Source: Anaerolineaceae bacterium
GTDB taxonomy: Bacteria; Chloroflexota; Anaerolineae; Aggregatilineales; Phototrophicaceae
Assembly (NCBI GenBank): GCA_002699585.1
Contig: PABP01000038.1
Span: 682,001 to 746,000, forward strand
Reading direction: 5' to 3'
Length of the DNA: 64,000 nt
Part shown: positions 1 to 64,000 of the stretch, in pieces
How the letters are laid out: each line of letters begins with the position of its first letter
Numbering within the stretch: the first letter of the stretch is position 1
Program-made: the position numbers and the translations under genes
The notes under the pieces: generated by a model
Database searches by the model: none
The model's input: the letters and a program-made list of their open reading frames with translations, nothing else
What the model was told of the DNA's origin: nothing

Positions 1-212
1 TGGTCAGCTTCGCGCTGGAGACACTGGCACGTACCGGCATCGAAACGCCGTTAATCAAGCGCGTTTTGGCACGCCATGATGTGCGCGGCGGCGTGCAGCT
101 CAGTTTGTTTGGTGATGATGAGGCTGAGACAGCGGGACGCCCGCTGTTCACGGCATCGGACACAGAGAATGATGACCCGCCGCCTGATGAGGTACCGCCC
201 TATCGCTGGTGA
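1..212 (+). CDS. C-terminal fragment of a probable beta-clamp-binding DNA repair/replication protein
   Basis: The reading frame open from base 3 encodes the last 69 residues of a protein whose start lies before the window, and it stops at TGA 210-212. The tail contains QLSLFG, which matches the QL(S/D)LF sliding-clamp-binding pentapeptide known from the C-termini of DinB (Pol IV), MutS and other polymerases. An acidic, proline-rich end (DDPPPDEVPPYRW) follows. The preceding helix-like stretch (ALETLARTG) is not diagnostic. A translesion polymerase or another clamp client is the best guess, but the catalytic part is not visible, so the family cannot be fixed. Confidence 0.5.
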   Translation, partial: VSFALETLARTGIETPLIKRVLARHDVRGGVQLSLFGDDEAETAGRPLFTASDTENDDPPPDEVPPYRW

Positions 213-267
213 TGGTGGCTGTCTATAATCGCAACGATTGTTTTAGATTTATGAGCGTGAGGTGCTA

Positions 268-1272
268 ATGCGCCCTGTTCGGCGACATTTTTGGCGATTC
301 TTTATAGCTTTCCTGCTGGCCGGGTTGTTGGCAGCCTGCGAAGCCAGTACGGGCTATGTCGTGCCGACTTCGCTGCCGACAGTGACGCCGACCTTCACGC
401 CTTCGCCATCACCGACACCGGGCACGAATGCCACCCCCAGCGCGGTCCCGACGGAGGACATCGACCCGGATGCCCCGACACCCACGCCGCTATTGGGCGA
501 GGTCAATATCATTGTGGCGACTCAGGCAGCTACCCCCACCCGCTCACTTAACCCCAACGCCCCACGCATTGAGTTCTTTACATCAGACCAGTTAGTCGTT
601 AATCCAGGCAATGACATCACGCTGTATTGGTCGGTGCTGAATGTGGATCGGGCGGTGATTTATCGGCTAGATGCTGATGGCAGCCGTTCCCAGGCGTATA
701 ACGTGTTCGCAGATGGCGATTTGACGGTACCAACCCGTGCCAGTGATCGGGGACAGATTGATTTTGTGATTACGGCCAATGATAACCAGGTGGAGGCCCA
801 GCATACAGTGCTGCTGCGCTGCCCGGTGGATTGGTTCTTCTCTCCTGCGCCGGATGACTGTGCCACGGGTGAACCCGATGAAACAAATATCACTGACCAG
901 CAGATGGAACGCGGTCGGATGCTCTACGTCGAAAGCCGCGATGTGGTGTACGTGCTGTTCAATGATGGGCAGGAACCGGCGTGGCTCTCGTTCGAGAATC
1001 GCTATGATCCCGATGTGCATCCAGAGCGCGATGAAAACGCCCCACCGGAGTTTATTCAGCCGCTGCGAGAACTGGGCCTCGTGTGGCGTACCAACGATAT
1101 TGTTCGGACACGGTTGGGCCTGGGCATCGCTGAGGGCGTGGATTTTGCGGGGTTTGTGCAAGCCGCTCCGGTTGGGACCAGCCGCGAGATGCTGTATATC
1201 AGTGGCGCAGACGGCACAGTGTTGCAGTTGCTACCGGGCAACGACGAGTGGCAGATCATCGCACCGCAGTAA
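268..1272 (+). CDS. Secreted lipoprotein with Thr/Pro-rich linker
   Basis: This 334-residue protein begins with a basic n-region and a hydrophobic stretch ending in LLAAC, a clear lipobox, so it should be lipid-anchored on the outer face of the membrane. A long Thr/Pro/Ser-rich linker follows (about residues 30-95, repeated TPTP and TPSP), then a beta-rich region containing NPGNDITLYWSV that looks Ig-like. The rest is an unrecognised globular domain. I chose ATG 268 because GAGGT (259-263) sits 4 nt upstream; a GTG at 262 in the same frame overlaps that Shine-Dalgarno sequence. It is followed by hairpins and a convergent gene, so it is probably monocistronic. The biochemical function is unknown. 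Confidence 0.75.
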   Translation: MRPVRRHFWRFFIAFLLAGLLAACEASTGYVVPTSLPTVTPTFTPSPSPTPGTNATPSAVPTEDIDPDAPTPTPLLGEVNIIVATQAATPTRSLNPNAPRIEFFTSDQLVVNPGNDITLYWSVLNVDRAVIYRLDADGSRSQAYNVFADGDLTVPTRASDRGQIDFVITANDNQVEAQHTVLLRCPVDWFFSPAPDDCATGEPDETNITDQQMERGRMLYVESRDVVYVLFNDGQEPAWLSFENRYDPDVHPERDENAPPEFIQPLRELGLVWRTNDIVRTRLGLGIAEGVDFAGFVQAAPVGTSREMLYISGADGTVLQLLPGNDEWQIIAPQ

Positions 1273-1290
1273 TGTATGATTCTATTCTTT

Positions 1291-1316
1291 GTCACCTTTT
1301 TTGTAAAAAAGGTGAC
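1291..1316. terminator. Perfect 12-bp hairpin after the lipoprotein gene
   Basis: GTCACCTTTTTT and AAAAAAGGTGAC form a perfect 12-bp inverted repeat with a 2-nt loop, 19 nt after the stop codon at 1272. The T-tract lies inside the stem, so it is not a textbook intrinsic terminator. Its position at the 3' end of the plus-strand gene suggests a transcript-end or stabilising structure. Confidence 0.45.
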
Positions 1317-1417
1317 ACCAAAAAACAGTAAATTATGATGAGCTGTATTCAAGTACCCTAGCGGTATGAGCACCCTCATAAATGCAAATCATTGTCTAAG
1401 AAATTTGGGAAGAAACC

Positions 1418-1451
1418 AAAAACGGGCGATCCAGATGGGTCGCCCGTTTTT
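1418..1451. terminator. Bidirectional intrinsic terminator
   Basis: AAAAACGGGCGA (1418-1429) pairs with TCGCCCGTTTTT (1440-1451). This gives a GC-rich stem flanked by an A-run and a T-run, so it works in both directions. It lies between the convergent lipoprotein gene (ends 1272) and epimerase gene (ends 1467). Confidence 0.85.
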
Positions 1452-1466
1452 ATTTAATGCATCTGG

Positions 1467-2432
1467 TTACACAGGTGGTTTGTAAAGCGCACGGACATCT
1501 TCCGGCAAGGATTGATACCATTCAATCATGTGCTGGATGCCCTCACTGAAGGGGGTATCCGGGTGGTAACCAAGCACCCGCTGAGCTTTGTCGATGACAG
1601 CGGCGGTTTGCTGCTGATCGCCAGCACGCGGTGGCATCTTGATGGTATTAGCTGGTTTGCCCAGGATGTCCTCAACGATGGAAATGGCCTCGCCCGTCAG
1701 GATGGAGGTATTGTTGCCAATGTTGAAGATTTCGCCAACACAATCGTCATGGTCCAGGGCGGTGATGAAGGCTTTGACGATGTCCCCCACATATGTGAAG
1801 GAACGACTGTGCCCCAGGCTGTCTTCGTACAGCGGGAAGGGGTTGCCATCCACGATGCTATGGATCAGACGCGGATAGAGCTTATCGGGACGTTCACGCG
1901 GACCATAGACCGAGAACAAACGAAATGACACTGCCGGGAAGCCAGAGGCGCGCTGCATCGCCAGGACAAGCTGCTCAGCACCGAGTTTGGTCACGCCATA
2001 GTAGGAAATCGGCTCGGCGGCGACATCTTCCGGGCTGGTGGCTTTCTTACCATAGATGGACGATGTGGCTACATTGACGAAACGCTTGATCGTCTTGACG
2101 TCACGCAGCGCTTGCAGCAAGTTGTAGGTCGCATCCAGGTTGTTGCGGACGTAAGTCTGGTAGCTGACTTTGCTGGAAATACCGGGTTGGGCGGCACAAT
2201 GGAAAACCGCTTCGACATCTTTGACAGCCTTGCTGAGGTCATCACTAGCCAGGTCGAGCGTATATAATTTGGCCCCCTGAGCGATGATCTGGTCGGCATT
2301 GTGGCGCTTGATCGCTTGGGCATAGTAGTTATTGAGGTTGTCGATGACAACCACATCGTGGCCATCGCGCAGCAGCGTTTCCGCCAGATGTGATCCGATG
2401 AAACCGGCTGCCCCTGTAATGAGTATCTTCAT
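1467..2432 (-). CDS. NAD-dependent sugar-nucleotide epimerase/dehydratase
   Basis: This is a 321-residue extended short-chain dehydrogenase. The N-terminus has the Rossmann motif GAAGFIGSH, which binds NAD. The catalytic residues are visible as VATSSIYG and SYYGVTK (the Y-x3-K pair, near residue 145). Length and motifs match UDP-glucose or UDP-glucuronate 4-epimerases and dTDP-glucose dehydratases; the exact substrate cannot be read from the sequence. It is the last of four minus-strand genes (glycosyltransferase, sugar transferase, CdsA, epimerase), so a role in supplying sugar nucleotides for surface glycans is inferred. A strong terminator follows it. Confidence 0.88.
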   Translation of the reverse strand: MKILITGAAGFIGSHLAETLLRDGHDVVVIDNLNNYYAQAIKRHNADQIIAQGAKLYTLDLASDDLSKAVKDVEAVFHCAAQPGISSKVSYQTYVRNNLDATYNLLQALRDVKTIKRFVNVATSSIYGKKATSPEDVAAEPISYYGVTKLGAEQLVLAMQRASGFPAVSFRLFSVYGPRERPDKLYPRLIHSIVDGNPFPLYEDSLGHSRSFTYVGDIVKAFITALDHDDCVGEIFNIGNNTSILTGEAISIVEDILGKPANTIKMPPRAGDQQQTAAVIDKAQRVLGYHPDTPFSEGIQHMIEWYQSLPEDVRALYKPPV

Positions 2433-2561
2433 AGACGCAATAACCCGCCTTTCTAAATGTGAACATCTGTGTTGAGATGATGATTTGCATGAACAGTCTG
2501 CATAATCAGAGGATAAAACCTCTCTTCATTATGCGTTGAACTCATAGGTTGGACCGTTAAG

Positions 2562-3461
2562 TTACAGCCAAACGAGGCCGTTCAGCAAGAGGTAACCATA
2601 GAACAGCACCGTCACGAGCAGCATGGCGTCAATGCGGTCGAGGACACCGCCATGCCCTGGGAAGGGATTGAGTCCGACGACGCCGGAGTCCTTGACGCCA
2701 AAATAGCGCTTGATGGCAGACTCTAGCAGGTCGCCGACAATGGCTGTGATAGGGGCGATCACTATCAAGATGAACGCGCCAACATCAAGTAGCTGTGCCT
2801 GGATCAAGACCAGTGAAGCGAAGAAAATGCCAGCGAGTACGCCGCCGATAGCGCCTTCGACGGTTTTGCTGGGCGACAGGTGCGGCGCAAGCGGCGTTTT
2901 ACCAAAGGCGCGTCCCGCCAGATAGGCAAATGAATCCGTGCCCCAGGTCGCGAACAAGAGCGCATACAACCACTGGATACCATCGGGTTGGCTGCTGCGT
3001 ATGGCGATGAAAAAACCAGTCGGGAAAGCGATATAGAGAATGCCGCCGAGGGTCGTCAGGGTGCGCAGCAGGCTGCGATTAAGATCATGGCTGCGGAACC
3101 ACTCCAGCACGAGGCTGGCTATAATAATGAAGGCTAGCGCCAGCATCCATAATTCACGGACCTGGAAGTGAAAGGCCAGCACAACCACAATCGCCGTCAC
3201 CAGGCCCAGGAGCGTATTCCCAGGCAAACCACGCTGCTGCTCCATATGGTAGAACTCAATGGTGCCAATGACCGTCAATGCGAGGGCAACAATCGTCAGC
3301 CACCATCCGCCAGCAAAGGTCACGAAGATGATGGCTGGTAGCAAAACCAGACCTGTCATGATCCGAACAGCCAAATTGGACACACTGCGCCGGGGCTGAT
3401 TGCTCGGTCGTGGCGATTCGTCTGAGGGAGTCTGCACGTTACTATCTGTGACGGTAGTCAT
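2562..3461 (-). CDS. cdsA: Phosphatidate cytidylyltransferase (CDP-diglyceride synthase)
   Basis: CdsA makes CDP-diacylglycerol from phosphatidate and CTP, the branch point of phospholipid synthesis in the membrane. The protein has about eight hydrophobic segments. It carries the family signature: SPSKTVEG in the middle, then SAIKRYFGVKDSG and PGHGGVLDRIDAM near the C-terminus, with the conserved K-R, K-D, H-G-G and D-R-x-D residues. I prefer the start at 3461 (MTTVTDS, 299 residues). A GTG at 3506 would add 15 residues, but neither start has a good Shine-Dalgarno. The 35-residue hydrophilic, Ser/Pro-rich N-terminus is a lineage extension. Confidence 0.92.
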   Translation of the reverse strand: MTTVTDSNVQTPSDESPRPSNQPRRSVSNLAVRIMTGLVLLPAIIFVTFAGGWWLTIVALALTVIGTIEFYHMEQQRGLPGNTLLGLVTAIVVVLAFHFQVRELWMLALAFIIIASLVLEWFRSHDLNRSLLRTLTTLGGILYIAFPTGFFIAIRSSQPDGIQWLYALLFATWGTDSFAYLAGRAFGKTPLAPHLSPSKTVEGAIGGVLAGIFFASLVLIQAQLLDVGAFILIVIAPITAIVGDLLESAIKRYFGVKDSGVVGLNPFPGHGGVLDRIDAMLLVTVLFYGYLLLNGLVWL

Positions 3462-3568
3462 GACTTCAGTTATCTTATATGGCGACGAACGACTCCATCG
3501 TATCACACAAATACGATACTCAGCCAGTTTTTATGACCATTGCTCATGACGAGTCTGGGTGAACACGA

Positions 3569-5017
3569 CTAATATGCCCCACTGCGCAGCAAGACACGGG
3601 GTACTGTCCGCAGCAAGATTTGAATATCGAGCTTGAGCGACCAGTTTTCTATGTAATAAATATCGAGCAGGCACATTTCATCAAAAGGAATGTCGCTGCG
3701 TCCGCTAACCTGCCAAAGGCCCGTAATACCAGGGATGATATTCAGGCGGCGTTTGTGCCAGGGTTCATAAAGTGCGACTTCATCCGGCATCGGTGGGCGT
3801 GGACCCACCATGCTCATTTCCCCGCGCATGACGTTGATGAAATTAGGCAGTTCATCCAGGCTCAACTTACGCAGGAATTTGCCTACCCGCGTGACGCGCG
3901 GGTCATCGACAATCTTGGGATGACGCGGATCGAGGTTGTTATCTTCAATGACCTGACCGCGCAGTTCATCGGCATTGGTGATCATCGTGCGGAACTTGTA
4001 CATCATGAATTCACGGCCATTTTCCCCGATGCGCCGCTGCTGATAGAGCACAGGTCCTTCGCTATCCAGACGCACGGCTATGCCGGTAATGATGAGCGTC
4101 GGTAACCAGACGATGGCTGTGAGGACTACAAATGTCAGATCGAGTGCACGTTTGAACAGGCGATTGGCCCCGCCAAATTTCTCCTGGGTGGAGATGCCTA
4201 GCAGCGGAATGCCATCCAGCGTTTCTACGTGGACCTGGCGCATGTTGAGCTGGAAAATATCGGGCACAAGTCGGACTTCCACACCTGTCTGGCGGCAGGT
4301 ACGCACAATGTCCAGGATGTGATCGTAGTGCTTCCAACGCAGGGTGGAGATGACGATATCGACGCCCTGGGTGCGGATGGCGCTGCGCAGGTTGCGCGTA
4401 TTGCCCAAACCGGGCACGCGGCCTATGTCGACATCACCCTTGGTGGGGTTGTCATCCAGGTAACCGATGACCTTGTAGCCGAGTTCCGAGCGGGCCAGAA
4501 TCGCACGCAGGACGGCCTGCCCGGTATCGCCCATGCCGACAATCAACACGCGCTGGACGCCGATACCTTTACTGCGCAGGTAGGCCAGTACCCAGCGCCG
4601 AATCACACGCGCTGCTGAGAGCAGCCCCACTGTCAGGGCGGCCACGTAGATGAGCATCAAACGGCTGGTGACGAGCGGTTGGAAGGCATAAAAGGCAGCC
4701 AGCAGGATCATCGTGCCGAAAGCGACCCCATTACCAATGATGGTCACTTCTTCCAGCCAACTGCGTTCTCGGACGTTGCGATAGAGGCCGTTGTTGCTGT
4801 AATTCAGGTACAAAATGGCCGTGAACAGCAGCGCATATGGAATGTAAGGTGTGAATTGGCGTTGGAAGGGATCAAGGACAGGGCGAATGATTTGTAGGTC
4901 GTAACGCAGGATATAGCCGAGAGCGAACGCTAAAAACGCCAGTACGACATCAACGACTGGGAACAACCAGCGCGGCTCTACCGCGTTTTCTTCGGGTAAG
5001 GTCTGGGATGTACTCAT
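3569..5017 (-). CDS. Undecaprenyl-phosphate sugar phosphotransferase (exopolysaccharide initiating enzyme)
   Basis: This 482-residue membrane enzyme belongs to the polyprenyl glycosylphosphotransferase family (WbaP/WcaJ type), which puts the first sugar phosphate on undecaprenyl phosphate. The N-terminus has about four hydrophobic segments. A central Rossmann-like domain starts at [13 protein letters not shown]. The C-terminal bacterial sugar transferase domain begins at KRALDLTF and shows [33 protein letters not shown] and [13 protein letters not shown], all core motifs of the catalytic part. It is 38 nt downstream of the glycosyltransferase gene at 5056-6174, which fits a shared exopolysaccharide function. 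The transferred sugar is not known. Confidence 0.93.
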
Positions 5018-5055
5018 AAATTCGATGTACTCATAAGACCAAAGGCGTCACTGGC

Positions 5056-6174
5056 TCAATCCAGGGCGCGTTCATAGCTCTCAATCGTCCGTTTTGCTGT
5101 TTCTTCCCAGGTAAAGGAAGCCGCTTTGCGCAAACCAGCGGCGCTGGCTGTCTCACGCCAAGCAGCGTCATCACGCGCCTGATGCAAGGCAGCGACCCAG
5201 GCATCAACCTCATGGGGCGGCAGCGTCATTCCGGCTCCTTCTGCCACTTCTGGCAGGGACGACACGTTGGAGGTGATGACGGGCGTACCGCAGGCCATTG
5301 CTTCTAATACAGGCAGTCCGAACCCTTCAAAAACAGTGGGGTACAGGAAAACCTCGGCGCTATTGTACCAGAGGGCAATGTCCTCGGAAGGGATAAAACC
5401 GGGTGTCGAAATGCTGTCTGTAAGATCATACTTGTCGATGGCTTCGAAGATGGGTTCGTAATCCCAACCTTTGCCGCCAGCCAGGACTAATGGCAGACGA
5501 TCATCCGCTGGGAGTTGCGCATAGGCTTCGATGAGTGTCAGCAGATTTTTGCGCGGCTCCAATGTCGCCAGGAACAACCAGAAGCGCTCCGGCAGGTTGT
5601 GAGCGGCTTTGAAAGCGGCGATGTCCTCGGCAGATGCAGGGCGGAAACGGTCGTGGTCATAGCCCAGTTGGGTGACGTCAATTTTGTCGGCAGGCAAGCG
5701 CAACAGCTCGACAAGGTCGTTTTTCGTGCTGTGGCTGATAGCTGTGATACGACGCGCCATGCGACAGCTTTTTTCAGTGAAGGCCTGTAAATACAGGCGA
5801 CGCGCACGGCTCAAGCGCTCTGGGTAGCGTAAAAAGGTTAGGTCATACACGGTGACAACGGTCGGAAGCGGAGAATAGGCAGGGGCGACAAAGGCCATCG
5901 CATGGTACAAGTCGAATTGGCGCAGACTACTAGCCTGTAAAACCTGCTCCCAAAAGATACGCTTAAGCGGCGAGGTGGTATCAAATGGCGCGTGCTGGAG
6001 CCTGATACCCGGATAGTCTGTATCGATCCGAGGGCTGACCATGGCCGTAAAGCGCCAATCCGCTGGGGCCTGGGCAGGCAGATGAACCAGCAGATTATGA
6101 ATCACGTTATGGATACCAGCAGCACGATAGGTGCCTTCTGGCGCAAGTAGTTGAGCATTCAGTCCAATGTGCAT
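5056..6174 (-). CDS. GT4-family glycosyltransferase
   Basis: This 372-residue GT-B fold enzyme is probably cytoplasmic or membrane-associated. The N-terminal domain begins MHIGLNAQLLAPEGTYRAAG, a start typical of GT4 mannosyl/glucosyltransferases. The C-terminal nucleotide-sugar domain has LATLEPRKNL, then the E-x7-E element EGFGLPVLE followed by AMACGTPVI, the donor-binding signature. It is the first gene of the minus-strand glycan group, directly upstream of the lipid-linked sugar transferase. A promoter with its -10 box only 8 nt before the ATG suggests a nearly leaderless mRNA. The acceptor and donor sugars are not deducible. Confidence 0.9.
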   Translation of the reverse strand: MHIGLNAQLLAPEGTYRAAGIHNVIHNLLVHLPAQAPADWRFTAMVSPRIDTDYPGIRLQHAPFDTTSPLKRIFWEQVLQASSLRQFDLYHAMAFVAPAYSPLPTVVTVYDLTFLRYPERLSRARRLYLQAFTEKSCRMARRITAISHSTKNDLVELLRLPADKIDVTQLGYDHDRFRPASAEDIAAFKAAHNLPERFWLFLATLEPRKNLLTLIEAYAQLPADDRLPLVLAGGKGWDYEPIFEAIDKYDLTDSISTPGFIPSEDIALWYNSAEVFLYPTVFEGFGLPVLEAMACGTPVITSNVSSLPEVAEGAGMTLPPHEVDAWVAALHQARDDAAWRETASAAGLRKAASFTWEETAKRTIESYERALD

Positions 6175-6182
6175 AAGCGCGG

Positions 6183-6210
6183 ATTATACCCGTATGATTG
6201 GCAGAGACAA
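6183..6210 (-). promoter_or_regulatory. Sigma-70-like promoter giving a nearly leaderless glycosyltransferase mRNA
   Basis: On the minus strand TTGTCT (6210-6205) and TATAAT (6188-6183) are separated by 16 nt. Only 8 nt lie between the -10 box and the ATG at 6174, so the transcript should begin at or within one or two nucleotides of the start codon. No Shine-Dalgarno sequence is possible in that leader. Confidence 0.6.
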
Positions 6211-6222
6211 AAGGCGACCGCC

Positions 6223-6746
6223 CTACGTTGTCATCTGCGCGGCGATTTGATAGAGGGCGGCAACATCACCGCGCCCCTGTTGATTAAAACGGTCAACGGC
6301 GATTTGTAGCGGAACCACTGCTACCTTACTGATGGTTTCGCCATCTTGCGGGTTAAGTGGTTGGCCAACGCGGGTCACATCGCCAATAACAACATAACGG
6401 TAAAAAATCGGGTGCGGCAGATGCGGGCGATAAGGTGCGTCGGCCTGATTGTGACAGCGCCAAGCCCCAAGCGGCTGGTGGGCGTTGCCCCGGCCTCTTC
6501 CATCAGTTCACGCTTAATAGCCTGGAGATAATGCTCGTCCGGCTCAAGGGTGCCACCCGGCATTTCCCAGGTTTGCCAATCTTCAGCAAAGACCATCAGC
6601 CAGCCGTCGCCACAACGCGGCACCACGTTCACATTGGCGATGAGATGGGACTGCGGCGGGGCCTTCAGCAGCTTGAACTGCACATCGGTCGTCCCAAACC
6701 AGAAACGGGGACGGAACAGCTCAGGATAGTCATGCGGTGCAATCAT
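6223..6746 (-). pseudogene. Nudix hydrolase gene with a one-base frameshift
   Basis: The N-terminal frame contains a complete Nudix box (G-x5-E-x7-R-E-L-x-E-E-x-G-A, in the segment starting GGTLEPDE), but then runs into an early stop at 6375. The natural continuation is in another frame: residues GAWRCHNQADAPYRP onward, through FYRYVVIGDV, to a TAG at 6223-6225. That continuation looks like the usual C-terminal half of this family. The two frames join if one G is added to the G-run of SRLG (C-run at 6465-6468 on the plus strand). The result is either a real inactivating frameshift or a homopolymer sequencing error. The gene overlaps the oxidoreductase stop as ATGA, so the two are translationally coupled. 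Confidence 0.8.
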
Positions 6747-7684
6747 GATTGGAGGTACTCCATCATGGTGTGGGCGGCATCACGCCCTTGCTGAATCCGT
6801 TCATCAAGGCGATGGACACCACGCCACATGGGATGCTCCAGACAGTAATCGCTGCCGATGAGAGCCATCCCCGGCGGCAGTTGGGCACGTATCTGGCGAA
6901 CGCGCTCGTCATGGGCATCATCATAGGACGACAGCATGTCAGCTTCTGGCCAATGGGCGATGTACTGTGTTACCGGTTCACCCAGGTCGTACTGGGCGCG
7001 TATCAGGTTGATGATCGACTCATGTTTGCTTTGGGGTGCGAAGCGCATACCAAATTGTAGCAGCGTATGGCCGGCAGGGACGCGTGGACTGTCATCGACG
7101 CGGTTGATGAAGGCAAAGCCAGGGTCCGGCGGTGAGTAGATGGCAGGCAGGTCAGCCGTTGGGTAAACCAGATTGACGCGATGCAGGCTGTCATAGTAGT
7201 AGTCAGCAAGCTGTAGGGCGATATCTTGACGCAGATTGAACAGCATACGTTCCGCGTAACGAGCCGGAGCTGCGATGATGATGGTTTTGGCATCGAACAT
7301 GAGGCCATTTTCCATGCAGATGGCATAGCGCCCGTCGATTTCACCCAGGCTGCTGACGGCCATACGCATCAGGCGCGGTCCGGTCAGGCAGTCGGCGATA
7401 GCGTCGATCAGCGTTTGTGTGCCACCATTGAAGATAATTTTGTCTTTTTCCACATGCGTGATAGCCTCGACCAGATCGAGATCGTGCAGCATGTCAGTAG
7501 GCAGACTATCGAACAGCACGAAGGCCCCACCATCCATGATACAGCCATCCTGGGTCACACTATGGATGCTGCCCCCCAGGTGGCGCTTCACTTCGATCAG
7601 AGTATAGTCGATCTGCTGTTTTTCCAGTTCGTAAGCCGCCGCTAACCCACTCAGGCCGCCGCCTATAATGACCACATCGCGCAT
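6743..7684 (-). CDS. FAD-dependent amine oxidase/protoporphyrinogen oxidase-like protein
   Basis: This protein of about 313 residues starts with the dinucleotide-binding motif VVIIGGGLSGLAAAYELE, followed by an acidic residue and HLGGSIHS, as in flavin amine oxidases and HemG/HemY relatives. The C-terminal FAD-contact region reads HRLDERIQQGRDAAHTMMEYL. It is shorter than typical amine oxidases (about 450), so the substrate domain is reduced. I chose ATG 7684 (MRDVVIIGGG) over the upstream ATG at 7750 because Rossmann proteins normally begin right before the first strand. Its stop overlaps the start of the Nudix gene. The substrate is unknown. Confidence 0.8.
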   Translation of the reverse strand: MRDVVIIGGGLSGLAAAYELEKQQIDYTLIEVKRHLGGSIHSVTQDGCIMDGGAFVLFDSLPTDMLHDLDLVEAITHVEKDKIIFNGGTQTLIDAIADCLTGPRLMRMAVSSLGEIDGRYAICMENGLMFDAKTIIIAAPARYAERMLFNLRQDIALQLADYYYDSLHRVNLVYPTADLPAIYSPPDPGFAFINRVDDSPRVPAGHTLLQFGMRFAPQSKHESIINLIRAQYDLGEPVTQYIAHWPEADMLSSYDDAHDERVRQIRAQLPPGMALIGSDYCLEHPMWRGVHRLDERIQQGRDAAHTMMEYLQS

Positions 7685-7773
7685 AAAGAAACTCGCATTC
7701 TTGCCAGGATAAACAGTCGCAATCACAGAGCAAAAATCCGATGATTGCATCCGACTATAGTACCGTCAGTCGC

Positions 7774-7815
7774 TTGCTGCGTGAAGCCTGCTCATGTAAA
7801 ATAGAACATAAGTTC
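7774..7815 (+). promoter_or_regulatory. Promoter with overlapping GAAC-N4-GTTC operator (SOS-box-like)
   Basis: TTGCTG (7774-7779) and TAAAAT (7797-7802) are 17 nt apart. One base after the -10 box lies the perfect dyad GAACATAAGTTC (7804-7815). The dyad fits the GAAC-N4-GTTC core of LexA boxes known from Gram-positive bacteria. The same arrangement recurs at 51525-51565. A repressor bound here would cover the transcription start of the gene at 7832. Confidence 0.6.
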
Positions 7816-7831
7816 ATATCAGGAGGCGAAC

Positions 7832-8656
7832 ATGGTCAGTCTGGAGCAGGCACGCAATTATGTCTATGAGCACGGCACATTATGGGAACGCGCCCTATTT
7901 TCGTATTTATTTGAGGACGGGTCGCTAGATCGGCTGCACCAATGCCTATTTGCGTATAAAAATGCCGACAACGGCTTTGGTCATCGCTTCGAGCACGACC
8001 TGAGCTTCCCTGGCTCCAATTCCACCGCGCTGGAATATTTGCTCTCGACGCTGCGGCGATTTGACGTGCCTGTGGGCAGCCTGCTGGATGGCACGGCGCA
8101 ATGGCTGGAAGATCAACTGGCTGAAGATGGAAGCATCACGCCGCCGGAGGGTTTGGCTGAATATCCGCTTGCTCCCTGGTGGGCCGCCTGGGGCGCACAA
8201 CCCGCGCCGGATAGCATCGTCGGCAACCTGGCGCATTTTGGCCAAGCGACTGCCAAGTTATTGGATTCGACCCAAAAGTGGGCGCTAGCCCATCTGACCG
8301 TTACAGATATTCAAGAGATCGAATGGCTGTTTATGGCCTATCATCCCTATGAGTACTACACAGCAGTTAAGGATGTCCCCGGTCATGAAGGGCTATTAGA
8401 CGCGACATATGCGCATATCGCTTCCCTGGCGAAAGCTATGCCTGATGACCAATCCTATACGCTGTTTGCCTTCGTGCCGGGGCCGGACGCCGCCATCGCG
8501 CAGATGATCCCGGATGTGGTCGAGAAAGCGCTCGATCATATCGAAGCGACGCAAGAGGATGAGGGCCATTGGCGCGATCAACATGGGCTGGCGCAGTGGT
8601 ACCCGATGGTGACGATTAGCAACCTATACGCGCTTAAGCAGTTTGGTCGGCTATAG
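7832..8656 (+). CDS. Conserved hypothetical protein, alpha/alpha-toroid-like
   Basis: This 274-residue soluble protein has no signal peptide or membrane segment. It is preceded by a strong AGGAGG (7820-7826). It is helical, with aromatic and acidic motifs at intervals: NADNGFGHRFEHDL near the N-terminus and EDEGHWRDQHGLAQWYP near the C-terminus. These resemble the QW/GxW-type repeats of prenyltransferase and squalene-cyclase-like alpha/alpha barrels. That assignment is a fold guess, not a function. The gene stands alone behind a promoter that carries a LexA-like dyad, so damage-responsive control is possible. Confidence 0.65.
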   Translation: MVSLEQARNYVYEHGTLWERALFSYLFEDGSLDRLHQCLFAYKNADNGFGHRFEHDLSFPGSNSTALEYLLSTLRRFDVPVGSLLDGTAQWLEDQLAEDGSITPPEGLAEYPLAPWWAAWGAQPAPDSIVGNLAHFGQATAKLLDSTQKWALAHLTVTDIQEIEWLFMAYHPYEYYTAVKDVPGHEGLLDATYAHIASLAKAMPDDQSYTLFAFVPGPDAAIAQMIPDVVEKALDHIEATQEDEGHWRDQHGLAQWYPMVTISNLYALKQFGRL

Positions 8657-8669
8657 ACTGTGTCGAGGT

Positions 8670-8698
8670 TTGACCCTGCTAGCGGGCACAGGTAAGAT
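8670..8698 (+). promoter_or_regulatory. Sigma-70-like promoter of the Eis-like gene
   Basis: TTGACC (8670-8675) and TAAGAT (8693-8698) are separated by 17 nt, 48 nt before the ATG at 8747. An inverted repeat, CTAGCGGG (8679-8686) and CCCGCTAG (8730-8737), spans the region from the promoter spacer to the Shine-Dalgarno AGGAG. Confidence 0.55.
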
Positions 8699-8746
8699 GG
8701 GCGCACTTTTACATTGATTACCCTCTTCACCCGCTAGGAGAACGCC

Positions 8747-9934
8747 ATGACCGATGTGGTTGTGCGTCAAATACACACTGATGACGAAATTCTGAATGAC
8801 TTCTCACCGATTGGAAATTATGCTTTCGGGTCGACGCCGCCCATGGAACCTGAGGAAAAGCGGCGTGAAAATCTGCCTTATAACCGCGAACGGCGCATCA
8901 TGGTATCTTATGAAGATGGTCAGCCACGTGCTACGGCGGCAGCCCTCAGCATGACACAGAATGTACGTGGGAACGTCTTCCAAATGGGCGCAATCAGTCC
9001 AGTGGCGGCGCACCCGATGGGACGCCGCAAAGGCTATGCACGTATGGCCCTGACGCATCTATTGGGCATCCTGCGCGAAGAAGGTCATGCTTTTACGGGC
9101 CTGTACCCTTTCCGCGAGTCGTTTTACCAGCGGCTAGGTTACGTGACCTATCCTCGCATTAAGAAGATCGACGTTGATGCGGCTAATCTGGCGGCGCTGA
9201 GCAAACAAGAGATCGACGATATTGTCGAGATGATGCCTGTCAGCGAAGGTCAGGCGATATTGGACGCATTCCTGGCGCAGATGCAGGCCAAAACGCACGG
9301 CATGGCGCTGTTCACCGGGGAAAATGCTAAACGCATCGCTACTAAGAACGAGCAATGGCTGACAGTCGCGCGTTATGATGGTCAGGTCGAGGGCCTTATG
9401 CTGTATAAGATCAGCGGTTATGGTGGCACAATGGAAGTTCCCTGGTTTTTGACATTGAGCACGCGGGCACGTTATGCCCTGTTGAGCTATATTGCGCGGC
9501 ACGTCGACCAGGTCAAGACGGTGACGATCAGCCTGCGCCATGATGAGCGTCCGCAGACGTGGCTGACGGATATGCTGCCGCGCAGCAACCCGGATATCTG
9601 GCTGACGGCGATGGGCCGCGTGCTAGACGTGGCACGCATCGGCGGCATGAACGTCGGACCGGGTTCGGCGATACTGACCATCACAGATCCACAGTGCGAA
9701 TGGAACAATGGCACCTGGGCGTTCCGAAGTGAGGACGGCAAGCTGGTGGTCGAATCCACAGAAGCGACGGCTGATGGCGAATTGACCATTCAGGGCTTAT
9801 CCGCGTTGGCGTATGGCACACATGATCCGCATGACTTCGCCATTCGCGGTTGGGGCAAGCTATCCAATGACTTAGCGGATACACTGGACAGCATGTTCCC
9901 GCAGCAAAGCCCACACATGTTTTCAGCATACTAA
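8747..9934 (+). CDS. Eis-like GNAT N-acetyltransferase with SCP2-like C-terminal domain
   Basis: This 395-residue protein has the three-part layout of Eis acetyltransferases: an N-terminal GNAT domain, a second GNAT-like domain, and a C-terminal sterol-carrier-like domain. The acetyl-CoA loop is visible as VAAHPMGRRKGYARMAL (about residues 84-100), close to the R/Q-x2-G-x-A/G motif. The tail GELTIQGLSALAYG matches the SCP2-like end. Members acetylate amines, including aminoglycosides in some relatives; the substrate here is not known. AGGAG lies 6 nt before the ATG. PriA starts 21 nt downstream in the same direction, so the two may share a transcript. Confidence 0.82.
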   Translation: MTDVVVRQIHTDDEILNDFSPIGNYAFGSTPPMEPEEKRRENLPYNRERRIMVSYEDGQPRATAAALSMTQNVRGNVFQMGAISPVAAHPMGRRKGYARMALTHLLGILREEGHAFTGLYPFRESFYQRLGYVTYPRIKKIDVDAANLAALSKQEIDDIVEMMPVSEGQAILDAFLAQMQAKTHGMALFTGENAKRIATKNEQWLTVARYDGQVEGLMLYKISGYGGTMEVPWFLTLSTRARYALLSYIARHVDQVKTVTISLRHDERPQTWLTDMLPRSNPDIWLTAMGRVLDVARIGGMNVGPGSAILTITDPQCEWNNGTWAFRSEDGKLVVESTEATADGELTIQGLSALAYGTHDPHDFAIRGWGKLSNDLADTLDSMFPQQSPHMFSAY

Positions 9935-9955
9935 GCGAACGAGCCAACGATACGC

Positions 9956-12469
9956 ATGTTATACGCAGAACTGGCCATCAATACGCCTGTTGAGCAGACG
10001 TACCATTACCATGTACCCGATAAGTTCCCGGAACTGAAGATCGGGCATCTAGTGCGCGTCAGCTTTGGCACGGCCATGCAGCCCGGTATTGTCGTCGGGC
10101 TGGATGATGCCCTGCCGCCGGACCTGGCCGACATCAAGACCAAGCCCGTTCTGCAACTGCTGGACCCCAAGCCTGTCATGACACCGATGCACATTGACCT
10201 AGGGCGTTGGATGACTGAGCGCTATCTGACGCCTATTGGTCAATGCCTGTGGCTGATGCTGCCGCCCGGTATCACGGGTACCAGCCAGATGCATATCGAG
10301 CTACTCGACTCCAGCGCTGAACCCGGTGGCGCACTTCAGCAGCAGATCGTCGATGTGCTGCGTGATGAAGGCGACATGACGCGCAAACAGCTCGAAAAGG
10401 CGCTCAAACGTAAGAAACTGCAATCGGCGCTACGGGCACTGGAAGATGCAAACATCATCCAGCAAGAAGCTTCACTCGCGCCTGCCTCAGTACGGCCCAA
10501 GACAGTGCGCACGGCTACGCTGCTGGTCGCGGAAGAAGACCTGGCGGGTTGGCGACTGAGTCCCTCACAGCGACGAATCATCAAGCTGTTGGCGCGTTTC
10601 CCGCAGGGGCTGGATGCCAGCGTGGTCTATGAGGAAACAAGCGCTAACAGCAGCACGCTAAAAGCCCTGGAAGATCGCGGATTGGTGGCACGCGGAGCAC
10701 GTAGCGTTTACCGGGATTCGCTGGCCGACCGCGATTTTATCCCCACCGAGCAGCTCGACCTGACAGGCGATCAGCAGCGGGTATGGGACCATATTCGCCA
10801 GGGCATCGAAACCCATCGAACAGGGACACATCAGCCGAACAATGGCCATTATGCCTATCTGCTGCATGGTGTAACGGGCAGTGGCAAAACGGAAATCTAT
10901 CTGCGGGTGATTGACCATGTGCTGCAACAAGGTCGGCAGGCGATTTTTCTAGTGCCGGAAATCGCGCTGACGCCGCAGACCATCCAGCGGGTGGCGGCAC
11001 GTTTCCCGGATCAGGTGGCGATTGTACACGGCAGCCTGAGCACAGGCGAGCGCTATGACAACTGGCGGCGGGCGCGTAAGGGCGAAATCAAAGTTGTAGT
11101 CGGCACGCGCTCGGCGCTGTTCACGCCACTGCCGGACATCGGCCTGATTGTCCTCGATGAGGAGCATGACCACAGCTACAAACACGCCCCACCCTTCAAT
11201 CCACCTTATTATGATGCGCGCCTGGTCGCCGAGCAGATCGCCAAGACGAACGGGGCGACCCTGTTACTCGGCAGCGCCACCCCAGCTATGGAGACATTTT
11301 ATCGGGCACAGCATCAGGAATTGGGCTATTTGCACCTACCGAACCGCATTATTGGCCATCGTAACCGCGTGGAAGTACAGGCAGAGCGCATCGGCCAGGT
11401 GACAGTCTACAAACCGGGTGAAGGCGCGGCCATGACCGCCGACCTGCCCCCGGTCGAAGTGGTCGATATGCGTGAGGAACTCAAGCGCGGCAATCGTGGC
11501 ATGTTCAGCCATTCACTGCATGAGGCGCTCAAGCAAGTGGTCGAGAACGAGCAGCAGGCTATCTTGCTGCTGAATCGGCGCGGGACAGCCAGTTATGTGT
11601 TCTGCCGCGACTGTGGCTATAAGGTCGAGTGCCCGCGCTGTGACACGTCGATGACCTATCATCGCGTGGATGAAATGCTGCACTGCCATCGCTGTGGTTA
11701 TCAACAGATGCCACCGACACGCTGCCCGGAATGCGGCAGTGATCGAATTCGTTATTTTGGGGCGGGCACACAGCAGGTGGAAAGCGAACTCAAGCGTGTT
11801 TTGCCGGAGGTGCGCGTCATCCGTTGGGACGCCGATACGGTCATGCAGCCGGATATGCACGAGGAGATTCTGGGGCAGTTTGTGCAACAGCAGGCCGATG
11901 TGCTGGTCGGCACGCAGATGATCGCCAAGGGGTTGGATTTGCCACTGGTGACGCTGGTGGGCGTGGTGAGCGCCGACCCTGGACTGGCCTTGCCAGACTT
12001 TCGAGCCGATGAACGCGCTTTCCAGCTATTGACGCAGGTCGCAGGCCGCGCAGGCCGCGGCATCCTGGGAGGCAAAGTCATCATACAGACCTACCAGCCG
12101 GAGCATCCGAGCATCGTCCATGCGGCACAGCATGACTATACGGGCTTTTATGCTCATGAACTACTCAATCGGCGCGAATTGGGCTACCCACCCTTCCGGC
12201 GCATGGCGCGCATTTTGGTGCAATCGACGCATCCGGTGAACGTGCAGCGAGAAGCAGAGCGAGTGGCAGAGACGCTGCGGCACCGCATCGCTAAATTGCA
12301 GCTCACCGATACCACGCTAATCGGGCCAGCACCCTGTTTTTACAGCCGGATCGATCGCAACTACCGCTGGCATATCCTCATTCGCAGCCAGGACCCCACA
12401 CGACTATTAGAGGGGCTGCAAGTGCGCAGCGGCATCTATGTTGATCTCGATGTGCAGGATGTTTTATAG
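9956..12469 (+). CDS. priA: Primosomal protein N' (replication restart helicase PriA)
   Basis: PriA reloads the replisome at stalled forks as a 3'-5' DNA helicase. The protein is 837 residues, slightly longer than E. coli PriA. The N-terminal 3'-DNA-binding domain begins LYAELAINTPVEQTYHYHVP. Walker A is GVTGSGKTE (residue 305 on) and the DEEH box is at residues 401-404 (LDEEHDHSYKH). Near residues 550-600 is a zinc module with eight cysteines (CRDCGYKVECPRC and CHRCGYQQ, then CPECG). The helicase end has VAGRAGRG. All catalytic elements are intact. A weak hairpin terminator follows the gene. Confidence 0.97.
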   Translation: MLYAELAINTPVEQTYHYHVPDKFPELKIGHLVRVSFGTAMQPGIVVGLDDALPPDLADIKTKPVLQLLDPKPVMTPMHIDLGRWMTERYLTPIGQCLWLMLPPGITGTSQMHIELLDSSAEPGGALQQQIVDVLRDEGDMTRKQLEKALKRKKLQSALRALEDANIIQQEASLAPASVRPKTVRTATLLVAEEDLAGWRLSPSQRRIIKLLARFPQGLDASVVYEETSANSSTLKALEDRGLVARGARSVYRDSLADRDFIPTEQLDLTGDQQRVWDHIRQGIETHRTGTHQPNNGHYAYLLHGVTGSGKTEIYLRVIDHVLQQGRQAIFLVPEIALTPQTIQRVAARFPDQVAIVHGSLSTGERYDNWRRARKGEIKVVVGTRSALFTPLPDIGLIVLDEEHDHSYKHAPPFNPPYYDARLVAEQIAKTNGATLLLGSATPAMETFYRAQHQELGYLHLPNRIIGHRNRVEVQAERIGQVTVYKPGEGAAMTADLPPVEVVDMREELKRGNRGMFSHSLHEALKQVVENEQQAILLLNRRGTASYVFCRDCGYKVECPRCDTSMTYHRVDEMLHCHRCGYQQMPPTRCPECGSDRIRYFGAGTQQVESELKRVLPEVRVIRWDADTVMQPDMHEEILGQFVQQQADVLVGTQMIAKGLDLPLVTLVGVVSADPGLALPDFRADERAFQLLTQVAGRAGRGILGGKVIIQTYQPEHPSIVHAAQHDYTGFYAHELLNRRELGYPPFRRMARILVQSTHPVNVQREAERVAETLRHRIAKLQLTDTTLIGPAPCFYSRIDRNYRWHILIRSQDPTRLLEGLQVRSGIYVDLDVQDVL

Positions 12470-12478
12470 AACAGAAAA

Positions 12479-12499
12479 GAGCGCAGGCTTGCTGCGCTC
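12479..12499 (+). terminator. Hairpin after priA
   Basis: GAGCGCAG (12479-12486) pairs with CTGCGCTC (12492-12499) around a 5-nt loop, 10 nt after the priA stop. The downstream tract is only moderately T-rich, so termination may be partial. Confidence 0.5.
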
Positions 12500-12631
12500 C
12501 GTGTGTGTTTAGTTTGGATTATGCTTGGTATCTACGGCTAATCAATGGGCATAAACCTGTTGAACGCACATCTGCGCAATATCAACTAAGCATCTAACAG
12601 GTTTTTGCTGGCCTATTTCTTGGTCAGGTAC

Positions 12632-13600
12632 TTAATTCCAGCGATTGCGGCGAGTGGTTCCACCGTAGCCGCGACTGCCGCGACCGAAGTCATCGTCACC
12701 CTGGCCACGCGCCAGCGCGCGCTTGGCCTTCTGTACGTCACTCTCATGCTTGAGCAAGACGGTCAACGTGGTTTCCAGCGTTTTGCTATCGATGCCATCG
12801 GCATTGAGCATAACGAGCGCCTTGGCCCAGTCGATGGTTTCGCTGACGCTGGGGTTCTTCTTCAGGTCGAGGCCGCGCAGGCTTTGAACCACTTGAACGG
12901 CTTCGCTCGCCAGCTTTTCGCTCATTTCCGGTACACGGCTGCGGACGATTTGCAACTCAGCATCGTGCGTGGGGTAATCCACGAAGAGATACAGGCAGCG
13001 GCGTTTAAGCGCCTCGGATAGCTCACGGGTGTTGTTGCTGGTCAGCAGCACGACCGGCTTATGCTTGGCCGCTATCGTACCCAATTCCGGCACAGACACC
13101 TGGAAGTCAGAGAGGATTTCCAACAGGAAAGCTTCGAACTCGGCATCAGCGCGGTCGATTTCGTCGATGAGCAGGACGACCTGTTTTTCGCTGGTGATGG
13201 CTTGCAGCAAAGGACGCGCCAGCAAAAAGCGCTCACTGAAGAAAACATCTTCTTCAGAGCCGAGCCTATCCGCTGCTTCTGCCAATGTGCCCGTTGCACT
13301 CAAAATTTCTGACAGCTTATCACGCAGAAGCTGGGTATAGAGCATCTGTTTGGCGTATTCCCACTCGTACAGCGCTTTGCTCTCATCCAGACCTTCATAA
13401 CATTGCAGACGGATCAGGGGCATCCCGGCTGCGCCTGCCCAGGCTTTAGCCAGTTCTGTCTTGCCGACACCTGCCGGACCTTCCGCAAGCAAGGGTTTAC
13501 CGAGTTGACTAGCCAAAAACATGACAGTGGAGATCTCTTCAGTCGCAATGTACTGCTGTCCGGCGAGGGCATTGGTAACCTGGCCAACGTTTTCGAACAT
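12632..13600 (-). CDS. MoxR-family AAA+ ATPase
   Basis: This 322-residue AAA+ protein has Walker A GPAGVGKTELAKA (about residues 40-52), Walker B VVLLIDEIDRAD and sensor 1 VVLLTSNNTRELSEALKRR. This is the MoxR pattern of chaperone-like ATPases that mature metal enzymes or protein complexes, usually with a von Willebrand factor A partner. No vWA gene is adjacent here, which is unusual for the family. The C-terminus ends in a Gly/Arg-rich tail (GRGSRGYGG) that could bind nucleic acid or be disordered. It is transcribed alone, divergent from the glycosyltransferase gene at 13834. Confidence 0.9.
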   Translation of the reverse strand: MFENVGQVTNALAGQQYIATEEISTVMFLASQLGKPLLAEGPAGVGKTELAKAWAGAAGMPLIRLQCYEGLDESKALYEWEYAKQMLYTQLLRDKLSEILSATGTLAEAADRLGSEEDVFFSERFLLARPLLQAITSEKQVVLLIDEIDRADAEFEAFLLEILSDFQVSVPELGTIAAKHKPVVLLTSNNTRELSEALKRRCLYLFVDYPTHDAELQIVRSRVPEMSEKLASEAVQVVQSLRGLDLKKNPSVSETIDWAKALVMLNADGIDSKTLETTLTVLLKHESDVQKAKRALARGQGDDDFGRGSRGYGGTTRRNRWN

Positions 13601-13833
13601 AATGGCTCCATTTCTTCAAAAAGGTCGTTTGCTACGGCTGCCATCTTTGGCTGGGCCGGGGTCTTTCGGTGCAAATACCAGGGGGCACGATTTGTGACGT
13701 GCGCGTGCGAGTCCCCTTAACTATACTGCCCTGATCGCCCGACTTGCAACTAGACCAATTAATAGTTTCATGAATACGCGCAGCCGGTTAGCTGGCACTT
13801 GCTGCTGGCAAGTGTCCTGTTTACACTGACGCC

Positions 13834-15015
13834 ATGACTGAATTACTGCTCATTTCTCGCTGCCCGCCGTACCCTCTGTATCTGGGCGACCGCCTGATCG
13901 TCTGGCATCTGGTGCGGCAATTGGCTATGCGCGGCTACCAGATCGACCTGGTGGCGATGACCCAACGCCCAGAAGATGCCCAGGAACAAGCCGCCTATGC
14001 CGATCTATTCCGCAGCGTGCATCTGTTCCCGGAAACGGCGCGTTCGACCAGTAGTTATGTTCAGCGCTTGCTGATGCCTGCCAAACGCTTCCCCAGGCAA
14101 ACGGCAGATGCCTGGTCGCCGGATATGTGGCAGACCATCAGCGAGCTGGTTCAGCAGCATGATTACGATGTGGTGCAGTTGTTTGGTGGCGTGCATGTGT
14201 ATGAATTCGCCCATTTGTTAGACAACTTGCCAAGCGTCATCACACCCTATGAATCCTACAGTTTGCTGCTGAAGCGGCAGCTAGCCCAACAATGGGCATT
14301 GGGAGCACAGGTCAACCAATTAGCAGCAGCAGCCTATGAGCGCTTCATGTTTGCGCCTTACGATCATACGGTGGTGCTGGCCGAACCTGACCGCCAGGAA
14401 TTGCTGCGCCTGAACCCTGACTTGCCCATCAGCGTGATCCCCAATGGCATCGACCTGGATGCGTTCCAGACAGATGATGCCCCTCGAGAAACTTCAACCC
14501 TGCTATTCGTCGGTAACTATGAATACGCGCCTAATCTGGATGCGGCCTTCTTCCTTATTCGTGAGGTGATGCCCCGTGTATTAGACGCTGTTCCCGATGC
14601 CCGCTTGCAGTTGGTGGGTCATTCGCCACCACCTGAATTACAGGCAGCCGCCAATGACGCGGTCGATATAATCGGTTCCGTGCCGGAGGTACAGCCCTAT
14701 TTAGCCCAGGCGACAGCCTTTGTCTGTCCACTGCGAATTGGGGCTGGTATCAAGAATAAGGTGCTGGAAGCGCTGGCGATGCGCCTGCCGCTGGTTGGCA
14801 GTCCGATTGCGGTGGATGGTATTGATGTGATTGATGGCGAGTCGGCGTTGGTTGCGGAGCCTGACCAAATAGCCGATGCGGTTATTCGGCTGCTGAAAGA
14901 CCGTGAATTACAGGCGCGATTGGCCATAAAGGGTCGCCAGTTGATTGAAGCCCAATACAGTTGGTCACATGTCGCGGACCAGTATGAGGCGTTGTATCGG
15001 GCAGCAAACGATTAA
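13834..15015 (+). CDS. Glycosyltransferase, GT4-like (PEP-CTERM/Stp2-type)
   Basis: This 393-residue GT-B enzyme begins LLLISRCPPYPLYLGDR, a start typical of the sugar transferases associated with exosortase/EPS systems. The C-terminal donor domain has SVIPNGIDLDAF, LLFVGNYEYAPNLDAAFF and RIGAGIKNKVLEALAM, where the E of KVLEALAM is the expected nucleotide-sugar contact. No clear Shine-Dalgarno precedes ATG 13834. It is not next to other glycan genes and converges with a flavin monooxygenase gene 6 nt downstream. The acceptor is unknown. Confidence 0.88.
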   Translation: MTELLLISRCPPYPLYLGDRLIVWHLVRQLAMRGYQIDLVAMTQRPEDAQEQAAYADLFRSVHLFPETARSTSSYVQRLLMPAKRFPRQTADAWSPDMWQTISELVQQHDYDVVQLFGGVHVYEFAHLLDNLPSVITPYESYSLLLKRQLAQQWALGAQVNQLAAAAYERFMFAPYDHTVVLAEPDRQELLRLNPDLPISVIPNGIDLDAFQTDDAPRETSTLLFVGNYEYAPNLDAAFFLIREVMPRVLDAVPDARLQLVGHSPPPELQAAANDAVDIIGSVPEVQPYLAQATAFVCPLRIGAGIKNKVLEALAMRLPLVGSPIAVDGIDVIDGESALVAEPDQIADAVIRLLKDRELQARLAIKGRQLIEAQYSWSHVADQYEALYRAAND

Positions 15016-15021
15016 GCATAA

Positions 15022-16260
15022 CTAGGATAACATCACTGGCTGCTGCTGTTGTAAATACGTCTTGATTTGTTTGGCGGCGACGGCGGCTTCGATATTGAAA
15101 TTATGCATCGCACCTTTGCCCTTATAGAACGTCCCTACGAGGTACAAGCCCGGATAACCTAAAATCTGGCGGCCATTGGGATGCGTGCTCGTATCGCGTA
15201 CTGGCCAGCCACGCTCACCATTGGGGCCAATTTCCCATTCGCAGCCGCCGGATTTATCCGCCGGGGTGTTGATCATAGGTAAATCAACCTTGAGGTACTC
15301 ATGCAGCACGGGATAGTAACCCGTCGCCAGAACGAGGATATCAGCCTGCTGGGTTGTGCCATCGGTGAAGTGCAGCGTCTTACCCTCGCAGTGCGTAATT
15401 TCCGCGATTTTGGGCTGCACCTTGCCCGCCTTCACTGCGTCGAGCAGTTCCGGGCCTGCATAAGGCGTCAGGCCACCTTGCCCCGGCGGCGGTGGAATCA
15501 ATCCGTATTTTTCGGCATCAGGATAGTCAAAACGGTTCAGGAACGTCATGAGCTTGTTGCACCAACCACGCGGCAGAATGGCGTCAGCAGCCATCAACCA
15601 TAGATGTTTGGTAATCCCCAAAGGGTAGCGCCGCTTGAGCACAATGCCATTGCGAATCAGAATGGTTGTGTGCTGGGCCGCTTCCCCGGCTTCCACGCTG
15701 ATGTCCACGCCGCTGGGACCGCTGCCGATGACGATGACGTTTTTATCGCGAATTTGATCGGGCGTGCGGTAATCGTGGGCGTGGATGACTTCGCCCGTAA
15801 AGCCAGATACTTTTTGCTGTAAATCTGCTGGAACGACCGGATGGCCGAAGATACCCGTCGCGCTAATAACTACCGGGTACAACCATGTGCCCCTATCTGT
15901 CTCGACTCGCCAGAGGTCGCCAGCCTGGGTGACGCTATGGACGGTCACGCCCAGTTCAATGTTGAAATCATGAGATTTGACGAAGTCATCGAGATAGTCG
16001 TAATACTGCCCACCTGTCGGGAAAATGCCGTATTCCCTGGGGAAAGGCACTTCCGGCATATGGGAATAATAACGCGACGTGTTGAGCGTCAACGAAGGGT
16101 ACAGGCTGCACCACGTCGAGCCAATGACCTGGGCGCGGTCCACGACTTTGTAGCTGATATTCGCTTGTTCTAATGCATACGCAGTGGCGATACCCGCTGG
16201 GCCTGCCCCAATGACGAGGACATCTTCCGCTGCGCGCTGTGGGTGTTGTATTTGGGTCAT
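15022..16260 (-). CDS. Flavin-containing monooxygenase-like NAD(P)/FAD oxidoreductase
   Basis: This 412-residue two-dinucleotide-binding protein has the FAD motif VIGAGPAGIATAYALEQ at the N-terminus. The NADPH motif VIVIGSGPSGVDISVEA is near residue 170. The FMO-type DILVLATGYYP lies near the C-terminus, and the Baeyer-Villiger/FMO-like segment PGLYLVGTFYKGKGAM after it. These features fit a class B flavoprotein monooxygenase that oxidises a soft nucleophile or ketone; the substrate is not deducible. It is transcribed alone on the minus strand, 72 nt downstream of the TIR-like gene. Confidence 0.88.
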   Translation of the reverse strand: MTQIQHPQRAAEDVLVIGAGPAGIATAYALEQANISYKVVDRAQVIGSTWCSLYPSLTLNTSRYYSHMPEVPFPREYGIFPTGGQYYDYLDDFVKSHDFNIELGVTVHSVTQAGDLWRVETDRGTWLYPVVISATGIFGHPVVPADLQQKVSGFTGEVIHAHDYRTPDQIRDKNVIVIGSGPSGVDISVEAGEAAQHTTILIRNGIVLKRRYPLGITKHLWLMAADAILPRGWCNKLMTFLNRFDYPDAEKYGLIPPPPGQGGLTPYAGPELLDAVKAGKVQPKIAEITHCEGKTLHFTDGTTQQADILVLATGYYPVLHEYLKVDLPMINTPADKSGGCEWEIGPNGERGWPVRDTSTHPNGRQILGYPGLYLVGTFYKGKGAMHNFNIEAAVAAKQIKTYLQQQQPVMLS

Positions 16261-16332
16261 GATGTTGCTTCGATGATTGTCACAAACTCAAAGATAGTAA
16301 AAGCGATAGCGCGATGATGCAACTCTATGGCC

Positions 16333-17058
16333 TTAAGGTGTCGCTGTTGGTGCGACCGTGGGTTCCACAGTTGGCACAGCAGATTGTTCGGCGGCAGCGG
16401 TCTGGGTAGCGATGATGATGGCCTGCGTCGCCTGCCGATCCAGCGGTATCTGGGTGGCTGTCCCTCTCAGGAAAGCACGATCACGGGTGGAGGCGGCCTC
16501 GACAGTTGCCGGGAAGTTAGCGGCATCTTCAGTCGTACGCGGTTGCAGACCTTCCAGCGTTGGGTGGACCAACGTGGCGATCATGGTTTCACGAGCGGCA
16601 TTCTCAGTCGCGTATTCCTCTACCGGGAAGGCAATCGTACCTTCGGACAAGCTGGTGATTGCCCAGAAGAACACGATGAGCGCTGCCACGCCAATTAAGC
16701 CCATCAACAGCCAGTTCGTGCGGCGTTTTTGTTGGGTGATCTGGGCATGCAGCGTGTGATTCACGATGCGCTTGACAGCATCCTTGTCGGTAAGGTCCTG
16801 GCCTGTCAGGTCCAGGGCGTGTAGGCTGATGTCTTGCGGCAATTGGGTCGGTTCCAACAGCAGCGGAATGATGTTTTGGTCGGCTTTTTTGGCTCTGGCA
16901 ATCGCCTTCTGGACATCGGCATCCTGTATCGATTGTGGTGTGGCCAGCACCAGCAAGGTCGATTTATCGAGATTCGTCAAGCGGCGCGAGGCGGCCAACT
17001 CCTGCTGCAACTGCTGTGCGAGGTCGGCTTGTGCTGGACCAAAAGCAATATCGAGCAT
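16333..17058 (-). CDS. Membrane-anchored TIR-like protein
   Basis: This 241-residue protein has an N-terminal alpha/beta domain of about 110 residues with alternating strands (STLLVLATPQSI, NIIPLLLEP). That pattern resembles a reduced TIR-like fold of the kind that bacteria couple to signalling. One membrane helix follows (LLMGLIGVAALIVFFWAITSL, about residues 118-138). The outer or periplasmic tail is Thr/Ala-rich and ends in a PTVEPTVAPTATP linker. The BB-loop and catalytic glutamate of active NAD-cleaving TIRs are not evident, so a binding rather than an enzymatic role is more likely. The TIR assignment is tentative; the membrane topology is clear. Confidence 0.55.
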   Translation of the reverse strand: MLDIAFGPAQADLAQQLQQELAASRRLTNLDKSTLLVLATPQSIQDADVQKAIARAKKADQNIIPLLLEPTQLPQDISLHALDLTGQDLTDKDAVKRIVNHTLHAQITQQKRRTNWLLMGLIGVAALIVFFWAITSLSEGTIAFPVEEYATENAARETMIATLVHPTLEGLQPRTTEDAANFPATVEAASTRDRAFLRGTATQIPLDRQATQAIIIATQTAAAEQSAVPTVEPTVAPTATP

Positions 17059-17197
17059 GTTATCTCTCTAGTTTGTGCTAACTTTCACAGATGCCATCAT
17101 GGTACATCTAGCATCTGACGTACTCAAGCGAAAGCGTGTTTTTCTACTGTAACTATTATGTCGGGTGTAGCGCGGCCATTTGCAAACATGACCTATA

Positions 17198-17224
17198 GCA
17201 AGGCAATGCCTTGCCACTACGAAA
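17198..17224. repeat. Palindromic repeat, copy 1
   Basis: GCAAGGCAATGCCTTGC followed by CACTACGAAA. The palindrome and its trailing bases recur at 19827-19854, allowing for a few changes. It resembles small dispersed extragenic palindromes. Confidence 0.6.
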
Positions 17225-17276
17225 GCCTGCCACGAAAATACGCTACCAAATCGCCTCCGTGCACCATCGACATTGC

Positions 17277-19508
17277 CTAGCGGCGGGGCTGGAGCGTGCG
17301 CAGGTAATTGATCGCATCCCAACGCTGTTCGGCGGTCAGGTCAGCATCGCAGGCGGGGACGTTACGCCAGCCATTGAGCGTGACATTGTACAGTTCGTCA
17401 TCGCGCAGGGCATTGACCTGTCGCAATAAAGACGGGAAGTCCGTTGCGCTCACCCAGGGGCGACAGCCCGACTCGTAAACAACCTGCCCTCTAGCCAGTG
17501 AATCAGCATCTGGCAGCACCGTGTTGACGTACTCCGGTGGTGGGTTGCGGCGTTCTGCGAGCTGCTCCTGCTGTTGGGCGATGAAAATCACACCAAGTAC
17601 CAGTGCGGCAACAGTGATAGCAACCGTGCCCACTGCAATAAGAACATTCTGCGGTGAGAAGTCCAGGTTGCGCTGGGCATAGTCGGTCAGGGGCGGGATG
17701 AGCACGTAAGCAATGGCGGCAACCACCATGACGATGGCGGCAATAGTCAGCGGCGTCGGTGGCTTCGACTGAATCACGGCGGCATCGGCGCTGATGGCCC
17801 ATTCAAAAGCAGCACGATGGGCGCTGCCATCTTCCAGGCGAATATCCAGCACCGACCACCAAATCCCCGGCTGGTCGATGATGTCATTGGCCATGACGTA
17901 TAACCCGGCATCAAGCGGATCGGCTTCGTGGACCTCACTGCGAATATCACGCGATGGGCTGCTGGTCACCATGTCGATTTTTGCGTTATTCACAGGCTGG
18001 TCATCTTGTTCCAGCACGATATCGTAGGTATTGACGCCGGGGCCACCGGGGGCCACCATCACGCTCACTGTCAGATCATCGACCTGCTGCGTGCCACGCG
18101 GGGTTTCCGCTTGCTGCTGTAAATATTCTGGCTGCGGCGTGGGCGTCGCGCTGAGGCCAGCAGCGGTGGTGATCGCAATAAGGACCACCAGGGCTTCAAT
18201 ACGCATCGATCCCATAAAATGACCGGCCCACTGTACGGGCTGGCGCAGGAATGCGAAACGGCCCAGCAAATGCGGTCGCAGGGCAATATGGTGCAGCAAT
18301 CCGACGAACAAGAGCAAGGCGACCATCAGCAGCTTGATAAACAGCGCCACGCCGTAGGTACTGGTAACGGTATCTCCAGATAGGAACCAGTTGCTGCTGT
18401 TGTAGATGCCAGTCGCGATGACGATAGCCACCGCACCCATCACGGCACGGCTGAAGCGGCGCATCACCGGGATGAGTGCAGCCTGACGTTGTTCGGCATT
18501 GTAAGGCGCTAGGGCAGCAGGCAACACGGCCACCAGCGCCAGAATGCCGCCAATCCAGAAGGCGACAGCGACGGTATGCAGCCAGTGCATGGCGATGCCC
18601 AACCAGGGCAAAATCAGGGAGCCAGCGGCATGGCTGTTGATAGCCTGCGCACCAATCATCAGGGCAACCATGTAAGTATTGCCGACCCAGATGGCACGCG
18701 TCAGGGATGGGGCCGTATCACGATAAACGCGGCTGAGGATCAGCAGGCCACCACTGACAGCCAGGAAGAAAAGGCGCGCGGTCCACACATCGCCAAAGCG
18801 CGAGCCAATACGCACCACCTGCCACAGGCCATCGCTGATGGCACTAACGGCATCGACGTTGAAAAAGACCGTTGTTTGCTGGATCAAAGCCAGGATGCTA
18901 GCGATGATCGCCAGGACATACCCTGCCACCACCACCCCATTCAAGCGGCTCATAACGCGCGGGGGCAAATTGCCAAATCGGAATTCCTTGCTGCCCCAGG
19001 CAGGCACCAGTACATAAGCATAGAGAGCGAAGGCCCCAAACAACAGGAACATGGCCGCATCCAGCAGCGCCTTCCAGATGATTTCTGAAGGAATCGGTCT
19101 ATCCGAAGCAGCGGCACCCTGTAAATCGGCGGCGGCATCGCCGACGAAAAACACGCGACTTTCCACAACGACATGGCCATCACTGGCGAAAGCAGGCCGT
19201 AGTTCGACGATATAGCTACCATCGCCGATAGTGCCGGATTGAATCTGCAAGGCGAGCAGGGTGCTATCGTCGGGATCCACCTGGCCAGTCGCAATGATCG
19301 CACCCGTTTCATCACGCAGATTCAGGCTGCTGAACTCCGGCTCCAGAGCTTCGCTAAACCAGTACTGTAAGCGGGTCGGGGGGCGTTCAAAGGTGGCGCG
19401 GTCCTGGGGGATGCTACGGACGATATAACCGTGGGCGCTGGTGGTGAGCGTCAGGCTGAGGAGCAGCCCAAGCCAGATCAGAAGCGCCAGCAGGCGAGTT
19501 CTTTTCAT
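17277..19508 (-). CDS. CopC-CopD fusion with degenerate C-terminal cytochrome c-like domain
   Basis: This 743-residue protein has a signal peptide followed at once by AHGYIVRSIPQD, where the His after the cleavage site is the copper ligand typical of CopC. The beta-sandwich CopC domain (about residues 25-125) is followed by a CopD-type bundle of about eight membrane helices, an extracytoplasmic domain and two more helices. The C-terminal 70 residues read like a cytochrome c domain (ARGQVVYESGC ... LRDDELYNVTLNGW ... RWDAINYLRTL). However, the heme site is CRPWVSA instead of C-x-x-C-H, and the usual distal Met is replaced (NVPACDAD). Copper transport or resistance is inferred; heme binding is probably lost. 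Cys682 is the lone remaining heme-site cysteine. Confidence 0.85.
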   Translation of the reverse strand: MKRTRLLALLIWLGLLLSLTLTTSAHGYIVRSIPQDRATFERPPTRLQYWFSEALEPEFSSLNLRDETGAIIATGQVDPDDSTLLALQIQSGTIGDGSYIVELRPAFASDGHVVVESRVFFVGDAAADLQGAAASDRPIPSEIIWKALLDAAMFLLFGAFALYAYVLVPAWGSKEFRFGNLPPRVMSRLNGVVVAGYVLAIIASILALIQQTTVFFNVDAVSAISDGLWQVVRIGSRFGDVWTARLFFLAVSGGLLILSRVYRDTAPSLTRAIWVGNTYMVALMIGAQAINSHAAGSLILPWLGIAMHWLHTVAVAFWIGGILALVAVLPAALAPYNAEQRQAALIPVMRRFSRAVMGAVAIVIATGIYNSSNWFLSGDTVTSTYGVALFIKLLMVALLLFVGLLHHIALRPHLLGRFAFLRQPVQWAGHFMGSMRIEALVVLIAITTAAGLSATPTPQPEYLQQQAETPRGTQQVDDLTVSVMVAPGGPGVNTYDIVLEQDDQPVNNAKIDMVTSSPSRDIRSEVHEADPLDAGLYVMANDIIDQPGIWWSVLDIRLEDGSAHRAAFEWAISADAAVIQSKPPTPLTIAAIVMVVAAIAYVLIPPLTDYAQRNLDFSPQNVLIAVGTVAITVAALVLGVIFIAQQQEQLAERRNPPPEYVNTVLPDADSLARGQVVYESGCRPWVSATDFPSLLRQVNALRDDELYNVTLNGWRNVPACDADLTAEQRWDAINYLRTLQPRR

Positions 19509-19518
19509 GGTGTGCAGG

Positions 19519-19722
19519 TCATTTCAGTGAAAAGTGGTCAGTATCAGTTTTTGCTTTCGGCGCGTGCTCAGTCGGTGTGGCGGGCATATCGTCATCGGGG
19601 AGGTTGCGACTGCGGACCCAACTCAGCACCATCAATACTAAAAAGATCAGAATCACGCTCACGAAGACGACTTCATCAAAGGCGCCCAATGCGCCGTGAG
19701 CAAAGATAATCGGGATACCCAT
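19519..19722 (-). CDS. Small single-span membrane protein
   Basis: This 67-residue protein has one hydrophobic helix (VVFVSVILIFLVLMVLSWV, about residues 19-37) and a charged, soluble C-terminus ending DTDHFSLK. It lies 10 nt upstream of the CopC-CopD gene in the same direction, so the two are almost certainly co-transcribed and it may be an accessory subunit. No family is recognised. The length and tight spacing support it as a real gene. Confidence 0.65.
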   Translation of the reverse strand: MGIPIIFAHGALGAFDEVVFVSVILIFLVLMVLSWVRSRNLPDDDMPATPTEHAPKAKTDTDHFSLK

Positions 19723-19826
19723 ATGGTCCTCGGAGGTTTGTGGGATTTTTCACAGTATAGTGGATTTGGGGCAGGTCATCCAGCGGCGATACAAACCATC
19801 GGGGCGTGAAGCTAATATGGGTTCCT

Positions 19827-19854
19827 GGGCAAGGCACTGCCTTGCCCCTACAAA
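19827..19854. repeat. Palindromic repeat, copy 2
   Basis: GGGCAAGGCA (19827-19836) and TGCCTTGCCC (19838-19847) form a 10-bp perfect dyad with one central base, followed by CTACAAA. It matches the repeat at 17198-17224. The two copies bracket the CopC-CopD/small-protein operon. Confidence 0.65.
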
Positions 19855-19861
19855 TACACTT

Positions 19862-21076
19862 TTAGATAGAAACGGACAGGCTTTCTAAACCGCGAATGAC
19901 GTAAGTCGGGTGATAGCGCGGTTCTTCCTGAAGTTGCATGGTGCTGCAACGGCCCAGCAATGCCCGATACGCGCTCCTGAGTTCCATACGGGCTAAAGGT
20001 GCGCCAAGACAAAAATGTACGCCACCACCGAATGAAATATGGGGGTTGGGCGAGCGCGTCAGGTCGAGTGCATCGGGATTGGCGAAGACGTGCGGGTCAC
20101 GGTTGGCCGCGCCAAATAGCAAACCCACGCGCATACCCTGCTTGAGCGCGATGCCCTGGTATTCCATATCGTGCAGCACCCAGCGTTTGAACAATTGCAG
20201 CGGCGTGTCAAAACGCATCAATTCTTCGATGGCTGTATCGACCAGGGCCAGATCGCCTTTGAGCTGATCGAAGGCGTCAGGATGGGCGAACAACGTACGC
20301 AAGCCATTGCCGATGACGTTGACGGTCGCCTCATGGCCCGCATTCAGCAGCAGCACACAGGTTGAGACCATCTCGTCTTCGGTCAGGCGGTCGCCCTCTT
20401 CTTCGATCATGGCCAGCGCAGTGATGAGGTCATCTTGCGGGTCGGCCATGCGCTGGCGCGCCAGGTCTTTGAGATAGTCAGCAAATTCCTGAGACGCCTG
20501 AATAGCGGCCTCAGCCTGCTGCGGCGTATGGCCCAATTCATACATTTTGACAATGGCGTTCGACCAGGGGCGCAGTTGGGCGCGGTCGGCATCGGGAATG
20601 CCGAGCAAAGCGGAAATAACCGTCACGCTCAGCGGCACGGCGAAATCCGCCAGCACGTCCATTTCGCCCTGGGGGATCAACTGGTCAAGCAAGTCGTTGG
20701 CAATAGCTTCGATGGTCGCTTGCATGGCCTGGATGCGGCGCGGCGTAAAGGCTTTGTGCACCAGCGAACGCAAACGCGTATGCTCCGGTGGCTCCATATC
20801 AAACATGGAGTGCCGTCCGAGCTTCTCGAACGGCTCATAAGCCGGGTTCTCCGGCGGCATGTCCAGCTCTTCACGGCTCAGCAGATGCAAAATCGAGCGA
20901 CCAAAACGACGGTCACGTAGGATGGCATCCACATCCCGATGGCTAGCGAAATACCACATGTCGCTGGCTTCATCATAGAAGATGGGCGACTGCTGATGCA
21001 ACTGCGCATAAACCGGGTACGGATCGCTCAGGAAGGCCGGATCGTTGGGCTGGAAGAGCGTATTATTCGGAATCAT
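19862..21076 (-). CDS. Cytochrome P450
   Basis: This soluble bacterial class I P450 of about 404 residues has the I-helix LLNAGHEATVN and the heme loop FGGGVHFCLGAPLARME, where Cys is the axial thiolate. The K-helix E-x-x-R element is AIEELMR in the ETLR position (E-L-M-R). N-terminal DPAFLSDPYPVYAQL is typical of CYP107-like enzymes. No membrane anchor is present; a ferredoxin and reductase are needed but are not adjacent. I chose ATG 21076, inside the last codons of the upstream gene (14-nt overlap), giving translational coupling to the MgsA-like gene. The substrate is unknown. Confidence 0.94.
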   Translation of the reverse strand: MIPNNTLFQPNDPAFLSDPYPVYAQLHQQSPIFYDEASDMWYFASHRDVDAILRDRRFGRSILHLLSREELDMPPENPAYEPFEKLGRHSMFDMEPPEHTRLRSLVHKAFTPRRIQAMQATIEAIANDLLDQLIPQGEMDVLADFAVPLSVTVISALLGIPDADRAQLRPWSNAIVKMYELGHTPQQAEAAIQASQEFADYLKDLARQRMADPQDDLITALAMIEEEGDRLTEDEMVSTCVLLLNAGHEATVNVIGNGLRTLFAHPDAFDQLKGDLALVDTAIEELMRFDTPLQLFKRWVLHDMEYQGIALKQGMRVGLLFGAANRDPHVFANPDALDLTRSPNPHISFGGGVHFCLGAPLARMELRSAYRALLGRCSTMQLQEEPRYHPTYVIRGLESLSVSI

Positions 21077-21644
21077 CACGCGCCGATTTTGCAATTTCAA
21101 TCAAACGGTCCAGGTACGTGCGGTCCCGATTGGGGATTTCCGGCTCAACTTTGGCAGCAACAGTCAGGAAGTGCAGAAAGTCGCGTTCCATCTCCTGGCC
21201 GCGCCGGGTGTGCATGTCGAGAGCATAATCGGGAATAGTCGGTACAATGTCATGGTCGAGTGAATGAAGCACCCAATTCTTGAGATCATCCGAGCCACGC
21301 TCTTTTTGCGATTCACACAGCACACGCACCGCATGGAAGGCCATCAGGTAGCGGTCGCCATGCGGGCGCGGGATGCGCTCGTGCATGCGGAACAGCGTAT
21401 CGATTAGCACAGGCGCATTCAGGTTGCCGTAGCCGACATCTTCCACAGAGATGACCTGCAAACGGAACCAGAGGTATTCTTCCATGTCGGGGCTAGTGAC
21501 GATCATTTCACCAGCCAACAGCGCGGCATTTTCCAGGTTCCCACGCCGAATCTCTTTTTGCAGTGACGAGATAACTTCATCAGCGGGCAGGCCGTGGGCC
21601 GTTTGGATACGGGTCCAGGGGTCTTGTTCATGATGTTGAACCAT
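21063..21644 (-). CDS. Orphan MgsA/RarA C-terminal-domain-like protein
   Basis: This 193-residue soluble helical protein carries the pattern ISSLQKEIRRGNLENAALLA followed by VISVEDVGYGN. It closely resembles the C-terminal tetramerisation region of the AAA+ protein MgsA/RarA (the KxxRGxD...SEDIG pattern), but no ATPase domain is attached. The fold is therefore recognisable while the cellular role is not. It sits 4 nt after the last permease gene and overlaps the P450 start, so it is embedded in a long minus-strand transcript. That location does not explain it functionally. Confidence 0.7.
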   Translation of the reverse strand: MVQHHEQDPWTRIQTAHGLPADEVISSLQKEIRRGNLENAALLAGEMIVTSPDMEEYLWFRLQVISVEDVGYGNLNAPVLIDTLFRMHERIPRPHGDRYLMAFHAVRVLCESQKERGSDDLKNWVLHSLDHDIVPTIPDYALDMHTRRGQEMERDFLHFLTVAAKVEPEIPNRDRTYLDRLIEIAKSARDDSE

Positions 21645-21648
21645 GTAT

Positions 21649-22746
21649 TTAATCTCCAGCAGCGGGTTTGCTGATTACTTTTTGCTTTAGATCATCAAGT
21701 TGGGCGCTGAAATCGCGGACGAAGGTCCGGCGGCGCAGGATTTCAGACCAGCGAATACGCATGGCGACCAATACCAGCGCACCGAGGGTCGCGATTTGCG
21801 GGAACATCTGCACCAGGTTGGACGGCAAATTGATGGCTTCCTGGCGCTCCACAAACAAGCCAATAGACTCCGACATGCCGAAGAAGAGTGACGTCAGCAG
21901 CGCCGGAACGGGCCGATTCATGGCGAAGATGGCAACAGTCAGGGCGATCCAGCCACGGCCTGCGGACATATTCTCAAGGAATTGACTAAGCACGCCTAAT
22001 GACAGGAAGGCCCCGGCCACCCCGGCCAGCATCCCGCTCAGGGTCATGGCGAAGATTTGCACGCGGGTGACGTTAATGCCCACACTCTCGGCAGCTTCTT
22101 TGTTCTCACCAACAGCGCGGATATGGCGTCCGAACTTCGTGTAGTACAGGATGAATGAGATCACCGCAACGGCTACCCAGCTCAAGTAGGTGATGATGTT
22201 GTAACCGCTGAACAAAGTCCCCAGGACAGGAATATCTTTGATAAAGGCGATTTCTATCGTGGGTAAGCCGGTAATGCTGGGATCAGCCAGGGTGCCGAAC
22301 ACACCAAAGGCGGTACGCATAAAGAACACGGTCGCATTGGCGACGAACAGGTTAAGCGCCAGCGCCAGGATAATCAGGTTGACGCGGATTTGCAGATAAA
22401 GAACTGCAAAGACAAACCCCAGGAAGCCACCCGCCAGGGCCGCAGCCAGCACGCCCCACAACGGATTGACGCCGACTGCATCCGGCGGCAGGTCCGGGCG
22501 GTAGAGAACGACCACGCCAATAAACGCCCCCAGCAGCATTTTGCCTTCAATAGCCAGGTTGAGCACACCGGCCCGGCTGGCCAGCAGCGCCGCCAGCGAA
22601 CCCAGGATAAATACAGTCGAGAAGCGAATACCACTCTGGATGACCGTTGGCGGTAAGGCGATCAGCATCCAGGCGACGAGCGCCACCACAACCAGGATCA
22701 AGCCATTGCGCAGCAGACGCTGGTAACGCATTATCCACTCAAGCAT
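21649..22746 (-). CDS. BMP-type ABC transporter permease (second permease)
   Basis: This inner-membrane permease of about 365 residues has eight to ten helices. It belongs to the nucleoside/simple-sugar ABC family (BmpCD/NupQ type). Diagnostic segments are LNLAIEGKMLLGA near the N-terminus and the cytoplasmic coupling loop GRHIRAVGENKEAAESVGIN. The start at 22746 (MLEWIMRYQRLL) overlaps the preceding permease gene by 8 nt; an in-frame start 66 nt further upstream would lie well inside that gene. With the partner permease, ATPase and binding protein it completes an importer. Confidence 0.93.
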   Translation of the reverse strand: MLEWIMRYQRLLRNGLILVVVALVAWMLIALPPTVIQSGIRFSTVFILGSLAALLASRAGVLNLAIEGKMLLGAFIGVVVLYRPDLPPDAVGVNPLWGVLAAALAGGFLGFVFAVLYLQIRVNLIILALALNLFVANATVFFMRTAFGVFGTLADPSITGLPTIEIAFIKDIPVLGTLFSGYNIITYLSWVAVAVISFILYYTKFGRHIRAVGENKEAAESVGINVTRVQIFAMTLSGMLAGVAGAFLSLGVLSQFLENMSAGRGWIALTVAIFAMNRPVPALLTSLFFGMSESIGLFVERQEAINLPSNLVQMFPQIATLGALVLVAMRIRWSEILRRRTFVRDFSAQLDDLKQKVISKPAAGD

Positions 22747-24037
22747 GCTGCACCTCCTCGGTGCCGTCGGAGTTATCGTCATCATTAACGATTTGATCCA
22801 CGCCAAACACACGCAATCGGAAGCGCGTAATCAGGCTGCGGAAGTAGTCTTCCATCGACGTAAATAGGATAATCAGCGCGATAATCATGCCACCCAATTG
22901 GCGCGGAATATTGCCGAATTGCAGGTTGATGGCCCCCAGTTGCAGGCCAGAGTATAGTACGGCGACGAAGAATATGGCCACAACTGATTCGCGCGCGAGG
23001 ACAGCCACCAACACGCCATCGAAGCCCGTCCCACTGAGCACGAAACCATCGACCATACGCCGTTCCACACCCAGAATCTGGATAGCACCGGCAATCCCAC
23101 TGAGTGCCCCACTGATGAGCATGGCACGAATGATGGCGCGGTCGGTGGGGATACCACCAAAGCGAGCAAACAAGCTCGATCCCTGCGTCATACGCTGTTC
23201 ATAGCCAGATGTCGTGCGCCAGATATAGACCCACAGGAGAATGGCCGCAACTAAGGCGATGAAGATACCGATACCCAGGCGGGCACCATTGAACCAATCG
23301 ACATCGTTGAGAAAAGCGCGATTAAAAGGCATCAACCAGGCGGTATCGTCGATGCGCTCCGTACGAGCGACGTTGTTCATGTCGGCACGCAGCGGGCCAT
23401 TGAGCATGAAGGTCACAAATTGAACGGCAATGGCATTCAGGATGATGGTGCTGATGAGTTCGTTGACGTTCAGTTTGACTTTGAGATAGCCAGCAATCCA
23501 TGAGTAGAAAGCCCCCGCCGCAGCCGCTAACGAAATAATGATGGCGGGGATAGACAATCGCATCACGAGTTGTAAGGCTTCCGAGGCTTCATCAGGGTCT
23601 ACGACACCTGCCAGGCCGTAAATTTGTTGCGGCAGCCAGTAGCCTAAAAAGGCGGCAACCAGTGCCCCCAGCGCGAACTGGCCATCCATGCCGATGCTAA
23701 ACATCCCCGCTTTGAAAGCCACTGTGGCTGATAAGGCCGCCAGAATTAGGGGCGTCGCGCGTTCCAGGGCCAAGCCCAGTGGATGGCCTTTTTCACCATA
23801 AGTCGGCGCGAAGTGATAGGTCGTTTCGCCTGTATCTTCGTCAGTGATGTCAACGACAATCAGATCGGTTAGCGAATCGCACCCGGTTGGGCCAAAGCCT
23901 TCACAAAATAGGCTGGTATAAGTCTGGAGCGGTTGGACGCCTGCCAACCACACAAAAATGCTGCCCACAAGCAAGCCGAGCAGCGTCGCAAATACGGGGA
24001 TCGAGAGCGTTTCGATCATGTCCTGTAAACGCTTCAT
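22739..24037 (-). CDS. BMP-type ABC transporter permease (first permease)
   Basis: This 432-residue membrane protein of the same permease family has the conserved KAGMFSIGMDGQFALGAL segment and KVKLNVNELISTIILN, both typical of the first permease of nucleoside ABC importers. An insertion after the first helix (residues about 45-90, with TDEDTGETTYHF) lies outside the membrane and is longer than usual. The start is 3 nt from the stop of the ATPase gene. It forms the channel together with the protein encoded at 21649-22746. Confidence 0.93.
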   Translation of the reverse strand: MKRLQDMIETLSIPVFATLLGLLVGSIFVWLAGVQPLQTYTSLFCEGFGPTGCDSLTDLIVVDITDEDTGETTYHFAPTYGEKGHPLGLALERATPLILAALSATVAFKAGMFSIGMDGQFALGALVAAFLGYWLPQQIYGLAGVVDPDEASEALQLVMRLSIPAIIISLAAAAGAFYSWIAGYLKVKLNVNELISTIILNAIAVQFVTFMLNGPLRADMNNVARTERIDDTAWLMPFNRAFLNDVDWFNGARLGIGIFIALVAAILLWVYIWRTTSGYEQRMTQGSSLFARFGGIPTDRAIIRAMLISGALSGIAGAIQILGVERRMVDGFVLSGTGFDGVLVAVLARESVVAIFFVAVLYSGLQLGAINLQFGNIPRQLGGMIIALIILFTSMEDYFRSLITRFRLRVFGVDQIVNDDDNSDGTEEVQHA

Positions 24038-24040
24038 AGG

Positions 24041-25591
24041 CTAGTTCATTTCCTCATAGGCTAAAGCATCATCTTGCGGCAGAGAGCTGCCCGCCATCAG
24101 TAGACCGAGCTTTTCCTCGTTGACCTCATCCATATCCAGGGTGGCGACGATACGCCCCTCGTACATGACGGCGACACGGTCGCTGAGGGCCAGAATTTCA
24201 TCCAGCTCGACGGAGATCAATAAAATAGCCGCACCATGATCGCGCACATCGACGAGTGTTTTGTGCACAAATTCAATGCTGCCGACATCCACGCCGCGCG
24301 TCGGCTGGTTGGCGATAATCAGGGCCGGGTCGCCTTCTAACTCACGACCGAGGACGATTTTCTGTAAATTGCCACCGCTGAGCGTACGCACGTTACCACC
24401 CGCCGCCGCCGATTTAATATGGAACGTTTTGGCGATCTGTTGGGCCAATTGACGAATGGCATCGAACTGTAGATAGCCGCCCTTAGAATAGGGTTCACGA
24501 TCGTAGGACGTAACGACGACGTTCTCATCAAGGGTGGTGGTCATGTTGAGGCCAGAGGTCATACGATCTTCCGGGATGTGGGCCATACCCACATCGCGCC
24601 GCTGACGAACGGTCTTCCCGACGAGCGACTCGCCTAATAAACGCACATCACCGCCATCAATTGGGCGTGTGCCAGCAATCGCTTCCACCAATTCCGTCTG
24701 TCCGTTGCCACTAATGCCTGCAATACCTAAAATTTCGCCTTTACGCAGTTGCAGCGATGCGCCCATGACGGCAGGCAGCCCCTTGTTATCGGCCACCAGC
24801 AAATTTTCGACTTCAAGGACAGTTTCGCCCGGCTCAGCAGGTGTGCGCGGAACGGTCAAAATCACCTGGCGACCGACCATCATGTTGGCGATATCGCGCA
24901 CGGACACATTGGCGACATCATCCGTGCCCACGACTTTCCCGCGGCGCATGACCGTCAGGCGGTCAGCGACTTCTTTGACTTCCAACAGCTTATGCGTGAT
25001 GAGAATCACCGAACGTCCACTCTCGGCCAGCCGTCGGATGACCACATACAATTCGCGAACTTCCTGTGGGGTGAGCACAGCGGTCGGCTCATCGAGGATT
25101 AGCACGCGGGCATCACGCTGTAATGACTTGAGAATTTCAACACGCTGCTGAATGCCGACAGAGACATCCTGAATGCGCTTATTAGGATCAACAGGCAAGC
25201 CATAATCGGCGGCTAATTTGCGGACGGCTTCAGCTTCGGTGCTGCTATTCAACACACCGAACTGGTTCGGCTCCACACCGAGCATGATGTTTTCCGCGAT
25301 GGTAAATGAGGGGACGAGCTTAAAATGTTGATGGACCATGCCTATCCCCTGTTGAATGGCATGATCGGGATGGCTAATTTGTACAGGTTTCCCCTGCACG
25401 AGGATTTCACCTTCGTCCGGCGAGACCAGCCCATATAACACGTTCATGAGCGTGGTTTTGCCAGCCCCATTTTCCCCGACCAGCGCGTGGACCTCACCGG
25501 GCTGCACTTCAAAGTTCACTTGGTCGAGGGCTAGGGTGGAAGAAGACGCGAAGTACTTGCGGATGTTCCGCATTTCGATAGCGGTAGTCAT
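24041..25591 (-). CDS. BMP-type ABC transporter ATPase with two nucleotide-binding domains
   Basis: This 516-residue protein has two fused ABC domains, as in RbsA/NupO ATPases. Domain 1 has Walker A GENGAGKTTLMN, the signature region VSVGIQQRVEILKSL and Walker B VLILDEPTAVL. Domain 2 has the Walker A-like GISGNGQTELVE, LSGGNLQK and a Walker B-like ALIIANQPTRGVD in which the acidic positions are changed. The second site is therefore probably degenerate, which is normal for this family. It drives nucleoside or related uptake with the adjacent permeases. Confidence 0.95.
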   Translation of the reverse strand: MTTAIEMRNIRKYFASSSTLALDQVNFEVQPGEVHALVGENGAGKTTLMNVLYGLVSPDEGEILVQGKPVQISHPDHAIQQGIGMVHQHFKLVPSFTIAENIMLGVEPNQFGVLNSSTEAEAVRKLAADYGLPVDPNKRIQDVSVGIQQRVEILKSLQRDARVLILDEPTAVLTPQEVRELYVVIRRLAESGRSVILITHKLLEVKEVADRLTVMRRGKVVGTDDVANVSVRDIANMMVGRQVILTVPRTPAEPGETVLEVENLLVADNKGLPAVMGASLQLRKGEILGIAGISGNGQTELVEAIAGTRPIDGGDVRLLGESLVGKTVRQRRDVGMAHIPEDRMTSGLNMTTTLDENVVVTSYDREPYSKGGYLQFDAIRQLAQQIAKTFHIKSAAAGGNVRTLSGGNLQKIVLGRELEGDPALIIANQPTRGVDVGSIEFVHKTLVDVRDHGAAILLISVELDEILALSDRVAVMYEGRIVATLDMDEVNEEKLGLLMAGSSLPQDDALAYEEMN

Positions 25592-25632
25592 CTAGCTCCC
25601 CTGAACGATCAGAAATAGGCTAAATCAGAAAA

Positions 25633-25656
25633 GGGGCAGGCGATACGCTTGCCCCC
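25633..25656 (-). terminator. Attenuating hairpin between binding-protein and ATPase genes
   Basis: GGGGCAGGCG (25633-25642) pairs with CGCTTGCCCC (25646-25655), with one G-T pair and a 3-nt loop. On the minus strand the stem is followed by TTTTCTGATTT. Located just after the binding-protein gene, it should lower expression of the downstream membrane genes, a common way to make more binding protein than transporter. Confidence 0.6.
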
Positions 25657-25675
25657 ATCCGATAGCTTCTTGTGT

Positions 25676-26800
25676 TTACTCGCTGATTTCCAGCGCGTTG
25701 GTGACGACGACATCACCCGCAGCGATGGCCTCACGAGCTTCCGCGATGGCCATACGGACTTCAGGCAGCATTTCGACCTGATCTTCCGGGCCGTATTCGT
25801 CAAAGGTCCGTGAGCAAATACCCAGGTCCCAGCTAAGGCCAGCGAAACCTTCTGGCATACCGACGCGCGTTTCGCCAGGGACAAATTCCTCATTCAGGGT
25901 CGTTTCAATGAAGCTGAACACGGCGTTATCGACGCGCTTCATCGCAGAAACGAGCACGGTGCCGGGGAACAAGTCATCCTGATTGCTATCGACGCCGATA
26001 GCGAGATTCTCGGTTTCAGAAGCGGCTTCCAGGACGCCTTCGCCACTGCGGCCAGCGACCTGATAGATGATGTCCGCGCCTTCATCGAACATACCCAGGG
26101 CAATTTCCTTACCACGGATCGGATCGCTGTAAGGATTGGAACCACCGACGTAGCTGGTCACGACTTCGCATTCTGGGCAAACTGACATGACGCCTTCTTC
26201 GTAACCATAAATGAACAGGTTGATGCCAGGGCTATCCAGACCACCGACCGCACCGACTTTACCTGTACGTGAGAGCATACCCGCAGCGACACCCGCCAGA
26301 TAGCTATTCTCGTGGGTCAGGATGTTGAACAAAGCGAGGTTGTCATAATCGGGTGTTGCCGGGAAGAAGGTTTCCTGGGCGGCGAAGAGCTGGTCGGGGA
26401 ATTCATCCACGATTTCTTCGATGATAGCGGCATCAATACCAATGGTGATGACCAGATCCGGTTCTTCCTGAACAGCGCGACGAATCGCCGCATCATGTTC
26501 CTGGACGCCAGCGGTCTCAACGATGACGCCTTCGACACCAAGCTCGGCAATGGCGCGTTCCGCACCGGCTGCTGCCGAGTCAATAAAGGAGCGGTCGCCA
26601 CGAGCGTTCGGCAGGATAATGTAGAAGGTGAAATCACTGTTATCCGGTGCTTCCATCTCTTCTGTTGTATCTTCGGTTTCCATCGTGTCTACGGCTGCGC
26701 ATTCATCGACGTATTCGCTCTCATCATCCTGTGCCTGGGCGACAACAGAAAACAGCAGCGATAAGAGCAACACTAACGGTAATAGAGTCTTGAATCTCAT
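25676..26800 (-). CDS. BMP-family ABC transporter substrate-binding protein
   Basis: This 374-residue exported protein has a Sec signal ending near VVAQAQ and no lipobox Cys, followed by an acidic Glu/Thr-rich spacer (about residues 25-50). The BMP/PnrA fold is shown by YIILPNARGDRSFIDSAAAG at the start of the mature domain, then DSPGINLFIYGYEEGV and YQVAGRSGEGVLEAA. PnrA-type proteins bind purine nucleosides or autoinducer-like ligands. The divergent nucleoside hydrolase next door supports a nucleoside ligand, which is an inference. It is the first gene of the transporter operon. Confidence 0.93.
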   Translation of the reverse strand: MRFKTLLPLVLLLSLLFSVVAQAQDDESEYVDECAAVDTMETEDTTEEMEAPDNSDFTFYIILPNARGDRSFIDSAAAGAERAIAELGVEGVIVETAGVQEHDAAIRRAVQEEPDLVITIGIDAAIIEEIVDEFPDQLFAAQETFFPATPDYDNLALFNILTHENSYLAGVAAGMLSRTGKVGAVGGLDSPGINLFIYGYEEGVMSVCPECEVVTSYVGGSNPYSDPIRGKEIALGMFDEGADIIYQVAGRSGEGVLEAASETENLAIGVDSNQDDLFPGTVLVSAMKRVDNAVFSFIETTLNEEFVPGETRVGMPEGFAGLSWDLGICSRTFDEYGPEDQVEMLPEVRMAIAEAREAIAAGDVVVTNALEISE

Positions 26801-26950
26801 TTGGGCCTCGTTCTGGAGTGTGAAATGGTCAGACGGGCCTTATTTTACACATCCAGGCATTTTTTGCTTTGATTAAATTGGTTCACAATACGGCGGGTAT
26901 TCTCGTGCAGTTGTTACATACTTACAAACCACCTTTCCCCATAGGCTAAG

Positions 26951-26980
26951 TTGTCTTAAAAATGGCTAGTCGGGTATAAA
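26951..26980 (+). promoter_or_regulatory. Promoter of the nucleoside hydrolase-amidohydrolase operon
   Basis: TTGTCT (26951-26956) and TATAAA (26975-26980) are 18 nt apart, 48 nt before ATG 27029. It lies in the divergent spacer shared with the binding-protein gene, so one regulator could control uptake and breakdown together. Confidence 0.55.
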
Positions 26981-27028
26981 TGCAAGCACAATGGATCACT
27001 CAAAACCAATCAAGCGAAAGCGGCCCTT

Positions 27029-27943
27029 ATGACACAATCTTACTCACTGATACTCGATACAGACATCGGCACCGATATTGATGATTTGCTGGCGTTGGGC
27101 TTTTTGCTAAACAGCCCGGAAGTTGATCTGATCGGCATCACCTGCGTGTATGGCGATGTCGCCTTACGGGCGCAAATCACGCTGACGGCCCTGCAAAAAT
27201 ATGGCCAGAATGTACCCGTTTATTTAGGCGCGGAGTTGCCCCTGCTGCGGCAGCGCGATGTTTACTGGGGCGGGCACGAAGGCGAAGGCATCACTGACCA
27301 AGGCGCGGCCCCCCTACCTGTTAGTGAAGGATTTGGGCCGAGTTACATCGTCGATACCATTCGCGCGAACCCGGGCAAAGTGCATGTGGCGGCTATCGGC
27401 CCCCTGACCAATATCGCGCTGGCCTTGCAACAGGCCCCAGACATCGCCGAAAAAGTCGCCAGCTTCATCATTATGGGTGGCGTGATTCGTGGGAACGATC
27501 AGCTTGAGCTGCCCATTGCCGAGCACAATATTATCTGTGATGCCCAGGCGGCGCATGTGGTGTTCGCATCCAGTGCGCCGATTTTGCTAACGCCGCTGAA
27601 CATCACCGTGCAGCCGCAGATCACGCAGGCACACTTGGCACGCATTCAGGCGAAGGATGCACCGTTCCAGCAATTGCTGGGCGACCAGATCTCACGCTAT
27701 CCGCGCTTTGCACGCCTGGGCCAAACCAGCCCCCACGATCCGCTGGCACTGGCCGCGTGGCTGCATCCCGAATTGGTAGAAACGACTCAGGTAGACATCA
27801 CTGTCGAAACTGAGGGACGTATTTCTCTCGGCGCAACACACGCTAAAGCCAATCCCGAAGGCAACGTTCAGCTTGTGACCAAAGTCGATGTCCCCGCCTT
27901 TGAAGCCTTACTCGTCGAAAAATTGGAAACGGAACCTGCTTAA
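27029..27943 (+). CDS. Inosine-uridine-preferring-type nucleoside hydrolase
   Basis: This 304-residue enzyme splits the N-glycosidic bond of ribonucleosides to base and ribose. The calcium-binding aspartate cluster DTDIGTDIDD is at residues 10-19. The family segments VAAIGPLTNIALALQ and LTPLNITVQPQIT are present, and the catalytic-site HDPLALAAWL is near residue 245. It overlaps the following amidohydrolase gene by one base (TAATG) and diverges from the BMP transporter operon. Uptake followed by hydrolysis and base deamination is a coherent salvage route. Exact base preference is not deducible. Confidence 0.93.
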   Translation: MTQSYSLILDTDIGTDIDDLLALGFLLNSPEVDLIGITCVYGDVALRAQITLTALQKYGQNVPVYLGAELPLLRQRDVYWGGHEGEGITDQGAAPLPVSEGFGPSYIVDTIRANPGKVHVAAIGPLTNIALALQQAPDIAEKVASFIIMGGVIRGNDQLELPIAEHNIICDAQAAHVVFASSAPILLTPLNITVQPQITQAHLARIQAKDAPFQQLLGDQISRYPRFARLGQTSPHDPLALAAWLHPELVETTQVDITVETEGRISLGATHAKANPEGNVQLVTKVDVPAFEALLVEKLETEPA

Positions 27944-29283
27944 TGACTGCGACTCTGCTGCACAACGCCATGATCGTCTGCCTGGGGGATGGCGATGCCA
28001 TCTATGACGCGGGCTACATCGTCATCGAAAATGATCGCATTGCTGATATTGGCGACATGAAAACCGTACCCGATGCGGCTTCTTTTGATACTGTCATCGA
28101 CTGCACAGATCGGCTGATTATGCCGGGGTTGGTCAATGCGCATACACACACGCCAATGACCCTTTTCCGGGGATTGGCGGAAGGTGTTTCTCTGCTGGTG
28201 CTGGAAGGCTGGCTAACAGCTATTCGCTCTTTGGAAGCGGTCATGACGCCGGATATGGTCCCGGCAGCGGTTGAAGTGGCCTGCGCGGAGATGATCCGCA
28301 CGGGGACAACCACCTTCGCCGATCAGTATTTCTTCATGGACGAGATCATTCCAGTGGTGGAGAAATCCGGCATGCGGGCGGCGCTGGCTTATGGCATCGT
28401 CGAGCTGGGCGACCCGGTCGCACGCGAGCGTGAACTGGCCAATCTGGAAGGCTTTTTGGAGGCCATCGGTAGCCTGGAATCTGACCGGATGCAGGGCTGG
28501 GTTGGGCCGCATGCCTTCTTCGTCGATAACTCTGAGGCGATGATGCAAGCCGAACGGCGCATCGCAGCCAAGTACGATACCGGGCTACACATTCATATTT
28601 CGACGACGGGCGAAGAAGATGCCCTCACCCAGGAGTTGTATGGTACGAGTGCTGTCACGCAGATGGAGCGCATGGGGATGCTCGATGCGCCGATTCTGGC
28701 AGCCCATGCGATTACCATTCCAGAGGCAGATTGGCCCACACTGGCGGCGCATGATTTTACAGCGGTGGCCGCAGCCAGCGCCTGTATGCGTGCCGGTGCG
28801 GAAGCCGCCCCCGTGCTAGGGATGCATCAGGCGGGCATCAATGTGGCGATTGGCACGGATAATGTCTGCAACAACAACGACTATGATCTGTTCCTGGAGA
28901 TGCGCACCCTGGCCAAACTGACCAGCTTCCGAGAGAAGCGGCCAGGAGCACTGAAAGCGCGGGAAATCCTGGCGATGGCCACAGCCAACGGCGCGAAGGC
29001 ACTGGGCCTAGACGCCGAAATTGGCTCCTTAGAAGTTGGCAAGCGTGCAGATTTGATTTTACTCGACCGCACCGACATCGGCTGGACGCCGCTACCAACC
29101 AACGATCCATTTACGGCGCTGGTCTACAGCGTAAATGGTCACGCCATCACGGATAGCATGGTCAATGGGCGCTGGCTGCTGCGGGAGCGTCAGTGGACCA
29201 CGCTGGATTATGCAAGCGCGGTCCAACGTCAGCGCGAGGATGTCGTGCGGTTACTGGCTTTACGCGATGCCGCGCAAGCCTAA
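27943..29283 (+). CDS. Amidohydrolase of the MtaD/guanine- or cytosine-deaminase type
   Basis: This 446-residue TIM-barrel metal hydrolase has complete metal ligands: NAHTHTPMTLFRG (H-x-H), GLHIHISTTGEE, ILAAHAITI, and GTDNVCNNNDYD for the Asp. The tail LGLDAEIGSLEVGKRADLIL is typical of the family. Its members deaminate purine or pyrimidine rings, or S-adenosylhomocysteine and methylthioadenosine. With a nucleoside hydrolase one base upstream, a nucleobase deaminase is the most likely role. Its stop codon overlaps that of the convergent HAD gene by 4 nt (CTAA). Confidence 0.88.
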   Translation: MTATLLHNAMIVCLGDGDAIYDAGYIVIENDRIADIGDMKTVPDAASFDTVIDCTDRLIMPGLVNAHTHTPMTLFRGLAEGVSLLVLEGWLTAIRSLEAVMTPDMVPAAVEVACAEMIRTGTTTFADQYFFMDEIIPVVEKSGMRAALAYGIVELGDPVARERELANLEGFLEAIGSLESDRMQGWVGPHAFFVDNSEAMMQAERRIAAKYDTGLHIHISTTGEEDALTQELYGTSAVTQMERMGMLDAPILAAHAITIPEADWPTLAAHDFTAVAAASACMRAGAEAAPVLGMHQAGINVAIGTDNVCNNNDYDLFLEMRTLAKLTSFREKRPGALKAREILAMATANGAKALGLDAEIGSLEVGKRADLILLDRTDIGWTPLPTNDPFTALVYSVNGHAITDSMVNGRWLLRERQWTTLDYASAVQRQREDVVRLLALRDAAQA

Positions 29284-30077
29284 GCATTCTGCCAGGTGCT
29301 CAGGAGATGGCCCAGGCCGCTGTAGGTTTCATCAGGCCGGATTTTGAGCCGATCCGCATCATCGCTGGTATGTACACCCGTCAGGACAAAGGCCGTATTC
29401 AGCCCGGCGTTTTTACCGCCGCTGATGTCCGTATTCAGGCGGTCGCCAATCATCAGGCAGTGAGCGGGGTCCGTATCGAGGCGACTTACAGCCACCTCGA
29501 ACATGGCTTTTTCCGGCTTGCCGATAACCGTCGGCTTGACATCGGTTGCGGCTTCGATCATGGCCAGAATACTGCCCGCCCCCGGTGATAATCCGGCTGG
29601 ATTGGGAAACGTCAGATCGCCATTGGTACCGACGAAGGCCGCGCCGCTGCGTATGAGATGGGTCGCTTTGAGCGCTTTCTCGTAAGTAAAGTTGAAGTCG
29701 ATGCCAGAGACAACTGCTACAGCATCCTCTTCTTCCATTACAAATCCGGCTTCTGTCAGGACATCGCCTAAACCGGGCATGCCTACCATGTAGATCGGTA
29801 CACCAGATGGGTACTTCGACTGCAAGTAGCTGGCAGTCGCGGTCCCGCTGGTGATAATCTGCCAGGGTTCCACATTGGGGATGCCAATTTCGGTAAGGCG
29901 CTTGACATAGGTCAGCGGGTGTTTGCCGCTGTTATTGGTTGCAAGTGCGAAGGGAATATTTTCTCGTCGGAGGAAATTAAAAAATTCCACCACCTGGGGT
30001 AGAACATGGTCACCGCGCCAGAGGACACCGTCCATATCGCTGATGACCGCGTTGATGCGTGTCAAGTCGAGCGGCAT
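29280..30077 (-). CDS. HAD-superfamily phosphatase (NagD/4-nitrophenylphosphatase type)
   Basis: This protein of about 265 residues has HAD motif I as SDMDGVLWRGD (nucleophile and acid Asp). Motif II lies in ALATNNSGKHP, and the late motifs are IGKPEKAMFEVAVSR (Lys) and CLMIGDRLNTDISGGKNAG. This is a class IIA HAD hydrolase acting on small phosphate esters such as sugar phosphates, phosphoglycolate or nucleotides. I chose ATG 30077 because GGAG precedes it by 6 nt; an upstream ATG at 30110 lacks a site. The substrate is unknown. It is convergent with the amidohydrolase gene. Confidence 0.9.
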   Translation of the reverse strand: MPLDLTRINAVISDMDGVLWRGDHVLPQVVEFFNFLRRENIPFALATNNSGKHPLTYVKRLTEIGIPNVEPWQIITSGTATASYLQSKYPSGVPIYMVGMPGLGDVLTEAGFVMEEEDAVAVVSGIDFNFTYEKALKATHLIRSGAAFVGTNGDLTFPNPAGLSPGAGSILAMIEAATDVKPTVIGKPEKAMFEVAVSRLDTDPAHCLMIGDRLNTDISGGKNAGLNTAFVLTGVHTSDDADRLKIRPDETYSGLGHLLSTWQNA

Positions 30078-30179
30078 AGCTGCTCCAGTTTGTATCATGC
30101 GAATATGCATCGACTTTAGCGCATTGGCGGGCGTTTCTCCATGCCTAAGCTAGATACATTTGCAAAATCAACCTGAAGA

Positions 30180-30581
30180 TCACTCATCTGCTTCAGCCCG
30201 ATGCTGAGCAATGATGTCCAACGCTTTCTCAAATGTGTCTACATAGTGGGTTTCTTTAGCATTCATTGAGCTAAATCGTTTTGTAATGTCTACCAGCGAC
30301 TCTACCAACAATGACATTCGACTATGAGCAACAGTAATTGACAAAACCAAGTTTTTTCGCTCATTAAAGGATTTCATTGATTTGCGAAGTTGAGGAAAGG
30401 GATTCCCTTGAGGCATACCAATGTGATCGTCGAAGATTATATCGACCCGATGTGGGACGGAATCGATCATCTCACATGCTTGATCGGTCGCGACAGAAAA
30501 TCCATCCCAATTGGACGCCCCATGGATATCGAAGCGAATAATCGTCTTCTCATCATCGTACCACGTTACTGTGTATGGCAC
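30180..30581 (-). CDS. SpoIIAA/STAS-like protein, paralogue 1
   Basis: This protein of about 133 residues is read from GTG 30581, which has AGAGGT 6 nt upstream; a start further upstream would add 29 hydrophobic residues of doubtful reality. The order of strands and helices (YTVTWYDDEKTIIRFDIHG, then VDIIFDD, LSITVAHSRMSLLVESL, YVDTFEKALDII) matches the SpoIIAA-like STAS fold. It also aligns over its whole length with the protein encoded at 56174-56569. Such proteins act as binding or switch modules; no partner kinase is adjacent. It is somewhat AT-richer than its neighbours. Confidence 0.65.
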   Translation of the reverse strand: MPYTVTWYDDEKTIIRFDIHGASNWDGFSVATDQACEMIDSVPHRVDIIFDDHIGMPQGNPFPQLRKSMKSFNERKNLVLSITVAHSRMSLLVESLVDITKRFSSMNAKETHYVDTFEKALDIIAQHRAEADE

Positions 30582-30935
30582 TGTTACACCTCTAAATTCT
30601 GGTACCGAACTAGCCAACCTTATCAGGTAATAAGAATCCAACGTTATAGGTAAGAGCCAGAGTAACAAAGATCAATATAAAGAGTATAAATTGCTTAGAT
30701 AAACAAGTCATGTGTCTATGATTAAACATATGCCGTTCGACTGTATATCTGATGACATTCTGCAATATCACTTAAGATAGAACTGGATATAGCGGGTACA
30801 AAAGCAGGAAATCAAAATGAGGCACTCTGTCAAAGAATGCCTCCCAAAATGTTGTGTAGCCTATACAGCACTTGGTCAGGTAAACATGCTGCCCAAGGGT
30901 GAAAATGACGAGGCTGTTCCCGGCGATGAAACGAG
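30582..30935. other. Non-coding spacer between the SpoIIAA-like and VOC genes
   Basis: About 350 bases, AT-rich at 30660-30790, with no supported gene. It holds the upstream region of the minus-strand SpoIIAA-like gene and, at 30819-30843, the terminator of the VOC gene. Nothing else is recognisable. Confidence 0.55.
30819..30843 (-). terminator. Probable terminator of the VOC gene
   Basis: GAGGCA (30819-30824) pairs with TGCCTC (30838-30843), extended by imperfect pairs. On the minus strand the stem is followed by ATTTTGATTTCC. It lies about 90 nt after the VOC stop codon. Confidence 0.45.
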
Positions 30936-31349
30936 CTACCAGTTGACGGCGCAGGTTTCGCCAGTGAACTGCGAGCTATTATCAGTGTACTGCATGATTT
31001 CAATGCGGACGCCACTGGGGTCAGTGACCCAAGCCTGCCAGGATTGATCAACACCCTGTTTCTTGTCGGTGACTTCCCAGCCACGGCTGCGAATAGTGTC
31101 GATGACTGCGTCGAGGTCTTCAACTTCCAGGCACATGTGCTTGAGCAGGATGTTATCGTTGGTGGGCGGTTCACTCTGGATAAATACTTCTATGAAGGTT
31201 GTGCCCCCGGCTTTGACATAAAAACCATAGGGTTCGCCATCTTTCACAAAGTCGAAAGCTTTTTCCATGCCCAGGATTTCCGTATAGAAGCGTTCGCTTG
31301 CTGCCAGGTCGGTTGCGCCGATATTGATATGCGCCAGTCGCTTAAACAT
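30936..31349 (-). CDS. VOC-family (glyoxalase/dioxygenase fold) protein
   Basis: This 137-residue protein has two beta-alpha-beta-beta-beta modules: FKRLAHINIGATDLAASERF and LLKHMCLEVEDLDAVID. Metal-ligand candidates are His7 in the first module, the His of LKHMCLEV and the Glu of VRIEIMQY. The pattern fits lactoylglutathione lyase-like or methylmalonyl-CoA epimerase-like members, but the reaction cannot be assigned. I chose ATG 31349 because GGAG lies about 8 nt upstream and the family motif begins immediately. A far upstream in-frame start would add a Cys-rich stretch with no family character. Confidence 0.85.
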   Translation of the reverse strand: MFKRLAHINIGATDLAASERFYTEILGMEKAFDFVKDGEPYGFYVKAGGTTFIEVFIQSEPPTNDNILLKHMCLEVEDLDAVIDTIRSRGWEVTDKKQGVDQSWQAWVTDPSGVRIEIMQYTDNSSQFTGETCAVNW

Positions 31350-31610
31350 AATCGTCTCCAAAATGCCTTTATAATGAACAGGATATTCAAAGTTGATCTT
31401 CGTGTTGATTATAACGTGATTCACAATTTTTATAGGACCACAGCAGTCTGGTGACAGGCGCAGGCATCCGATACAATGGGGCCTTCTGGTCGGGTGCGCA
31501 GAACAAAAAGCAGTACAGATGCGTGATGTCATCCCGGTCCAGTCCTATCGAGAAGCATATATCGTGCATTTCAGCATGTCAGAAATAAGCAGCCCAATAC
31601 AGGAGTCCAA

Positions 31611-33062
31611 ATGAGCAACGTCCCGATAACGGTGGCCTATGGTGATGGCATCGGCCCGGAAATTATGAAAGCCAGCCTGCTCGTCTTGCAGGAAGCAGGT
31701 GCGCGCCTGGATATTGAAACCATCGAAATTGGCGAGCAAGTTTATCTGCGCGGGCACAAGGCAGGCATCACCGACCATGCCTGGGATTCTTTACAGCGGA
31801 CCAATGTGTTTTATAAAGCGCCGATCACAACGCCCCAGGGTGGCGGCTACAAAAGCCTGAACGTGACCATCCGTACCGCGTTTGGTCTGTTTGCCAATGT
31901 GCGCCCGTGTGCGTCCTACTACCCATCGATTGATACGCGCCACCCGATGATGGATATGGTCATCATCCGGGAGAACGAAGAAGACCTGTATGCGGGCATC
32001 GAACACCGCCAGACGCGCGAGGTCTACCAATCACTCAAGCTGATTTCACGGCCTGGTAGCGAGCGCATCGTGCGCTATGCGTTTGAGTTCGCACGTAAGA
32101 ATGCACGGCGCAAAGTCACCTGCTTCACCAAAGACAACATCATGAAGCTAACAGACGGCACGTTCCATAAGGTATTCAAGGAAATCTCCGAGGATTACCC
32201 GGAGATCAAATCCGAGCATTGGATCATCGACATTGGTACGGCCAAGTTGGCCGACCAGCCAGAACAGTTCGATGTGGTGGTGGTCCCCAACCTGTATGGC
32301 GATATTCTGTCGGATGTAGCGGCGCAGTTGACCGGCTCGGTCGGGCTGGGTGTATCATCGAATATTGGCGAAGAAATGGCCATGTTCGAGGCCATCCACG
32401 GTAGCGCACCGGATATTGCTGGGCGCGGCATCGCCAACCCATCGGGTCTGCTGCTGGCAGCCGTACCGATGCTGATTCACATCGGCCAGGGTGACGTCGC
32501 GGAAGCCCTGCACAACGCTTGGTTGACCACCATTGAGGATGGCATTCATACGCGGGATATTTATCAGACAGACCGCAGCTCGCAGCTTGTCGGGACGATG
32601 GAATTCGCACAAGCGGTCATCGCGCGACTGGGCCGTGAGCCGGAGCGCTTGCGTCCGGTGCATTATGGTCAAGAAAGCCCAATGGATGCCCACATGCCGA
32701 CCACGACAATTGTTTCAGAAAAAGCGCTGGTGGGCGTCGATGTCTTTCTGGACTGGACAGATGCAGATCGTGATCCGCAGGCCTTGGGCAAAAAGCTGGA
32801 AGCTGAAGTCAATACATCTACTTTGAAATTGACGAAAATCACCAATCGGGGTCAAAATGTCTACCCTGGCGAAGTCCACGCGGCGTTCTTCGTCGATCAC
32901 TGGCGTTGTCGCTTTGAAAGCCCTGACAACCAGCCTGTCACCCACATGCAGGTCCTGGAGCTATTGCAGCAGGCCAATGCCGCCGGGTTGGATTTTATCA
33001 AAACCGAGCATCTGTACACCTTCGACGGTAAAGCAGGTTACTCCGCGATTGCCGGAGAATAA
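31611..33062 (+). CDS. icd: NADP-dependent isocitrate dehydrogenase, Thermus/Rickettsia type
   Basis: This TCA-cycle enzyme converts isocitrate to 2-oxoglutarate. The 483-residue length and a C-terminal domain of about 140 residues beyond the core (from TTIVSEKALVGVDVFLDWTD) mark the Thermus/Rickettsia subtype. Substrate-site residues are in VTIRTAFGLFANVRPC and VIIRENEEDLYAGIEHRQ. The metal and catalytic Asp region is VVVVPNLYGDILSDVAAQ, followed by EAIHGSAPDIAGRGIANPSG. GGAG precedes ATG 31611. It appears monocistronic, with no other TCA gene nearby. Family members with related motifs are isopropylmalate dehydrogenases, but those lack the extra domain. Confidence 0.93.
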   Translation: MSNVPITVAYGDGIGPEIMKASLLVLQEAGARLDIETIEIGEQVYLRGHKAGITDHAWDSLQRTNVFYKAPITTPQGGGYKSLNVTIRTAFGLFANVRPCASYYPSIDTRHPMMDMVIIRENEEDLYAGIEHRQTREVYQSLKLISRPGSERIVRYAFEFARKNARRKVTCFTKDNIMKLTDGTFHKVFKEISEDYPEIKSEHWIIDIGTAKLADQPEQFDVVVVPNLYGDILSDVAAQLTGSVGLGVSSNIGEEMAMFEAIHGSAPDIAGRGIANPSGLLLAAVPMLIHIGQGDVAEALHNAWLTTIEDGIHTRDIYQTDRSSQLVGTMEFAQAVIARLGREPERLRPVHYGQESPMDAHMPTTTIVSEKALVGVDVFLDWTDADRDPQALGKKLEAEVNTSTLKLTKITNRGQNVYPGEVHAAFFVDHWRCRFESPDNQPVTHMQVLELLQQANAAGLDFIKTEHLYTFDGKAGYSAIAGE

Positions 33063-33160
33063 CATACCTATTTGAGTCACGAGTCACACGTCTATGTATC
33101 GAAATAAACTGACTAAGGCACAGACGTTTAGCAGTTTGACCTGCACACTAGGGAGTCGAT

Positions 33161-34033
33161 ATGCATCTGAATACGTTTTCAATTGTCGCTTATGATGCCG
33201 ATGCGCAATCCTGGGGGGTTGCGGTCGCCAGTAAATTCCTGGCGGCGGCGGCGGTTGTCAGTTGGGCGCGGGCCGGGGCGGGTGCTGTGGCCACCCAGAG
33301 CTTTGCCAAAGTGGGTTTTGGTCCGGTGGGCCTGGACCTGATGGCATCCGGCAAAAGTGCCTCAGAAGCGCTCACTGACTTGCTGGCTGACGATCCACAG
33401 CGTGAGGCGCGCCAGGTAGGTCTGGTTGATCGCAATGGGCAGGTAGCCGCACACACTGGTACAGAATGCCACGACTGGGCTGGTCATAAGATTGGTAATG
33501 GTTTTTGTGTACAGGGCAACATCCTCACAGGCAGCGATGTGCTGGACGCCATGAGCGACAGCTTCATCGCCAGCAAAGGTGAACTCGCCGACCGGTTGGT
33601 AGCGGCTCTGTTAGCGGGCAGCACGGCAGGCGGCGACCGCCGCGGCAAGCAGTCGGCGGGGGTGCTGGTCGTCAAAGACAAGGGCGGCTATGGTGGTGAT
33701 AACGACCGCTATATTGATCTGCGGGTGGATGATGACGAAACTCCTATCAAGAAGCTGAAAACGCTGGTAGATGCCCATCACCTGTTCTTCGGCACCCCTA
33801 AAGATGGCGACCGCGTCAAAATTGACGAAGCCATCGCACGCGAGCTACAGCAGATCATGCTCAAGCAGGATTATTGGGCAGGTGAAGTCGATGGATCGTG
33901 GGATGCGCTGACGCAGCAAGCCTTCTGGCGCATGATCGGCAATGAAAACCTGGAAGAGCGCTGGAACCCGGAAACATCGCCCAAGCACATTGACAAAGTT
34001 GCATTGGATTACCTGCGGCGGCGCTTCGGCTAA
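33161..34033 (+). CDS. DUF1028 protein (Ntn-hydrolase-like) with C-terminal peptidoglycan-binding-like region
   Basis: This 290-residue protein has an N-terminal DUF1028 domain of about 210 residues, shown by NTFSIVAYDADAQSWGVAVAS, then GAVATQSFAK, GNGFCVQGNIL and GDRRGKQSAGVLV. This family has an Ntn-hydrolase-like fold of unproven activity. The C-terminal 70 residues (DYWAGEVDGSWDALTQQAFW) look like a peptidoglycan-binding repeat, but there is no signal peptide, so the protein should be cytoplasmic as read. GGGAG lies just before ATG 33161. It is transcribed 98 nt after icd and may have its own promoter. Confidence 0.88.
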   Translation: MHLNTFSIVAYDADAQSWGVAVASKFLAAAAVVSWARAGAGAVATQSFAKVGFGPVGLDLMASGKSASEALTDLLADDPQREARQVGLVDRNGQVAAHTGTECHDWAGHKIGNGFCVQGNILTGSDVLDAMSDSFIASKGELADRLVAALLAGSTAGGDRRGKQSAGVLVVKDKGGYGGDNDRYIDLRVDDDETPIKKLKTLVDAHHLFFGTPKDGDRVKIDEAIARELQQIMLKQDYWAGEVDGSWDALTQQAFWRMIGNENLEERWNPETSPKHIDKVALDYLRRRFG

Positions 34034-34144
34034 ACCAACATGCGCATCCTGTAACATATTGTAAGCTGTGCATTGTGATTTCTATAGACTAAATTGCTTT
34101 TATGGGCCGATGACTGCCTGTATACTGTAGCTATATGTGTTAAG

Positions 34145-34168
34145 CATCCCCGTTACGGTCCGGGGATG
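34145..34168 (+). promoter_or_regulatory. Leader hairpin upstream of the penicillin-binding-protein gene
   Basis: CATCCCCG (34145-34152) pairs perfectly with CGGGGATG (34161-34168) around an 8-nt loop, ending 35 nt before the ATG at 34204. A TATACT -10-like box lies upstream at 34121-34126. The hairpin is not followed by a T-run, so it is a leader structure rather than a terminator. Confidence 0.45.
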
Positions 34169-34203
34169 ACCCGTTCTGTTCATAGTGAAAAAGCATCTGC
34201 TCC

Positions 34204-36411
34204 ATGAGGCGACTTTTTTTCACCTGTTTATTGGCTTTAGTAGCGATGATGGCCATTGCTGGCTGCAGCAATCAACATGCTTCGGCTGCCCCCCTGCCAA
34301 CGCTCATACCCTCATCGACACCCGCTATCGACATGGTATCGGCACAGCGCACAGCAGCGTTGTATCTGGATGCCTGGGAACGCGGTGATTTTGCGGCCAT
34401 GTACCAGACCATCACCATCGCCGCCCAGGAAGCCACCCCACTGGAGCGATTCCAGACAACCTACGAAGACATCCACGCGCTGATGACGCTCAACGGGCTA
34501 CAAACGCACGAGCGCGCCATGCTGCGTCAGGGTGATCGTTATGTCGTGCTGACGTACGATGTTGATTTTGACCTGGATGTGCTCGACGATTTCAGTGACA
34601 ACAGCCGCGATCTGCACCTGGTGATCGACCCACAGGTCAATGAATGGCGTGTGGCCTGGACGGTGGGCGACATCTTCCGTGAGATGAACAACGGCGCAAC
34701 CATCAGCTTTATTTCCAATCAACCTAGCCGAGCCAATATCTACGACCGCGATGGCGACGTGCTGGCCGACCAGAACGGCACAGTGGTCATCACGGAAGTC
34801 ATCCCAGAAGACATCCCGGACATAGCTACCTGCATGAATACGCTCTCGGTAGCGACGGGTGAAACGCTCGAAGAACTCCAGGGCCTGTTCAATCGATCCG
34901 GCAGCAATTGGGTGCTGGAAATCGGTGCCATGCAGCCGCCGGAGTACCAGCAGTACGAAGCGACCCTGAAACAAGATTGCAATGCCACGTTCAGCGGCCA
35001 GTCGGTTCGGCGCTACCCACGCGGGGAACTGCTACCGCACATCATCGGGCATGTGGGTTATCCGTCCCCAGATCAGGTCGAAGGTCTGATCCGCCAGGGG
35101 TTTGACCAGGAAACAATCATCGGCCAGAGTGGTGTCGAAGCCAGTTGGGATGAGGTCCTGCGGGGCACGCCCGGTGGCCAATTGATCCTGCGCGGGCCAG
35201 ATGGTAACCGCATTCGGACGCTGAGCGAAGTAGAAACGGTCCTGCCAGAAAGCATCTGGCTGACGATTGACGATGACCTGCAAGAATTCGTCGCCTATTT
35301 GATCCAGCGAGCCTATGCAGAAGCATCCGATGGTTGGGCGCAGCAGTCAAAAGGGGCATCCGCCATTGTGATGAACGCCAACACAGGCGAAATCCTGGCA
35401 TTGGTGACTTACCCGACCTATAACAACAACGCGCTGACGCCCTTCCCGCAGATTGCGCGCAACGTCGTCGACAGCGAACTGGATCGGCTCGACAATGATG
35501 AAGCGACACCCAGCCTGAACCGTCCGGTACAGGGTACTTATCCATCCGGCTCGGTGATGAAAGTTGCCGATACACTGGCAGCACTCGACAGCGGTATCTT
35601 CGATTACAACCATACGTACTACAGCACGGGTTCATGGACCTATAATGGTGACACACGCTATGACTGGACGTCACTCGGACATGGCCGTGTGGATTTTGCC
35701 GGGATGCTACGCGTCAGTTGTAACTCTTGTTTTTATGATGTGGGCTTCAAGATGAACGAGGTTGACCCGTATTTGCTACCGCATTATTTGCAGCACTTTG
35801 GTCTGGGTTCCCCCACTGGCTTGACAGACATCTCAGAAGATCCAGGTCTGATCCCAGACCCAAATTGGATCGCAGCCAACCGCAATGTTCCCTGGGGCTA
35901 TTCAGATGCGGTCAATATGGCGATTGGCCAGGGTGAATTACAGGTGACGCTGCTACAAATGGCCAACCTGTATGCCGCAGTCGCCAACAATGGCACACGT
36001 TATCAGCCGCAGTTGGTCCGGGAACGTGGCATTCTCGACCAACGCACGTTTGTCGCTGACCCCAATGTCATGGGCACGCTGGATGTCCCTCAGGAAGCCA
36101 TCGACATGGTGAAAAAGGGTCTGTGTGAGGTGACGACGAACCAGAGCAGTGGTACAGCGGCCCATATTTTCAACAGCAGCTACGATCCCTCGCCGCTGAT
36201 GAGCATTGGCGTATGTGGCAAGACCGGTACCGCAGAAGATCCGGCCAACCCAGGGACACATGCCTGGTTCATCGGATATGGTCCTTCACCGAACCCGGAG
36301 ATCGTGGTAGCCGTCATGGTCGAAAACGCGGGCGAAGGCTCCGCAGTTGCAGCTCCACTGACCAAGTTCATTATGGAGTACTACTTCTTCCTGCGGGACG
36401 ATGCCCAGTAG
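34204..36411 (+). CDS. Class B penicillin-binding protein (lipoprotein, MecA/PBP2-like transpeptidase)
   Basis: This 735-residue peptidoglycan transpeptidase is anchored by a lipobox (AMMAIAGC, Cys21). An NTF2-like MecA_N domain of about 120 residues follows, then the dimerisation/pedestal region. The catalytic domain has the active-site SVMK (Ser450), SCN (505-507) and KTG (673-675), in normal order and spacing. The lipid anchor in place of an N-terminal membrane helix, together with the MecA_N domain, is the architecture of low-affinity beta-lactam-resistant PBPs. Resistance is not shown by this sequence. A strong terminator follows. The Shine-Dalgarno before ATG 34204 is weak. Confidence 0.92.
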   Translation: MRRLFFTCLLALVAMMAIAGCSNQHASAAPLPTLIPSSTPAIDMVSAQRTAALYLDAWERGDFAAMYQTITIAAQEATPLERFQTTYEDIHALMTLNGLQTHERAMLRQGDRYVVLTYDVDFDLDVLDDFSDNSRDLHLVIDPQVNEWRVAWTVGDIFREMNNGATISFISNQPSRANIYDRDGDVLADQNGTVVITEVIPEDIPDIATCMNTLSVATGETLEELQGLFNRSGSNWVLEIGAMQPPEYQQYEATLKQDCNATFSGQSVRRYPRGELLPHIIGHVGYPSPDQVEGLIRQGFDQETIIGQSGVEASWDEVLRGTPGGQLILRGPDGNRIRTLSEVETVLPESIWLTIDDDLQEFVAYLIQRAYAEASDGWAQQSKGASAIVMNANTGEILALVTYPTYNNNALTPFPQIARNVVDSELDRLDNDEATPSLNRPVQGTYPSGSVMKVADTLAALDSGIFDYNHTYYSTGSWTYNGDTRYDWTSLGHGRVDFAGMLRVSCNSCFYDVGFKMNEVDPYLLPHYLQHFGLGSPTGLTDISEDPGLIPDPNWIAANRNVPWGYSDAVNMAIGQGELQVTLLQMANLYAAVANNGTRYQPQLVRERGILDQRTFVADPNVMGTLDVPQEAIDMVKKGLCEVTTNQSSGTAAHIFNSSYDPSPLMSIGVCGKTGTAEDPANPGTHAWFIGYGPSPNPEIVVAVMVENAGEGSAVAAPLTKFIMEYYFFLRDDAQ

Positions 36412-36430
36412 AAACACTACGAATTGCATC

Positions 36431-36462
36431 AAAAAACGCAGCCGCTGATGGCTGCGTTTTTG
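36431..36462. terminator. Bidirectional intrinsic terminator
   Basis: AAAAAACGCAGCC and GGCTGCGTTTTT form a 12-bp GC-centred stem with a 6-nt loop, with A- and T-runs on both sides. It ends both the penicillin-binding-protein gene and the convergent PH-domain gene. Confidence 0.9.
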
Positions 36463-36485
36463 TTTTGTGTAAACTGGCATTGCTG

Positions 36486-37154
36486 CTATTTATAGGATGC
36501 GCGCTGTTTCGATGATGAAGACGTATAGGCATCATCCTCATAGACATCGTCGTCATAGAGCTTCCGTTTGCGCTTGTCATAATCATCATCGACATCCCGC
36601 AGGGCACGCAGCATGATGGCTTCAACCTCGCGTACATTGTCGATACCGAGGAAACCCACCGGGCGTGAAGTGACACGTGTGCTGCGGTTCGACGAGTTGT
36701 ATCGGGTATCAATCTCATTGGCAAAGAGCAGGTTGCCGCTGTTCTGGCCACGCATCTTACGTTCAACATAATCGATGTCATCGGGACCATAGGACTTGAC
36801 GCTGCCCCCATTGATGATGAGCGCACGACGGTCAGTAATGGCATAGACCGAACGGGTAGCGCCCATAAAGCGGGCCAGAATAGGCCACAGGGTCGTCAGC
36901 ATGATAATGCCAATCGGCAGCAGCATGAACTGTGCCGGGAACTCGTCCATAGGCACTTCATTGGCAATGATCGTAAAGAAGAAGGCAAAGAAGAAGCCCA
37001 TGATAATGAGCGGTGACAGATCGCGCAGCAGCGTCGGCCCCATAGCCGCGCCGATCGGGTTCGGTTGCCCAACCCAGAGCAATTCTTCCCCTTCCAACAG
37101 TTCGGCATCCACCGTGTCGAGCACGTGGGCAGGTACATTCTCGATCTTCATCAC
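36486..37154 (-). CDS. Bacterial PH-domain membrane protein
   Basis: This 222-residue protein begins with LLEGEELLWVGQPNP, the usual entry of bacterial PH (bPH2/YdbS-like) proteins. Two membrane helices follow (about residues 46-64 and 75-93), then the PH-like beta domain with RSVYAITDRRALII. The tail from residue 190 is highly charged (DDDYDKRKRK, YDDDVYEDDAY) and ends in a Ser/Lys stretch. Family members are implicated in membrane stress, but the function is not established. It is single-gene on the minus strand and preceded by the terminator region of amt. Confidence 0.82.
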   Translation of the reverse strand: MMKIENVPAHVLDTVDAELLEGEELLWVGQPNPIGAAMGPTLLRDLSPLIIMGFFFAFFFTIIANEVPMDEFPAQFMLLPIGIIMLTTLWPILARFMGATRSVYAITDRRALIINGGSVKSYGPDDIDYVERKMRGQNSGNLLFANEIDTRYNSSNRSTRVTSRPVGFLGIDNVREVEAIMLRALRDVDDDYDKRKRKLYDDDVYEDDAYTSSSSKQRASYK

Positions 37155-37271
37155 CGACTCCTAGCACGTTCCTAGCATGTAACGAATAGCAGCAAAGTCT
37201 CCATTATTAGTATACCCTGTATTCATGCAGAAGCGATGATAATCCCCCAGAGAATGGGGGCCAGACAAAAA

Positions 37272-37296
37272 AAGTGGTGACCATCGGCCACCACTT
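37272..37296 (-). terminator. Terminator of the ammonium transporter gene
   Basis: AAGTGGTG (37272-37279) pairs with CACCACTT (37289-37296). On the minus strand the stem is followed by a run of seven T, 32 nt after the amt stop codon. Confidence 0.85.
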
Positions 37297-37328
37297 CTGC
37301 TTATTGAATTACGCGTGTTCGCTATTGT

Positions 37329-38759
37329 TTAGGATTCTTCCGGAATCGGGAGAATGTCGGGCCAAACCGAGGCACCATGTTCGTAGACATCGATACCCGT
37401 AACTTCCGCACCAGCCGGCATGCGCAGCAGGCCCAGGGCTTTTAAAGCGCTGAACATGATCGCACCAGCGATGACTGCGAAGACTGCAACCCACACGACA
37501 CCGATAATCTGGCTGATGAGCAGATCCACGCCGCCACCGACCAGCAGACCACCAGCGGTACCGGTCAGTTCTGGCAGACCCCAGAAGCCAATGGCCAGGG
37601 AGCCGATCATACCGCCAACACCGTGTACTGCGAAGGCACCGACGCCATCGTCAACTTTGGCTGCTTCGACTGCGTCAACGGCCAGGACAACAGCGATACC
37701 CGCGGTGATACCGATGATGATGGAAGCAATCGGGCTAACGAAGGCACAACCAGCGGTGATACCGACCAGACCAGCCAGTGAGCCGTTGAGGATGAAGCCC
37801 AGGTCCCATTTGCCACCTTTGAACAGGTAGACCCAGAACATAGCGGACATTGAACCAGCGGCAGCGGCCAGGGTTGTATTGACAGCGACCAAACCAAGCG
37901 CGTTCTGGTCGCCAGCACCCAGGGTGGAGCCAACATTGAAGCCGTACCAACCGAACCACAGGATGAAGGTACCGAGCGCGGCAAGACCGAAGTTGGATGG
38001 ACGCGGGGCACTACCGAAGACGCGACCCACACGCGGGCCAACAACAATGGCGCCAACCAGAGCAATGATACCGCCGAACTGGTGAACAATCGTGCTACCA
38101 GCAAAGTCGAGGAAACCGAAGCCACCATCTTCCGGTGCGGCGCTGAGGATACCACCACCCCAGGTCCAGTAAACCACTAGCGGGTAGAGAACAGCACCCA
38201 AAATCGCGCTGTAGATCAACTTGCCACGGAAGTCAGTACGTTCTGCCATCGCACCGGTTGCGATGGTACCAGCAGCACCTGCAAAGGCAAACTGGAAGAA
38301 GAAGCTGACGAATTCAGCGCCGTCGCCATCTGCCGTGCCGTTGATGCCACCGAGTGCCAATACTGGCGATGGAAACAATAGCGATCCTTCGCCCGCATAA
38401 GCGATACCATAGCCAATAAGGAAGAAGACAATACCCGTCACACAGGCATCCATGAAGTTTTCCGCTAAGGAGTTGACGACACCTGTATGGCGAATGAAGC
38501 CGCCCTCAAGCATCGCGAAACCGGCCTGCATGAAGAAAACCAGGAAGCCGGCGACCAAAATCCAAACTGCATCGAGATTGCTTTGTACGTCATCTGCCGT
38601 CAGCATGGCTGCTGCTTCTTCCGGCATCACTTCTTCTACAGCGGTGTCTTCACCTGCCGCATCATCCTGTGCAATGCTGGACATTCCGACCACGAAGAGG
38701 AAGGAAAGAGCAACACCGATTGAGATGAGACGGTATAACAGTGTACGCTTACGCATCAT
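37329..38759 (-). CDS. amt: Ammonium transporter (Amt)
   Basis: This 476-residue membrane channel conducts NH4+/NH3. A signal-like segment and an acidic spacer (about residues 30-60) precede the first canonical helix (FLVFFMQAGFAMLEGG). The family core is intact: the conserved Asp and first pore His in GFLDFAGSTIVHQFGG, and the second pore His in AFAVHGVGGMIGSLA, so the twin-His pore is complete. No glnK (PII) gene follows, which is unusual since amt and glnK are normally paired. A minus-strand promoter candidate at 38818-38846 precedes it. Confidence 0.96.
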   Translation of the reverse strand: MMRKRTLLYRLISIGVALSFLFVVGMSSIAQDDAAGEDTAVEEVMPEEAAAMLTADDVQSNLDAVWILVAGFLVFFMQAGFAMLEGGFIRHTGVVNSLAENFMDACVTGIVFFLIGYGIAYAGEGSLLFPSPVLALGGINGTADGDGAEFVSFFFQFAFAGAAGTIATGAMAERTDFRGKLIYSAILGAVLYPLVVYWTWGGGILSAAPEDGGFGFLDFAGSTIVHQFGGIIALVGAIVVGPRVGRVFGSAPRPSNFGLAALGTFILWFGWYGFNVGSTLGAGDQNALGLVAVNTTLAAAAGSMSAMFWVYLFKGGKWDLGFILNGSLAGLVGITAGCAFVSPIASIIIGITAGIAVVLAVDAVEAAKVDDGVGAFAVHGVGGMIGSLAIGFWGLPELTGTAGGLLVGGGVDLLISQIIGVVWVAVFAVIAGAIMFSALKALGLLRMPAGAEVTGIDVYEHGASVWPDILPIPEES

Positions 38760-39236
38760 ATGCCCCCAAGAGTATGGTTACATCTTACAAATACTGGCTT
38801 TGTTTTGCTGTAGATGCAATATAGCGTTGAACAAAATAACCAATAACGTCACATTGTTATGAAAAACATATTTTGTTTTTTGTTGGATTTTGCTAATAAA
38901 TCGATCAAGTGTAATTGTTTGGGTCTATTTAAGCAGATTGCCTTAATACGGCATATATTTCACTGAATATAGTGGGGGTGATTTGTGCGTTGTATACAGC
39001 TGCGTTATACAGCAAGCTTTATAAGAGCGGCAAAACTGACCAAATGTGGCGATAATTATCATGGCAGTTATGGCTAAACTGTTTAATGCAAGGTTAACCC
39101 TGGGACCATAGGGAGGTTTGGCAAATATTTTTTTGGTAGAATGCACCAAAAAACAGTTTTTGAGCTATGCGCGTTGTTGAATGAGAGGCATTTCGTAATC
39201 TTAACGCATACTTTTTGTGGTCGATCAATGCGCGAT
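38760..39236. other. Non-coding spacer upstream of amt
   Basis: About 477 AT-rich bases between amt and the site-2 protease gene. No gene is supported. It contains a candidate amt promoter (38818-38846, minus strand), a tandem direct repeat TGCGTTGTATACAGC (38986-39000) and TGCGTTATACAGC (39001-39013), and the palindrome GATAATTATC (39051-39060). The repeats could be operator sites, but that is a guess. Confidence 0.5.
38818..38846 (-). promoter_or_regulatory. Candidate amt promoter
   Basis: On the minus strand TTATTG (38846-38841) and TATATT (38823-38818) are 17 nt apart, 58 nt before ATG 38759. The -35 box is a weak match. Confidence 0.4.
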
Positions 39237-40544
39237 TTATGGGTTTTGATGGAGAAATGGAGTACGGCTTTGCAAGGTCGCCAGCAAGGCACCACTCATC
39301 AGTACTAAACCGAGCAGCCCGCTGGGTTCATCCAGGCCATATATGGGATTTGGAATGAAGACCAGTACAAAAATGACCAGCGTGACGATAGCGAGGGTAC
39401 GCCGAAAGGGGTCTAAGGGCGTGATGTCATCCAGCGGAACGGCATAGTAGCGGCCAACAAGGAACAGCATAATAGCGAATGCAACCCAGGCAGCGGATAC
39501 AAATAACGCCAGGACGATCATCACCAGCAAAATGGGCCAGAAAAGGATACGTGCACGCTGACCAATCAGCGAATAGAGGACGTGTCCCCCATCAAGCTGG
39601 CCCAATGGAATCAGGTTAAGGGCCGTGACAAAAAGCCCAGTCCAACCTGCCCAGGCCAACGAATTGAGCATGACGTCAAATTTACCATCCGGCAAGAAGC
39701 GACCCAATGCCAGGATTTTGGCTCCCGCATATAACAGCGAGTTGCCTTCCAGGAAGCCGCCTGGTTCCAGGGGAATGATGGGCGATGTCATTAATCCAAT
39801 GAGCAAGATGGGTACGGCAAAGACCAAACCAGCCAGCGGCCCAGATGCCCCCAGGTCGAACAGCACACGGCGGTTACGCAGTGTTCCACGCAGGATGATG
39901 GCCGCGCCAAAGGTACCAAACGGGCTGAGGATAAAAGCCGGGATGAAGTACGGCAGCGAAGCCGGGATGCCATAGCGGCGGGTCGTCAGCCAGTGACCCA
40001 TCTCGTGTGGGACCAGAATCGCCAGAATGGCGACGGCATAGGGAATGCCACGCCACAGGTTGAGGATCGGCTGAGCCATGATGGCATCAGTCGATGCGGG
40101 GTCGGTCAAGCTGATTTCACCCGTTGTGACGATGAGGCCCGTATACAGCACGCTGAGGATGGTTAGTACAAACAAAACTGCAGCAGGCCAGGTCGGCAGC
40201 GGTTTGGGCTTACGCGCACGTCCCCTGGCAATGATGATTTTGTGCTTGCGATCCGAAGTCGCGCCATGCCAGCGAAACAAGGCAACGAGATTGTAAGGCT
40301 TGAATGCCCTATCAAGCTGATCGTAAGCGGCGAGAGAATCCATGGATAATATGCCTACATAGGCCGTCACGACACGACCACGTCCCCGCGCCAGAATAGC
40401 CAGGTCTTCCTTAGATAGGTCACCATCTTCAAGAGTAAGTTGGTCCTCAATGGCCATAATGGCTTCGACAGCCTGCTGTACACGATCACTCCAGAATGGC
40501 CGAGCCGCCTTAGCGACACCTTCTTCGGTGGATGGATGGGTCAT
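39237..40544 (-). CDS. Site-2-type intramembrane metalloprotease (M50 family)
   Basis: This 435-residue polytopic membrane protein has the zinc-binding HEMGH (in LVPHEMGHWLTTRRYG) and the second metal-ligand motif LDGGH (in LIPLGQLDGGHVLYSL), the paired signature of site-2 proteases. Members cut membrane-bound regulators such as anti-sigma factors. The N-terminal 100 residues form a soluble domain (about DQLTLEDGDLSKEDLAIL) of unknown role. The substrate is not known and no sigma/anti-sigma gene is adjacent. It appears monocistronic. Confidence 0.9.
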   Translation of the reverse strand: MTHPSTEEGVAKAARPFWSDRVQQAVEAIMAIEDQLTLEDGDLSKEDLAILARGRGRVVTAYVGILSMDSLAAYDQLDRAFKPYNLVALFRWHGATSDRKHKIIIARGRARKPKPLPTWPAAVLFVLTILSVLYTGLIVTTGEISLTDPASTDAIMAQPILNLWRGIPYAVAILAILVPHEMGHWLTTRRYGIPASLPYFIPAFILSPFGTFGAAIILRGTLRNRRVLFDLGASGPLAGLVFAVPILLIGLMTSPIIPLEPGGFLEGNSLLYAGAKILALGRFLPDGKFDVMLNSLAWAGWTGLFVTALNLIPLGQLDGGHVLYSLIGQRARILFWPILLVMIVLALFVSAAWVAFAIMLFLVGRYYAVPLDDITPLDPFRRTLAIVTLVIFVLVFIPNPIYGLDEPSGLLGLVLMSGALLATLQSRTPFLHQNP

Positions 40545-41019
40545 GTCGTTGTGTGCTTTCTATTGGCGTGCATACGACCTATTTGACGTCCTGATTGCGC
40601 CGCATTATATCAAAGACGCTACAGGCTATCGTAACATCTAGATACAGGGATATCTTGATCCGTTTTTCATAACTGAGTGCTACAGTACTGAGTGCTACGC
40701 GGATGTGCGTCGGCGCTGATGTTACGCACTCATCCTGGCTGCGACGACACATCAACCTTGGCGGTCCTTCAGTCAAATTTATCATGAATGGCTATCAGAG
40801 AGTGTACGCATCGCCACGCGGGAAGCCGCTTATGCATATGACGGGCCTATATGGCAAATCCGGGTGGTCAACCATGTGTATGTACGCGTTGGCCTACAGG
40901 TGCGGATGGCATCAGCGTATAATATGTAACAGATCACATACATGCCTGCCCAGCAGAGGCCTTTATGGCACGACTTTTGCAGACTGTGGCGCAGCCAATC
41001 GCCGGACGTGTGCTCTAGC
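40545..41019. other. Non-coding spacer before the ABC-2-like membrane gene
   Basis: About 475 bases with no gene I can support; short open frames here lack ribosome-binding sites and family features. A 13-base word TGACGGGCCTATA occurs at 40839-40851 and again at 41034-41046, the second time overlapping the promoter of the next gene. A TATAAT at 40918-40923 has no matching -35 box. The function is unknown. Confidence 0.45.
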
Positions 41020-41048
41020 TTGAAAGCATTTTGTGACGGGCCTATAAT
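41020..41048 (+). promoter_or_regulatory. Sigma-70-like promoter
   Basis: TTGAAA (41020-41025) and TATAAT (41043-41048) are separated by exactly 17 nt, 26 nt before ATG 41075. This is the best consensus match in the window. Confidence 0.75.
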
Positions 41049-41074
41049 CGGCGCACCGATTTAAGGATGAAAAC

Positions 41075-41902
41075 ATGGCAATCAACCAACAGGAATTTGA
41101 CACCTTCATGGAGCGGGCAACGTCGATTGTGCCCTATTGGGCACGCAACACCAACCCGATTGTGCGCCGCCATCTGGGCCTGGGCGGTCATACCGTTCCG
41201 CCTGCCCTGCAACCGATTATGGTGATCTTTGGTGTCTGGGCGCTGATCCTGCTGTTGGGCCTCATCTGGCAACCGATTGTCCATGTGACGCTGCTGCTGT
41301 TCCTGGCATCGATCATGCTAGTGCCCGTGTCGATCGCCCTGTATGCGCATGTCCTGTTTACGGTGGCGAAGACCGCGGCCCACAATATGCAGGATGAAAT
41401 GAAGAACAAGACGATCAACCTGCTGCGCACCACGCCAATGTCGCTTGAGCAGATTTTCCTGGGGAAAATCGCCGCGGCCATGTGGCAGCGTATGGATGAT
41501 CTGGCCCTGGTCGCCCAGATCACGGTTGTCTTTGGCCCACCGATTCTATACAGCATGTATTCACCGGTATGGCCACCATCGGAGCAGCCCATCCTATCAG
41601 TGCTTATGGTCCTGCTATCGTTAGTGGTGTCGCTGGTGCGGCTGCTGCTGGAACCGGTCATGCTCGGCTCGCTGGCTGTTTTGGTGGGCGTGGTTGCGCC
41701 GAACCGCAGTACGGCGATTAGCGCGACGGTGGCATTGGGCGCATTCTACGTGCTGCTGCTGAACCTCGCGCGGCAAATTCCGGCAATTGAAGCCAATGCA
41801 GGTCTTATCTTCCTTATGGATTTTGTCATCCCCGTGGCCCTACCCGCTGCTTTGAGCTTTATCTTCTTGCGTACGGCCTATCGCATTGTCACAGCAGATT
41901 AG
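41075..41902 (+). CDS. ABC-2-type permease-like membrane protein
   Basis: This 275-residue protein has about six hydrophobic segments. After the second helix, the cytoplasmic stretch DEMKNKTINLLRTTPMSLEQ followed by IFLGKIAAAMW resembles the coupling region of ABC-2 permeases (pattern E-x-x-x-x-T-I-x-L-L-x-x-x-P-x-S-x-x-x-I-x-x-G-K). No ATPase gene is adjacent, so it may pair with a subunit encoded elsewhere or have another role. The promoter at 41020-41048 is strong. It is followed by tRNA-Ser. Confidence 0.65.
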   Translation: MAINQQEFDTFMERATSIVPYWARNTNPIVRRHLGLGGHTVPPALQPIMVIFGVWALILLLGLIWQPIVHVTLLLFLASIMLVPVSIALYAHVLFTVAKTAAHNMQDEMKNKTINLLRTTPMSLEQIFLGKIAAAMWQRMDDLALVAQITVVFGPPILYSMYSPVWPPSEQPILSVLMVLLSLVVSLVRLLLEPVMLGSLAVLVGVVAPNRSTAISATVALGAFYVLLLNLARQIPAIEANAGLIFLMDFVIPVALPAALSFIFLRTAYRIVTAD

Positions 41903-41948
41903 GGTCGCTTGCGTGACTGTTTTTTCCATTCAAATCCAAATCAGGTCG

Positions 41949-41968
41949 CAATTGACTATGGTCAATTG
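41949..41968. promoter_or_regulatory. Perfect 8-bp dyad upstream of tRNA-Ser
   Basis: CAATTGAC-TATG-GTCAATTG is a perfect dyad, 14 nt before a TATAAT box (41983-41988) that itself lies 15 nt before tRNA-Ser. No well-spaced -35 hexamer accompanies the TATAAT. The dyad may be an activator site for the tRNA promoter, or the end of the preceding transcript. Confidence 0.45.
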
Positions 41969-42003
41969 TGGGCCTCACTGTTTATAATATTGGCCTGTTC
42001 ACT

Positions 42004-42088
42004 GGGGAGGTGGCAGAGTGGACTATTGCGCTCGTCTGGAAAGCGAGAGGGTTAACAGCCCGCGTGGGTTCGAATCCCACCCTCTCCG
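42004..42088 (+). tRNA. tRNA-Ser (anticodon GGA)
   Basis: This is an 85-nt class II tRNA. The acceptor GGGGAGG pairs with CCTCTCC (one G-U pair) and is followed by discriminator G. The anticodon arm is CTCGT-CTGGAAA-GCGAG, giving anticodon GGA (reads UCC/UCU, serine). A long variable arm (AGGGTTAACAGCCC) is diagnostic for serine, leucine or tyrosine. The T-arm is GTGGG-TTCGAAT-CCCAC. The 3' end is followed by CAA rather than CCA, so CCA must be added enzymatically. A terminator follows directly. Confidence 0.96.
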
Positions 42089-42093
42089 CAATG

Positions 42094-42124
42094 AAAAGGG
42101 ACTCCAATATGGTGTCCCTTTTTT
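42094..42124 (+). terminator. Terminator of tRNA-Ser
   Basis: AAAAGGGAC (42094-42102) pairs with GTCCCTTTT (42113-42121) and is followed by more T. It lies 6 nt after the tRNA. Confidence 0.88.
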
Positions 42125-42184
42125 GTTTGAGTAATCGACTTTGCGAACCTTACATAGATTTCATCCGCGCCGACGGAGTACGAC

Positions 42185-42919
42185 ATGCTGACCGAGTTCA
42201 TCTTACCGGGCATCAGCCTGGCCCTGACAGCGACTTTACTGCCGGGACCGCTGCAAGCTTATATCCTGAGCGTGACACTGCGTTACGGTTGGCGACGTGG
42301 CATGTTGGTCACTTTTTCGCCACTGATTACAGATGCCTTCATCGTACCTCTGGTCGTGTTTGTACTGGGCCAACTGCCAGAAGTCATGATACAGATCATT
42401 CGGTTAGCTGGCGGCGGACTGCTGCTGTTCATCGCCTGGGGTGCATTTAAACAACTACGAGCAGGTAGCAGCTTCGGTCCGCAGGATGCCACAGTCGATG
42501 CTCCCAGGCAACAGACCAGCCTGTGGCGTATTTTCGTCCCGGCGCTGCTGATGAACACCGTCAGTCCGGGGCCGTGGTTATTCTGGGCAACGGTCAACGG
42601 GCCACTGCTGCTGGCTGCACTGGAACAAAGCCCCTGGCACGCACTGGCGTTCCTGGTGGCCTTCTACGGAGCATTCATACTCAGTTTGAATGGGCTGGTG
42701 TACGTATTTGGCAGGTTGGGTGCACTCGGCCCCAATGTGACGCACAATATGATCGTCTTCACAATTGGGCTGCTTATTTATTTCGGTACATCGCTGATCG
42801 CAGAAGCACTGGGCTTGAGTGCGGTGCATCAGTGGCTGAGTCTGATCGTGATAGCTGGACTGGCCATTTGGTGGCTATGGCGAAAGTTCATCAGCAAACC
42901 CAGGCCACTGACAGAGTAG
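42185..42919 (+). CDS. LysE-family exporter
   Basis: This 244-residue membrane protein has about six helices. It begins FILPGISLALTATLLPGPLQ, the P-G-P core of LysE/RhtB amino-acid exporters, and has the basic loop LRYGWRRGMLVTFSPLITDA. The pattern TVSPGPWLFWATVNGP forms the second half of the repeat. Amino acids or related metabolites are the usual cargo; the specific substrate is unknown. GGAG precedes ATG 42185. A bidirectional terminator follows. Confidence 0.85.
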   Translation: MLTEFILPGISLALTATLLPGPLQAYILSVTLRYGWRRGMLVTFSPLITDAFIVPLVVFVLGQLPEVMIQIIRLAGGGLLLFIAWGAFKQLRAGSSFGPQDATVDAPRQQTSLWRIFVPALLMNTVSPGPWLFWATVNGPLLLAALEQSPWHALAFLVAFYGAFILSLNGLVYVFGRLGALGPNVTHNMIVFTIGLLIYFGTSLIAEALGLSAVHQWLSLIVIAGLAIWWLWRKFISKPRPLTE

Positions 42920-42925
42920 AACGCA

Positions 42926-42950
42926 AAAAGGCGCCCATGAGCGCCTTCTT
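42926..42950. terminator. Bidirectional terminator
   Basis: AAGGCGC (42928-42934) pairs with GCGCCTT (42941-42947) between an A-run and a T-rich tail. It lies between the convergent LysE and tail-tube-like genes. Confidence 0.8.
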
Positions 42951-42981
42951 TATATGTAACCAAAGAACTGTAAGCTGCGGA

Positions 42982-43392
42982 CTAGCTATCAATCAAGAAG
43001 GTTTCTTCCATGCTTTCATAAGCAATTTCGACAATTTCTGCGACCATCTCAAAAGATGCTTCGTCAAATCGCGAGTACTCAACGGCTTTAATGTAGGCGC
43101 CTTTGGCCAGCCAGCGGCGGGTCGGCACACCATCATCAACAGCCAGAATGGCAATGTCACGGGTCGGTTGGTCGCCTTTATGCGACTCTTGCAGCCAAGT
43201 GTTGAAGGCGTTGTTCGGGTCGCGCTGGACCATCTTGGCAATGCTGAATGAGGGATAGAGGCGCTTGCCTGCGCTATCCAGCATGAAGCTGACCAAACCG
43301 GAGACACTGAATACACCCGACATCGGTTCGCCATTGATCTCGACGGCGAATTCATTGGCAATCAAGCTATCCACATTAATATTATCTACCAT
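42982..43392 (-). CDS. Orphan phage T4 gp19-like tail-tube protein
   Basis: This 136-residue protein lacks a signal peptide. It follows the plan of T4 gp19/contractile-tail inner-tube subunits: EFAVEINGEPMSGVFSVSGL at the N-terminus, a mid region TWLQESHKGDQPTRDIAILA, then VPTRRWLAKGAYIKAVEYS and a C-terminal VAEIVEIAYESMEETF that matches the closing strand-helix. Such proteins form the tube of phage tails, type VI-like or extracellular contractile injection systems. No sheath, baseplate or phage gene is nearby, so it is either a domesticated remnant or part of a split system. A TATAAT box lies upstream at 43446-43441 (minus strand). Confidence 0.7.
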   Translation of the reverse strand: MVDNINVDSLIANEFAVEINGEPMSGVFSVSGLVSFMLDSAGKRLYPSFSIAKMVQRDPNNAFNTWLQESHKGDQPTRDIAILAVDDGVPTRRWLAKGAYIKAVEYSRFDEASFEMVAEIVEIAYESMEETFLIDS

Positions 43393-43621
43393 GATTGACG
43401 CTCCTCGTTTGTTTCAGAGTAGGTTTCTGAATGTCACTCTATTATACCGACTGCCGGACAATTGTGCTGGTCTCCAGTGATCGGTCAACCTGAAGATAGC
43501 GGAATAGGCATTAACATCTCGTTTGAGTTGGCGGTACACTCTGCTAGCGGCTGCTTGTTTACCCGATGTTTACCCTGCTAACGGCCTGTATACCGCTTGT
43601 CCCACCTACTGGAGCCTTGCC

Positions 43622-44557
43622 ATGCTGCTCGATCTGCTGGAAATTATGCTGACAGTCATCGCCCCGATTTTTTTGATTATCGGCGGTGCGTGGACTATTT
43701 CGCGCCAATTCAAGCCGGACCCACGCAGCATATCTTCTTTCTTGATTTACCTGTTCACGCCCGCGCTGGTTTTCCGAGGTATCTATAACACGGAAATCAC
43801 AGGCAGTGAGCTAGGCGGCGTGGCTTTTGTCGTGCTGGGCGTCATGGGCGTCATGGCAGGGATTGGTCTGGCATATTCACGCATACGCGGGTTTGATGCG
43901 CGCATGGAAGGCGCATTTGTACTGAGCATCATCCTGGTGAATGCAGCCAACTATGGCATCCCGCTGAATACATTCGCGTTTGGCGAACAGGGTGAGCAGG
44001 TGGCGATTCTGGTCTACGTCTTTAATACGGGCGTTGGCAATGTGCTGGGGGTGTTTTTCGCATCACGCGGCAAGGGTACCATCCGCGATGCCTTGATGAA
44101 CGTGCTCAAGGGGCCAATTGGCTATGCGGCTATCGCCGGGTTTATCGCCAACTATTTACGTCAGAGCGATCCTAATTTCATGCTGCCCCCGACACTCGAA
44201 AGAGCCATTAACATTGCAGCAGATGGGTCGATACCGGGAATGCTGGCCTTGCTGGGGTTACAGCTCAGCCGGGTGCATTTACGGGGACGCCTGCGCCCGA
44301 TCCTGGTGGCCACCGGTATCCGCCTGATGATTGCCCCCTTTGTGGGGCTGGCGTTGGCGTCGATCATTGGCCTGACGGGTGTGACCTTCAACGTGGCGGT
44401 GGTCCAGGCCAGCATGCCGACAGCAGTACTCGCCAGCGCATTGGCTACCCAGTTCGGCAGCGATGCTGAGTTTACATCCGCGGTGACGTTCACAAGTACG
44501 CTGCTCAGTGTGCTGACCCTGAGCGTCATCATCTTGCTGTTACGCGGCGGAACATAA
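43622..44557 (+). CDS. AEC-family transporter (auxin efflux carrier-like permease)
   Basis: This protein of about 311 residues has ten hydrophobic segments. Family features are FLIYLFTPALVFRGIYNTE near the N-terminus and ANYGIPLNTFAFGEQG, the N-x-G pattern at the crossover of these BART-superfamily carriers. They move small organic acids or similar anions. I chose ATG 43622, preceded by GGAGCC, rather than an in-frame start at 43523 that would add 33 residues without membrane character. The substrate is unknown. Confidence 0.85.
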   Translation: MLLDLLEIMLTVIAPIFLIIGGAWTISRQFKPDPRSISSFLIYLFTPALVFRGIYNTEITGSELGGVAFVVLGVMGVMAGIGLAYSRIRGFDARMEGAFVLSIILVNAANYGIPLNTFAFGEQGEQVAILVYVFNTGVGNVLGVFFASRGKGTIRDALMNVLKGPIGYAAIAGFIANYLRQSDPNFMLPPTLERAINIAADGSIPGMLALLGLQLSRVHLRGRLRPILVATGIRLMIAPFVGLALASIIGLTGVTFNVAVVQASMPTAVLASALATQFGSDAEFTSAVTFTSTLLSVLTLSVIILLLRGGT

Positions 44558-44678
44558 AGCGGACATAAAGCGTTTACTTCATCTAATGCGACTATAAGAC
44601 TGTTCGCATCTGCGATATAGAAGCGTGTGGTATCGTATGGGGTGACACTCTGATCGTCAATTAGCTGGAGCAACCTGA

Positions 44679-46004
44679 GTGACTGAGTCCTTCAGCCGCT
44701 GGCTGCGCTACGGATTTCTCACCCTCATTATTATTATTGTCATAGGTGCAGTACTGGCTGCGCGTCCTTTGCCGCCAACATCATTGAAAATTGGCACAGG
44801 GGGCGTCGATGGCGCTTACTACCAATTCGCCCATGATTATCGCTTGTTGATGGAGCAAGAAGGCATCGCGGTACAAGTCGTACCGGGTGCGGGTTCGGTT
44901 GAGACCCTAGAAAGCCTGCGTCAGGGTGACATCGACTTCGGTTTCGTCCAGGGTGGCACGCTTGACGAAGAAGCTGACAATAGCCAACTCATGACGCTGG
45001 GCAGCGTCTTCTATGAGCCAATCTGGGTATTTCATCGCGTGGACGTCGCCGCCGAGCGCTTGAGTGACTTTGCCGGAATGCGCATCGCAGTAGGGCTTGA
45101 GGGCAGCGGCGTGCGTCCGGTAGCCCTCGATTTGTTAGCCGCCAACGGTATCACTGAAGAGAATACAACCCTACTTGAACTGAGTACATCCGCCGCCATT
45201 GAGCAAATCACGCTCGACCGGGCTGATGCTGCTTTTTTCATTGTGTCGCCGCGAGCAGACTTCGTGCTCGACCTGATGACCAACCCTGAATTAGCCTTAT
45301 TCGATTTTCCGCGAGCGGCAGCTTACAGTGGACGCTTTTCCTATCTATCCAGCGTGACCATCCCGATGGGCTTATTCGACCTGGAAACCAATGTACCACC
45401 CAGGAATATCCGGCTGCTGGCGGTCACTGCACAATTGGTGACGCGCACAGACGTCCATCCTAATCTGGTGCGGCTCATGATGCGCGAAGCCATCAAAATC
45501 CACAGCGGGGGCAATTGGATGCAGCCTGCCGGGAACTTTCCCTCAGCAGAATTTGTTGACTTGCCGCTGCACGATGCCGCTCGCAGCTATCTGCGTGAGG
45601 GCGATAACTGGTTTGAAGCCAACTTCCCATTCGTGCTGGCGACGTTCATTGATCGCCTGGTTGTGATTGCCCTGCCGTTGTTCAGCATCTATACCATTTT
45701 CCGGGCGATCCTGCCGATTTACTCGCTCAATGTACAGTGGCAGACAACGCGCTGGTATACGATGCTCAGTTCAATTGACCGTCATATTGATACCATGACA
45801 CTGGAAGAAACCGAGCTGGCAGAGCAAAAGCTCGACCAGTTGGCGCGGCAGGTCACCCACAGAATTACGCTGCCCTTCCTGTTTATGGGGGCCGTCTATA
45901 CATTGAAAATACACATCAAGCTGGTGAAGACCCGCCTGGAAGATCACCGCGAAGCGTTATTACGTCAGGCGCGTGCATCAGCACAGACGGAGGTAAACCT
46001 TTGA
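44679..46004 (+). CDS. TAXI-family TRAP solute-binding protein with C-terminal membrane region
   Basis: This 441-residue protein starts with GTG 44679, with CTGGAG 8 nt upstream. One N-terminal helix is followed by a TAXI solute-binding domain (LKIGTGGVDGAYYQFAHDY, VVPGAGSVETLESLRQGDID, FGFVQGGTLDEEA). After about residue 320 comes another hydrophobic segment and a cytoplasmic helical tail. TAXI proteins bind small acids such as glutamate or 2-oxoglutarate for TRAP transporters, yet no TRAP membrane gene is next to it. The overlap with the ion-channel receptor downstream suggests ligand sensing rather than transport. Confidence 0.85.
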   Translation: MTESFSRWLRYGFLTLIIIIVIGAVLAARPLPPTSLKIGTGGVDGAYYQFAHDYRLLMEQEGIAVQVVPGAGSVETLESLRQGDIDFGFVQGGTLDEEADNSQLMTLGSVFYEPIWVFHRVDVAAERLSDFAGMRIAVGLEGSGVRPVALDLLAANGITEENTTLLELSTSAAIEQITLDRADAAFFIVSPRADFVLDLMTNPELALFDFPRAAAYSGRFSYLSSVTIPMGLFDLETNVPPRNIRLLAVTAQLVTRTDVHPNLVRLMMREAIKIHSGGNWMQPAGNFPSAEFVDLPLHDAARSYLREGDNWFEANFPFVLATFIDRLVVIALPLFSIYTIFRAILPIYSLNVQWQTTRWYTMLSSIDRHIDTMTLEETELAEQKLDQLARQVTHRITLPFLFMGAVYTLKIHIKLVKTRLEDHREALLRQARASAQTEVNL

Positions 46005-47101
46005 GACGAATTCATCTGATCGCAAGTCTATGCTTGATGCTCTTGCTATTACCATCTATCAGCAACCAGGCGCAATCGGACGCCACACAAGACACCACTG
46101 AAGACGGTACGTTCCGGGTGGCAACCAAACTGATTGAACCGTTCGTGATGGAAGACGATGAAGGTAATCTAGTCGGGTTTAGCATCGACCTGTGGGATGA
46201 AATCGCCAATCGTGTGGACTTCACATATGAATGGGCACGTTATGAAACTGTCAGCGAAATCATTGATGCGGTAGAAGCACAGGAGGTCGACGCCGCCATT
46301 GCCGCCATCAGCATCACGTCGGATCGTGAACAGCGGATCGACTTCACCTATGATTACTATGACAGCGGCCTCCTGATTATCGTCCCCAATAACCTGACAA
46401 ATCCGGTGCAATTGGTGCAGGCACTCTTGAACCCAGCTTTGCTACAGATTTTTGCTGTATTTGCCATCATTATCGTGATCGCGGCCCACATCTACTGGCT
46501 AACAGAGCGCAACCGTGACCCGAACTTCCCGACGACTTATGCCAAAGGCATCTGGGAAGGCATCTGGTGGGCAACTGTCACCGTGACAACCGTTGGCTAT
46601 GGTGACCGCACACCGCATGGCGTCGCTGGACGTGTTATGGCGATTGTCTGGATGTTTATGGGCTTGTTCCTGATTGCCAACTTCACCGCCAGCGTGACCA
46701 GTGTTATCACAGTGGAGGAAATACGGGGTTCGATCAACAATCTGAGCGACCTACGGGGGCGGGCGGTCGTCACGCTCGACGGGAGCACCTCGGAGACAGC
46801 CCTGCGTGAAAGGGGTATCAACCCCATGACGCGGCGCGATATCGATGCAGCCTATGACACGCTGCTGGAAGGCCGTGCTGACGCGATGGTCTACGATGCG
46901 CCAGTACTGATGTATTACGCCGCCAATGCAGGCGCAGGACAGGTCAACATCGTGGGCAGCGTCTTCAATGAAGAATCCTATGGGATCGCCCTGCCACAAA
47001 ACGATCCCTATCGGGAGGCGATCAATCTGGCGATTCTGGAAATCATTGAAGATGGCTCCTACCAGGACCTGTATATGTCCTACTTTGGGGCGGCAAGCTG
47101 A
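46001..47101 (+). CDS. Prokaryotic ionotropic glutamate receptor-like ligand-gated K+ channel (GluR0 type)
   Basis: This 366-residue membrane protein has a signal peptide (to about residue 25) and a bilobed solute-binding domain that is split by a channel. Lobe 1 begins GTFRVATKLIEPFVMEDDEG, followed by the first helix (FAVFAIIIVIAAHIYWL). A pore loop with the K+ selectivity filter TVGYGD is at residues 197-202, then a second helix (MFMGLFLIANFTASVTSV). Lobe 2 resumes at RGSINNLSDLRGRAVVTLDG. This is the GluR0 layout: S1-M1-P-M2-S2 without a third helix. TTG 46001 overlaps the upstream stop (TTGA). The ligand is probably an amino acid, which is inferred. Confidence 0.93.
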   Translation: MRRIHLIASLCLMLLLLPSISNQAQSDATQDTTEDGTFRVATKLIEPFVMEDDEGNLVGFSIDLWDEIANRVDFTYEWARYETVSEIIDAVEAQEVDAAIAAISITSDREQRIDFTYDYYDSGLLIIVPNNLTNPVQLVQALLNPALLQIFAVFAIIIVIAAHIYWLTERNRDPNFPTTYAKGIWEGIWWATVTVTTVGYGDRTPHGVAGRVMAIVWMFMGLFLIANFTASVTSVITVEEIRGSINNLSDLRGRAVVTLDGSTSETALRERGINPMTRRDIDAAYDTLLEGRADAMVYDAPVLMYYAANAGAGQVNIVGSVFNEESYGIALPQNDPYREAINLAILEIIEDGSYQDLYMSYFGAAS

Positions 47102-47313
47102 TCCAACGGTCGCTTTCAGTGCAGGCTCATATCTGTCTGCAAAATGAGTGTCCGCTGTAAAAAGTATATATTTTGCGTATTCCAGCATGACACGCATGCG
47201 AAAATAGCCGTTTTTAGTAAGGTGAGCATGTATAATGTGCGCGGCAACACGCTACAAATAACACAGCACAAAGCTAAATTGTCACTTATCGAAGGCCAAA
47301 TAGGGGCTGCACT

Positions 47314-47976
47314 ATGAACAGCATCGTACAATTCATTCAGAGCTTTTTACTGGGCGATGGGATCATGTTCCTGGCGCTATTGATCATGTTCGGTGGGCTG
47401 ACAGTGTGGGCATTAAACAGCCTCAAAGAGCGCACAGGTTATGTGGTCGGCTGGATGGTTGGCTTGTTGTTCATCATTGGCTATAGCTCAGTGGTAGGTG
47501 TAGCAACCACACCAGAAAACACAGCAGTCGGCAATTTGGGCATCCTGGATGTACTTTTGCCAGGTTCGTGCGGCCTGATTTTCGGCGTGATTGCGGTTGC
47601 TATTTTGCGTGTGACGGGGGGTGGCAGTGCGCGCTTACAGGACTTCTTCCGTATTGCAGCGTTTACTGCGTTGGGCGTCATCCTGATCTTCCTGATGATC
47701 GTTTCGCCCTCAACGACGCGGCGCATTATCGGCATCTTTACGCTCGGCTTCGCGATTACAGCCATCATCACAATGGTGGTGCTGAGCCGACTGGTAGAAA
47801 GCCAAAGCTCGTTGTTGCCAAGTCGATTTCGGAGTCAGGCAGCAGTGCCGCCTCAGGACTTCCCTGAAGGTGAAGAACTCGACGAAAATGCGCCGCGCAG
47901 CCGTCTAGATGCCATTCGCAATCGCTTCCGTACAGACAGCAATATTGACGGTCGGCCCCATCGTCACCAACGCTAG
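47314..47976 (+). CDS. Conserved multi-spanning membrane protein
   Basis: This 220-residue protein has about five hydrophobic segments from residue 5 to 165, then a polar C-terminal tail rich in acidic residues, Arg and Pro (QAAVPPQDFPEGEELDENAP). No family motif is recognised. A TATAAT (47231-47236) lies 77 nt before the ATG and GGGG precedes the start. It converges with the alpha/beta hydrolase gene 12 nt downstream. Confidence 0.65.
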   Translation: MNSIVQFIQSFLLGDGIMFLALLIMFGGLTVWALNSLKERTGYVVGWMVGLLFIIGYSSVVGVATTPENTAVGNLGILDVLLPGSCGLIFGVIAVAILRVTGGGSARLQDFFRIAAFTALGVILIFLMIVSPSTTRRIIGIFTLGFAITAIITMVVLSRLVESQSSLLPSRFRSQAAVPPQDFPEGEELDENAPRSRLDAIRNRFRTDSNIDGRPHRHQR

Positions 47977-47988
47977 TGCGGATTGCTG

Positions 47989-48744
47989 TTATCCGCCGTG
48001 CTTTGCCAGCCAGTCGAGTATGAGCGGCACCATTGTTTCATTCTCAGTTTTGAGTAAATCCATACCGTGCGCATTGCCCGGATACGCATAGGTTTCAATA
48101 GCCGCGCTGGCAAATTCCATGATACGCGGCATGCCTAAGGCGGGCCAACGGTCGTTTTCTGCGTAGATGAGCAGAGCCGGACGCTCGCCGAGTTCTTCTT
48201 CCAAAGCCGGACGCAACCCCACATTGTAGTATTCCCAGCCGGGGGAGATGGCGATAGCCGTCTTGCAAGCCGGGTCAGCAGAGCAACCACGCACGGCCAT
48301 TGTCGAGCCAATGCTGCTGCCGATGGTCGAAATAGCATCAGCGACCCCGCCTTCTGTGCGCAGCCATTCCTGCCATGTGACGACATCTTCGATAGCCTGC
48401 GTCCAGTTGATGGACCCGCGCGTTTCGCCAAATCCACGTTGATCGACATTGAGCACGTTGTAATTAGCACCCAGCAGCAAGCCGATCAGGGGCTGCCAAC
48501 TGGTGCGATTCGTATAGAGTTGATGCAACAGGATTACAGTCGGGCGTTCTGGATCAACGATGTAGAGATCGCCAACCAGGTCCAGGCCGTCACTGGCCTC
48601 GACAACGACGTGGGTTGGCTCTAGCTGAACGGCTTCTGGCGTCGGTGGGAGCGCCTCAAGGTCGGTGCTATCGTCCTGGGCAAATACCCCAGGAACGAAG
48701 AAGACGGTCAGAATCAGGCACGCAAACACAATCAGTCGGCGCAT
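47989..48744 (-). CDS. Exported alpha/beta hydrolase
   Basis: This 251-residue protein has a signal peptide (MRRLIVFACLILTVFFVPGV, cleavage near AQD). The fold is shown by PTVILLHQLYTNRTSWQPLI, DQRGFGETRGS and the nucleophile elbow TIGSSIGSTMAV (G-x-S-x-G with Ser in the middle). The late Asp is near AENDRWPALG and the His in YPGNAHGMDLL, so the triad looks complete. It should act outside the cytoplasm as an esterase or lipase-like enzyme; the substrate is unknown. It is transcribed alone. Confidence 0.87.
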   Translation of the reverse strand: MRRLIVFACLILTVFFVPGVFAQDDSTDLEALPPTPEAVQLEPTHVVVEASDGLDLVGDLYIVDPERPTVILLHQLYTNRTSWQPLIGLLLGANYNVLNVDQRGFGETRGSINWTQAIEDVVTWQEWLRTEGGVADAISTIGSSIGSTMAVRGCSADPACKTAIAISPGWEYYNVGLRPALEEELGERPALLIYAENDRWPALGMPRIMEFASAAIETYAYPGNAHGMDLLKTENETMVPLILDWLAKHGG

Positions 48745-48855
48745 GATGTCCTCAATATACGCTAAGGTGTCAGGCTGTTACTCAGCCAGCAACAGTCTAC
48801 AGAGTCCGATGAACAATGGCAAGATGACAAACGGGTAGCGCTTAGCAAGCGTCAG

Positions 48856-49596
48856 CTAGTCAGTGAAGCGGTACTTGAACAGCGTCCATAGGGCGATAGG
48901 CGCATCGGTCCACTTGATTTTCTTGCCCTCGTCCCACTCACGGCCATTGTAACTGATGGGCACTTCGTAAATGCGAATGCCCTTCTTGAGGATTTTTGCT
49001 GTGAATTCCGGCTCGAATTCAAAGCCACGGGCGTGGATCGGCATATCCTTGACCAAATCACGCTTGAAGACTTTGTAGCACGTTTCCATGTCACTGAGGA
49101 TGGCATTGTAGAGCACGTTGGTAGCCAGGGTCAGCGACTTGTTAGCAACCATATTCCAGAAGTTCATGGCCTTGCGCGGGCCACCCAAAAAGCGCGATCC
49201 GTAGACAATTGGGGTAATGCCTTCATAAATTGGCTTAAGCAGAATCGGATACTCGCGCGGGTCGTATTCAAAGTCAGCATCCTGAATGAGCAGAATATCG
49301 CTTTCAGCGGCTTTAAAGCCCGTCACGAGGGCGGCGCCTTTGCCCTTGTTGTGCTCATGATACAGGATGCGCAAATTATCAATGCTCTTGGATTGCAATT
49401 CATGCAGCACATCAAGCGTCCCATCGGTCGAACCATCATCGACAATGATAATTTCGTCGGCCAGTTCGACGGCCATGACGCGATCCAACACTTCGCTGAT
49501 ATTATCGACTTCGTTATAGCATGGGATGATGACCGCCAGGGTCAAATCGGTGGGCGGCAGATCATCTTTTTTGACATGGAACGCAGAATGTACCAT
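48856..49596 (-). CDS. GT2-family polyprenyl-phosphate glycosyltransferase (dolichol-phosphate-mannose-synthase type)
   Basis: This protein of about 246 residues has the GT-A core: LTLAVIIPCYNEVDNISEVL, then EIIIVDDGSTDGTLDVLHEL and ILLIQDADFEYDPREYP. The D-x-D is the metal site in QDADFEYD. This is the dolichyl-phosphate mannosyl- or glucosyltransferase subtype, making lipid-linked sugar donors for glycosylation outside the membrane. I chose ATG 49596, after AGGAAAGAAGAA; an in-frame ATG far upstream at 49755 would give a non-conserved tail. It lacks a C-terminal GtrA-like domain. Confidence 0.9.
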   Translation of the reverse strand: MVHSAFHVKKDDLPPTDLTLAVIIPCYNEVDNISEVLDRVMAVELADEIIIVDDGSTDGTLDVLHELQSKSIDNLRILYHEHNKGKGAALVTGFKAAESDILLIQDADFEYDPREYPILLKPIYEGITPIVYGSRFLGGPRKAMNFWNMVANKSLTLATNVLYNAILSDMETCYKVFKRDLVKDMPIHARGFEFEPEFTAKILKKGIRIYEVPISYNGREWDEGKKIKWTDAPIALWTLFKYRFTD

Positions 49597-49715
49597 TTCT
49601 TCTTTCCTGAAAATACTGAATGCTGCTCTGTATTCAGATATAGGCAGCTTCCAACTTATGGGACGGGCACAAAGTTTGGGCATTGTAACAAGCGGACTTA
49701 ACCGCGTAAAGCCTC

Positions 49716-50333
49716 TTACGAGGGCACGTGGGATATTGGCAGGTAGGCAATACAACCCGCCCGGCTGGGATGATCCTGCACCAGCGCGTTAGTCGGCAAG
49801 CCACGCAGCACCCACAGCACATAAATATCGCCAACCGCACCAGAAATGAGGAACGCACCCACGATGGTCAGGGTCGCATCCGCCTGCAACAAGCCAACAA
49901 GCCAGGGCAATATCCCTGTAATGAACAGCGGCAGCGCTGCGCCGATCCGATAGGGCGTCAGGGCCATAGGGTCCTTCGCATGGCAATAAGGCGCCAGTAC
50001 ACGCCACATCACACCGAAGCGAAAGCGACGCCAGGGCAAGCCGCTGGACAGCTTCCAGCCGATGGCATGCACCAGCTCATGGGCGATGATCAACAGGATA
50101 AAGCCCAGAAACACCCACAAAAAGTCGATGTCCGCACGGAAAGCATCTACTCCATACAGAAAGACAAAGGGCACCAGCGGTACGATCATCAACAACAGGC
50201 CCAGCCAGAGCACCCAACGTGGTAAGGCTTCCAGTTCGACCGTGTAATCTACTGCACGGAATCCTTCCGGTGGTGTTAAATCAACTTGATTGGCTGTTGG
50301 TGTAGCCTTTGGTGTAGCGTGTTGTTCTAGCAT
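49716..50333 (-). CDS. DUF3267-type membrane metalloprotease-like protein
   Basis: This protein of about 205 residues has four hydrophobic segments. It contains the zincin motif HELVH (in LLIIAHELVHAIGWKL, about residue 90) and CHAKDPM further on, as in the DUF3267 family of putative membrane zinc peptidases. I chose ATG 50333 (MLEQHATPK) rather than the in-frame upstream start. Whether it is catalytically active is unknown. Its neighbours do not suggest a substrate. Confidence 0.8.
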   Translation of the reverse strand: MLEQHATPKATPTANQVDLTPPEGFRAVDYTVELEALPRWVLWLGLLLMIVPLVPFVFLYGVDAFRADIDFLWVFLGFILLIIAHELVHAIGWKLSSGLPWRRFRFGVMWRVLAPYCHAKDPMALTPYRIGAALPLFITGILPWLVGLLQADATLTIVGAFLISGAVGDIYVLWVLRGLPTNALVQDHPSRAGCIAYLPISHVPS

Positions 50334-50457
50334 AGGTCCAATCGTAAGTGCATTTTGGATTATCCTACTTACACCATAGCACAGACCTCTCATATGGTGC
50401 ATAAATGCCACATAAACATCGGATAATCAATGGCCCAAACAACCCATTAAAACAAAA

Positions 50458-50480
50458 TGGAGAGCTTGTTACGCTCTCCA
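50458..50480 (+). promoter_or_regulatory. Hairpin just before the ribosome-binding site of a small ORF
   Basis: TGGAGAGC (50458-50465) pairs perfectly with GCTCTCCA (50473-50480) around a 7-nt loop. The AGGAGG of the following 37-codon ORF begins about 10 nt later. It may regulate translation or terminate an upstream transcript, but it lacks a T-run. Confidence 0.5.
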
Positions 50481-50500
50481 TCAGCCAGATAGGAGGACAC

Positions 50501-50614
50501 ATGAAAGATGATTTCAAAAGTAAACTCTCATCGGACGCCTCGTGGTGGATGATAATGAGCGATAATCGACCGTTCGACACGAGCCGACGAGAGATAAAAA
50601 TGACGCAGATGTAA
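50501..50614 (+). CDS. Small ORF, 37 residues
   Basis: ATG 50501 is preceded by AGGAGG (50491-50496), an ideal Shine-Dalgarno. The product is hydrophilic, with a Trp pair and basic tail (SDASWWMIMSDNRP, TSRREIKMTQM), and it has no recognised family. It follows a perfect hairpin. It may be a leader peptide or a real small protein. The strong ribosome-binding site is the main support; the lack of a known family is the main doubt. Confidence 0.5.
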   Translation: MKDDFKSKLSSDASWWMIMSDNRPFDTSRREIKMTQM

Positions 50615-51089
50615 AATTAACAGAGATAAACTCTGGAATAATGACGTTTTAGGCTACCAACAGAACGACAGAAATGTTTGACTTACTTACCGATTGCCAC
50701 AAAGATAAACTTCACTGATTGTTTTTGAGAAAAGCGATGGAGCCTGACCGCAACTCCCCGATATGACTTCCCAGCGCTAAGTATTGATACTCTATGGTCA
50801 TGTAGTTATGAACCATTTTTTATGCGCCTATATTACATAATATAGTGTAAACTTGATCTCAGAAGAATTAAGATTGTTGATTTTAAATTACTTTCCGAAT
50901 TACATTTTACGAAATATCACGATTGTAACCTCTATTACTTTATTTATTATCAATTTTTAGGCCATTTAGGCACTCAAGCCCCCAAAAACAGGCAAAAGTT
51001 GAGGTCGTGTCAAACATTTGTGGCAATTTGTCTCTATCTGTCTCAATAAATACGCCTATACTTGAAAAATCACAGTAGGAGGGTACTGA
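50615..51089. other. AT-rich non-coding region with repeated words
   Basis: About 475 bases, clearly AT-richer than the flanks at 50800-50970, with no supported gene. AAATGTTTGAC (50672-50682) and ATTGCCACAAA (50693-50703) reappear as their reverse complements, overlapping, in 51009-51027. A hairpin CTATATTA-CA-TAATATAG lies at 50828-50845. The region could be a decayed mobile-element remnant or a regulatory patch. No transposase is visible. Confidence 0.5.
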
Positions 51090-51491
51090 ATGAATCGGAC
51101 TCCGAATCCATCACCTCCCCGCTTCGGCTGGAATCTCATTCTGGCATTACACGCGATTAGCTATACCATGCTCTGGTTATTCGTATTGATCCTGACGAAC
51201 AATCAGGACAACATCTCGTCTTCTGGCTTTATTCCGCTCCTGTTATTATGGACGCCCCTACTTTTTGTCCATATTGCCCTCCACTACCACACCCTCGGCA
51301 AGCAAAATGCCAGCGGTGACAGTAACGCTATGTACAGAGAAGGCTATCGAGATGCGATGCGCGATCTGGTTGATATGAGTCGCCTCGACGAAGATGATTA
51401 CGAGGCGATCAAAACGCGATTGCAACTGTCGGAAAATGGTCAAAATCCCCTGCTGCAAGAAAAACAGAAGCGAAGCGATCTACATCAGTAG
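51090..51491 (+). CDS. Two-helix (2TM-domain-like) membrane protein
   Basis: This 133-residue protein has two membrane helices: LILALHAISYTMLWLFVLIL (about residues 15-34) and FIPLLLLWTPLLFVHIALHY (about 45-64). After them comes a charged, helical cytoplasmic tail (LVDMSRLDEDDYEAIKTRL). It resembles the short bacterial 2TM-domain family, which is often fused to regulators; here it stands alone. GGAGGGT precedes ATG 51090. The function is unknown. Confidence 0.7.
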   Translation: MNRTPNPSPPRFGWNLILALHAISYTMLWLFVLILTNNQDNISSSGFIPLLLLWTPLLFVHIALHYHTLGKQNASGDSNAMYREGYRDAMRDLVDMSRLDEDDYEAIKTRLQLSENGQNPLLQEKQKRSDLHQ

Positions 51492-51524
51492 CTTGAGGAC
51501 GGCATAAGCAAAGCGGCACCACCC

Positions 51525-51565
51525 TTGCCACATTGTATATTTGTTCTATAATAGAACATGTGTTC
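51525..51565 (+). promoter_or_regulatory. Promoter with overlapping GAAC-N4-GTTC operator, second copy
   Basis: TTGCCA (51525-51530) and TATAAT (51547-51552) are 16 nt apart. The dyad GAACATGTGTTC (51554-51565) begins one base after the -10 box, exactly as at 7804-7815. The dyad would cover the start of transcription, as expected for a repressor such as LexA. Confidence 0.65.
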
Positions 51566-51606
51566 AAATAAGTAAAGTACGTAAATCTGTTAAAGAGAGG
51601 CGAGAC

Positions 51607-51939
51607 ATGGATACCACTTATCGCAAAGACATTAAAGAACAATTGGACGAGGTTTTGCTGGGGATGCCCGGTGTCAAGGATGGCAAAGCATTCGGCTACC
51701 CGGCATTCAAAATTGGGCGCAAGATTTTCTGTTTCGTAGGAAACGAAGGTATTTCCATCAAGCTGCCGGAAGCCCGTGTTAATGAGTTAGTCGGTTCCCA
51801 AGACAGCATGAGCGTCTTTTCGCCAGATGAGGGCACGGTCTGGAAATCCTGGTTGTCCATCCAGCTACCCGATGCTGAAGATTACGCTGAGCATGTCGCC
51901 CTGTACCAGGAATCGATCCAGTTCGTGGGCGAGGGTTAA
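51607..51939 (+). CDS. TfoX/YjbR (MmcQ)-like protein
   Basis: This 110-residue soluble protein has a start preceded by GAGAGG. Its plan (KDIKEQLDEVLLGMPGVKDG, then AFGYPAFKIGRKIFCFVGNE, ISIKLPEARVNELV) resembles the TfoX N-terminal/YjbR fold of small DNA-binding-like proteins. The function is not established. Control by the LexA-like dyad suggests that it could respond to DNA damage. The TIR gene follows after a 98-nt gap with competing hairpins. Confidence 0.65.
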   Translation: MDTTYRKDIKEQLDEVLLGMPGVKDGKAFGYPAFKIGRKIFCFVGNEGISIKLPEARVNELVGSQDSMSVFSPDEGTVWKSWLSIQLPDAEDYAEHVALYQESIQFVGEG

Positions 51940-51949
51940 TTAGCTAAGG

Positions 51950-51979
51950 GCCTGCTAGAAAGCAGGCATCGACGCCTGC
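51950..51979 (+). promoter_or_regulatory. Two alternative hairpins before the TIR gene
   Basis: GCCTGC (51950-51955) can pair with GCAGGC (51962-51967) as a 6-bp stem with a 6-nt loop, and the same GCAGGC can pair instead with GCCTGC (51974-51979). The structures exclude each other, like an attenuator, though no T-run follows. A TATAAT at 51998-52003 lies just downstream. Confidence 0.4.
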
Positions 51980-52037
51980 GCCACAGGCAAAAGTCGCTAT
52001 AATAGCCTTGAACTGATTAAGCCTTCAGGAGAGCGCG

Positions 52038-52673
52038 ATGAGCGACGGTGGCGAATACTTTGATGCTGATGAAATGGACCCGATTGAGGGCTACTGTCTG
52101 CATTGTCGGGAACATATTGAAATTGAATCTGCCACTGCAGTCTGGACGCGCCGAGGCCAACCGGCAACACGCGGCGTTTGTCCGATTTGCGGTGGCATTG
52201 TCTTTAGAATGGGCAAGACCGAGTTGCACGATGAGCGCAATCGGCCGGATGCCATCGTTCTCGAAGGTGAAAGCAGCGGGCGCAGTCGTCCTAAGCTGGC
52301 ACGCGACACGGTGTATATCAATTATGCCGCTGCCGATGAAGAAAGCGCACAGCGTATCGCCAGCGATTTAGAAAAAAGCGGTCTAGCGGTCTGGTTACAT
52401 GATCACGACCCGGAAGATGTGAATTGGTCCAGCGGTGTGCATCCGGCGCTGAAAGAGTGCTCGCGCATGGTGTTTTTGCTTTCCGGCAATGGCAATGGCG
52501 AAGATCAGGTGCAGGCCGCCTGGGAATTCTTTAAGCAGGCCCGTAAGCCGATTGTCATCGCCCAATTAGAAGCCATCGACCCGCCCGACCCCATCCGACG
52601 CAGCCCACGCTACGATGTTTCCGGGGATTATAAAAGCGCGTTCCGGCAGATGCTGGGCGCACTCAGCGCTTAA
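52038..52673 (+). CDS. DUF5679 zinc-ribbon plus TIR-domain protein
   Basis: This 211-residue soluble protein has an N-terminal zinc ribbon of the DUF5679 type (YCLHCREHIEI, then GVCPICGGIVFRMG; four cysteines). A C-terminal TIR domain follows: RDTVYINYAAADEESAQRIA as the first strand-helix, GLAVWLHDHDPEDVNW at the BB-loop, CSRMVFLLSGN and AAWEFFKQARKPIVIAQLEA. The Glu of the WEF segment sits where NAD-hydrolysing TIRs have their catalytic Glu, so activity is possible but not shown. It heads a two-gene unit with the MazG-like gene 2 nt downstream. Confidence 0.85.
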   Translation: MSDGGEYFDADEMDPIEGYCLHCREHIEIESATAVWTRRGQPATRGVCPICGGIVFRMGKTELHDERNRPDAIVLEGESSGRSRPKLARDTVYINYAAADEESAQRIASDLEKSGLAVWLHDHDPEDVNWSSGVHPALKECSRMVFLLSGNGNGEDQVQAAWEFFKQARKPIVIAQLEAIDPPDPIRRSPRYDVSGDYKSAFRQMLGALSA

Positions 52674-52675
52674 CC

Positions 52676-53002
52676 ATGTCCAGAATCGTCTATAACAAGC
52701 TGGTACGGGATCGCATCCCTGAGATCATCACCGCACAGGGTAAACCCCATGAAGTCGCTGTCGTCAGCGAGGCAGACTACCGGGCGCTGTTGTTCGATAA
52801 GCTGCAAGAAGAAGCGGCTGAATTGGCCACAGGTGATAATTTAGCCGAAGAACTGGCCGATATTTACGAAGTGCTGGATGCGATCATCGCCGCCAACGGC
52901 CTGTCAGCGGATGAGATCGCCACCGTAAAAGCCCAAAAACGGGAAAAGCGCGGTGGTTTTACCAAGCGAATTAAGCTGCTATGGGTCGATGACCCGGATT
53001 AG
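52676..53002 (+). CDS. MazG-like nucleotide pyrophosphohydrolase
   Basis: This 108-residue protein begins YNKLVRDRIPEIITAQGK, the mark of the small all-alpha NTP-PPase group. The metal-binding EEAAELATGDNLAEELADIY carries the paired E-x-x-E and E-x-x-D residues. Members hydrolyse non-canonical or abundant nucleoside triphosphates to monophosphates, as house-cleaning or in stress or immune signalling. It is 2 nt after the TIR gene, so it is surely co-translated. Its stop overlaps the convergent kinase-NACHT stop by 4 nt. The exact nucleotide is unknown. Confidence 0.88.
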   Translation: MSRIVYNKLVRDRIPEIITAQGKPHEVAVVSEADYRALLFDKLQEEAAELATGDNLAEELADIYEVLDAIIAANGLSADEIATVKAQKREKRGGFTKRIKLLWVDDPD

Positions 53003-55935
53003 TCAGCGTGTTTGGACGCAAAGTATTCCAGCAGGTAGCGATGCACGAAAATATAGCCACCGCCGACTTTCCGCAGCAGGATCAAGCGGGTGGCGTGGTC
53101 CAGGAAGTGGGCATAATTGCGCGGGGTCGCACCTGTTTGCCATAAGATGCGCCGCAAGATCACATGCTGGATGACCGTATAGCCACCATAGATCAGCGCA
53201 CCAACCGCCCCAAATGGCAGCGCGGTGACGATCACTTGCATGATGCCAAAGGTCCAACTGCTGACGGGTACGGTCGATGCCATCAGCAGAATGCCGAAAC
53301 TAACGGCCACGAACGCCCCCAGGCGCAGGGAATTGCCCAGGCTGCGCCAGATGCCCTCATTGGGCCGCGTTGTCTGGCCGACCACGTTACTGGTCAGCCC
53401 GGTCAGGTAGCCAGCGGTCACAATGCCGATCAATCCGCCAAGCACAATGCCCAGTACCTGCTCCCCTATTGTGACATCGGGACGGGCAAAGACAATGCGA
53501 TTGAGAACCGATGTCACCGCCCCGGCAGGGATCACGGCAATGACCATTATCGGTTTGACGTTTTTGCGAACAAAACGCACGCTTTCCACAGGCTGAATAT
53601 GCATCGGGCGATGTTGACCCCGGCGCAGCAACCACAGCGCAAAGCCAAAGGCCAGCGTATAGATCACCAGTGCGCCCGGAATGCGCATCACGAATTGGCC
53701 TAGCTCCTGGTCAAGGCCGCCTTCCAGCGCCACAGCCAGACTAAAGACCACCCCAATCAACACTGCCGAGGCGATAAATCGAATCAGGCGTGTGCCGAGG
53801 ACAGCGCCCCAGGTGACGCCAGCAACGGCCCAGGCGGCGCCTTTCATCCAGGCGGGCGCACCGGGCGGCGCAAGCGGCGTCGTAACCGCTCTCGGAACGC
53901 CCCATATCAACGCCCAGATGATCACCATCACCCGAAACAGCGCATTACGGTAGCGCCTCTGCTGAGCTTCATGCAGCCAGGTGGGTTGCAAGTTCTCTAT
54001 CTGGAAGACCGTTTGGGCCTGGCTGACCATCTGCCCTGCCAACCACCCTAGGTAATGCTCAACTTGTTGGCGCGTATAGGGCGCATCAGCAGGCTGACGC
54101 GCCAGCATACGATCCACGTAAATATCAAACAGATGGGCACGCTGAGCTTCCGGGCTATCGAAGTGCGGCAGCGAATTTTGGGTGATGTCACGATAGGCCA
54201 GCACCATGATATTGAGCATCAAAGGCGAACGACTAAGTTCAGCCAGATTGTTATCAGCATCCAGTTGCCTGCGCAGGGTCGCTAATGAAGGACCAAATTG
54301 CGATAGATAAACATCAACCTGCTGGCTAGTAAGCGGTTGCAAGACGATAGCCCCATTCAGCAGCAAGCGATTGGTCAGGGCCTCGTAGTCGACTGTGCGG
54401 CTGCAAACCACCACATCGACGAAGCCGTGATCCTGGCGATAGGCATTAATCGCTTCGACGCAGGCATCCCGGTAATCCAACGCGACCTCATCCAGGCCAT
54501 CGAGCAAAAGCAGCAGTTCATCGTGCTTGACCCAACGACGGGCTATCGCACGCGGCACCTGATATTTGCTGGATAGCTCATCCACCAGCCAGTCGGCAAT
54601 CGGCTGCGGATTTTGCCCCCAGGATGACAGATTAAGCACCACTGGGATCGCATGGCGTTGGTCGCGCTCAGCACGGGCCAGCAACGCCTGTGTGAGTTCC
54701 AGCAAGGTGGTCGTCTTGCCGCTGCCAGGATCGCCCAGAATGAGTAGCTTGCCATTCAGGCGATCGAACATCTGCAAAATAGGCGTGCCGGGAACAACGG
54801 TCCGGTCCTCGGTGCCGGGGCGGCGCAAGACCGCGCCCCAGGGGTTGGTGACAGCGTCCATTTGGGGGGCCATGCCCAATTCGATCAGGGCTGCACCGTG
54901 TAATGACTGCTCTAAGACGCCCTCGATCCAGAAAGCCTGTACATTTTGCAGCATGGAACGCCGATTGCGCCCGGTCGAAGTCAGGCTGCCACTCACCTGG
55001 GCGATACGCTGCGTGCGCGTATCAATCATGATGTCAGCGGTTTCAAGATGACGGGCGACGGGCAGAATGGGCGCAGGTCGGCTGATTTGCGAGATGTCCG
55101 TCAGCGCGTCGATGAAAGCCTGGGCATCGTCATAACGGCGCTTGGGCTGCTTATCGGTCGCCTTCTGAATGATGTCGTCTAGGACTTCTGGCAGATCAGG
55201 GCGCAGCGTCTGCAAGCTCGGTACAGGATCGCGCACCTGATGAATAATCAGGTCATTGATGCCAGCGTCACCATAGGGATGCTGGCCAGCCAGCATTTCG
55301 TAAAGCACGAGGCCCAGGGCATAAATATCGGACTGCTGAGTGAGTACTTGGCCCTGGAGCTGCTCCGGCGAGAGATAGGCGAAGGTGCCGACTAATTCGT
55401 CGCTATCTGTTTCAGCACCATCCATCTGCTGAATGCGCATAGCAACGCCGAAATCAGTCAGGTAAGCGTTGGAGCGCTCATCGAGCAGGACATTAGCTGG
55501 CTTGAAATCACGGTGAATCACCTGAGCGGCATGGGCGCTGACGAAAGCTTCGCCAATCTGGGTCAGCAGGCGGGTCGTCTGGGCCAGGGAGAGCGCACCG
55601 TGATCTTGCAGCAGTTGGCGCAGATTGCCGCCGCGCAAGTAGCGCATCACCAGATAGGCGCCGCTGTCATCCTGCCAGTAATCATATAGCGGCGTGATAT
55701 GCGGGTGCTCTAATTGGGCAACCAGGCGGGCTTCGTCGGCAAAACGCGCTTTGAATTCATCCGACTGGGCGTACTCCGGCAGAATGACCTTGATGGCCAC
55801 ATCGCGGTCTACAGCCAACTGACGCGCACGATAGACCATCCCATAGCCACCAACGCCAATGCGCTCGTGGAAGGTATAACCGCGTATCGTTTGGCCGATG
55901 AGTCTGTACATGGATACGTCGTTTGGATGGATCAA
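52999..55935 (-). CDS. Ser/Thr kinase-NACHT NTPase fusion with C-terminal membrane domain
   Basis: This 978-residue multidomain protein has an N-terminal Hanks-type kinase (about residues 16-285) with a complete active site: GVGGYGMVYRA, VAIKVIL (Lys), HRDFKPANVLL (about residue 139) and LTDFGVAM. The NACHT-type NTPase follows (about 395-560) with Walker A ILGDPGSGKTTTLLEL and Walker B ELLLLLDGLDEVALD. A helical region leads to a C-terminal domain of many hydrophobic segments (about residues 670-900), ending with GGYIFVHRYLLEYFASK, a tail common to bacterial STAND/NACHT proteins. It could be a membrane-tethered sensor using phosphorylation and NTP switching. An alternative start, ATG 55911 (MYRLIGQTIRG), is also possible. 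Confidence 0.9.
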   Translation of the reverse strand: MIHPNDVSMYRLIGQTIRGYTFHERIGVGGYGMVYRARQLAVDRDVAIKVILPEYAQSDEFKARFADEARLVAQLEHPHITPLYDYWQDDSGAYLVMRYLRGGNLRQLLQDHGALSLAQTTRLLTQIGEAFVSAHAAQVIHRDFKPANVLLDERSNAYLTDFGVAMRIQQMDGAETDSDELVGTFAYLSPEQLQGQVLTQQSDIYALGLVLYEMLAGQHPYGDAGINDLIIHQVRDPVPSLQTLRPDLPEVLDDIIQKATDKQPKRRYDDAQAFIDALTDISQISRPAPILPVARHLETADIMIDTRTQRIAQVSGSLTSTGRNRRSMLQNVQAFWIEGVLEQSLHGAALIELGMAPQMDAVTNPWGAVLRRPGTEDRTVVPGTPILQMFDRLNGKLLILGDPGSGKTTTLLELTQALLARAERDQRHAIPVVLNLSSWGQNPQPIADWLVDELSSKYQVPRAIARRWVKHDELLLLLDGLDEVALDYRDACVEAINAYRQDHGFVDVVVCSRTVDYEALTNRLLLNGAIVLQPLTSQQVDVYLSQFGPSLATLRRQLDADNNLAELSRSPLMLNIMVLAYRDITQNSLPHFDSPEAQRAHLFDIYVDRMLARQPADAPYTRQQVEHYLGWLAGQMVSQAQTVFQIENLQPTWLHEAQQRRYRNALFRVMVIIWALIWGVPRAVTTPLAPPGAPAWMKGAAWAVAGVTWGAVLGTRLIRFIASAVLIGVVFSLAVALEGGLDQELGQFVMRIPGALVIYTLAFGFALWLLRRGQHRPMHIQPVESVRFVRKNVKPIMVIAVIPAGAVTSVLNRIVFARPDVTIGEQVLGIVLGGLIGIVTAGYLTGLTSNVVGQTTRPNEGIWRSLGNSLRLGAFVAVSFGILLMASTVPVSSWTFGIMQVIVTALPFGAVGALIYGGYTVIQHVILRRILWQTGATPRNYAHFLDHATRLILLRKVGGGYIFVHRYLLEYFASKHAD

Positions 55936-56173
55936 GGATGCTCAGGCTGATATTCAGACATTCGCTGCTGTTTGGCTGCCGGATCATAAATGCTGCCTGT
56001 AAGTGTAACGTCCCAGACCGCTTTCCGTCGAGGCATTGGTCACAGAACTACCCGTCTTCGTGCCGCCTTCTGACCCATGAAATCCAAAATGTGCATTTCT
56101 GTCGTTATAGTATTAGAAACAGGGCCTTTATTTGGGGCCTGATGTAAGAGTGGGTGTCAGAAGAGTAGATCTC

Positions 56174-56569
56174 ATGATTGATGTCATGTGGGCAGCCGAC
56201 GACAAAAAAGCCATTCTGTTGGATTTCCACGGCCAATGGGACTTACACATGCTGAAACTCGCCTGCAAACGGGCCGGGTACATGCTGCGTGCCCATGAGC
56301 AGCGCACCCATCTCATCCTCGATTTTTCAGAAAACAATGGCTATCTGCCGAAGAATGCCCTCACAGGCTTCCACAAAGCCGCCGACCAAATTACAGTCCA
56401 GATTGGGCTGATCGTCATCGTTACCGTGCGCACGACACTGGCACGGCGCATCACCCAGACGCTCACACAACTTGGGGTGACGTCGCTGCACTCACGGCTG
56501 ATCTTCACAAATTCTGTGGGCGAGGCCCTGTATGCCACCGGCAGCCTGAACTCACCCGCCGCCGTGTAG
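56174..56569 (+). CDS. SpoIIAA/STAS-like protein, paralogue 2
   Basis: This protein of about 131 residues starts at ATG 56174 (MIDVMWAADDKK). It follows the same order as the protein at 30180-30581: DVMWAADDKKAILLDFHGQW, then THLILDF, a long helix, VIVTVRTTLARRITQTL and a closing FTNSVGEALYATG. It is a STAS/SpoIIAA-like single-domain protein, perhaps a binding module; its function is not known. It lies between the divergent kinase-NACHT gene and a convergent oxygenase-like gene, so partnership with the kinase is possible but not shown. Confidence 0.65.
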   Translation: MIDVMWAADDKKAILLDFHGQWDLHMLKLACKRAGYMLRAHEQRTHLILDFSENNGYLPKNALTGFHKAADQITVQIGLIVIVTVRTTLARRITQTLTQLGVTSLHSRLIFTNSVGEALYATGSLNSPAAV

Positions 56570-56570
56570 C

Positions 56571-57461
56571 TCAGTCCTCGGCTTGCGTGGGGCCTAACTC
56601 CGTGACGTCAAAACCCTGCGGATAAGTCCGGGTGGGGATGTCCGTATAGAGGAATGGCGCACGGCGCGGTGGCAGCCAGCGCATGACGCGGCCCATCAAC
56701 CACAAGCCACTTTTTGCTGCCCAACCAACCACTTTATTAGGTTTAGGGAAACCAAACGCCTTTAGAAGCCGATCATTCAGAAAGCTGTAAATCACCTGGC
56801 GCGCCAGCGGACGCACAAACGCCGGATACCAATCCAAGAAGACGTTGACCGTCGCCTCGCCAATGACATGGTTAGCCTCATCATAGACAAAATGCTCGGC
56901 TTCGTGGGCGATGTTGAACGCCTCAAAATCGGCCATCGTCTCAGGAATGTCCTGAATGCCCATGCGTAGGCCAATCTCGCGCCAGAAGGTGAAATTCGCC
57001 AGCTTCTCTTTTTCGGTTGGGGTGCGCCAGCCAAAGCGCTGATGCCATCGGATCGGCTCAAAGACGAAGGTGGAGAGCACATAGAGCATGTCGCGGTTCT
57101 GGATGTTATAACGCCCATGAAAACGATTCATGCCCGCGATAGCTGCTTTGCCGTACTCGCTGTCGATACCTTTTTCCGCGATGCCAGCCAATAGCAGCGT
57201 CGTATCATCATAACGTTTTTGACCGTGCCGCTCGAACTGCCCCGTCGCCTTTAAGATGCGGCTGGTATGGGGGACGCCATAGGTGCGGAACAGCGCGAAC
57301 TCCAGCGACTTACGCAGCAGCCAGGGATATTCATAGGACCCGACCAGAAAGACGATCTCTTCGTAGTCCGTCGTGGGGTCCAATTCATTTTCGACGTAAC
57401 GTGCTATCGCAAAGCGGTCACGCGACTCGACAGGGGCTTGGGTTTGGATGTGCTCAGTCAT
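56571..57461 (-). CDS. MpaB/DUF2236 oxygenase-like protein
   Basis: This protein of about 296 residues matches the DUF2236/MpaB family, in which some members bind heme (latex-clearing proteins). Conserved regions visible are LRKSLEFALFRTYGVPHTSR, DMLYVLSTFVFEPIRWHQRF and FNIAHEAEHFVYDEANHVIG (His-rich helix). A C-terminal hydrophobic segment is short. Oxygenase activity is not proven for this sequence. I chose the start at 57461 (MTEHIQ), though in-frame upstream starts add up to 14 residues. It lies 1 nt past the STAS-like stop, convergent. Confidence 0.78.
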   Translation of the reverse strand: MTEHIQTQAPVESRDRFAIARYVENELDPTTDYEEIVFLVGSYEYPWLLRKSLEFALFRTYGVPHTSRILKATGQFERHGQKRYDDTTLLLAGIAEKGIDSEYGKAAIAGMNRFHGRYNIQNRDMLYVLSTFVFEPIRWHQRFGWRTPTEKEKLANFTFWREIGLRMGIQDIPETMADFEAFNIAHEAEHFVYDEANHVIGEATVNVFLDWYPAFVRPLARQVIYSFLNDRLLKAFGFPKPNKVVGWAAKSGLWLMGRVMRWLPPRRAPFLYTDIPTRTYPQGFDVTELGPTQAED

Positions 57462-57496
57462 AAGGCGCATTTTACTTTCCACTAGCTGAAATGCAA

Positions 57497-57520
57497 AGGA
57501 CACGGCCTAAACCGTGTCCT
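57497..57520 (-). terminator. Terminator of the UDP-glucose dehydrogenase gene
   Basis: AGGACACGG (57497-57505) pairs with CCGTGTCCT (57512-57520) around a 6-nt loop. On the minus strand it is followed by TTGCATTT, a moderate T-tract. Confidence 0.7.
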
Positions 57521-57552
57521 GTTACAGTACGTTTTATCAGTGCTAAAGACGA

Positions 57553-58914
57553 TTAGTCACCAGCGACGGGTGCGGCATCCTCAGCCGTGTGGCCATTGGG
57601 GACACCTTCGCCATTGTAACCACGGCCCATGCCGCGATAGACAAAGCCCAGGTCACGCATTTCGTCAGGATCGTAAATGTTGCGGCCATCGACCAGCAGC
57701 GGCTCGCGCATCATGCCTTTAATGCGCTTCATGTCCAGGTTCTTGAACTCGTTCCATTCGGTCATGAGGATGAGGGCATCTGCGCCTTCTGCGACGGCAT
57801 AGGCGTTGTCAACCAGGTTGACATTGTGGCCTTCGTTGCTGACGTTTTCCATCGCCACCGGATCATAAGCCTTGATGGTCGCACCCTGATTGGCCAGTGA
57901 ACGGATGACGGTCAGGGCCGGAGCTTCACGGATGTCATCGGTGTTGGGCTTGAAGGCAATACCGAGCACGCCAATGGTTCTGCCATCTACGCTGCCACCC
58001 AGCAGTTCACGGACTTTTTGGGCAACCTGCTTACGCTGGAAGTCGTTGATGTCCATGACAGCGCTCAGGAGCTGCGGGTGTGTGCCATGCGTCAGGGCCA
58101 TGTTGGCCAGAGCCTTCACGTCTTTCGGGAAGCAGGAGCCACCATAGCCAACGCCTGCGTTCAGGAAGTGCGGGCCAATGCGCTTGTCGAGGCCCATACC
58201 ACGGGCGACTTCCATAACATCAGCACCCAGACGTTCGCAGATAATGCTGATTTCATTGATGAAGCTGATGCGGGTCGCCAGGAAGGCATTGGAAGCGTAC
58301 TTAATCATTTCCGATGTGCGGATGTCGGTGATGACTGTCGGCGCATTCAGCGGCGAATACAGGTCTGCGACCTGCTCGGCGGCTTCGCGGTTGGTGGACC
58401 CAAAGACGTTGCGGTCGGGATTCATAAAGTCGGGAATGGCTGAGCCTTCGCGCAGGAATTCCGGGCAGCTTACGACAGCGAAGTCGATGGCTTCCGGCTG
58501 GCTGCGGCTAACAATGTCGGCCACCCAGTCGCCCGTACCCACCGGCACCGTCGATTTGTTGATAATAATGAGCGGGTGATCCATCAGTTCGGCGATGGTT
58601 GTTGCCGAAGCACGGACATATTTCAGATCGGCTTCGCCATCAACGGCTGAAGGCGTGCCGACGCAGATGAAGACAAACTCAGCATCCTTGAGGCCTTCTT
58701 CGTACGACGTTGTAAAAGAGAGACGATCCGCATTGACATTGCGTTCGACCAGTTCTTCCAGGCCCGGCTCGTAGATCGGCATAATGCCCTGATTGAGCTT
58801 TTCAATCTTCTTCTCGTCAATATCGACCGTGATGACCTTGTTGCCCAGGTCGGCAAAACAAGTCGCGGTGACCATACCAACATAGCCGGAACCAATAACG
58901 CAGATGTTCTTCAT
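57553..58914 (-). CDS. ugd: UDP-glucose 6-dehydrogenase
   Basis: This 453-residue enzyme oxidises UDP-glucose to UDP-glucuronate with NAD+, giving precursors for surface polysaccharides. The N-terminal Rossmann motif is [20 protein letters not shown]. The catalytic Cys is Cys261 in [16 protein letters not shown]. The C-terminal domain has [17 protein letters not shown]. Length and motifs agree with the family throughout. It is single-gene, preceded by a 286-bp spacer that holds no gene. It may supply the glycan genes at 1.5-6.2 kb. Confidence 0.96.
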
Positions 58915-59200
58915 GTGTTTAACCTCTGATATTCGATGGCATTATTGTACACATTCGTCCAGGCCCATGATGAGATAAGTCTCAGGATGGGTCAAGTTAT
59001 GTGACGACTAAAATGCGTGTTAACGTTACTGTTGTATACAAGGTCCCCTTGCATATACCTTACTTTTTGGGCCAATAGCCTGCAAAACCTATCACAGTAT
59101 AAAGTGACGATTGAGCTACGCCCATGCAATGTTTGTGAAACTAATCACAATATCGCCATGACAGCTCTCAAATCCTGCTATAGCGACCTTGCACGTTCGA

Positions 59201-60322
59201 TCAGGTGTCGGTTGTGACCTCGTCCCAATCTTGATCTTGATAGCCGATTAGCCAATTGAGCGCGCGATGGCGTTCTTCCACGACAGGAGCGAGTAGGCCC
59301 TGAGGTTTGGCTGTATCGTACAGCTCAGCATCGACCAGCGCCCAGTGATAGCGATAAATCAGGTCCGCTTCATCCAATATACTGGAAACTGTGCGTAAAT
59401 TGGCTTGAGCTATTAACGATTCCAGCGTTTGATGGTAAGCCTCGTTGAGCAGAGCGCTATCGGCACGATGATCAGGCTTGCCTAGTTCATCCACAAAACC
59501 CAACGCCCACAACAACACATAGGCCGATTCATGACGTGCGCCATACATAGCGAACATGTACTCTTCCGGGTCCATATCCTGGGCGAAGCGTTTTTCTTCC
59601 GGCGTGAGGGTATCTTGCAAGCCCAGGCGCTGCACTTGATCCTGGAATGTGGTGACTGTGCCACCATTGGCCCGCTGAGAAATCAACAGCAGGGTTAAGG
59701 CACGCTCAGCGATTTCTTCTACGGAGCGCAAGGTCACCTGACTGGCATCGGCGATGGGCGGCAAGTGACCAATATAAGGCACGTCCTGCTTATCCAGCTT
59801 TTTGAGGCTGCGCTTCTTACGTGCGATGGATTCTGGCGAATGCTGGATCGTGTCGTCGTTGCGCGGGAAGAAGCGGGTATCGGTTTTATCCTTGCCAATG
59901 ATGCGATTGCCGTTTTCGTTATAGTAGGCATTGTTGGCAAAGATGAAGGCGTAGTCATAGTAGGCCATGATGCCTGTCAGCAGTTGGGCGGCTTTGGTGT
60001 CCTCATCCCAACGGGGCGTAACCGACACTTCATAGGCCATCGCCATGCCCTCTGCACGGCGCATGGCCTTGCGAGCGCGTTTGTCCTGGCGTTCATCCAC
60101 CAGCGACTTCATATACAGCACCATGTTCTGGCGGTTGATGGCGAAAATATCGTGGGGCAGCGTCAGCAGCTTAACGGTGACATCATCCCACTTGACGGTA
60201 TAGCCGTTAATGCCAGTCCCATCGGTGTGGGGCTGGATGTCCTCGTTGCCCGTGAGTTCGAGCAGTTCTTGCAGTGGCACGATCTCATCGCTGGCCACGT
60301 ACATCAGAAAATTTTCAGGCAT
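59201..60322 (-). CDS. DUF4272 domain protein
   Basis: This 373-residue soluble protein of unknown function has an N-terminal half with mixed strands (YVASDEIVPLQELLELTG). The C-terminal half is a helical DUF4272 domain, recognisable from RSVEEIAERALTLLLIS, then LTPEEKRFAQDMDPEE and ESAYVLLWALGFVDELGKPD, with RYHWALVDAELYD after. The family has no assigned activity. It seems to be expressed alone on the minus strand. Its distance from the alpha/beta hydrolase gene (82 nt) allows co-transcription. Confidence 0.82.
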   Translation of the reverse strand: MPENFLMYVASDEIVPLQELLELTGNEDIQPHTDGTGINGYTVKWDDVTVKLLTLPHDIFAINRQNMVLYMKSLVDERQDKRARKAMRRAEGMAMAYEVSVTPRWDEDTKAAQLLTGIMAYYDYAFIFANNAYYNENGNRIIGKDKTDTRFFPRNDDTIQHSPESIARKKRSLKKLDKQDVPYIGHLPPIADASQVTLRSVEEIAERALTLLLISQRANGGTVTTFQDQVQRLGLQDTLTPEEKRFAQDMDPEEYMFAMYGARHESAYVLLWALGFVDELGKPDHRADSALLNEAYHQTLESLIAQANLRTVSSILDEADLIYRYHWALVDAELYDTAKPQGLLAPVVEERHRALNWLIGYQDQDWDEVTTDT

Positions 60323-60404
60323 AGGGTAATGCTCATATTCCTATCACTTAATGGACCCAGAAGTGTACTGGAAATACGAGATAAGGGTCAGGGGGAAGTT
60401 GCGA

Positions 60405-61238
60405 TCAGCCGACATGCCGCTTGAGAAAATCCAGCAGCAGCGCATTTGCACGGGCCGGATTGTCCTGATTGGCGTTGTGGCCCGCGTCAGGGATGACGTG
60501 ATACTCAGCTTGTGGGTCGATGTCGGTCCATTTGGGCATATCACGGCGAATCGTGCCCGTCTTATCCTGGTCGCCATGCATGAGCAGCAGCGGCACCTTG
60601 ATTTTGAAATCGGGCATGCCTTTGCTATCAATCGCTAGCGTGATCGTCTTCCAGACACGTAGAAATTCCTCATGCGGAATCTGGTTGACGGCAGCCACAG
60701 CATAGGCTTGGACGTCGGGCACAATAGAGGTGGCATTGGCGACCATTTTCTTGAACATGCCATAGGGCATGATGTTGAACAGCGGCATAGTAAACTTCAG
60801 CGTCCAGATTTCCAGTGGATTGTAGGCTTTGGCAATCGGCGTGGTGCCGATCTGAACCATAGCCTGCACCCGCTGTGGTGCGATCTGGTAGAGCTTTTGG
60901 GCGATGTAGCCGCCCATCGACTGGCCAACGACCACGCACTGGTCAACAGACAATTCATCAAGGATAGCCAGCATATCACGGGCATAGGTTTCAAGGGTGC
61001 CAGCAGTCTGATTGGGCAGCGACTTGCCATGACCGCGTGCGTCCCATACCAGCACACGATAGTCCGGCAGCAAAGCATCGACCTGGGCATTGAACATGCG
61101 GTGGTCCATCGTCGCGCCATGCATCATGACCACCAGCGGACGATCTTCCGGCCCAGCTAACCAGTAATGCACCGTACAGCCTTCACGCTGGATGGTGTGT
61201 TCAGTCAGGGAATCGGGTGTCGTCAGAAAAACAGTCAT
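60405..61238 (-). CDS. Cytoplasmic alpha/beta hydrolase
   Basis: This 277-residue protein has no signal peptide. Features: PLVVMMHGATMDHRMFNAQV (oxyanion region), LVWDARGHGKSLPNQ and the nucleophile elbow VVGQSMGGYIAQKLY (G-x-S-x-G). The late region LLLMHGDQDKTG carries the Asp and PDAGHNANQDNP the His. It is a typical esterase/lactonase/C-C hydrolase. The substrate is unknown. It precedes the DUF4272 gene on the same strand. Confidence 0.9.
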   Translation of the reverse strand: MTVFLTTPDSLTEHTIQREGCTVHYWLAGPEDRPLVVMMHGATMDHRMFNAQVDALLPDYRVLVWDARGHGKSLPNQTAGTLETYARDMLAILDELSVDQCVVVGQSMGGYIAQKLYQIAPQRVQAMVQIGTTPIAKAYNPLEIWTLKFTMPLFNIMPYGMFKKMVANATSIVPDVQAYAVAAVNQIPHEEFLRVWKTITLAIDSKGMPDFKIKVPLLLMHGDQDKTGTIRRDMPKWTDIDPQAEYHVIPDAGHNANQDNPARANALLLDFLKRHVG

Positions 61239-61358
61239 TTTTAGCCTTTGATTTGATGATATGAATGCTCCATAACCTCTATGATAATTAGCAATTATTC
61301 TATACGATATTTGTGAAAGTAAGATTATTTACACTCATACTACCAGAGGCAACTGAGC

Positions 61359-62669
61359 ATGACAGACTATTCGTTAGAGTTATCAGCTGAACGAATCTAT
61401 AACTCAAAGACCAAAAAATATTTCCAAGAAGTTTTGACGTCCTATGTAAACGAGAATTACAGATCTGCGTTAGTCATGCTATGGACCGTGGTAGTGTGTG
61501 ATTTGATATACAAATTGCAGGAACTACAAGCTCTTTATTCAGATGAAATAGCTAAAGGCATTTTGGAAGAAATTGAAGAAGAACAGAAGAATAATCCCCA
61601 TTCACCTGCTTGGGAAAACAAATTACTAGACTTTGTGAAGCAAAGAACCGTTTTACTTGAAGAAGCAGAATATCGTGAACTAGTTCATTTACAGCAACAA
61701 CGACACCTATCAGCCCACCCAATATTAACTCAAGTTGAAATACTCCATAGACCAAGTTCAGATATTACTAGAGCTTTGATAAGAAGTTCGCTAGAAGCCG
61801 TATTAGTTAAATCACCGCAGTTAGCAAAAAAGATCATACCTACTTTCGTGCAAGACGTTGCATCCAAAAAGGAACTACTGATCGATGATGACACATTGAA
61901 ACGCTATATAGAAAAACGTTACTTAGTTAATCTTAAAGCAGAAATCGAGAATGAGTTGTTCGCAGCGATGTGGAAATTTGTATTTGTTTTGTCTAATGAA
62001 GACACAGATACAAACCGCGACATAAATAGCAGAGTTCTTTCTATTCTTTATCAACGTCGGCCTTCAGAAGTTAGAAGTTATATCATTACAAATAAATCAA
62101 ATTTCAATAGCATTCATGAGGATTTTCTCGACGATCTTTTAACATTTCTTGTTGAACATCCAAATCTATATAAATCTCTCCCAGAAGTGACACGGACACT
62201 TGTCGATAGACAAGCCATTTCCTCGGTTGACAGACAAATCGAATGCGACTTTATATCGCCAAATTTAGAGGAGCACTTCGAAAAATCCCTGCAACTCATA
62301 AAGAAGGAACTAACGAACGAATCATCATGGGAACTTCCGACTAAAGCTTGGGAGAGATTTGTCAAGTATGCAAAAACTCTCTCCAAACTAAATTTAGTTG
62401 TCGACATAGGGATAGATTTTTACTGTGTTAGTAATAGCTTTGATGCAGCCGATCGACGTTTCAAAGAGTATATACTGCCCCATATTCACGTTATGAATGA
62501 GACACATATATTGAGACTGCTTGATGGCATTGAGAAAAACAGCCAAACTCACAGTCGAAATCGAGCTACGTTTGACCACAAAATACTTAAAGAGCACTTT
62601 GACAAAGTGCTAGGCCCTGATTTTGACTACAAACCGTATGAATGGTTCATGTGGACCGTTGAGCGTTAG
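61359..62669 (+). CDS. AT-rich orphan protein with HEPN-like N-terminal region
   Basis: This 436-residue helical protein is clearly AT-richer than its neighbours (AAA, ATT and AGA codons are frequent), suggesting recent transfer. The N-terminal helices YRSALVMLWTVVVCDLIYKL and RHLSAHPILTQVE (R115-x4-H120) match the R-x4-6-H motif and helix order of HEPN domains, which are often metal-independent RNases in defence. The remaining 300 residues (FVLSNEDTDTNRDI, FLDDLLTFLVEHPNL) are not recognised. The stop overlaps the convergent oxidoreductase stop by 4 nt. The HEPN call is plausible, not certain. Confidence 0.6.
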   Translation: MTDYSLELSAERIYNSKTKKYFQEVLTSYVNENYRSALVMLWTVVVCDLIYKLQELQALYSDEIAKGILEEIEEEQKNNPHSPAWENKLLDFVKQRTVLLEEAEYRELVHLQQQRHLSAHPILTQVEILHRPSSDITRALIRSSLEAVLVKSPQLAKKIIPTFVQDVASKKELLIDDDTLKRYIEKRYLVNLKAEIENELFAAMWKFVFVLSNEDTDTNRDINSRVLSILYQRRPSEVRSYIITNKSNFNSIHEDFLDDLLTFLVEHPNLYKSLPEVTRTLVDRQAISSVDRQIECDFISPNLEEHFEKSLQLIKKELTNESSWELPTKAWERFVKYAKTLSKLNLVVDIGIDFYCVSNSFDAADRRFKEYILPHIHVMNETHILRLLDGIEKNSQTHSRNRATFDHKILKEHFDKVLGPDFDYKPYEWFMWTVER

Positions 62670-64000
62670 TCCTTGACAGCGTTGGCGCTGAGTTCCTTGC
62701 CCTGGATGAGGCGCGATGTACGGCGTCCGAGTTCGACTGCGAAGTTGGTCCCGCGATCCCAGGGGTAGACCTGCGACATGCTAGCCCAATACAGGCCGGG
62801 TAGCGGCGTCTTGAGGCCAGGGATGTTTTCGCTGTGGTTGAGTCCGGGCACGGGTTGGGCATAGGGCGCACGGAATACCCAGGTCTTGCGCACCCAACTG
62901 GGGTCGAAGTTGGGGTTCACCTGCTTGAGCGGGGCCATAAAACGCTCGGCCAATTCGTCATCGCTTAAAGTGAAATACTCGTGGTCAGGCGCGACATAAT
63001 CGCCCATATAGATGATGTGATCACCGCCGTAGTTGGCCTTATCAAGGAAGTTGGTATGCTCCACCAGCGCCAGATACGGGAACTGGTTACGATTGCGGTC
63101 GGGGCTGTCGGCAGGTAGATTGAGCCAGTAGGTGCCATCGGTCAATAGCTGCTGCTTGAGGGCCGCCACGACCACCACCCCGCCAATGCTTTTAAGGGCC
63201 GCCATCTGCTGGCCATAATCGGTTTCGGCCAGTCCATCCGCCAATTTGAGCATCAAACGCGGTGACATGGTGCTGAGAACCGCGTCAAAAGTCTGGGTCT
63301 GGCCAGCGATGGTCAGCGTGGGTTTGCCATCCTGTGTGCCGATGCCCTCAACAGGCGTGCCCAGCTTGATGGTCGCGCCTTTGGCTTCAATCGCCTTGCC
63401 CAGCAGGTCAAGGAAATTCTGGAAACCACCCTGGAATGTGCCCAGTTTGACCGAACGCGCTTTGACCCGCGCCCACATCCAGGCCATGTTAACCATGTCG
63501 TAGTCTTCACTGAATTTGCCGATCAGCAGGGGCTTGAAGAATTTTTCATAGCCTTCGGTGCCCATGTAGCGACGCATCCAGGCATCGGCTGTGACTTTTT
63601 CCAGGGCGCGCCAGTCAGAGGTCAGCTTGAGATAGACGCCGCCCAATCCCATGCGGAACGTGCCCCACAGTGAAATCGGCAGGAAGATGGCCGACAGGTT
63701 CATCTCACTACGGACGGGCTTGCCGTCGATCCAATAGCTGGTTTTGGGGCGCGGGAACACAACCTTATCGCTGTGGCCAATTTCCTCAATCAGACCGAGC
63801 ATATCGGCATCGCTGGTGAACCAGTGATGATAAAATTTTTCCAGCGACCAATCCCAGGATTCATCTTTGAAACCCGCAGCCAAGCCACCAACGCGGTCGC
63901 CAGCTTCATAGACAGTCACTTGATGGCCCGCGTTCACCAGGTCCCAGGCTGCGGATAACCCGGCAACGCCTGCACCAATAATGCCGATGTGTTGTGTCGT
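62666..64000 (-). CDS. FAD/NAD(P)-dependent oxidoreductase (UGM/amine-oxidase-like), N-terminus beyond window
   Basis: The minus-strand frame runs off the end of the window. The last 20 residues inside it, at the N-terminal side, read IGIIGAGVAGLSAAWDLVN, a dinucleotide-binding motif, followed by YEAGDRVGGLAAGF (the second FAD contact). The visible 444 residues match protoporphyrinogen-oxidase/UDP-galactopyranose-mutase-like flavoproteins, with the late FAD-binding region YWASMSQVYPWDRGTNFAVE. The in-frame GTG at 63937 lies inside the first motif and is not the start. The substrate is unknown. Confidence 0.85.
   Translation of the reverse strand, partial: TTQHIGIIGAGVAGLSAAWDLVNAGHQVTVYEAGDRVGGLAAGFKDESWDWSLEKFYHHWFTSDADMLGLIEEIGHSDKVVFPRPKTSYWIDGKPVRSEMNLSAIFLPISLWGTFRMGLGGVYLKLTSDWRALEKVTADAWMRRYMGTEGYEKFFKPLLIGKFSEDYDMVNMAWMWARVKARSVKLGTFQGGFQNFLDLLGKAIEAKGATIKLGTPVEGIGTQDGKPTLTIAGQTQTFDAVLSTMSPRLMLKLADGLAETDYGQQMAALKSIGGVVVVAALKQQLLTDGTYWLNLPADSPDRNRNQFPYLALVEHTNFLDKANYGGDHIIYMGDYVAPDHEYFTLSDDELAERFMAPLKQVNPNFDPSWVRKTWVFRAPYAQPVPGLNHSENIPGLKTPLPGLYWASMSQVYPWDRGTNFAVELGRRTSRLIQGKELSANAVKD

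What the first reader, a model, noticed from the sequence alone, without database searches (positions are those of the whole stretch)
52038..55935. Candidate immune-type locus: TIR + MazG-like pair converging on a kinase-NACHT protein
Within 4 kb lie a zinc-ribbon TIR protein, a pyrophosphohydrolase translated 2 nt behind it, and a convergent gene fusing an intact Hanks-type kinase to an intact NACHT NTPase and a large membrane domain. TIR and NACHT modules are established parts of bacterial antiphage and cell-death signalling, and MazG-like enzymes change nucleotide pools. What is seen are the domains, motifs and gene order. That they act together is inference; the two sides are on opposite strands and could be unrelated.
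Basis: partly seen in the sequence, partly recalled or inferred. Interest (0 to 1): 0.72.

Follow-up and report, generated by a model that had tools for sequence, protein, structure and literature searches.

The report
Unrelated neighbours; one membrane NLR-like kinase
The three genes are real but do not form one conserved immune system: a TIR protein that looks enzyme-dead and a stray nucleotide-cleaning enzyme happen to lie next to a membrane-embedded, NLR-like kinase switch of a kind that bacteria build with interchangeable heads.

Summary
In detail: a DUF5679-TIR gene, a MazG/PRA-PH-like gene 2 nt behind it, and a convergent Hanks kinase-NACHT-membrane gene whose stop overlaps the MazG stop. 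The proposed three-gene system is not supported. The TIR gene has matches in 45 of 98 family genomes and 7 of 7 sampled same-order genomes outside the family. Its catalytic Glu position is not Glu in 62 of 63 orthologues, so NADase activity is unlikely. The MazG-like gene is sporadic (5 of 98) and missing from the syntenic locus of the sister genome, where the TIR and kinase-NACHT stops lie 3 bp apart. The TIR/kinase-NACHT neighbourhood was seen only in the two genomes of this genus. The one recurrent TIR neighbour is a YjbR-like gene (16 of 63 loci). The part worth keeping is the kinase-NACHT protein: its model matches NLRC4/NLRP3 (Z 23), and a polytopic membrane domain appears inserted in the winged-helix domain, before an invariant His (15 of 15 chosen relatives). 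The same core carries TIR, kinase and, judged by eye, HTH-like heads in Chloroflexota. I read it as a membrane-sensing NLR-like switch with kinase output; that is inference.

The parts
51607..51939 (+). YjbR-like gene upstream of the TIR gene; the only recurrent neighbour of the TIR family
   Evidence: Pfam YjbR 3.3e-6, 28.1 bits, under the cut-off of 30.1; homologue in 16 of 63 other loci, upstream on the same strand in all 15 that could be oriented, 27 to 1579 bp or overlapping the longest TIR ORF
52038..52673 (+). DUF5679 zinc ribbon + TIR protein, 211 aa
   Evidence: Pfam; predicted TIR fold matches SARM1, Z 16.1, rmsd 2.2, 121 residues; matches in 45 of 98 family genomes, own genome included, two partial
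52092..52211 (+). DUF5679 zinc ribbon (C20-x2-C23 ... C48-x2-C51)
   Evidence: the same Pfam domain is at the N-terminus of topoisomerase I in the same genome
52311..52655 (+). TIR domain
52518..52520 (+). codon of Ala161, aligned with the Glu kept by 9 of 10 TIR-NACHT proteins of relatives
52676..53002 (+). MazG/PRA-PH-like all-alpha NTP pyrophosphohydrolase, 108 aa; missing from the syntenic locus of the sister genome
   Evidence: the plasmid and phage rows shown are annotated as nucleoside triphosphate or house-cleaning pyrophosphatases
52999..55935 (-). Hanks kinase-NACHT-membrane protein; likely true start ATG at 55911
55129..55878 (-). Ser/Thr protein kinase domain, motifs intact
54472..54744 (-). 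NACHT domain (Pfam match)
53104..53985 (-). polytopic membrane region that appears inserted in the winged-helix domain (residues about 651-944)
53041..53043 (-). His965 of the tail motif YIFVHRYLLEYFA, after the membrane insert
   Evidence: H in 15 of 15 rows of A3

Best explanation
Three separately distributed genes sit side by side; they are not one system. (1) The convergent gene encodes a membrane-embedded NLR-like switch: Hanks kinase output, NACHT nucleotide switch, and a winged-helix domain split by a polytopic membrane region so that its conserved His comes after the membrane segment. Most likely the membrane part senses an envelope disturbance (for example phage entry), moves the winged helix, releases ADP, lets the protein oligomerise and brings kinase domains together to phosphorylate targets. 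Shown: domains, motifs, fold match, head-swapping. Inferred: the split (from ranges and conservation), sensing, oligomerisation, output. (2) The DUF5679-TIR protein is an order-specific protein whose TIR has lost the catalytic Glu; most likely a non-enzymatic TIR adaptor or scaffold with a nucleic-acid- or protein-binding zinc ribbon (inferred). (3) The MazG-like gene is a house-cleaning nucleotide pyrophosphohydrolase that most simply arrived between the two in this lineage (inferred).
For: Sister genome G059 is collinear with the window from about 43.6 to 57.5 kb but has no MazG-like gene; the TIR and kinase-NACHT ORFs end 3 bp apart there. MazG-like: 5 of 98 family and 10 of 298 class genomes; in its other loci (four of 5.5-14 kb, the rest up to 1.5 kb each side) there is no TIR match and one weak NACHT match, 24.8% identity, E 5e-6. 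TIR: 45 of 98 family genomes; 7 of 7 same-order genomes outside the family, 4 of 14 family genomes in that sample, and outside the order only zinc-ribbon matches, at E 1e-20. Glu absent at position 161 in 62 of 63, kept at the aligned place in 9 of 10 TIR-NACHT proteins. NACHT-to-end model pLDDT 82: NLRC4 Z 23.3 (rmsd 5.4, 343 residues), NLRP3 Z 22.8, with the last model residue aligned. In 15 of 15 chosen relatives 4 to 10 membrane-like stretches lie between the two halves, none before, His kept; in 15 of 28 phylum relatives where the tail motif was found, 6 to 10 such stretches precede it. Kinase and TIR heads on the same core.
Against: TIR and kinase-NACHT are neighbours in both genomes held of the genus, so a genus-level link is not excluded. 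All four genomes found with a kinase-headed NACHT also have the TIR gene, though 45 of 98 have it anyway. The 2-nt gap suggests that TIR and MazG are co-transcribed here. MazG base composition is ordinary, so loss in G059 is possible. Foldseek's own superpositions of the NACHT model are poor over the whole length (TM-score 0.21-0.35, rmsd 12-31 among the top 25). The tail motif was not found by a simple pattern in many relatives: missing in 13 of 28 rows and 22 of 32 (rows include cut and duplicate entries). No experiment bears on sensing or kinase steps, and no tree was built.
Confidence: 0.6

Rival explanations
1. A genus-specific two- or three-gene immune module: the kinase-NACHT senses infection, and the TIR and MazG-like proteins act as effector or nucleotide-pool modulators.
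For: Convergent neighbours in both genomes of the genus; overlapping stops; a genome rich in such domains: 30 TIR_2 matches and 8 NACHT matches, 5 of the latter over cut-off.
Against: No such neighbourhood in 61 named TIR loci; in G052 and G062 the kinase-headed NACHT gene lies on another contig than the TIR gene; MazG-like gene absent at the locus in the sister genome; TIR lacks the catalytic Glu.
Confidence: 0.12
2. The DUF5679-TIR protein is still an active enzyme using another residue, or processes a substrate other than NAD.
For: TIR fold intact; W119, W130, HPAL (135-138) and W162 are strongly conserved.
Against: Position aligned with Glu is Ala, Gly, Ser, Val, Thr or Asn in 62 of 63; all examined prokaryotic TIRs required the Glu for NADase function (PMC7282519, passage seen).
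Confidence: 0.15
3. The kinase-NACHT protein is a developmental or transcriptional STAND regulator rather than an immune receptor.
For: Several relatives begin with HTH-like or SARP-like sequence (judged by eye, not by a domain search); Hanks kinases serve many non-immune roles (recalled).
Against: TIR heads on the same core; patchy distribution (22 of 298 class and 24 of 301 phylum genomes at 1e-40, only 4 candidates scored per genome); NLR-like fold.
Confidence: 0.25

Closest known systems
Bacterial NACHT (bNACHT) antiphage proteins, e.g. bNACHT25 (PMC12169576, passages seen)
   Same: Central NACHT, effector at the N-terminus; tripartite STAND plan
   Different: Here the N-terminal domain is a Hanks kinase and a polytopic membrane region appears inserted in the winged helix. 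'Transmembrane' has 0 occurrences in that paper's main text.
STAND NTPase conflict systems with swapped effectors (PMC8195603, section 7 read)
   Same: STAND core, NACHT among others, with interchangeable N-terminal effectors including TIR and S/T/Y kinase
   Different: Those described there carry an FGS lectin-fold module; a membrane-split winged helix is not described in what I read
Animal NLRs NLRC4, NLRP3, NOD2
   Same: NACHT to winged-helix fold (Z 20-23)
   Different: The aligned stretch of these structures is about 360-420 residues without such an insert; other N- and C-terminal domains
SARM1, SPARTA and MyD88 TIR domains
   Same: TIR fold (Z about 13-16)
   Different: Here fused to a DUF5679 zinc ribbon; catalytic Glu absent. 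PMC7282519 (passages) says TLR4 and MyD88 TIRs have no NADase activity.
All-alpha NTP pyrophosphohydrolases (PRA-PH, MazG; COG4997 is recalled)
   Same: EExxE...ExxD pattern, PRA-PH profile and structure matches of the aligned group
   Different: The window protein itself is below Pfam's cut-off

Membership tests
STAND/NACHT NLR-like proteins | NACHT NTPase with intact Walker A and B | tested here: met
   Pfam NACHT 1.7e-8, over cut-off; GDPGSGKT and LLLLLDGLDE
STAND/NACHT NLR-like proteins | NBD-HD1-WHD fold | tested here: met
   NLRC4 Z 23.3, rmsd 5.4, 343 residues, on a pLDDT 82 model; Foldseek whole-length TM-scores are low
STAND/NACHT NLR-like proteins | nucleotide-dependent oligomerisation and effector activation | not testable with these tools
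   needs biochemistry
bNACHT antiphage | phage defence | not testable with these tools
   no assay; the PADLOC rows shown (best 25 of 38) cover the kinase
PD-T4-6 kinase defence | Ser/Thr kinase of that family | tested here: inconclusive
   kinase-domain match 1.3e-85, residues 15-288, but a general PknB model scores alike (9.8e-85, under its cut-off); the whole architecture differs
NADase TIR (SARM1, ThsB type) | catalytic Glu | tested here: not met
   62 of 63 orthologues lack it; the window has Ala
Thoeris | ThsB TIR with a ThsA neighbour | tested here: not met
   no Thoeris model at E 0.1 for the TIR protein (its only PADLOC hit is SAVED_TIR, 0.0092); immediate neighbours are YjbR-like, MazG-like and kinase-NACHT
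MazG/PRA-PH all-alpha NTP-PPase | EExxE...ExxD metal site (pattern recalled) | tested here: met
   invariant in 10 of 10 rows
MazG/PRA-PH all-alpha NTP-PPase | curated profile over cut-off | tested here: inconclusive
   window protein PRA-PH 14.5 bits against 21.3; 8 of 10 members match at E 0.1 or better, best 1.4e-6
vWA-MoxR ternary conflict systems | vWA and MoxR partners nearby | tested here: not met
   none among the 10 window proteins scanned between 49.7 and 60.3 kb; further away not scanned

The most novel reading that the evidence does not exclude
A family of bacterial NLR-like receptors in which a polytopic membrane domain is inserted into the winged-helix domain, so that the conserved WHD histidine is read out through the membrane. 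They would be modular envelope sensors of Chloroflexota (perhaps also of Cyanobacteria, where only the NACHT part was clearly matched) with interchangeable kinase, TIR or DNA-binding outputs; the kinase version is the one in this window.
Probability: 0.4. Interest if true: 0.78.

Novelty: new variant of a known kind. Interest (0 to 1): 0.45.

Why it matters
If the membrane-split winged helix is right, these proteins would couple a membrane event directly to the nucleotide-sensing part of an NLR-type switch, and a small set of mutants could test it. The DUF5679-TIR family would be a clade-wide bacterial TIR without the NADase residue, useful for asking whether bacteria use TIRs as plain adaptors as animals do. 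Rejecting the triad also keeps a false three-gene defence system from being annotated.

Tried and rejected
Triad as a system: rejected on distribution and synteny. NADase effector: rejected on the missing Glu. Filing the kinase-NACHT protein under PD-T4-6 or MADS: rejected because the rows shown match the kinase domain only. By sequence the MazG-like protein alone matched a TAL effector chain (E 4.8e-5) and the TIR protein matched ChREBP (E 0.019); I took both as chance, without a further test. The TIR profile found no PDB chain by sequence. The antisense ORF inside the TIR gene, clustered in 35 loci, was taken as a codon-usage artefact, not tested. Co-occurrence of DUF5679-TIR with many TIR domains: median 36 TIR_2 matches in 45 carriers against 8 in 53 others, but genome size differs (5.7 against 4.1 Mb) and the counts never exceed 39 (probably capped). 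Within 3-5 Mb, and leaving out 32 non-carriers of the largest genus, 18 against 10 (n 14 and 17, p 0.012, no correction for relatedness); with those put back the 49 non-carriers have median 8. Kept only as a hint. Base composition gave no foreign signal for MazG. Paper searches: DUF5679, 0 papers; NACHT with winged-helix, transmembrane helices, bacteria and inserted, 1 paper, on animal NLRP3; NACHT with Aggregatilineales, 0; others. The library is open-access only, so absence there is weak.

Full report
What is there. The window lies in a 6.7-Mb assembly of 42 contigs. The 62 named contigs with a relative of the TIR protein are nearly all titled Anaerolineae, Anaerolineales, Anaerolineaceae, Chloroflexi, Aggregatilineales or the like; one is titled Bacteroidetes. 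Aggregatilineales is an order of Anaerolineae, Chloroflexota. The TIR stop is followed after two bases by the MazG-like start, and the MazG-like and kinase-NACHT stops overlap. Relatives of the kinase-NACHT protein start near its ninth residue, so ATG at 55911 is the likelier start.

Do the three belong together? In 98 genomes of the family (own genome included) the TIR protein has matches in 45, two of them partial. The NACHT-to-end part has matches in 29 at 1e-10, but only the one other genome of the genus exceeds 70% identity over most of it. The MazG-like protein has matches in 5, one of them partial. The sister genome G059 is collinear with the window from about 43.6 to 57.5 kb, but the TIR and kinase-NACHT ORFs end 3 bp apart with no MazG-like gene between. 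I collected 62 loci in named contigs. With the window and G059, 63 gave a TIR ORF (L144 did not). Only the window has the MazG-like protein, and only the window and G059 the kinase-NACHT protein; ten other loci match its kinase domain only. Sixty of the 62 TIR loci other than the window have at least 1 kb downstream. The other MazG-like loci hold no TIR match and one weak NACHT match. So the triad is one genome's arrangement, and the pair is known from the two genomes of one genus.

What is the TIR protein? A search of 298 genomes of the class at 1e-20 finds full-length matches in 4 of 14 genomes of this family and in 7 of 7 genomes of other families of the order; outside the order only the zinc-ribbon part matches. 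In this genome the same DUF5679 ribbon sits at the N-terminus of topoisomerase I. The predicted TIR fold is clear: SARM1 Z 16.1, rmsd 2.2 over 121 residues, on a model of mean pLDDT 77. But the position aligned with the catalytic Glu is Ala in 52, Gly 4, Ser 3, Val 1, Thr 1, Asn 1 and Glu 1 of 63. Ten TIR domains fused to NACHT in relatives have Glu there in 9 cases and Gln in 1. PMC7282519 (passages) says that all examined prokaryotic TIRs require this Glu for NADase function and that TLR4 and MyD88 TIRs lack that activity. I therefore read the protein as a non-enzymatic adaptor, by inference. Its only recurrent neighbour is an upstream YjbR-like gene, in 16 of 63 other loci, on the same strand in all 15 that could be oriented. 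DUF5679 occurs in none of the papers searched.

What is the MazG-like protein? It has the invariant EExxE...ExxD residues; 8 of 10 aligned members match PRA-PH, and the alignment matches PRA-PH structures weakly by sequence (best E 0.0016). Homologues occur on 36 plasmid records (the 10 shown are annotated nucleoside triphosphate pyrophosphohydrolase) and 1 phage record (house-cleaning pyrophosphatase). It is in 10 of 298 class genomes. A lone housekeeping-type enzyme inserted here is the simplest account; loss in G059 is not excluded.

What is the kinase-NACHT protein? The kinase and NACHT motifs are intact. Its NACHT-to-end part was modelled with 14 relatives that I chose from the family hits (pLDDT 82). 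The best structural matches are NLRC4 (Z 23.3, rmsd 5.4, 343 aligned), NLRP3 and NOD2; the aligned range in the model runs from about residue 20 to its last residue, 679, while that in NLRC4 ends at 456 (that this is the end of the winged helix, and that a His there contacts ADP in NLRs, is recalled). Since only about half of the model aligns, the hydrophobic region of about 290 residues must fall inside the winged helix. Foldseek's whole-length superpositions are poor, as an insert would make them, but this is also a caution. In 15 of 15 rows the segment between the two halves is 219 to 442 residues long with 4 to 10 membrane-like stretches by a simple hydropathy scan, with none before it, and the tail keeps the His. 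In the phylum sample the tail motif was found in 15 of 28 rows, each with 6 to 10 such stretches before it, and not found in 13; in the class sample it was found in 10 of 32 rows, duplicates and cut entries included.

Heads. Among 30 ORFs from 29 family loci, 3 besides the window have the kinase motif and 10 have TIR; Pfam confirmed TIR in 4 of 4 and kinase in 2 of 2 that were scanned. In the class and phylum samples a pattern search found TIR in 3 of 32 and 1 of 28 rows and no kinase besides the window; many of the rest begin with HTH-like, membrane or other sequence, judged by eye. The core is patchy: 22 of 298 class and 24 of 301 phylum genomes at 1e-40, with 4 candidates scored per genome. 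Cyanobacterial plasmids encode the NACHT part (23 plasmid records, 14 of them Nostoc and 1 Streptomyces; only 2 cover 80% or more of the query; one is annotated CHAT domain-containing).

Mechanism and comparison. The most likely working is a membrane-embedded STAND switch with kinase output. STAND NTPases with interchangeable TIR and S/T/Y-kinase effectors are already described (PMC8195603 section 7, read; related passages of PMC7159879 and PMC10907252), and bNACHT proteins defend against phages (PMC12169576, passages). So the kind is known; the membrane-split winged helix is not described in what my open-access searches showed. Calling it an immune receptor rests on architecture only.

Verdict. 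Observation confirmed; three-gene immune locus not supported; one component is an unusual NLR-like variant worth follow-up.

Noticed in passing
51607-51939 and 16 of 63 other TIR loci: A YjbR-like gene lies upstream of the DUF5679-TIR gene on the same strand; the only recurrent linkage of this TIR family.
   Followed up: partly
L154 226-2547 (-): Topoisomerase I of this genome carries the same DUF5679 zinc ribbon at its N-terminus, before the Toprim domain.
   Followed up: partly
L207, L208, L209: TIR-headed NACHT genes in three genomes of another family of the order; the search reports one TAA inside the open frame.
   Followed up: no
L173 1-2439: A NACHT relative whose start matches DUF4062; a 2026 preprint (PMC13174449, listing and start of abstract only) reports DUF4062 as TIR-like NADases.
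   Followed up: no
whole genome G000: 30 TIR_2 matches and 8 NACHT matches (5 over cut-off) in one genome: a large TIR/NACHT repertoire.
   Followed up: partly
L135: The single TIR orthologue (of 63) with Glu at the catalytic position; may be a reversion or chance.
   Followed up: no
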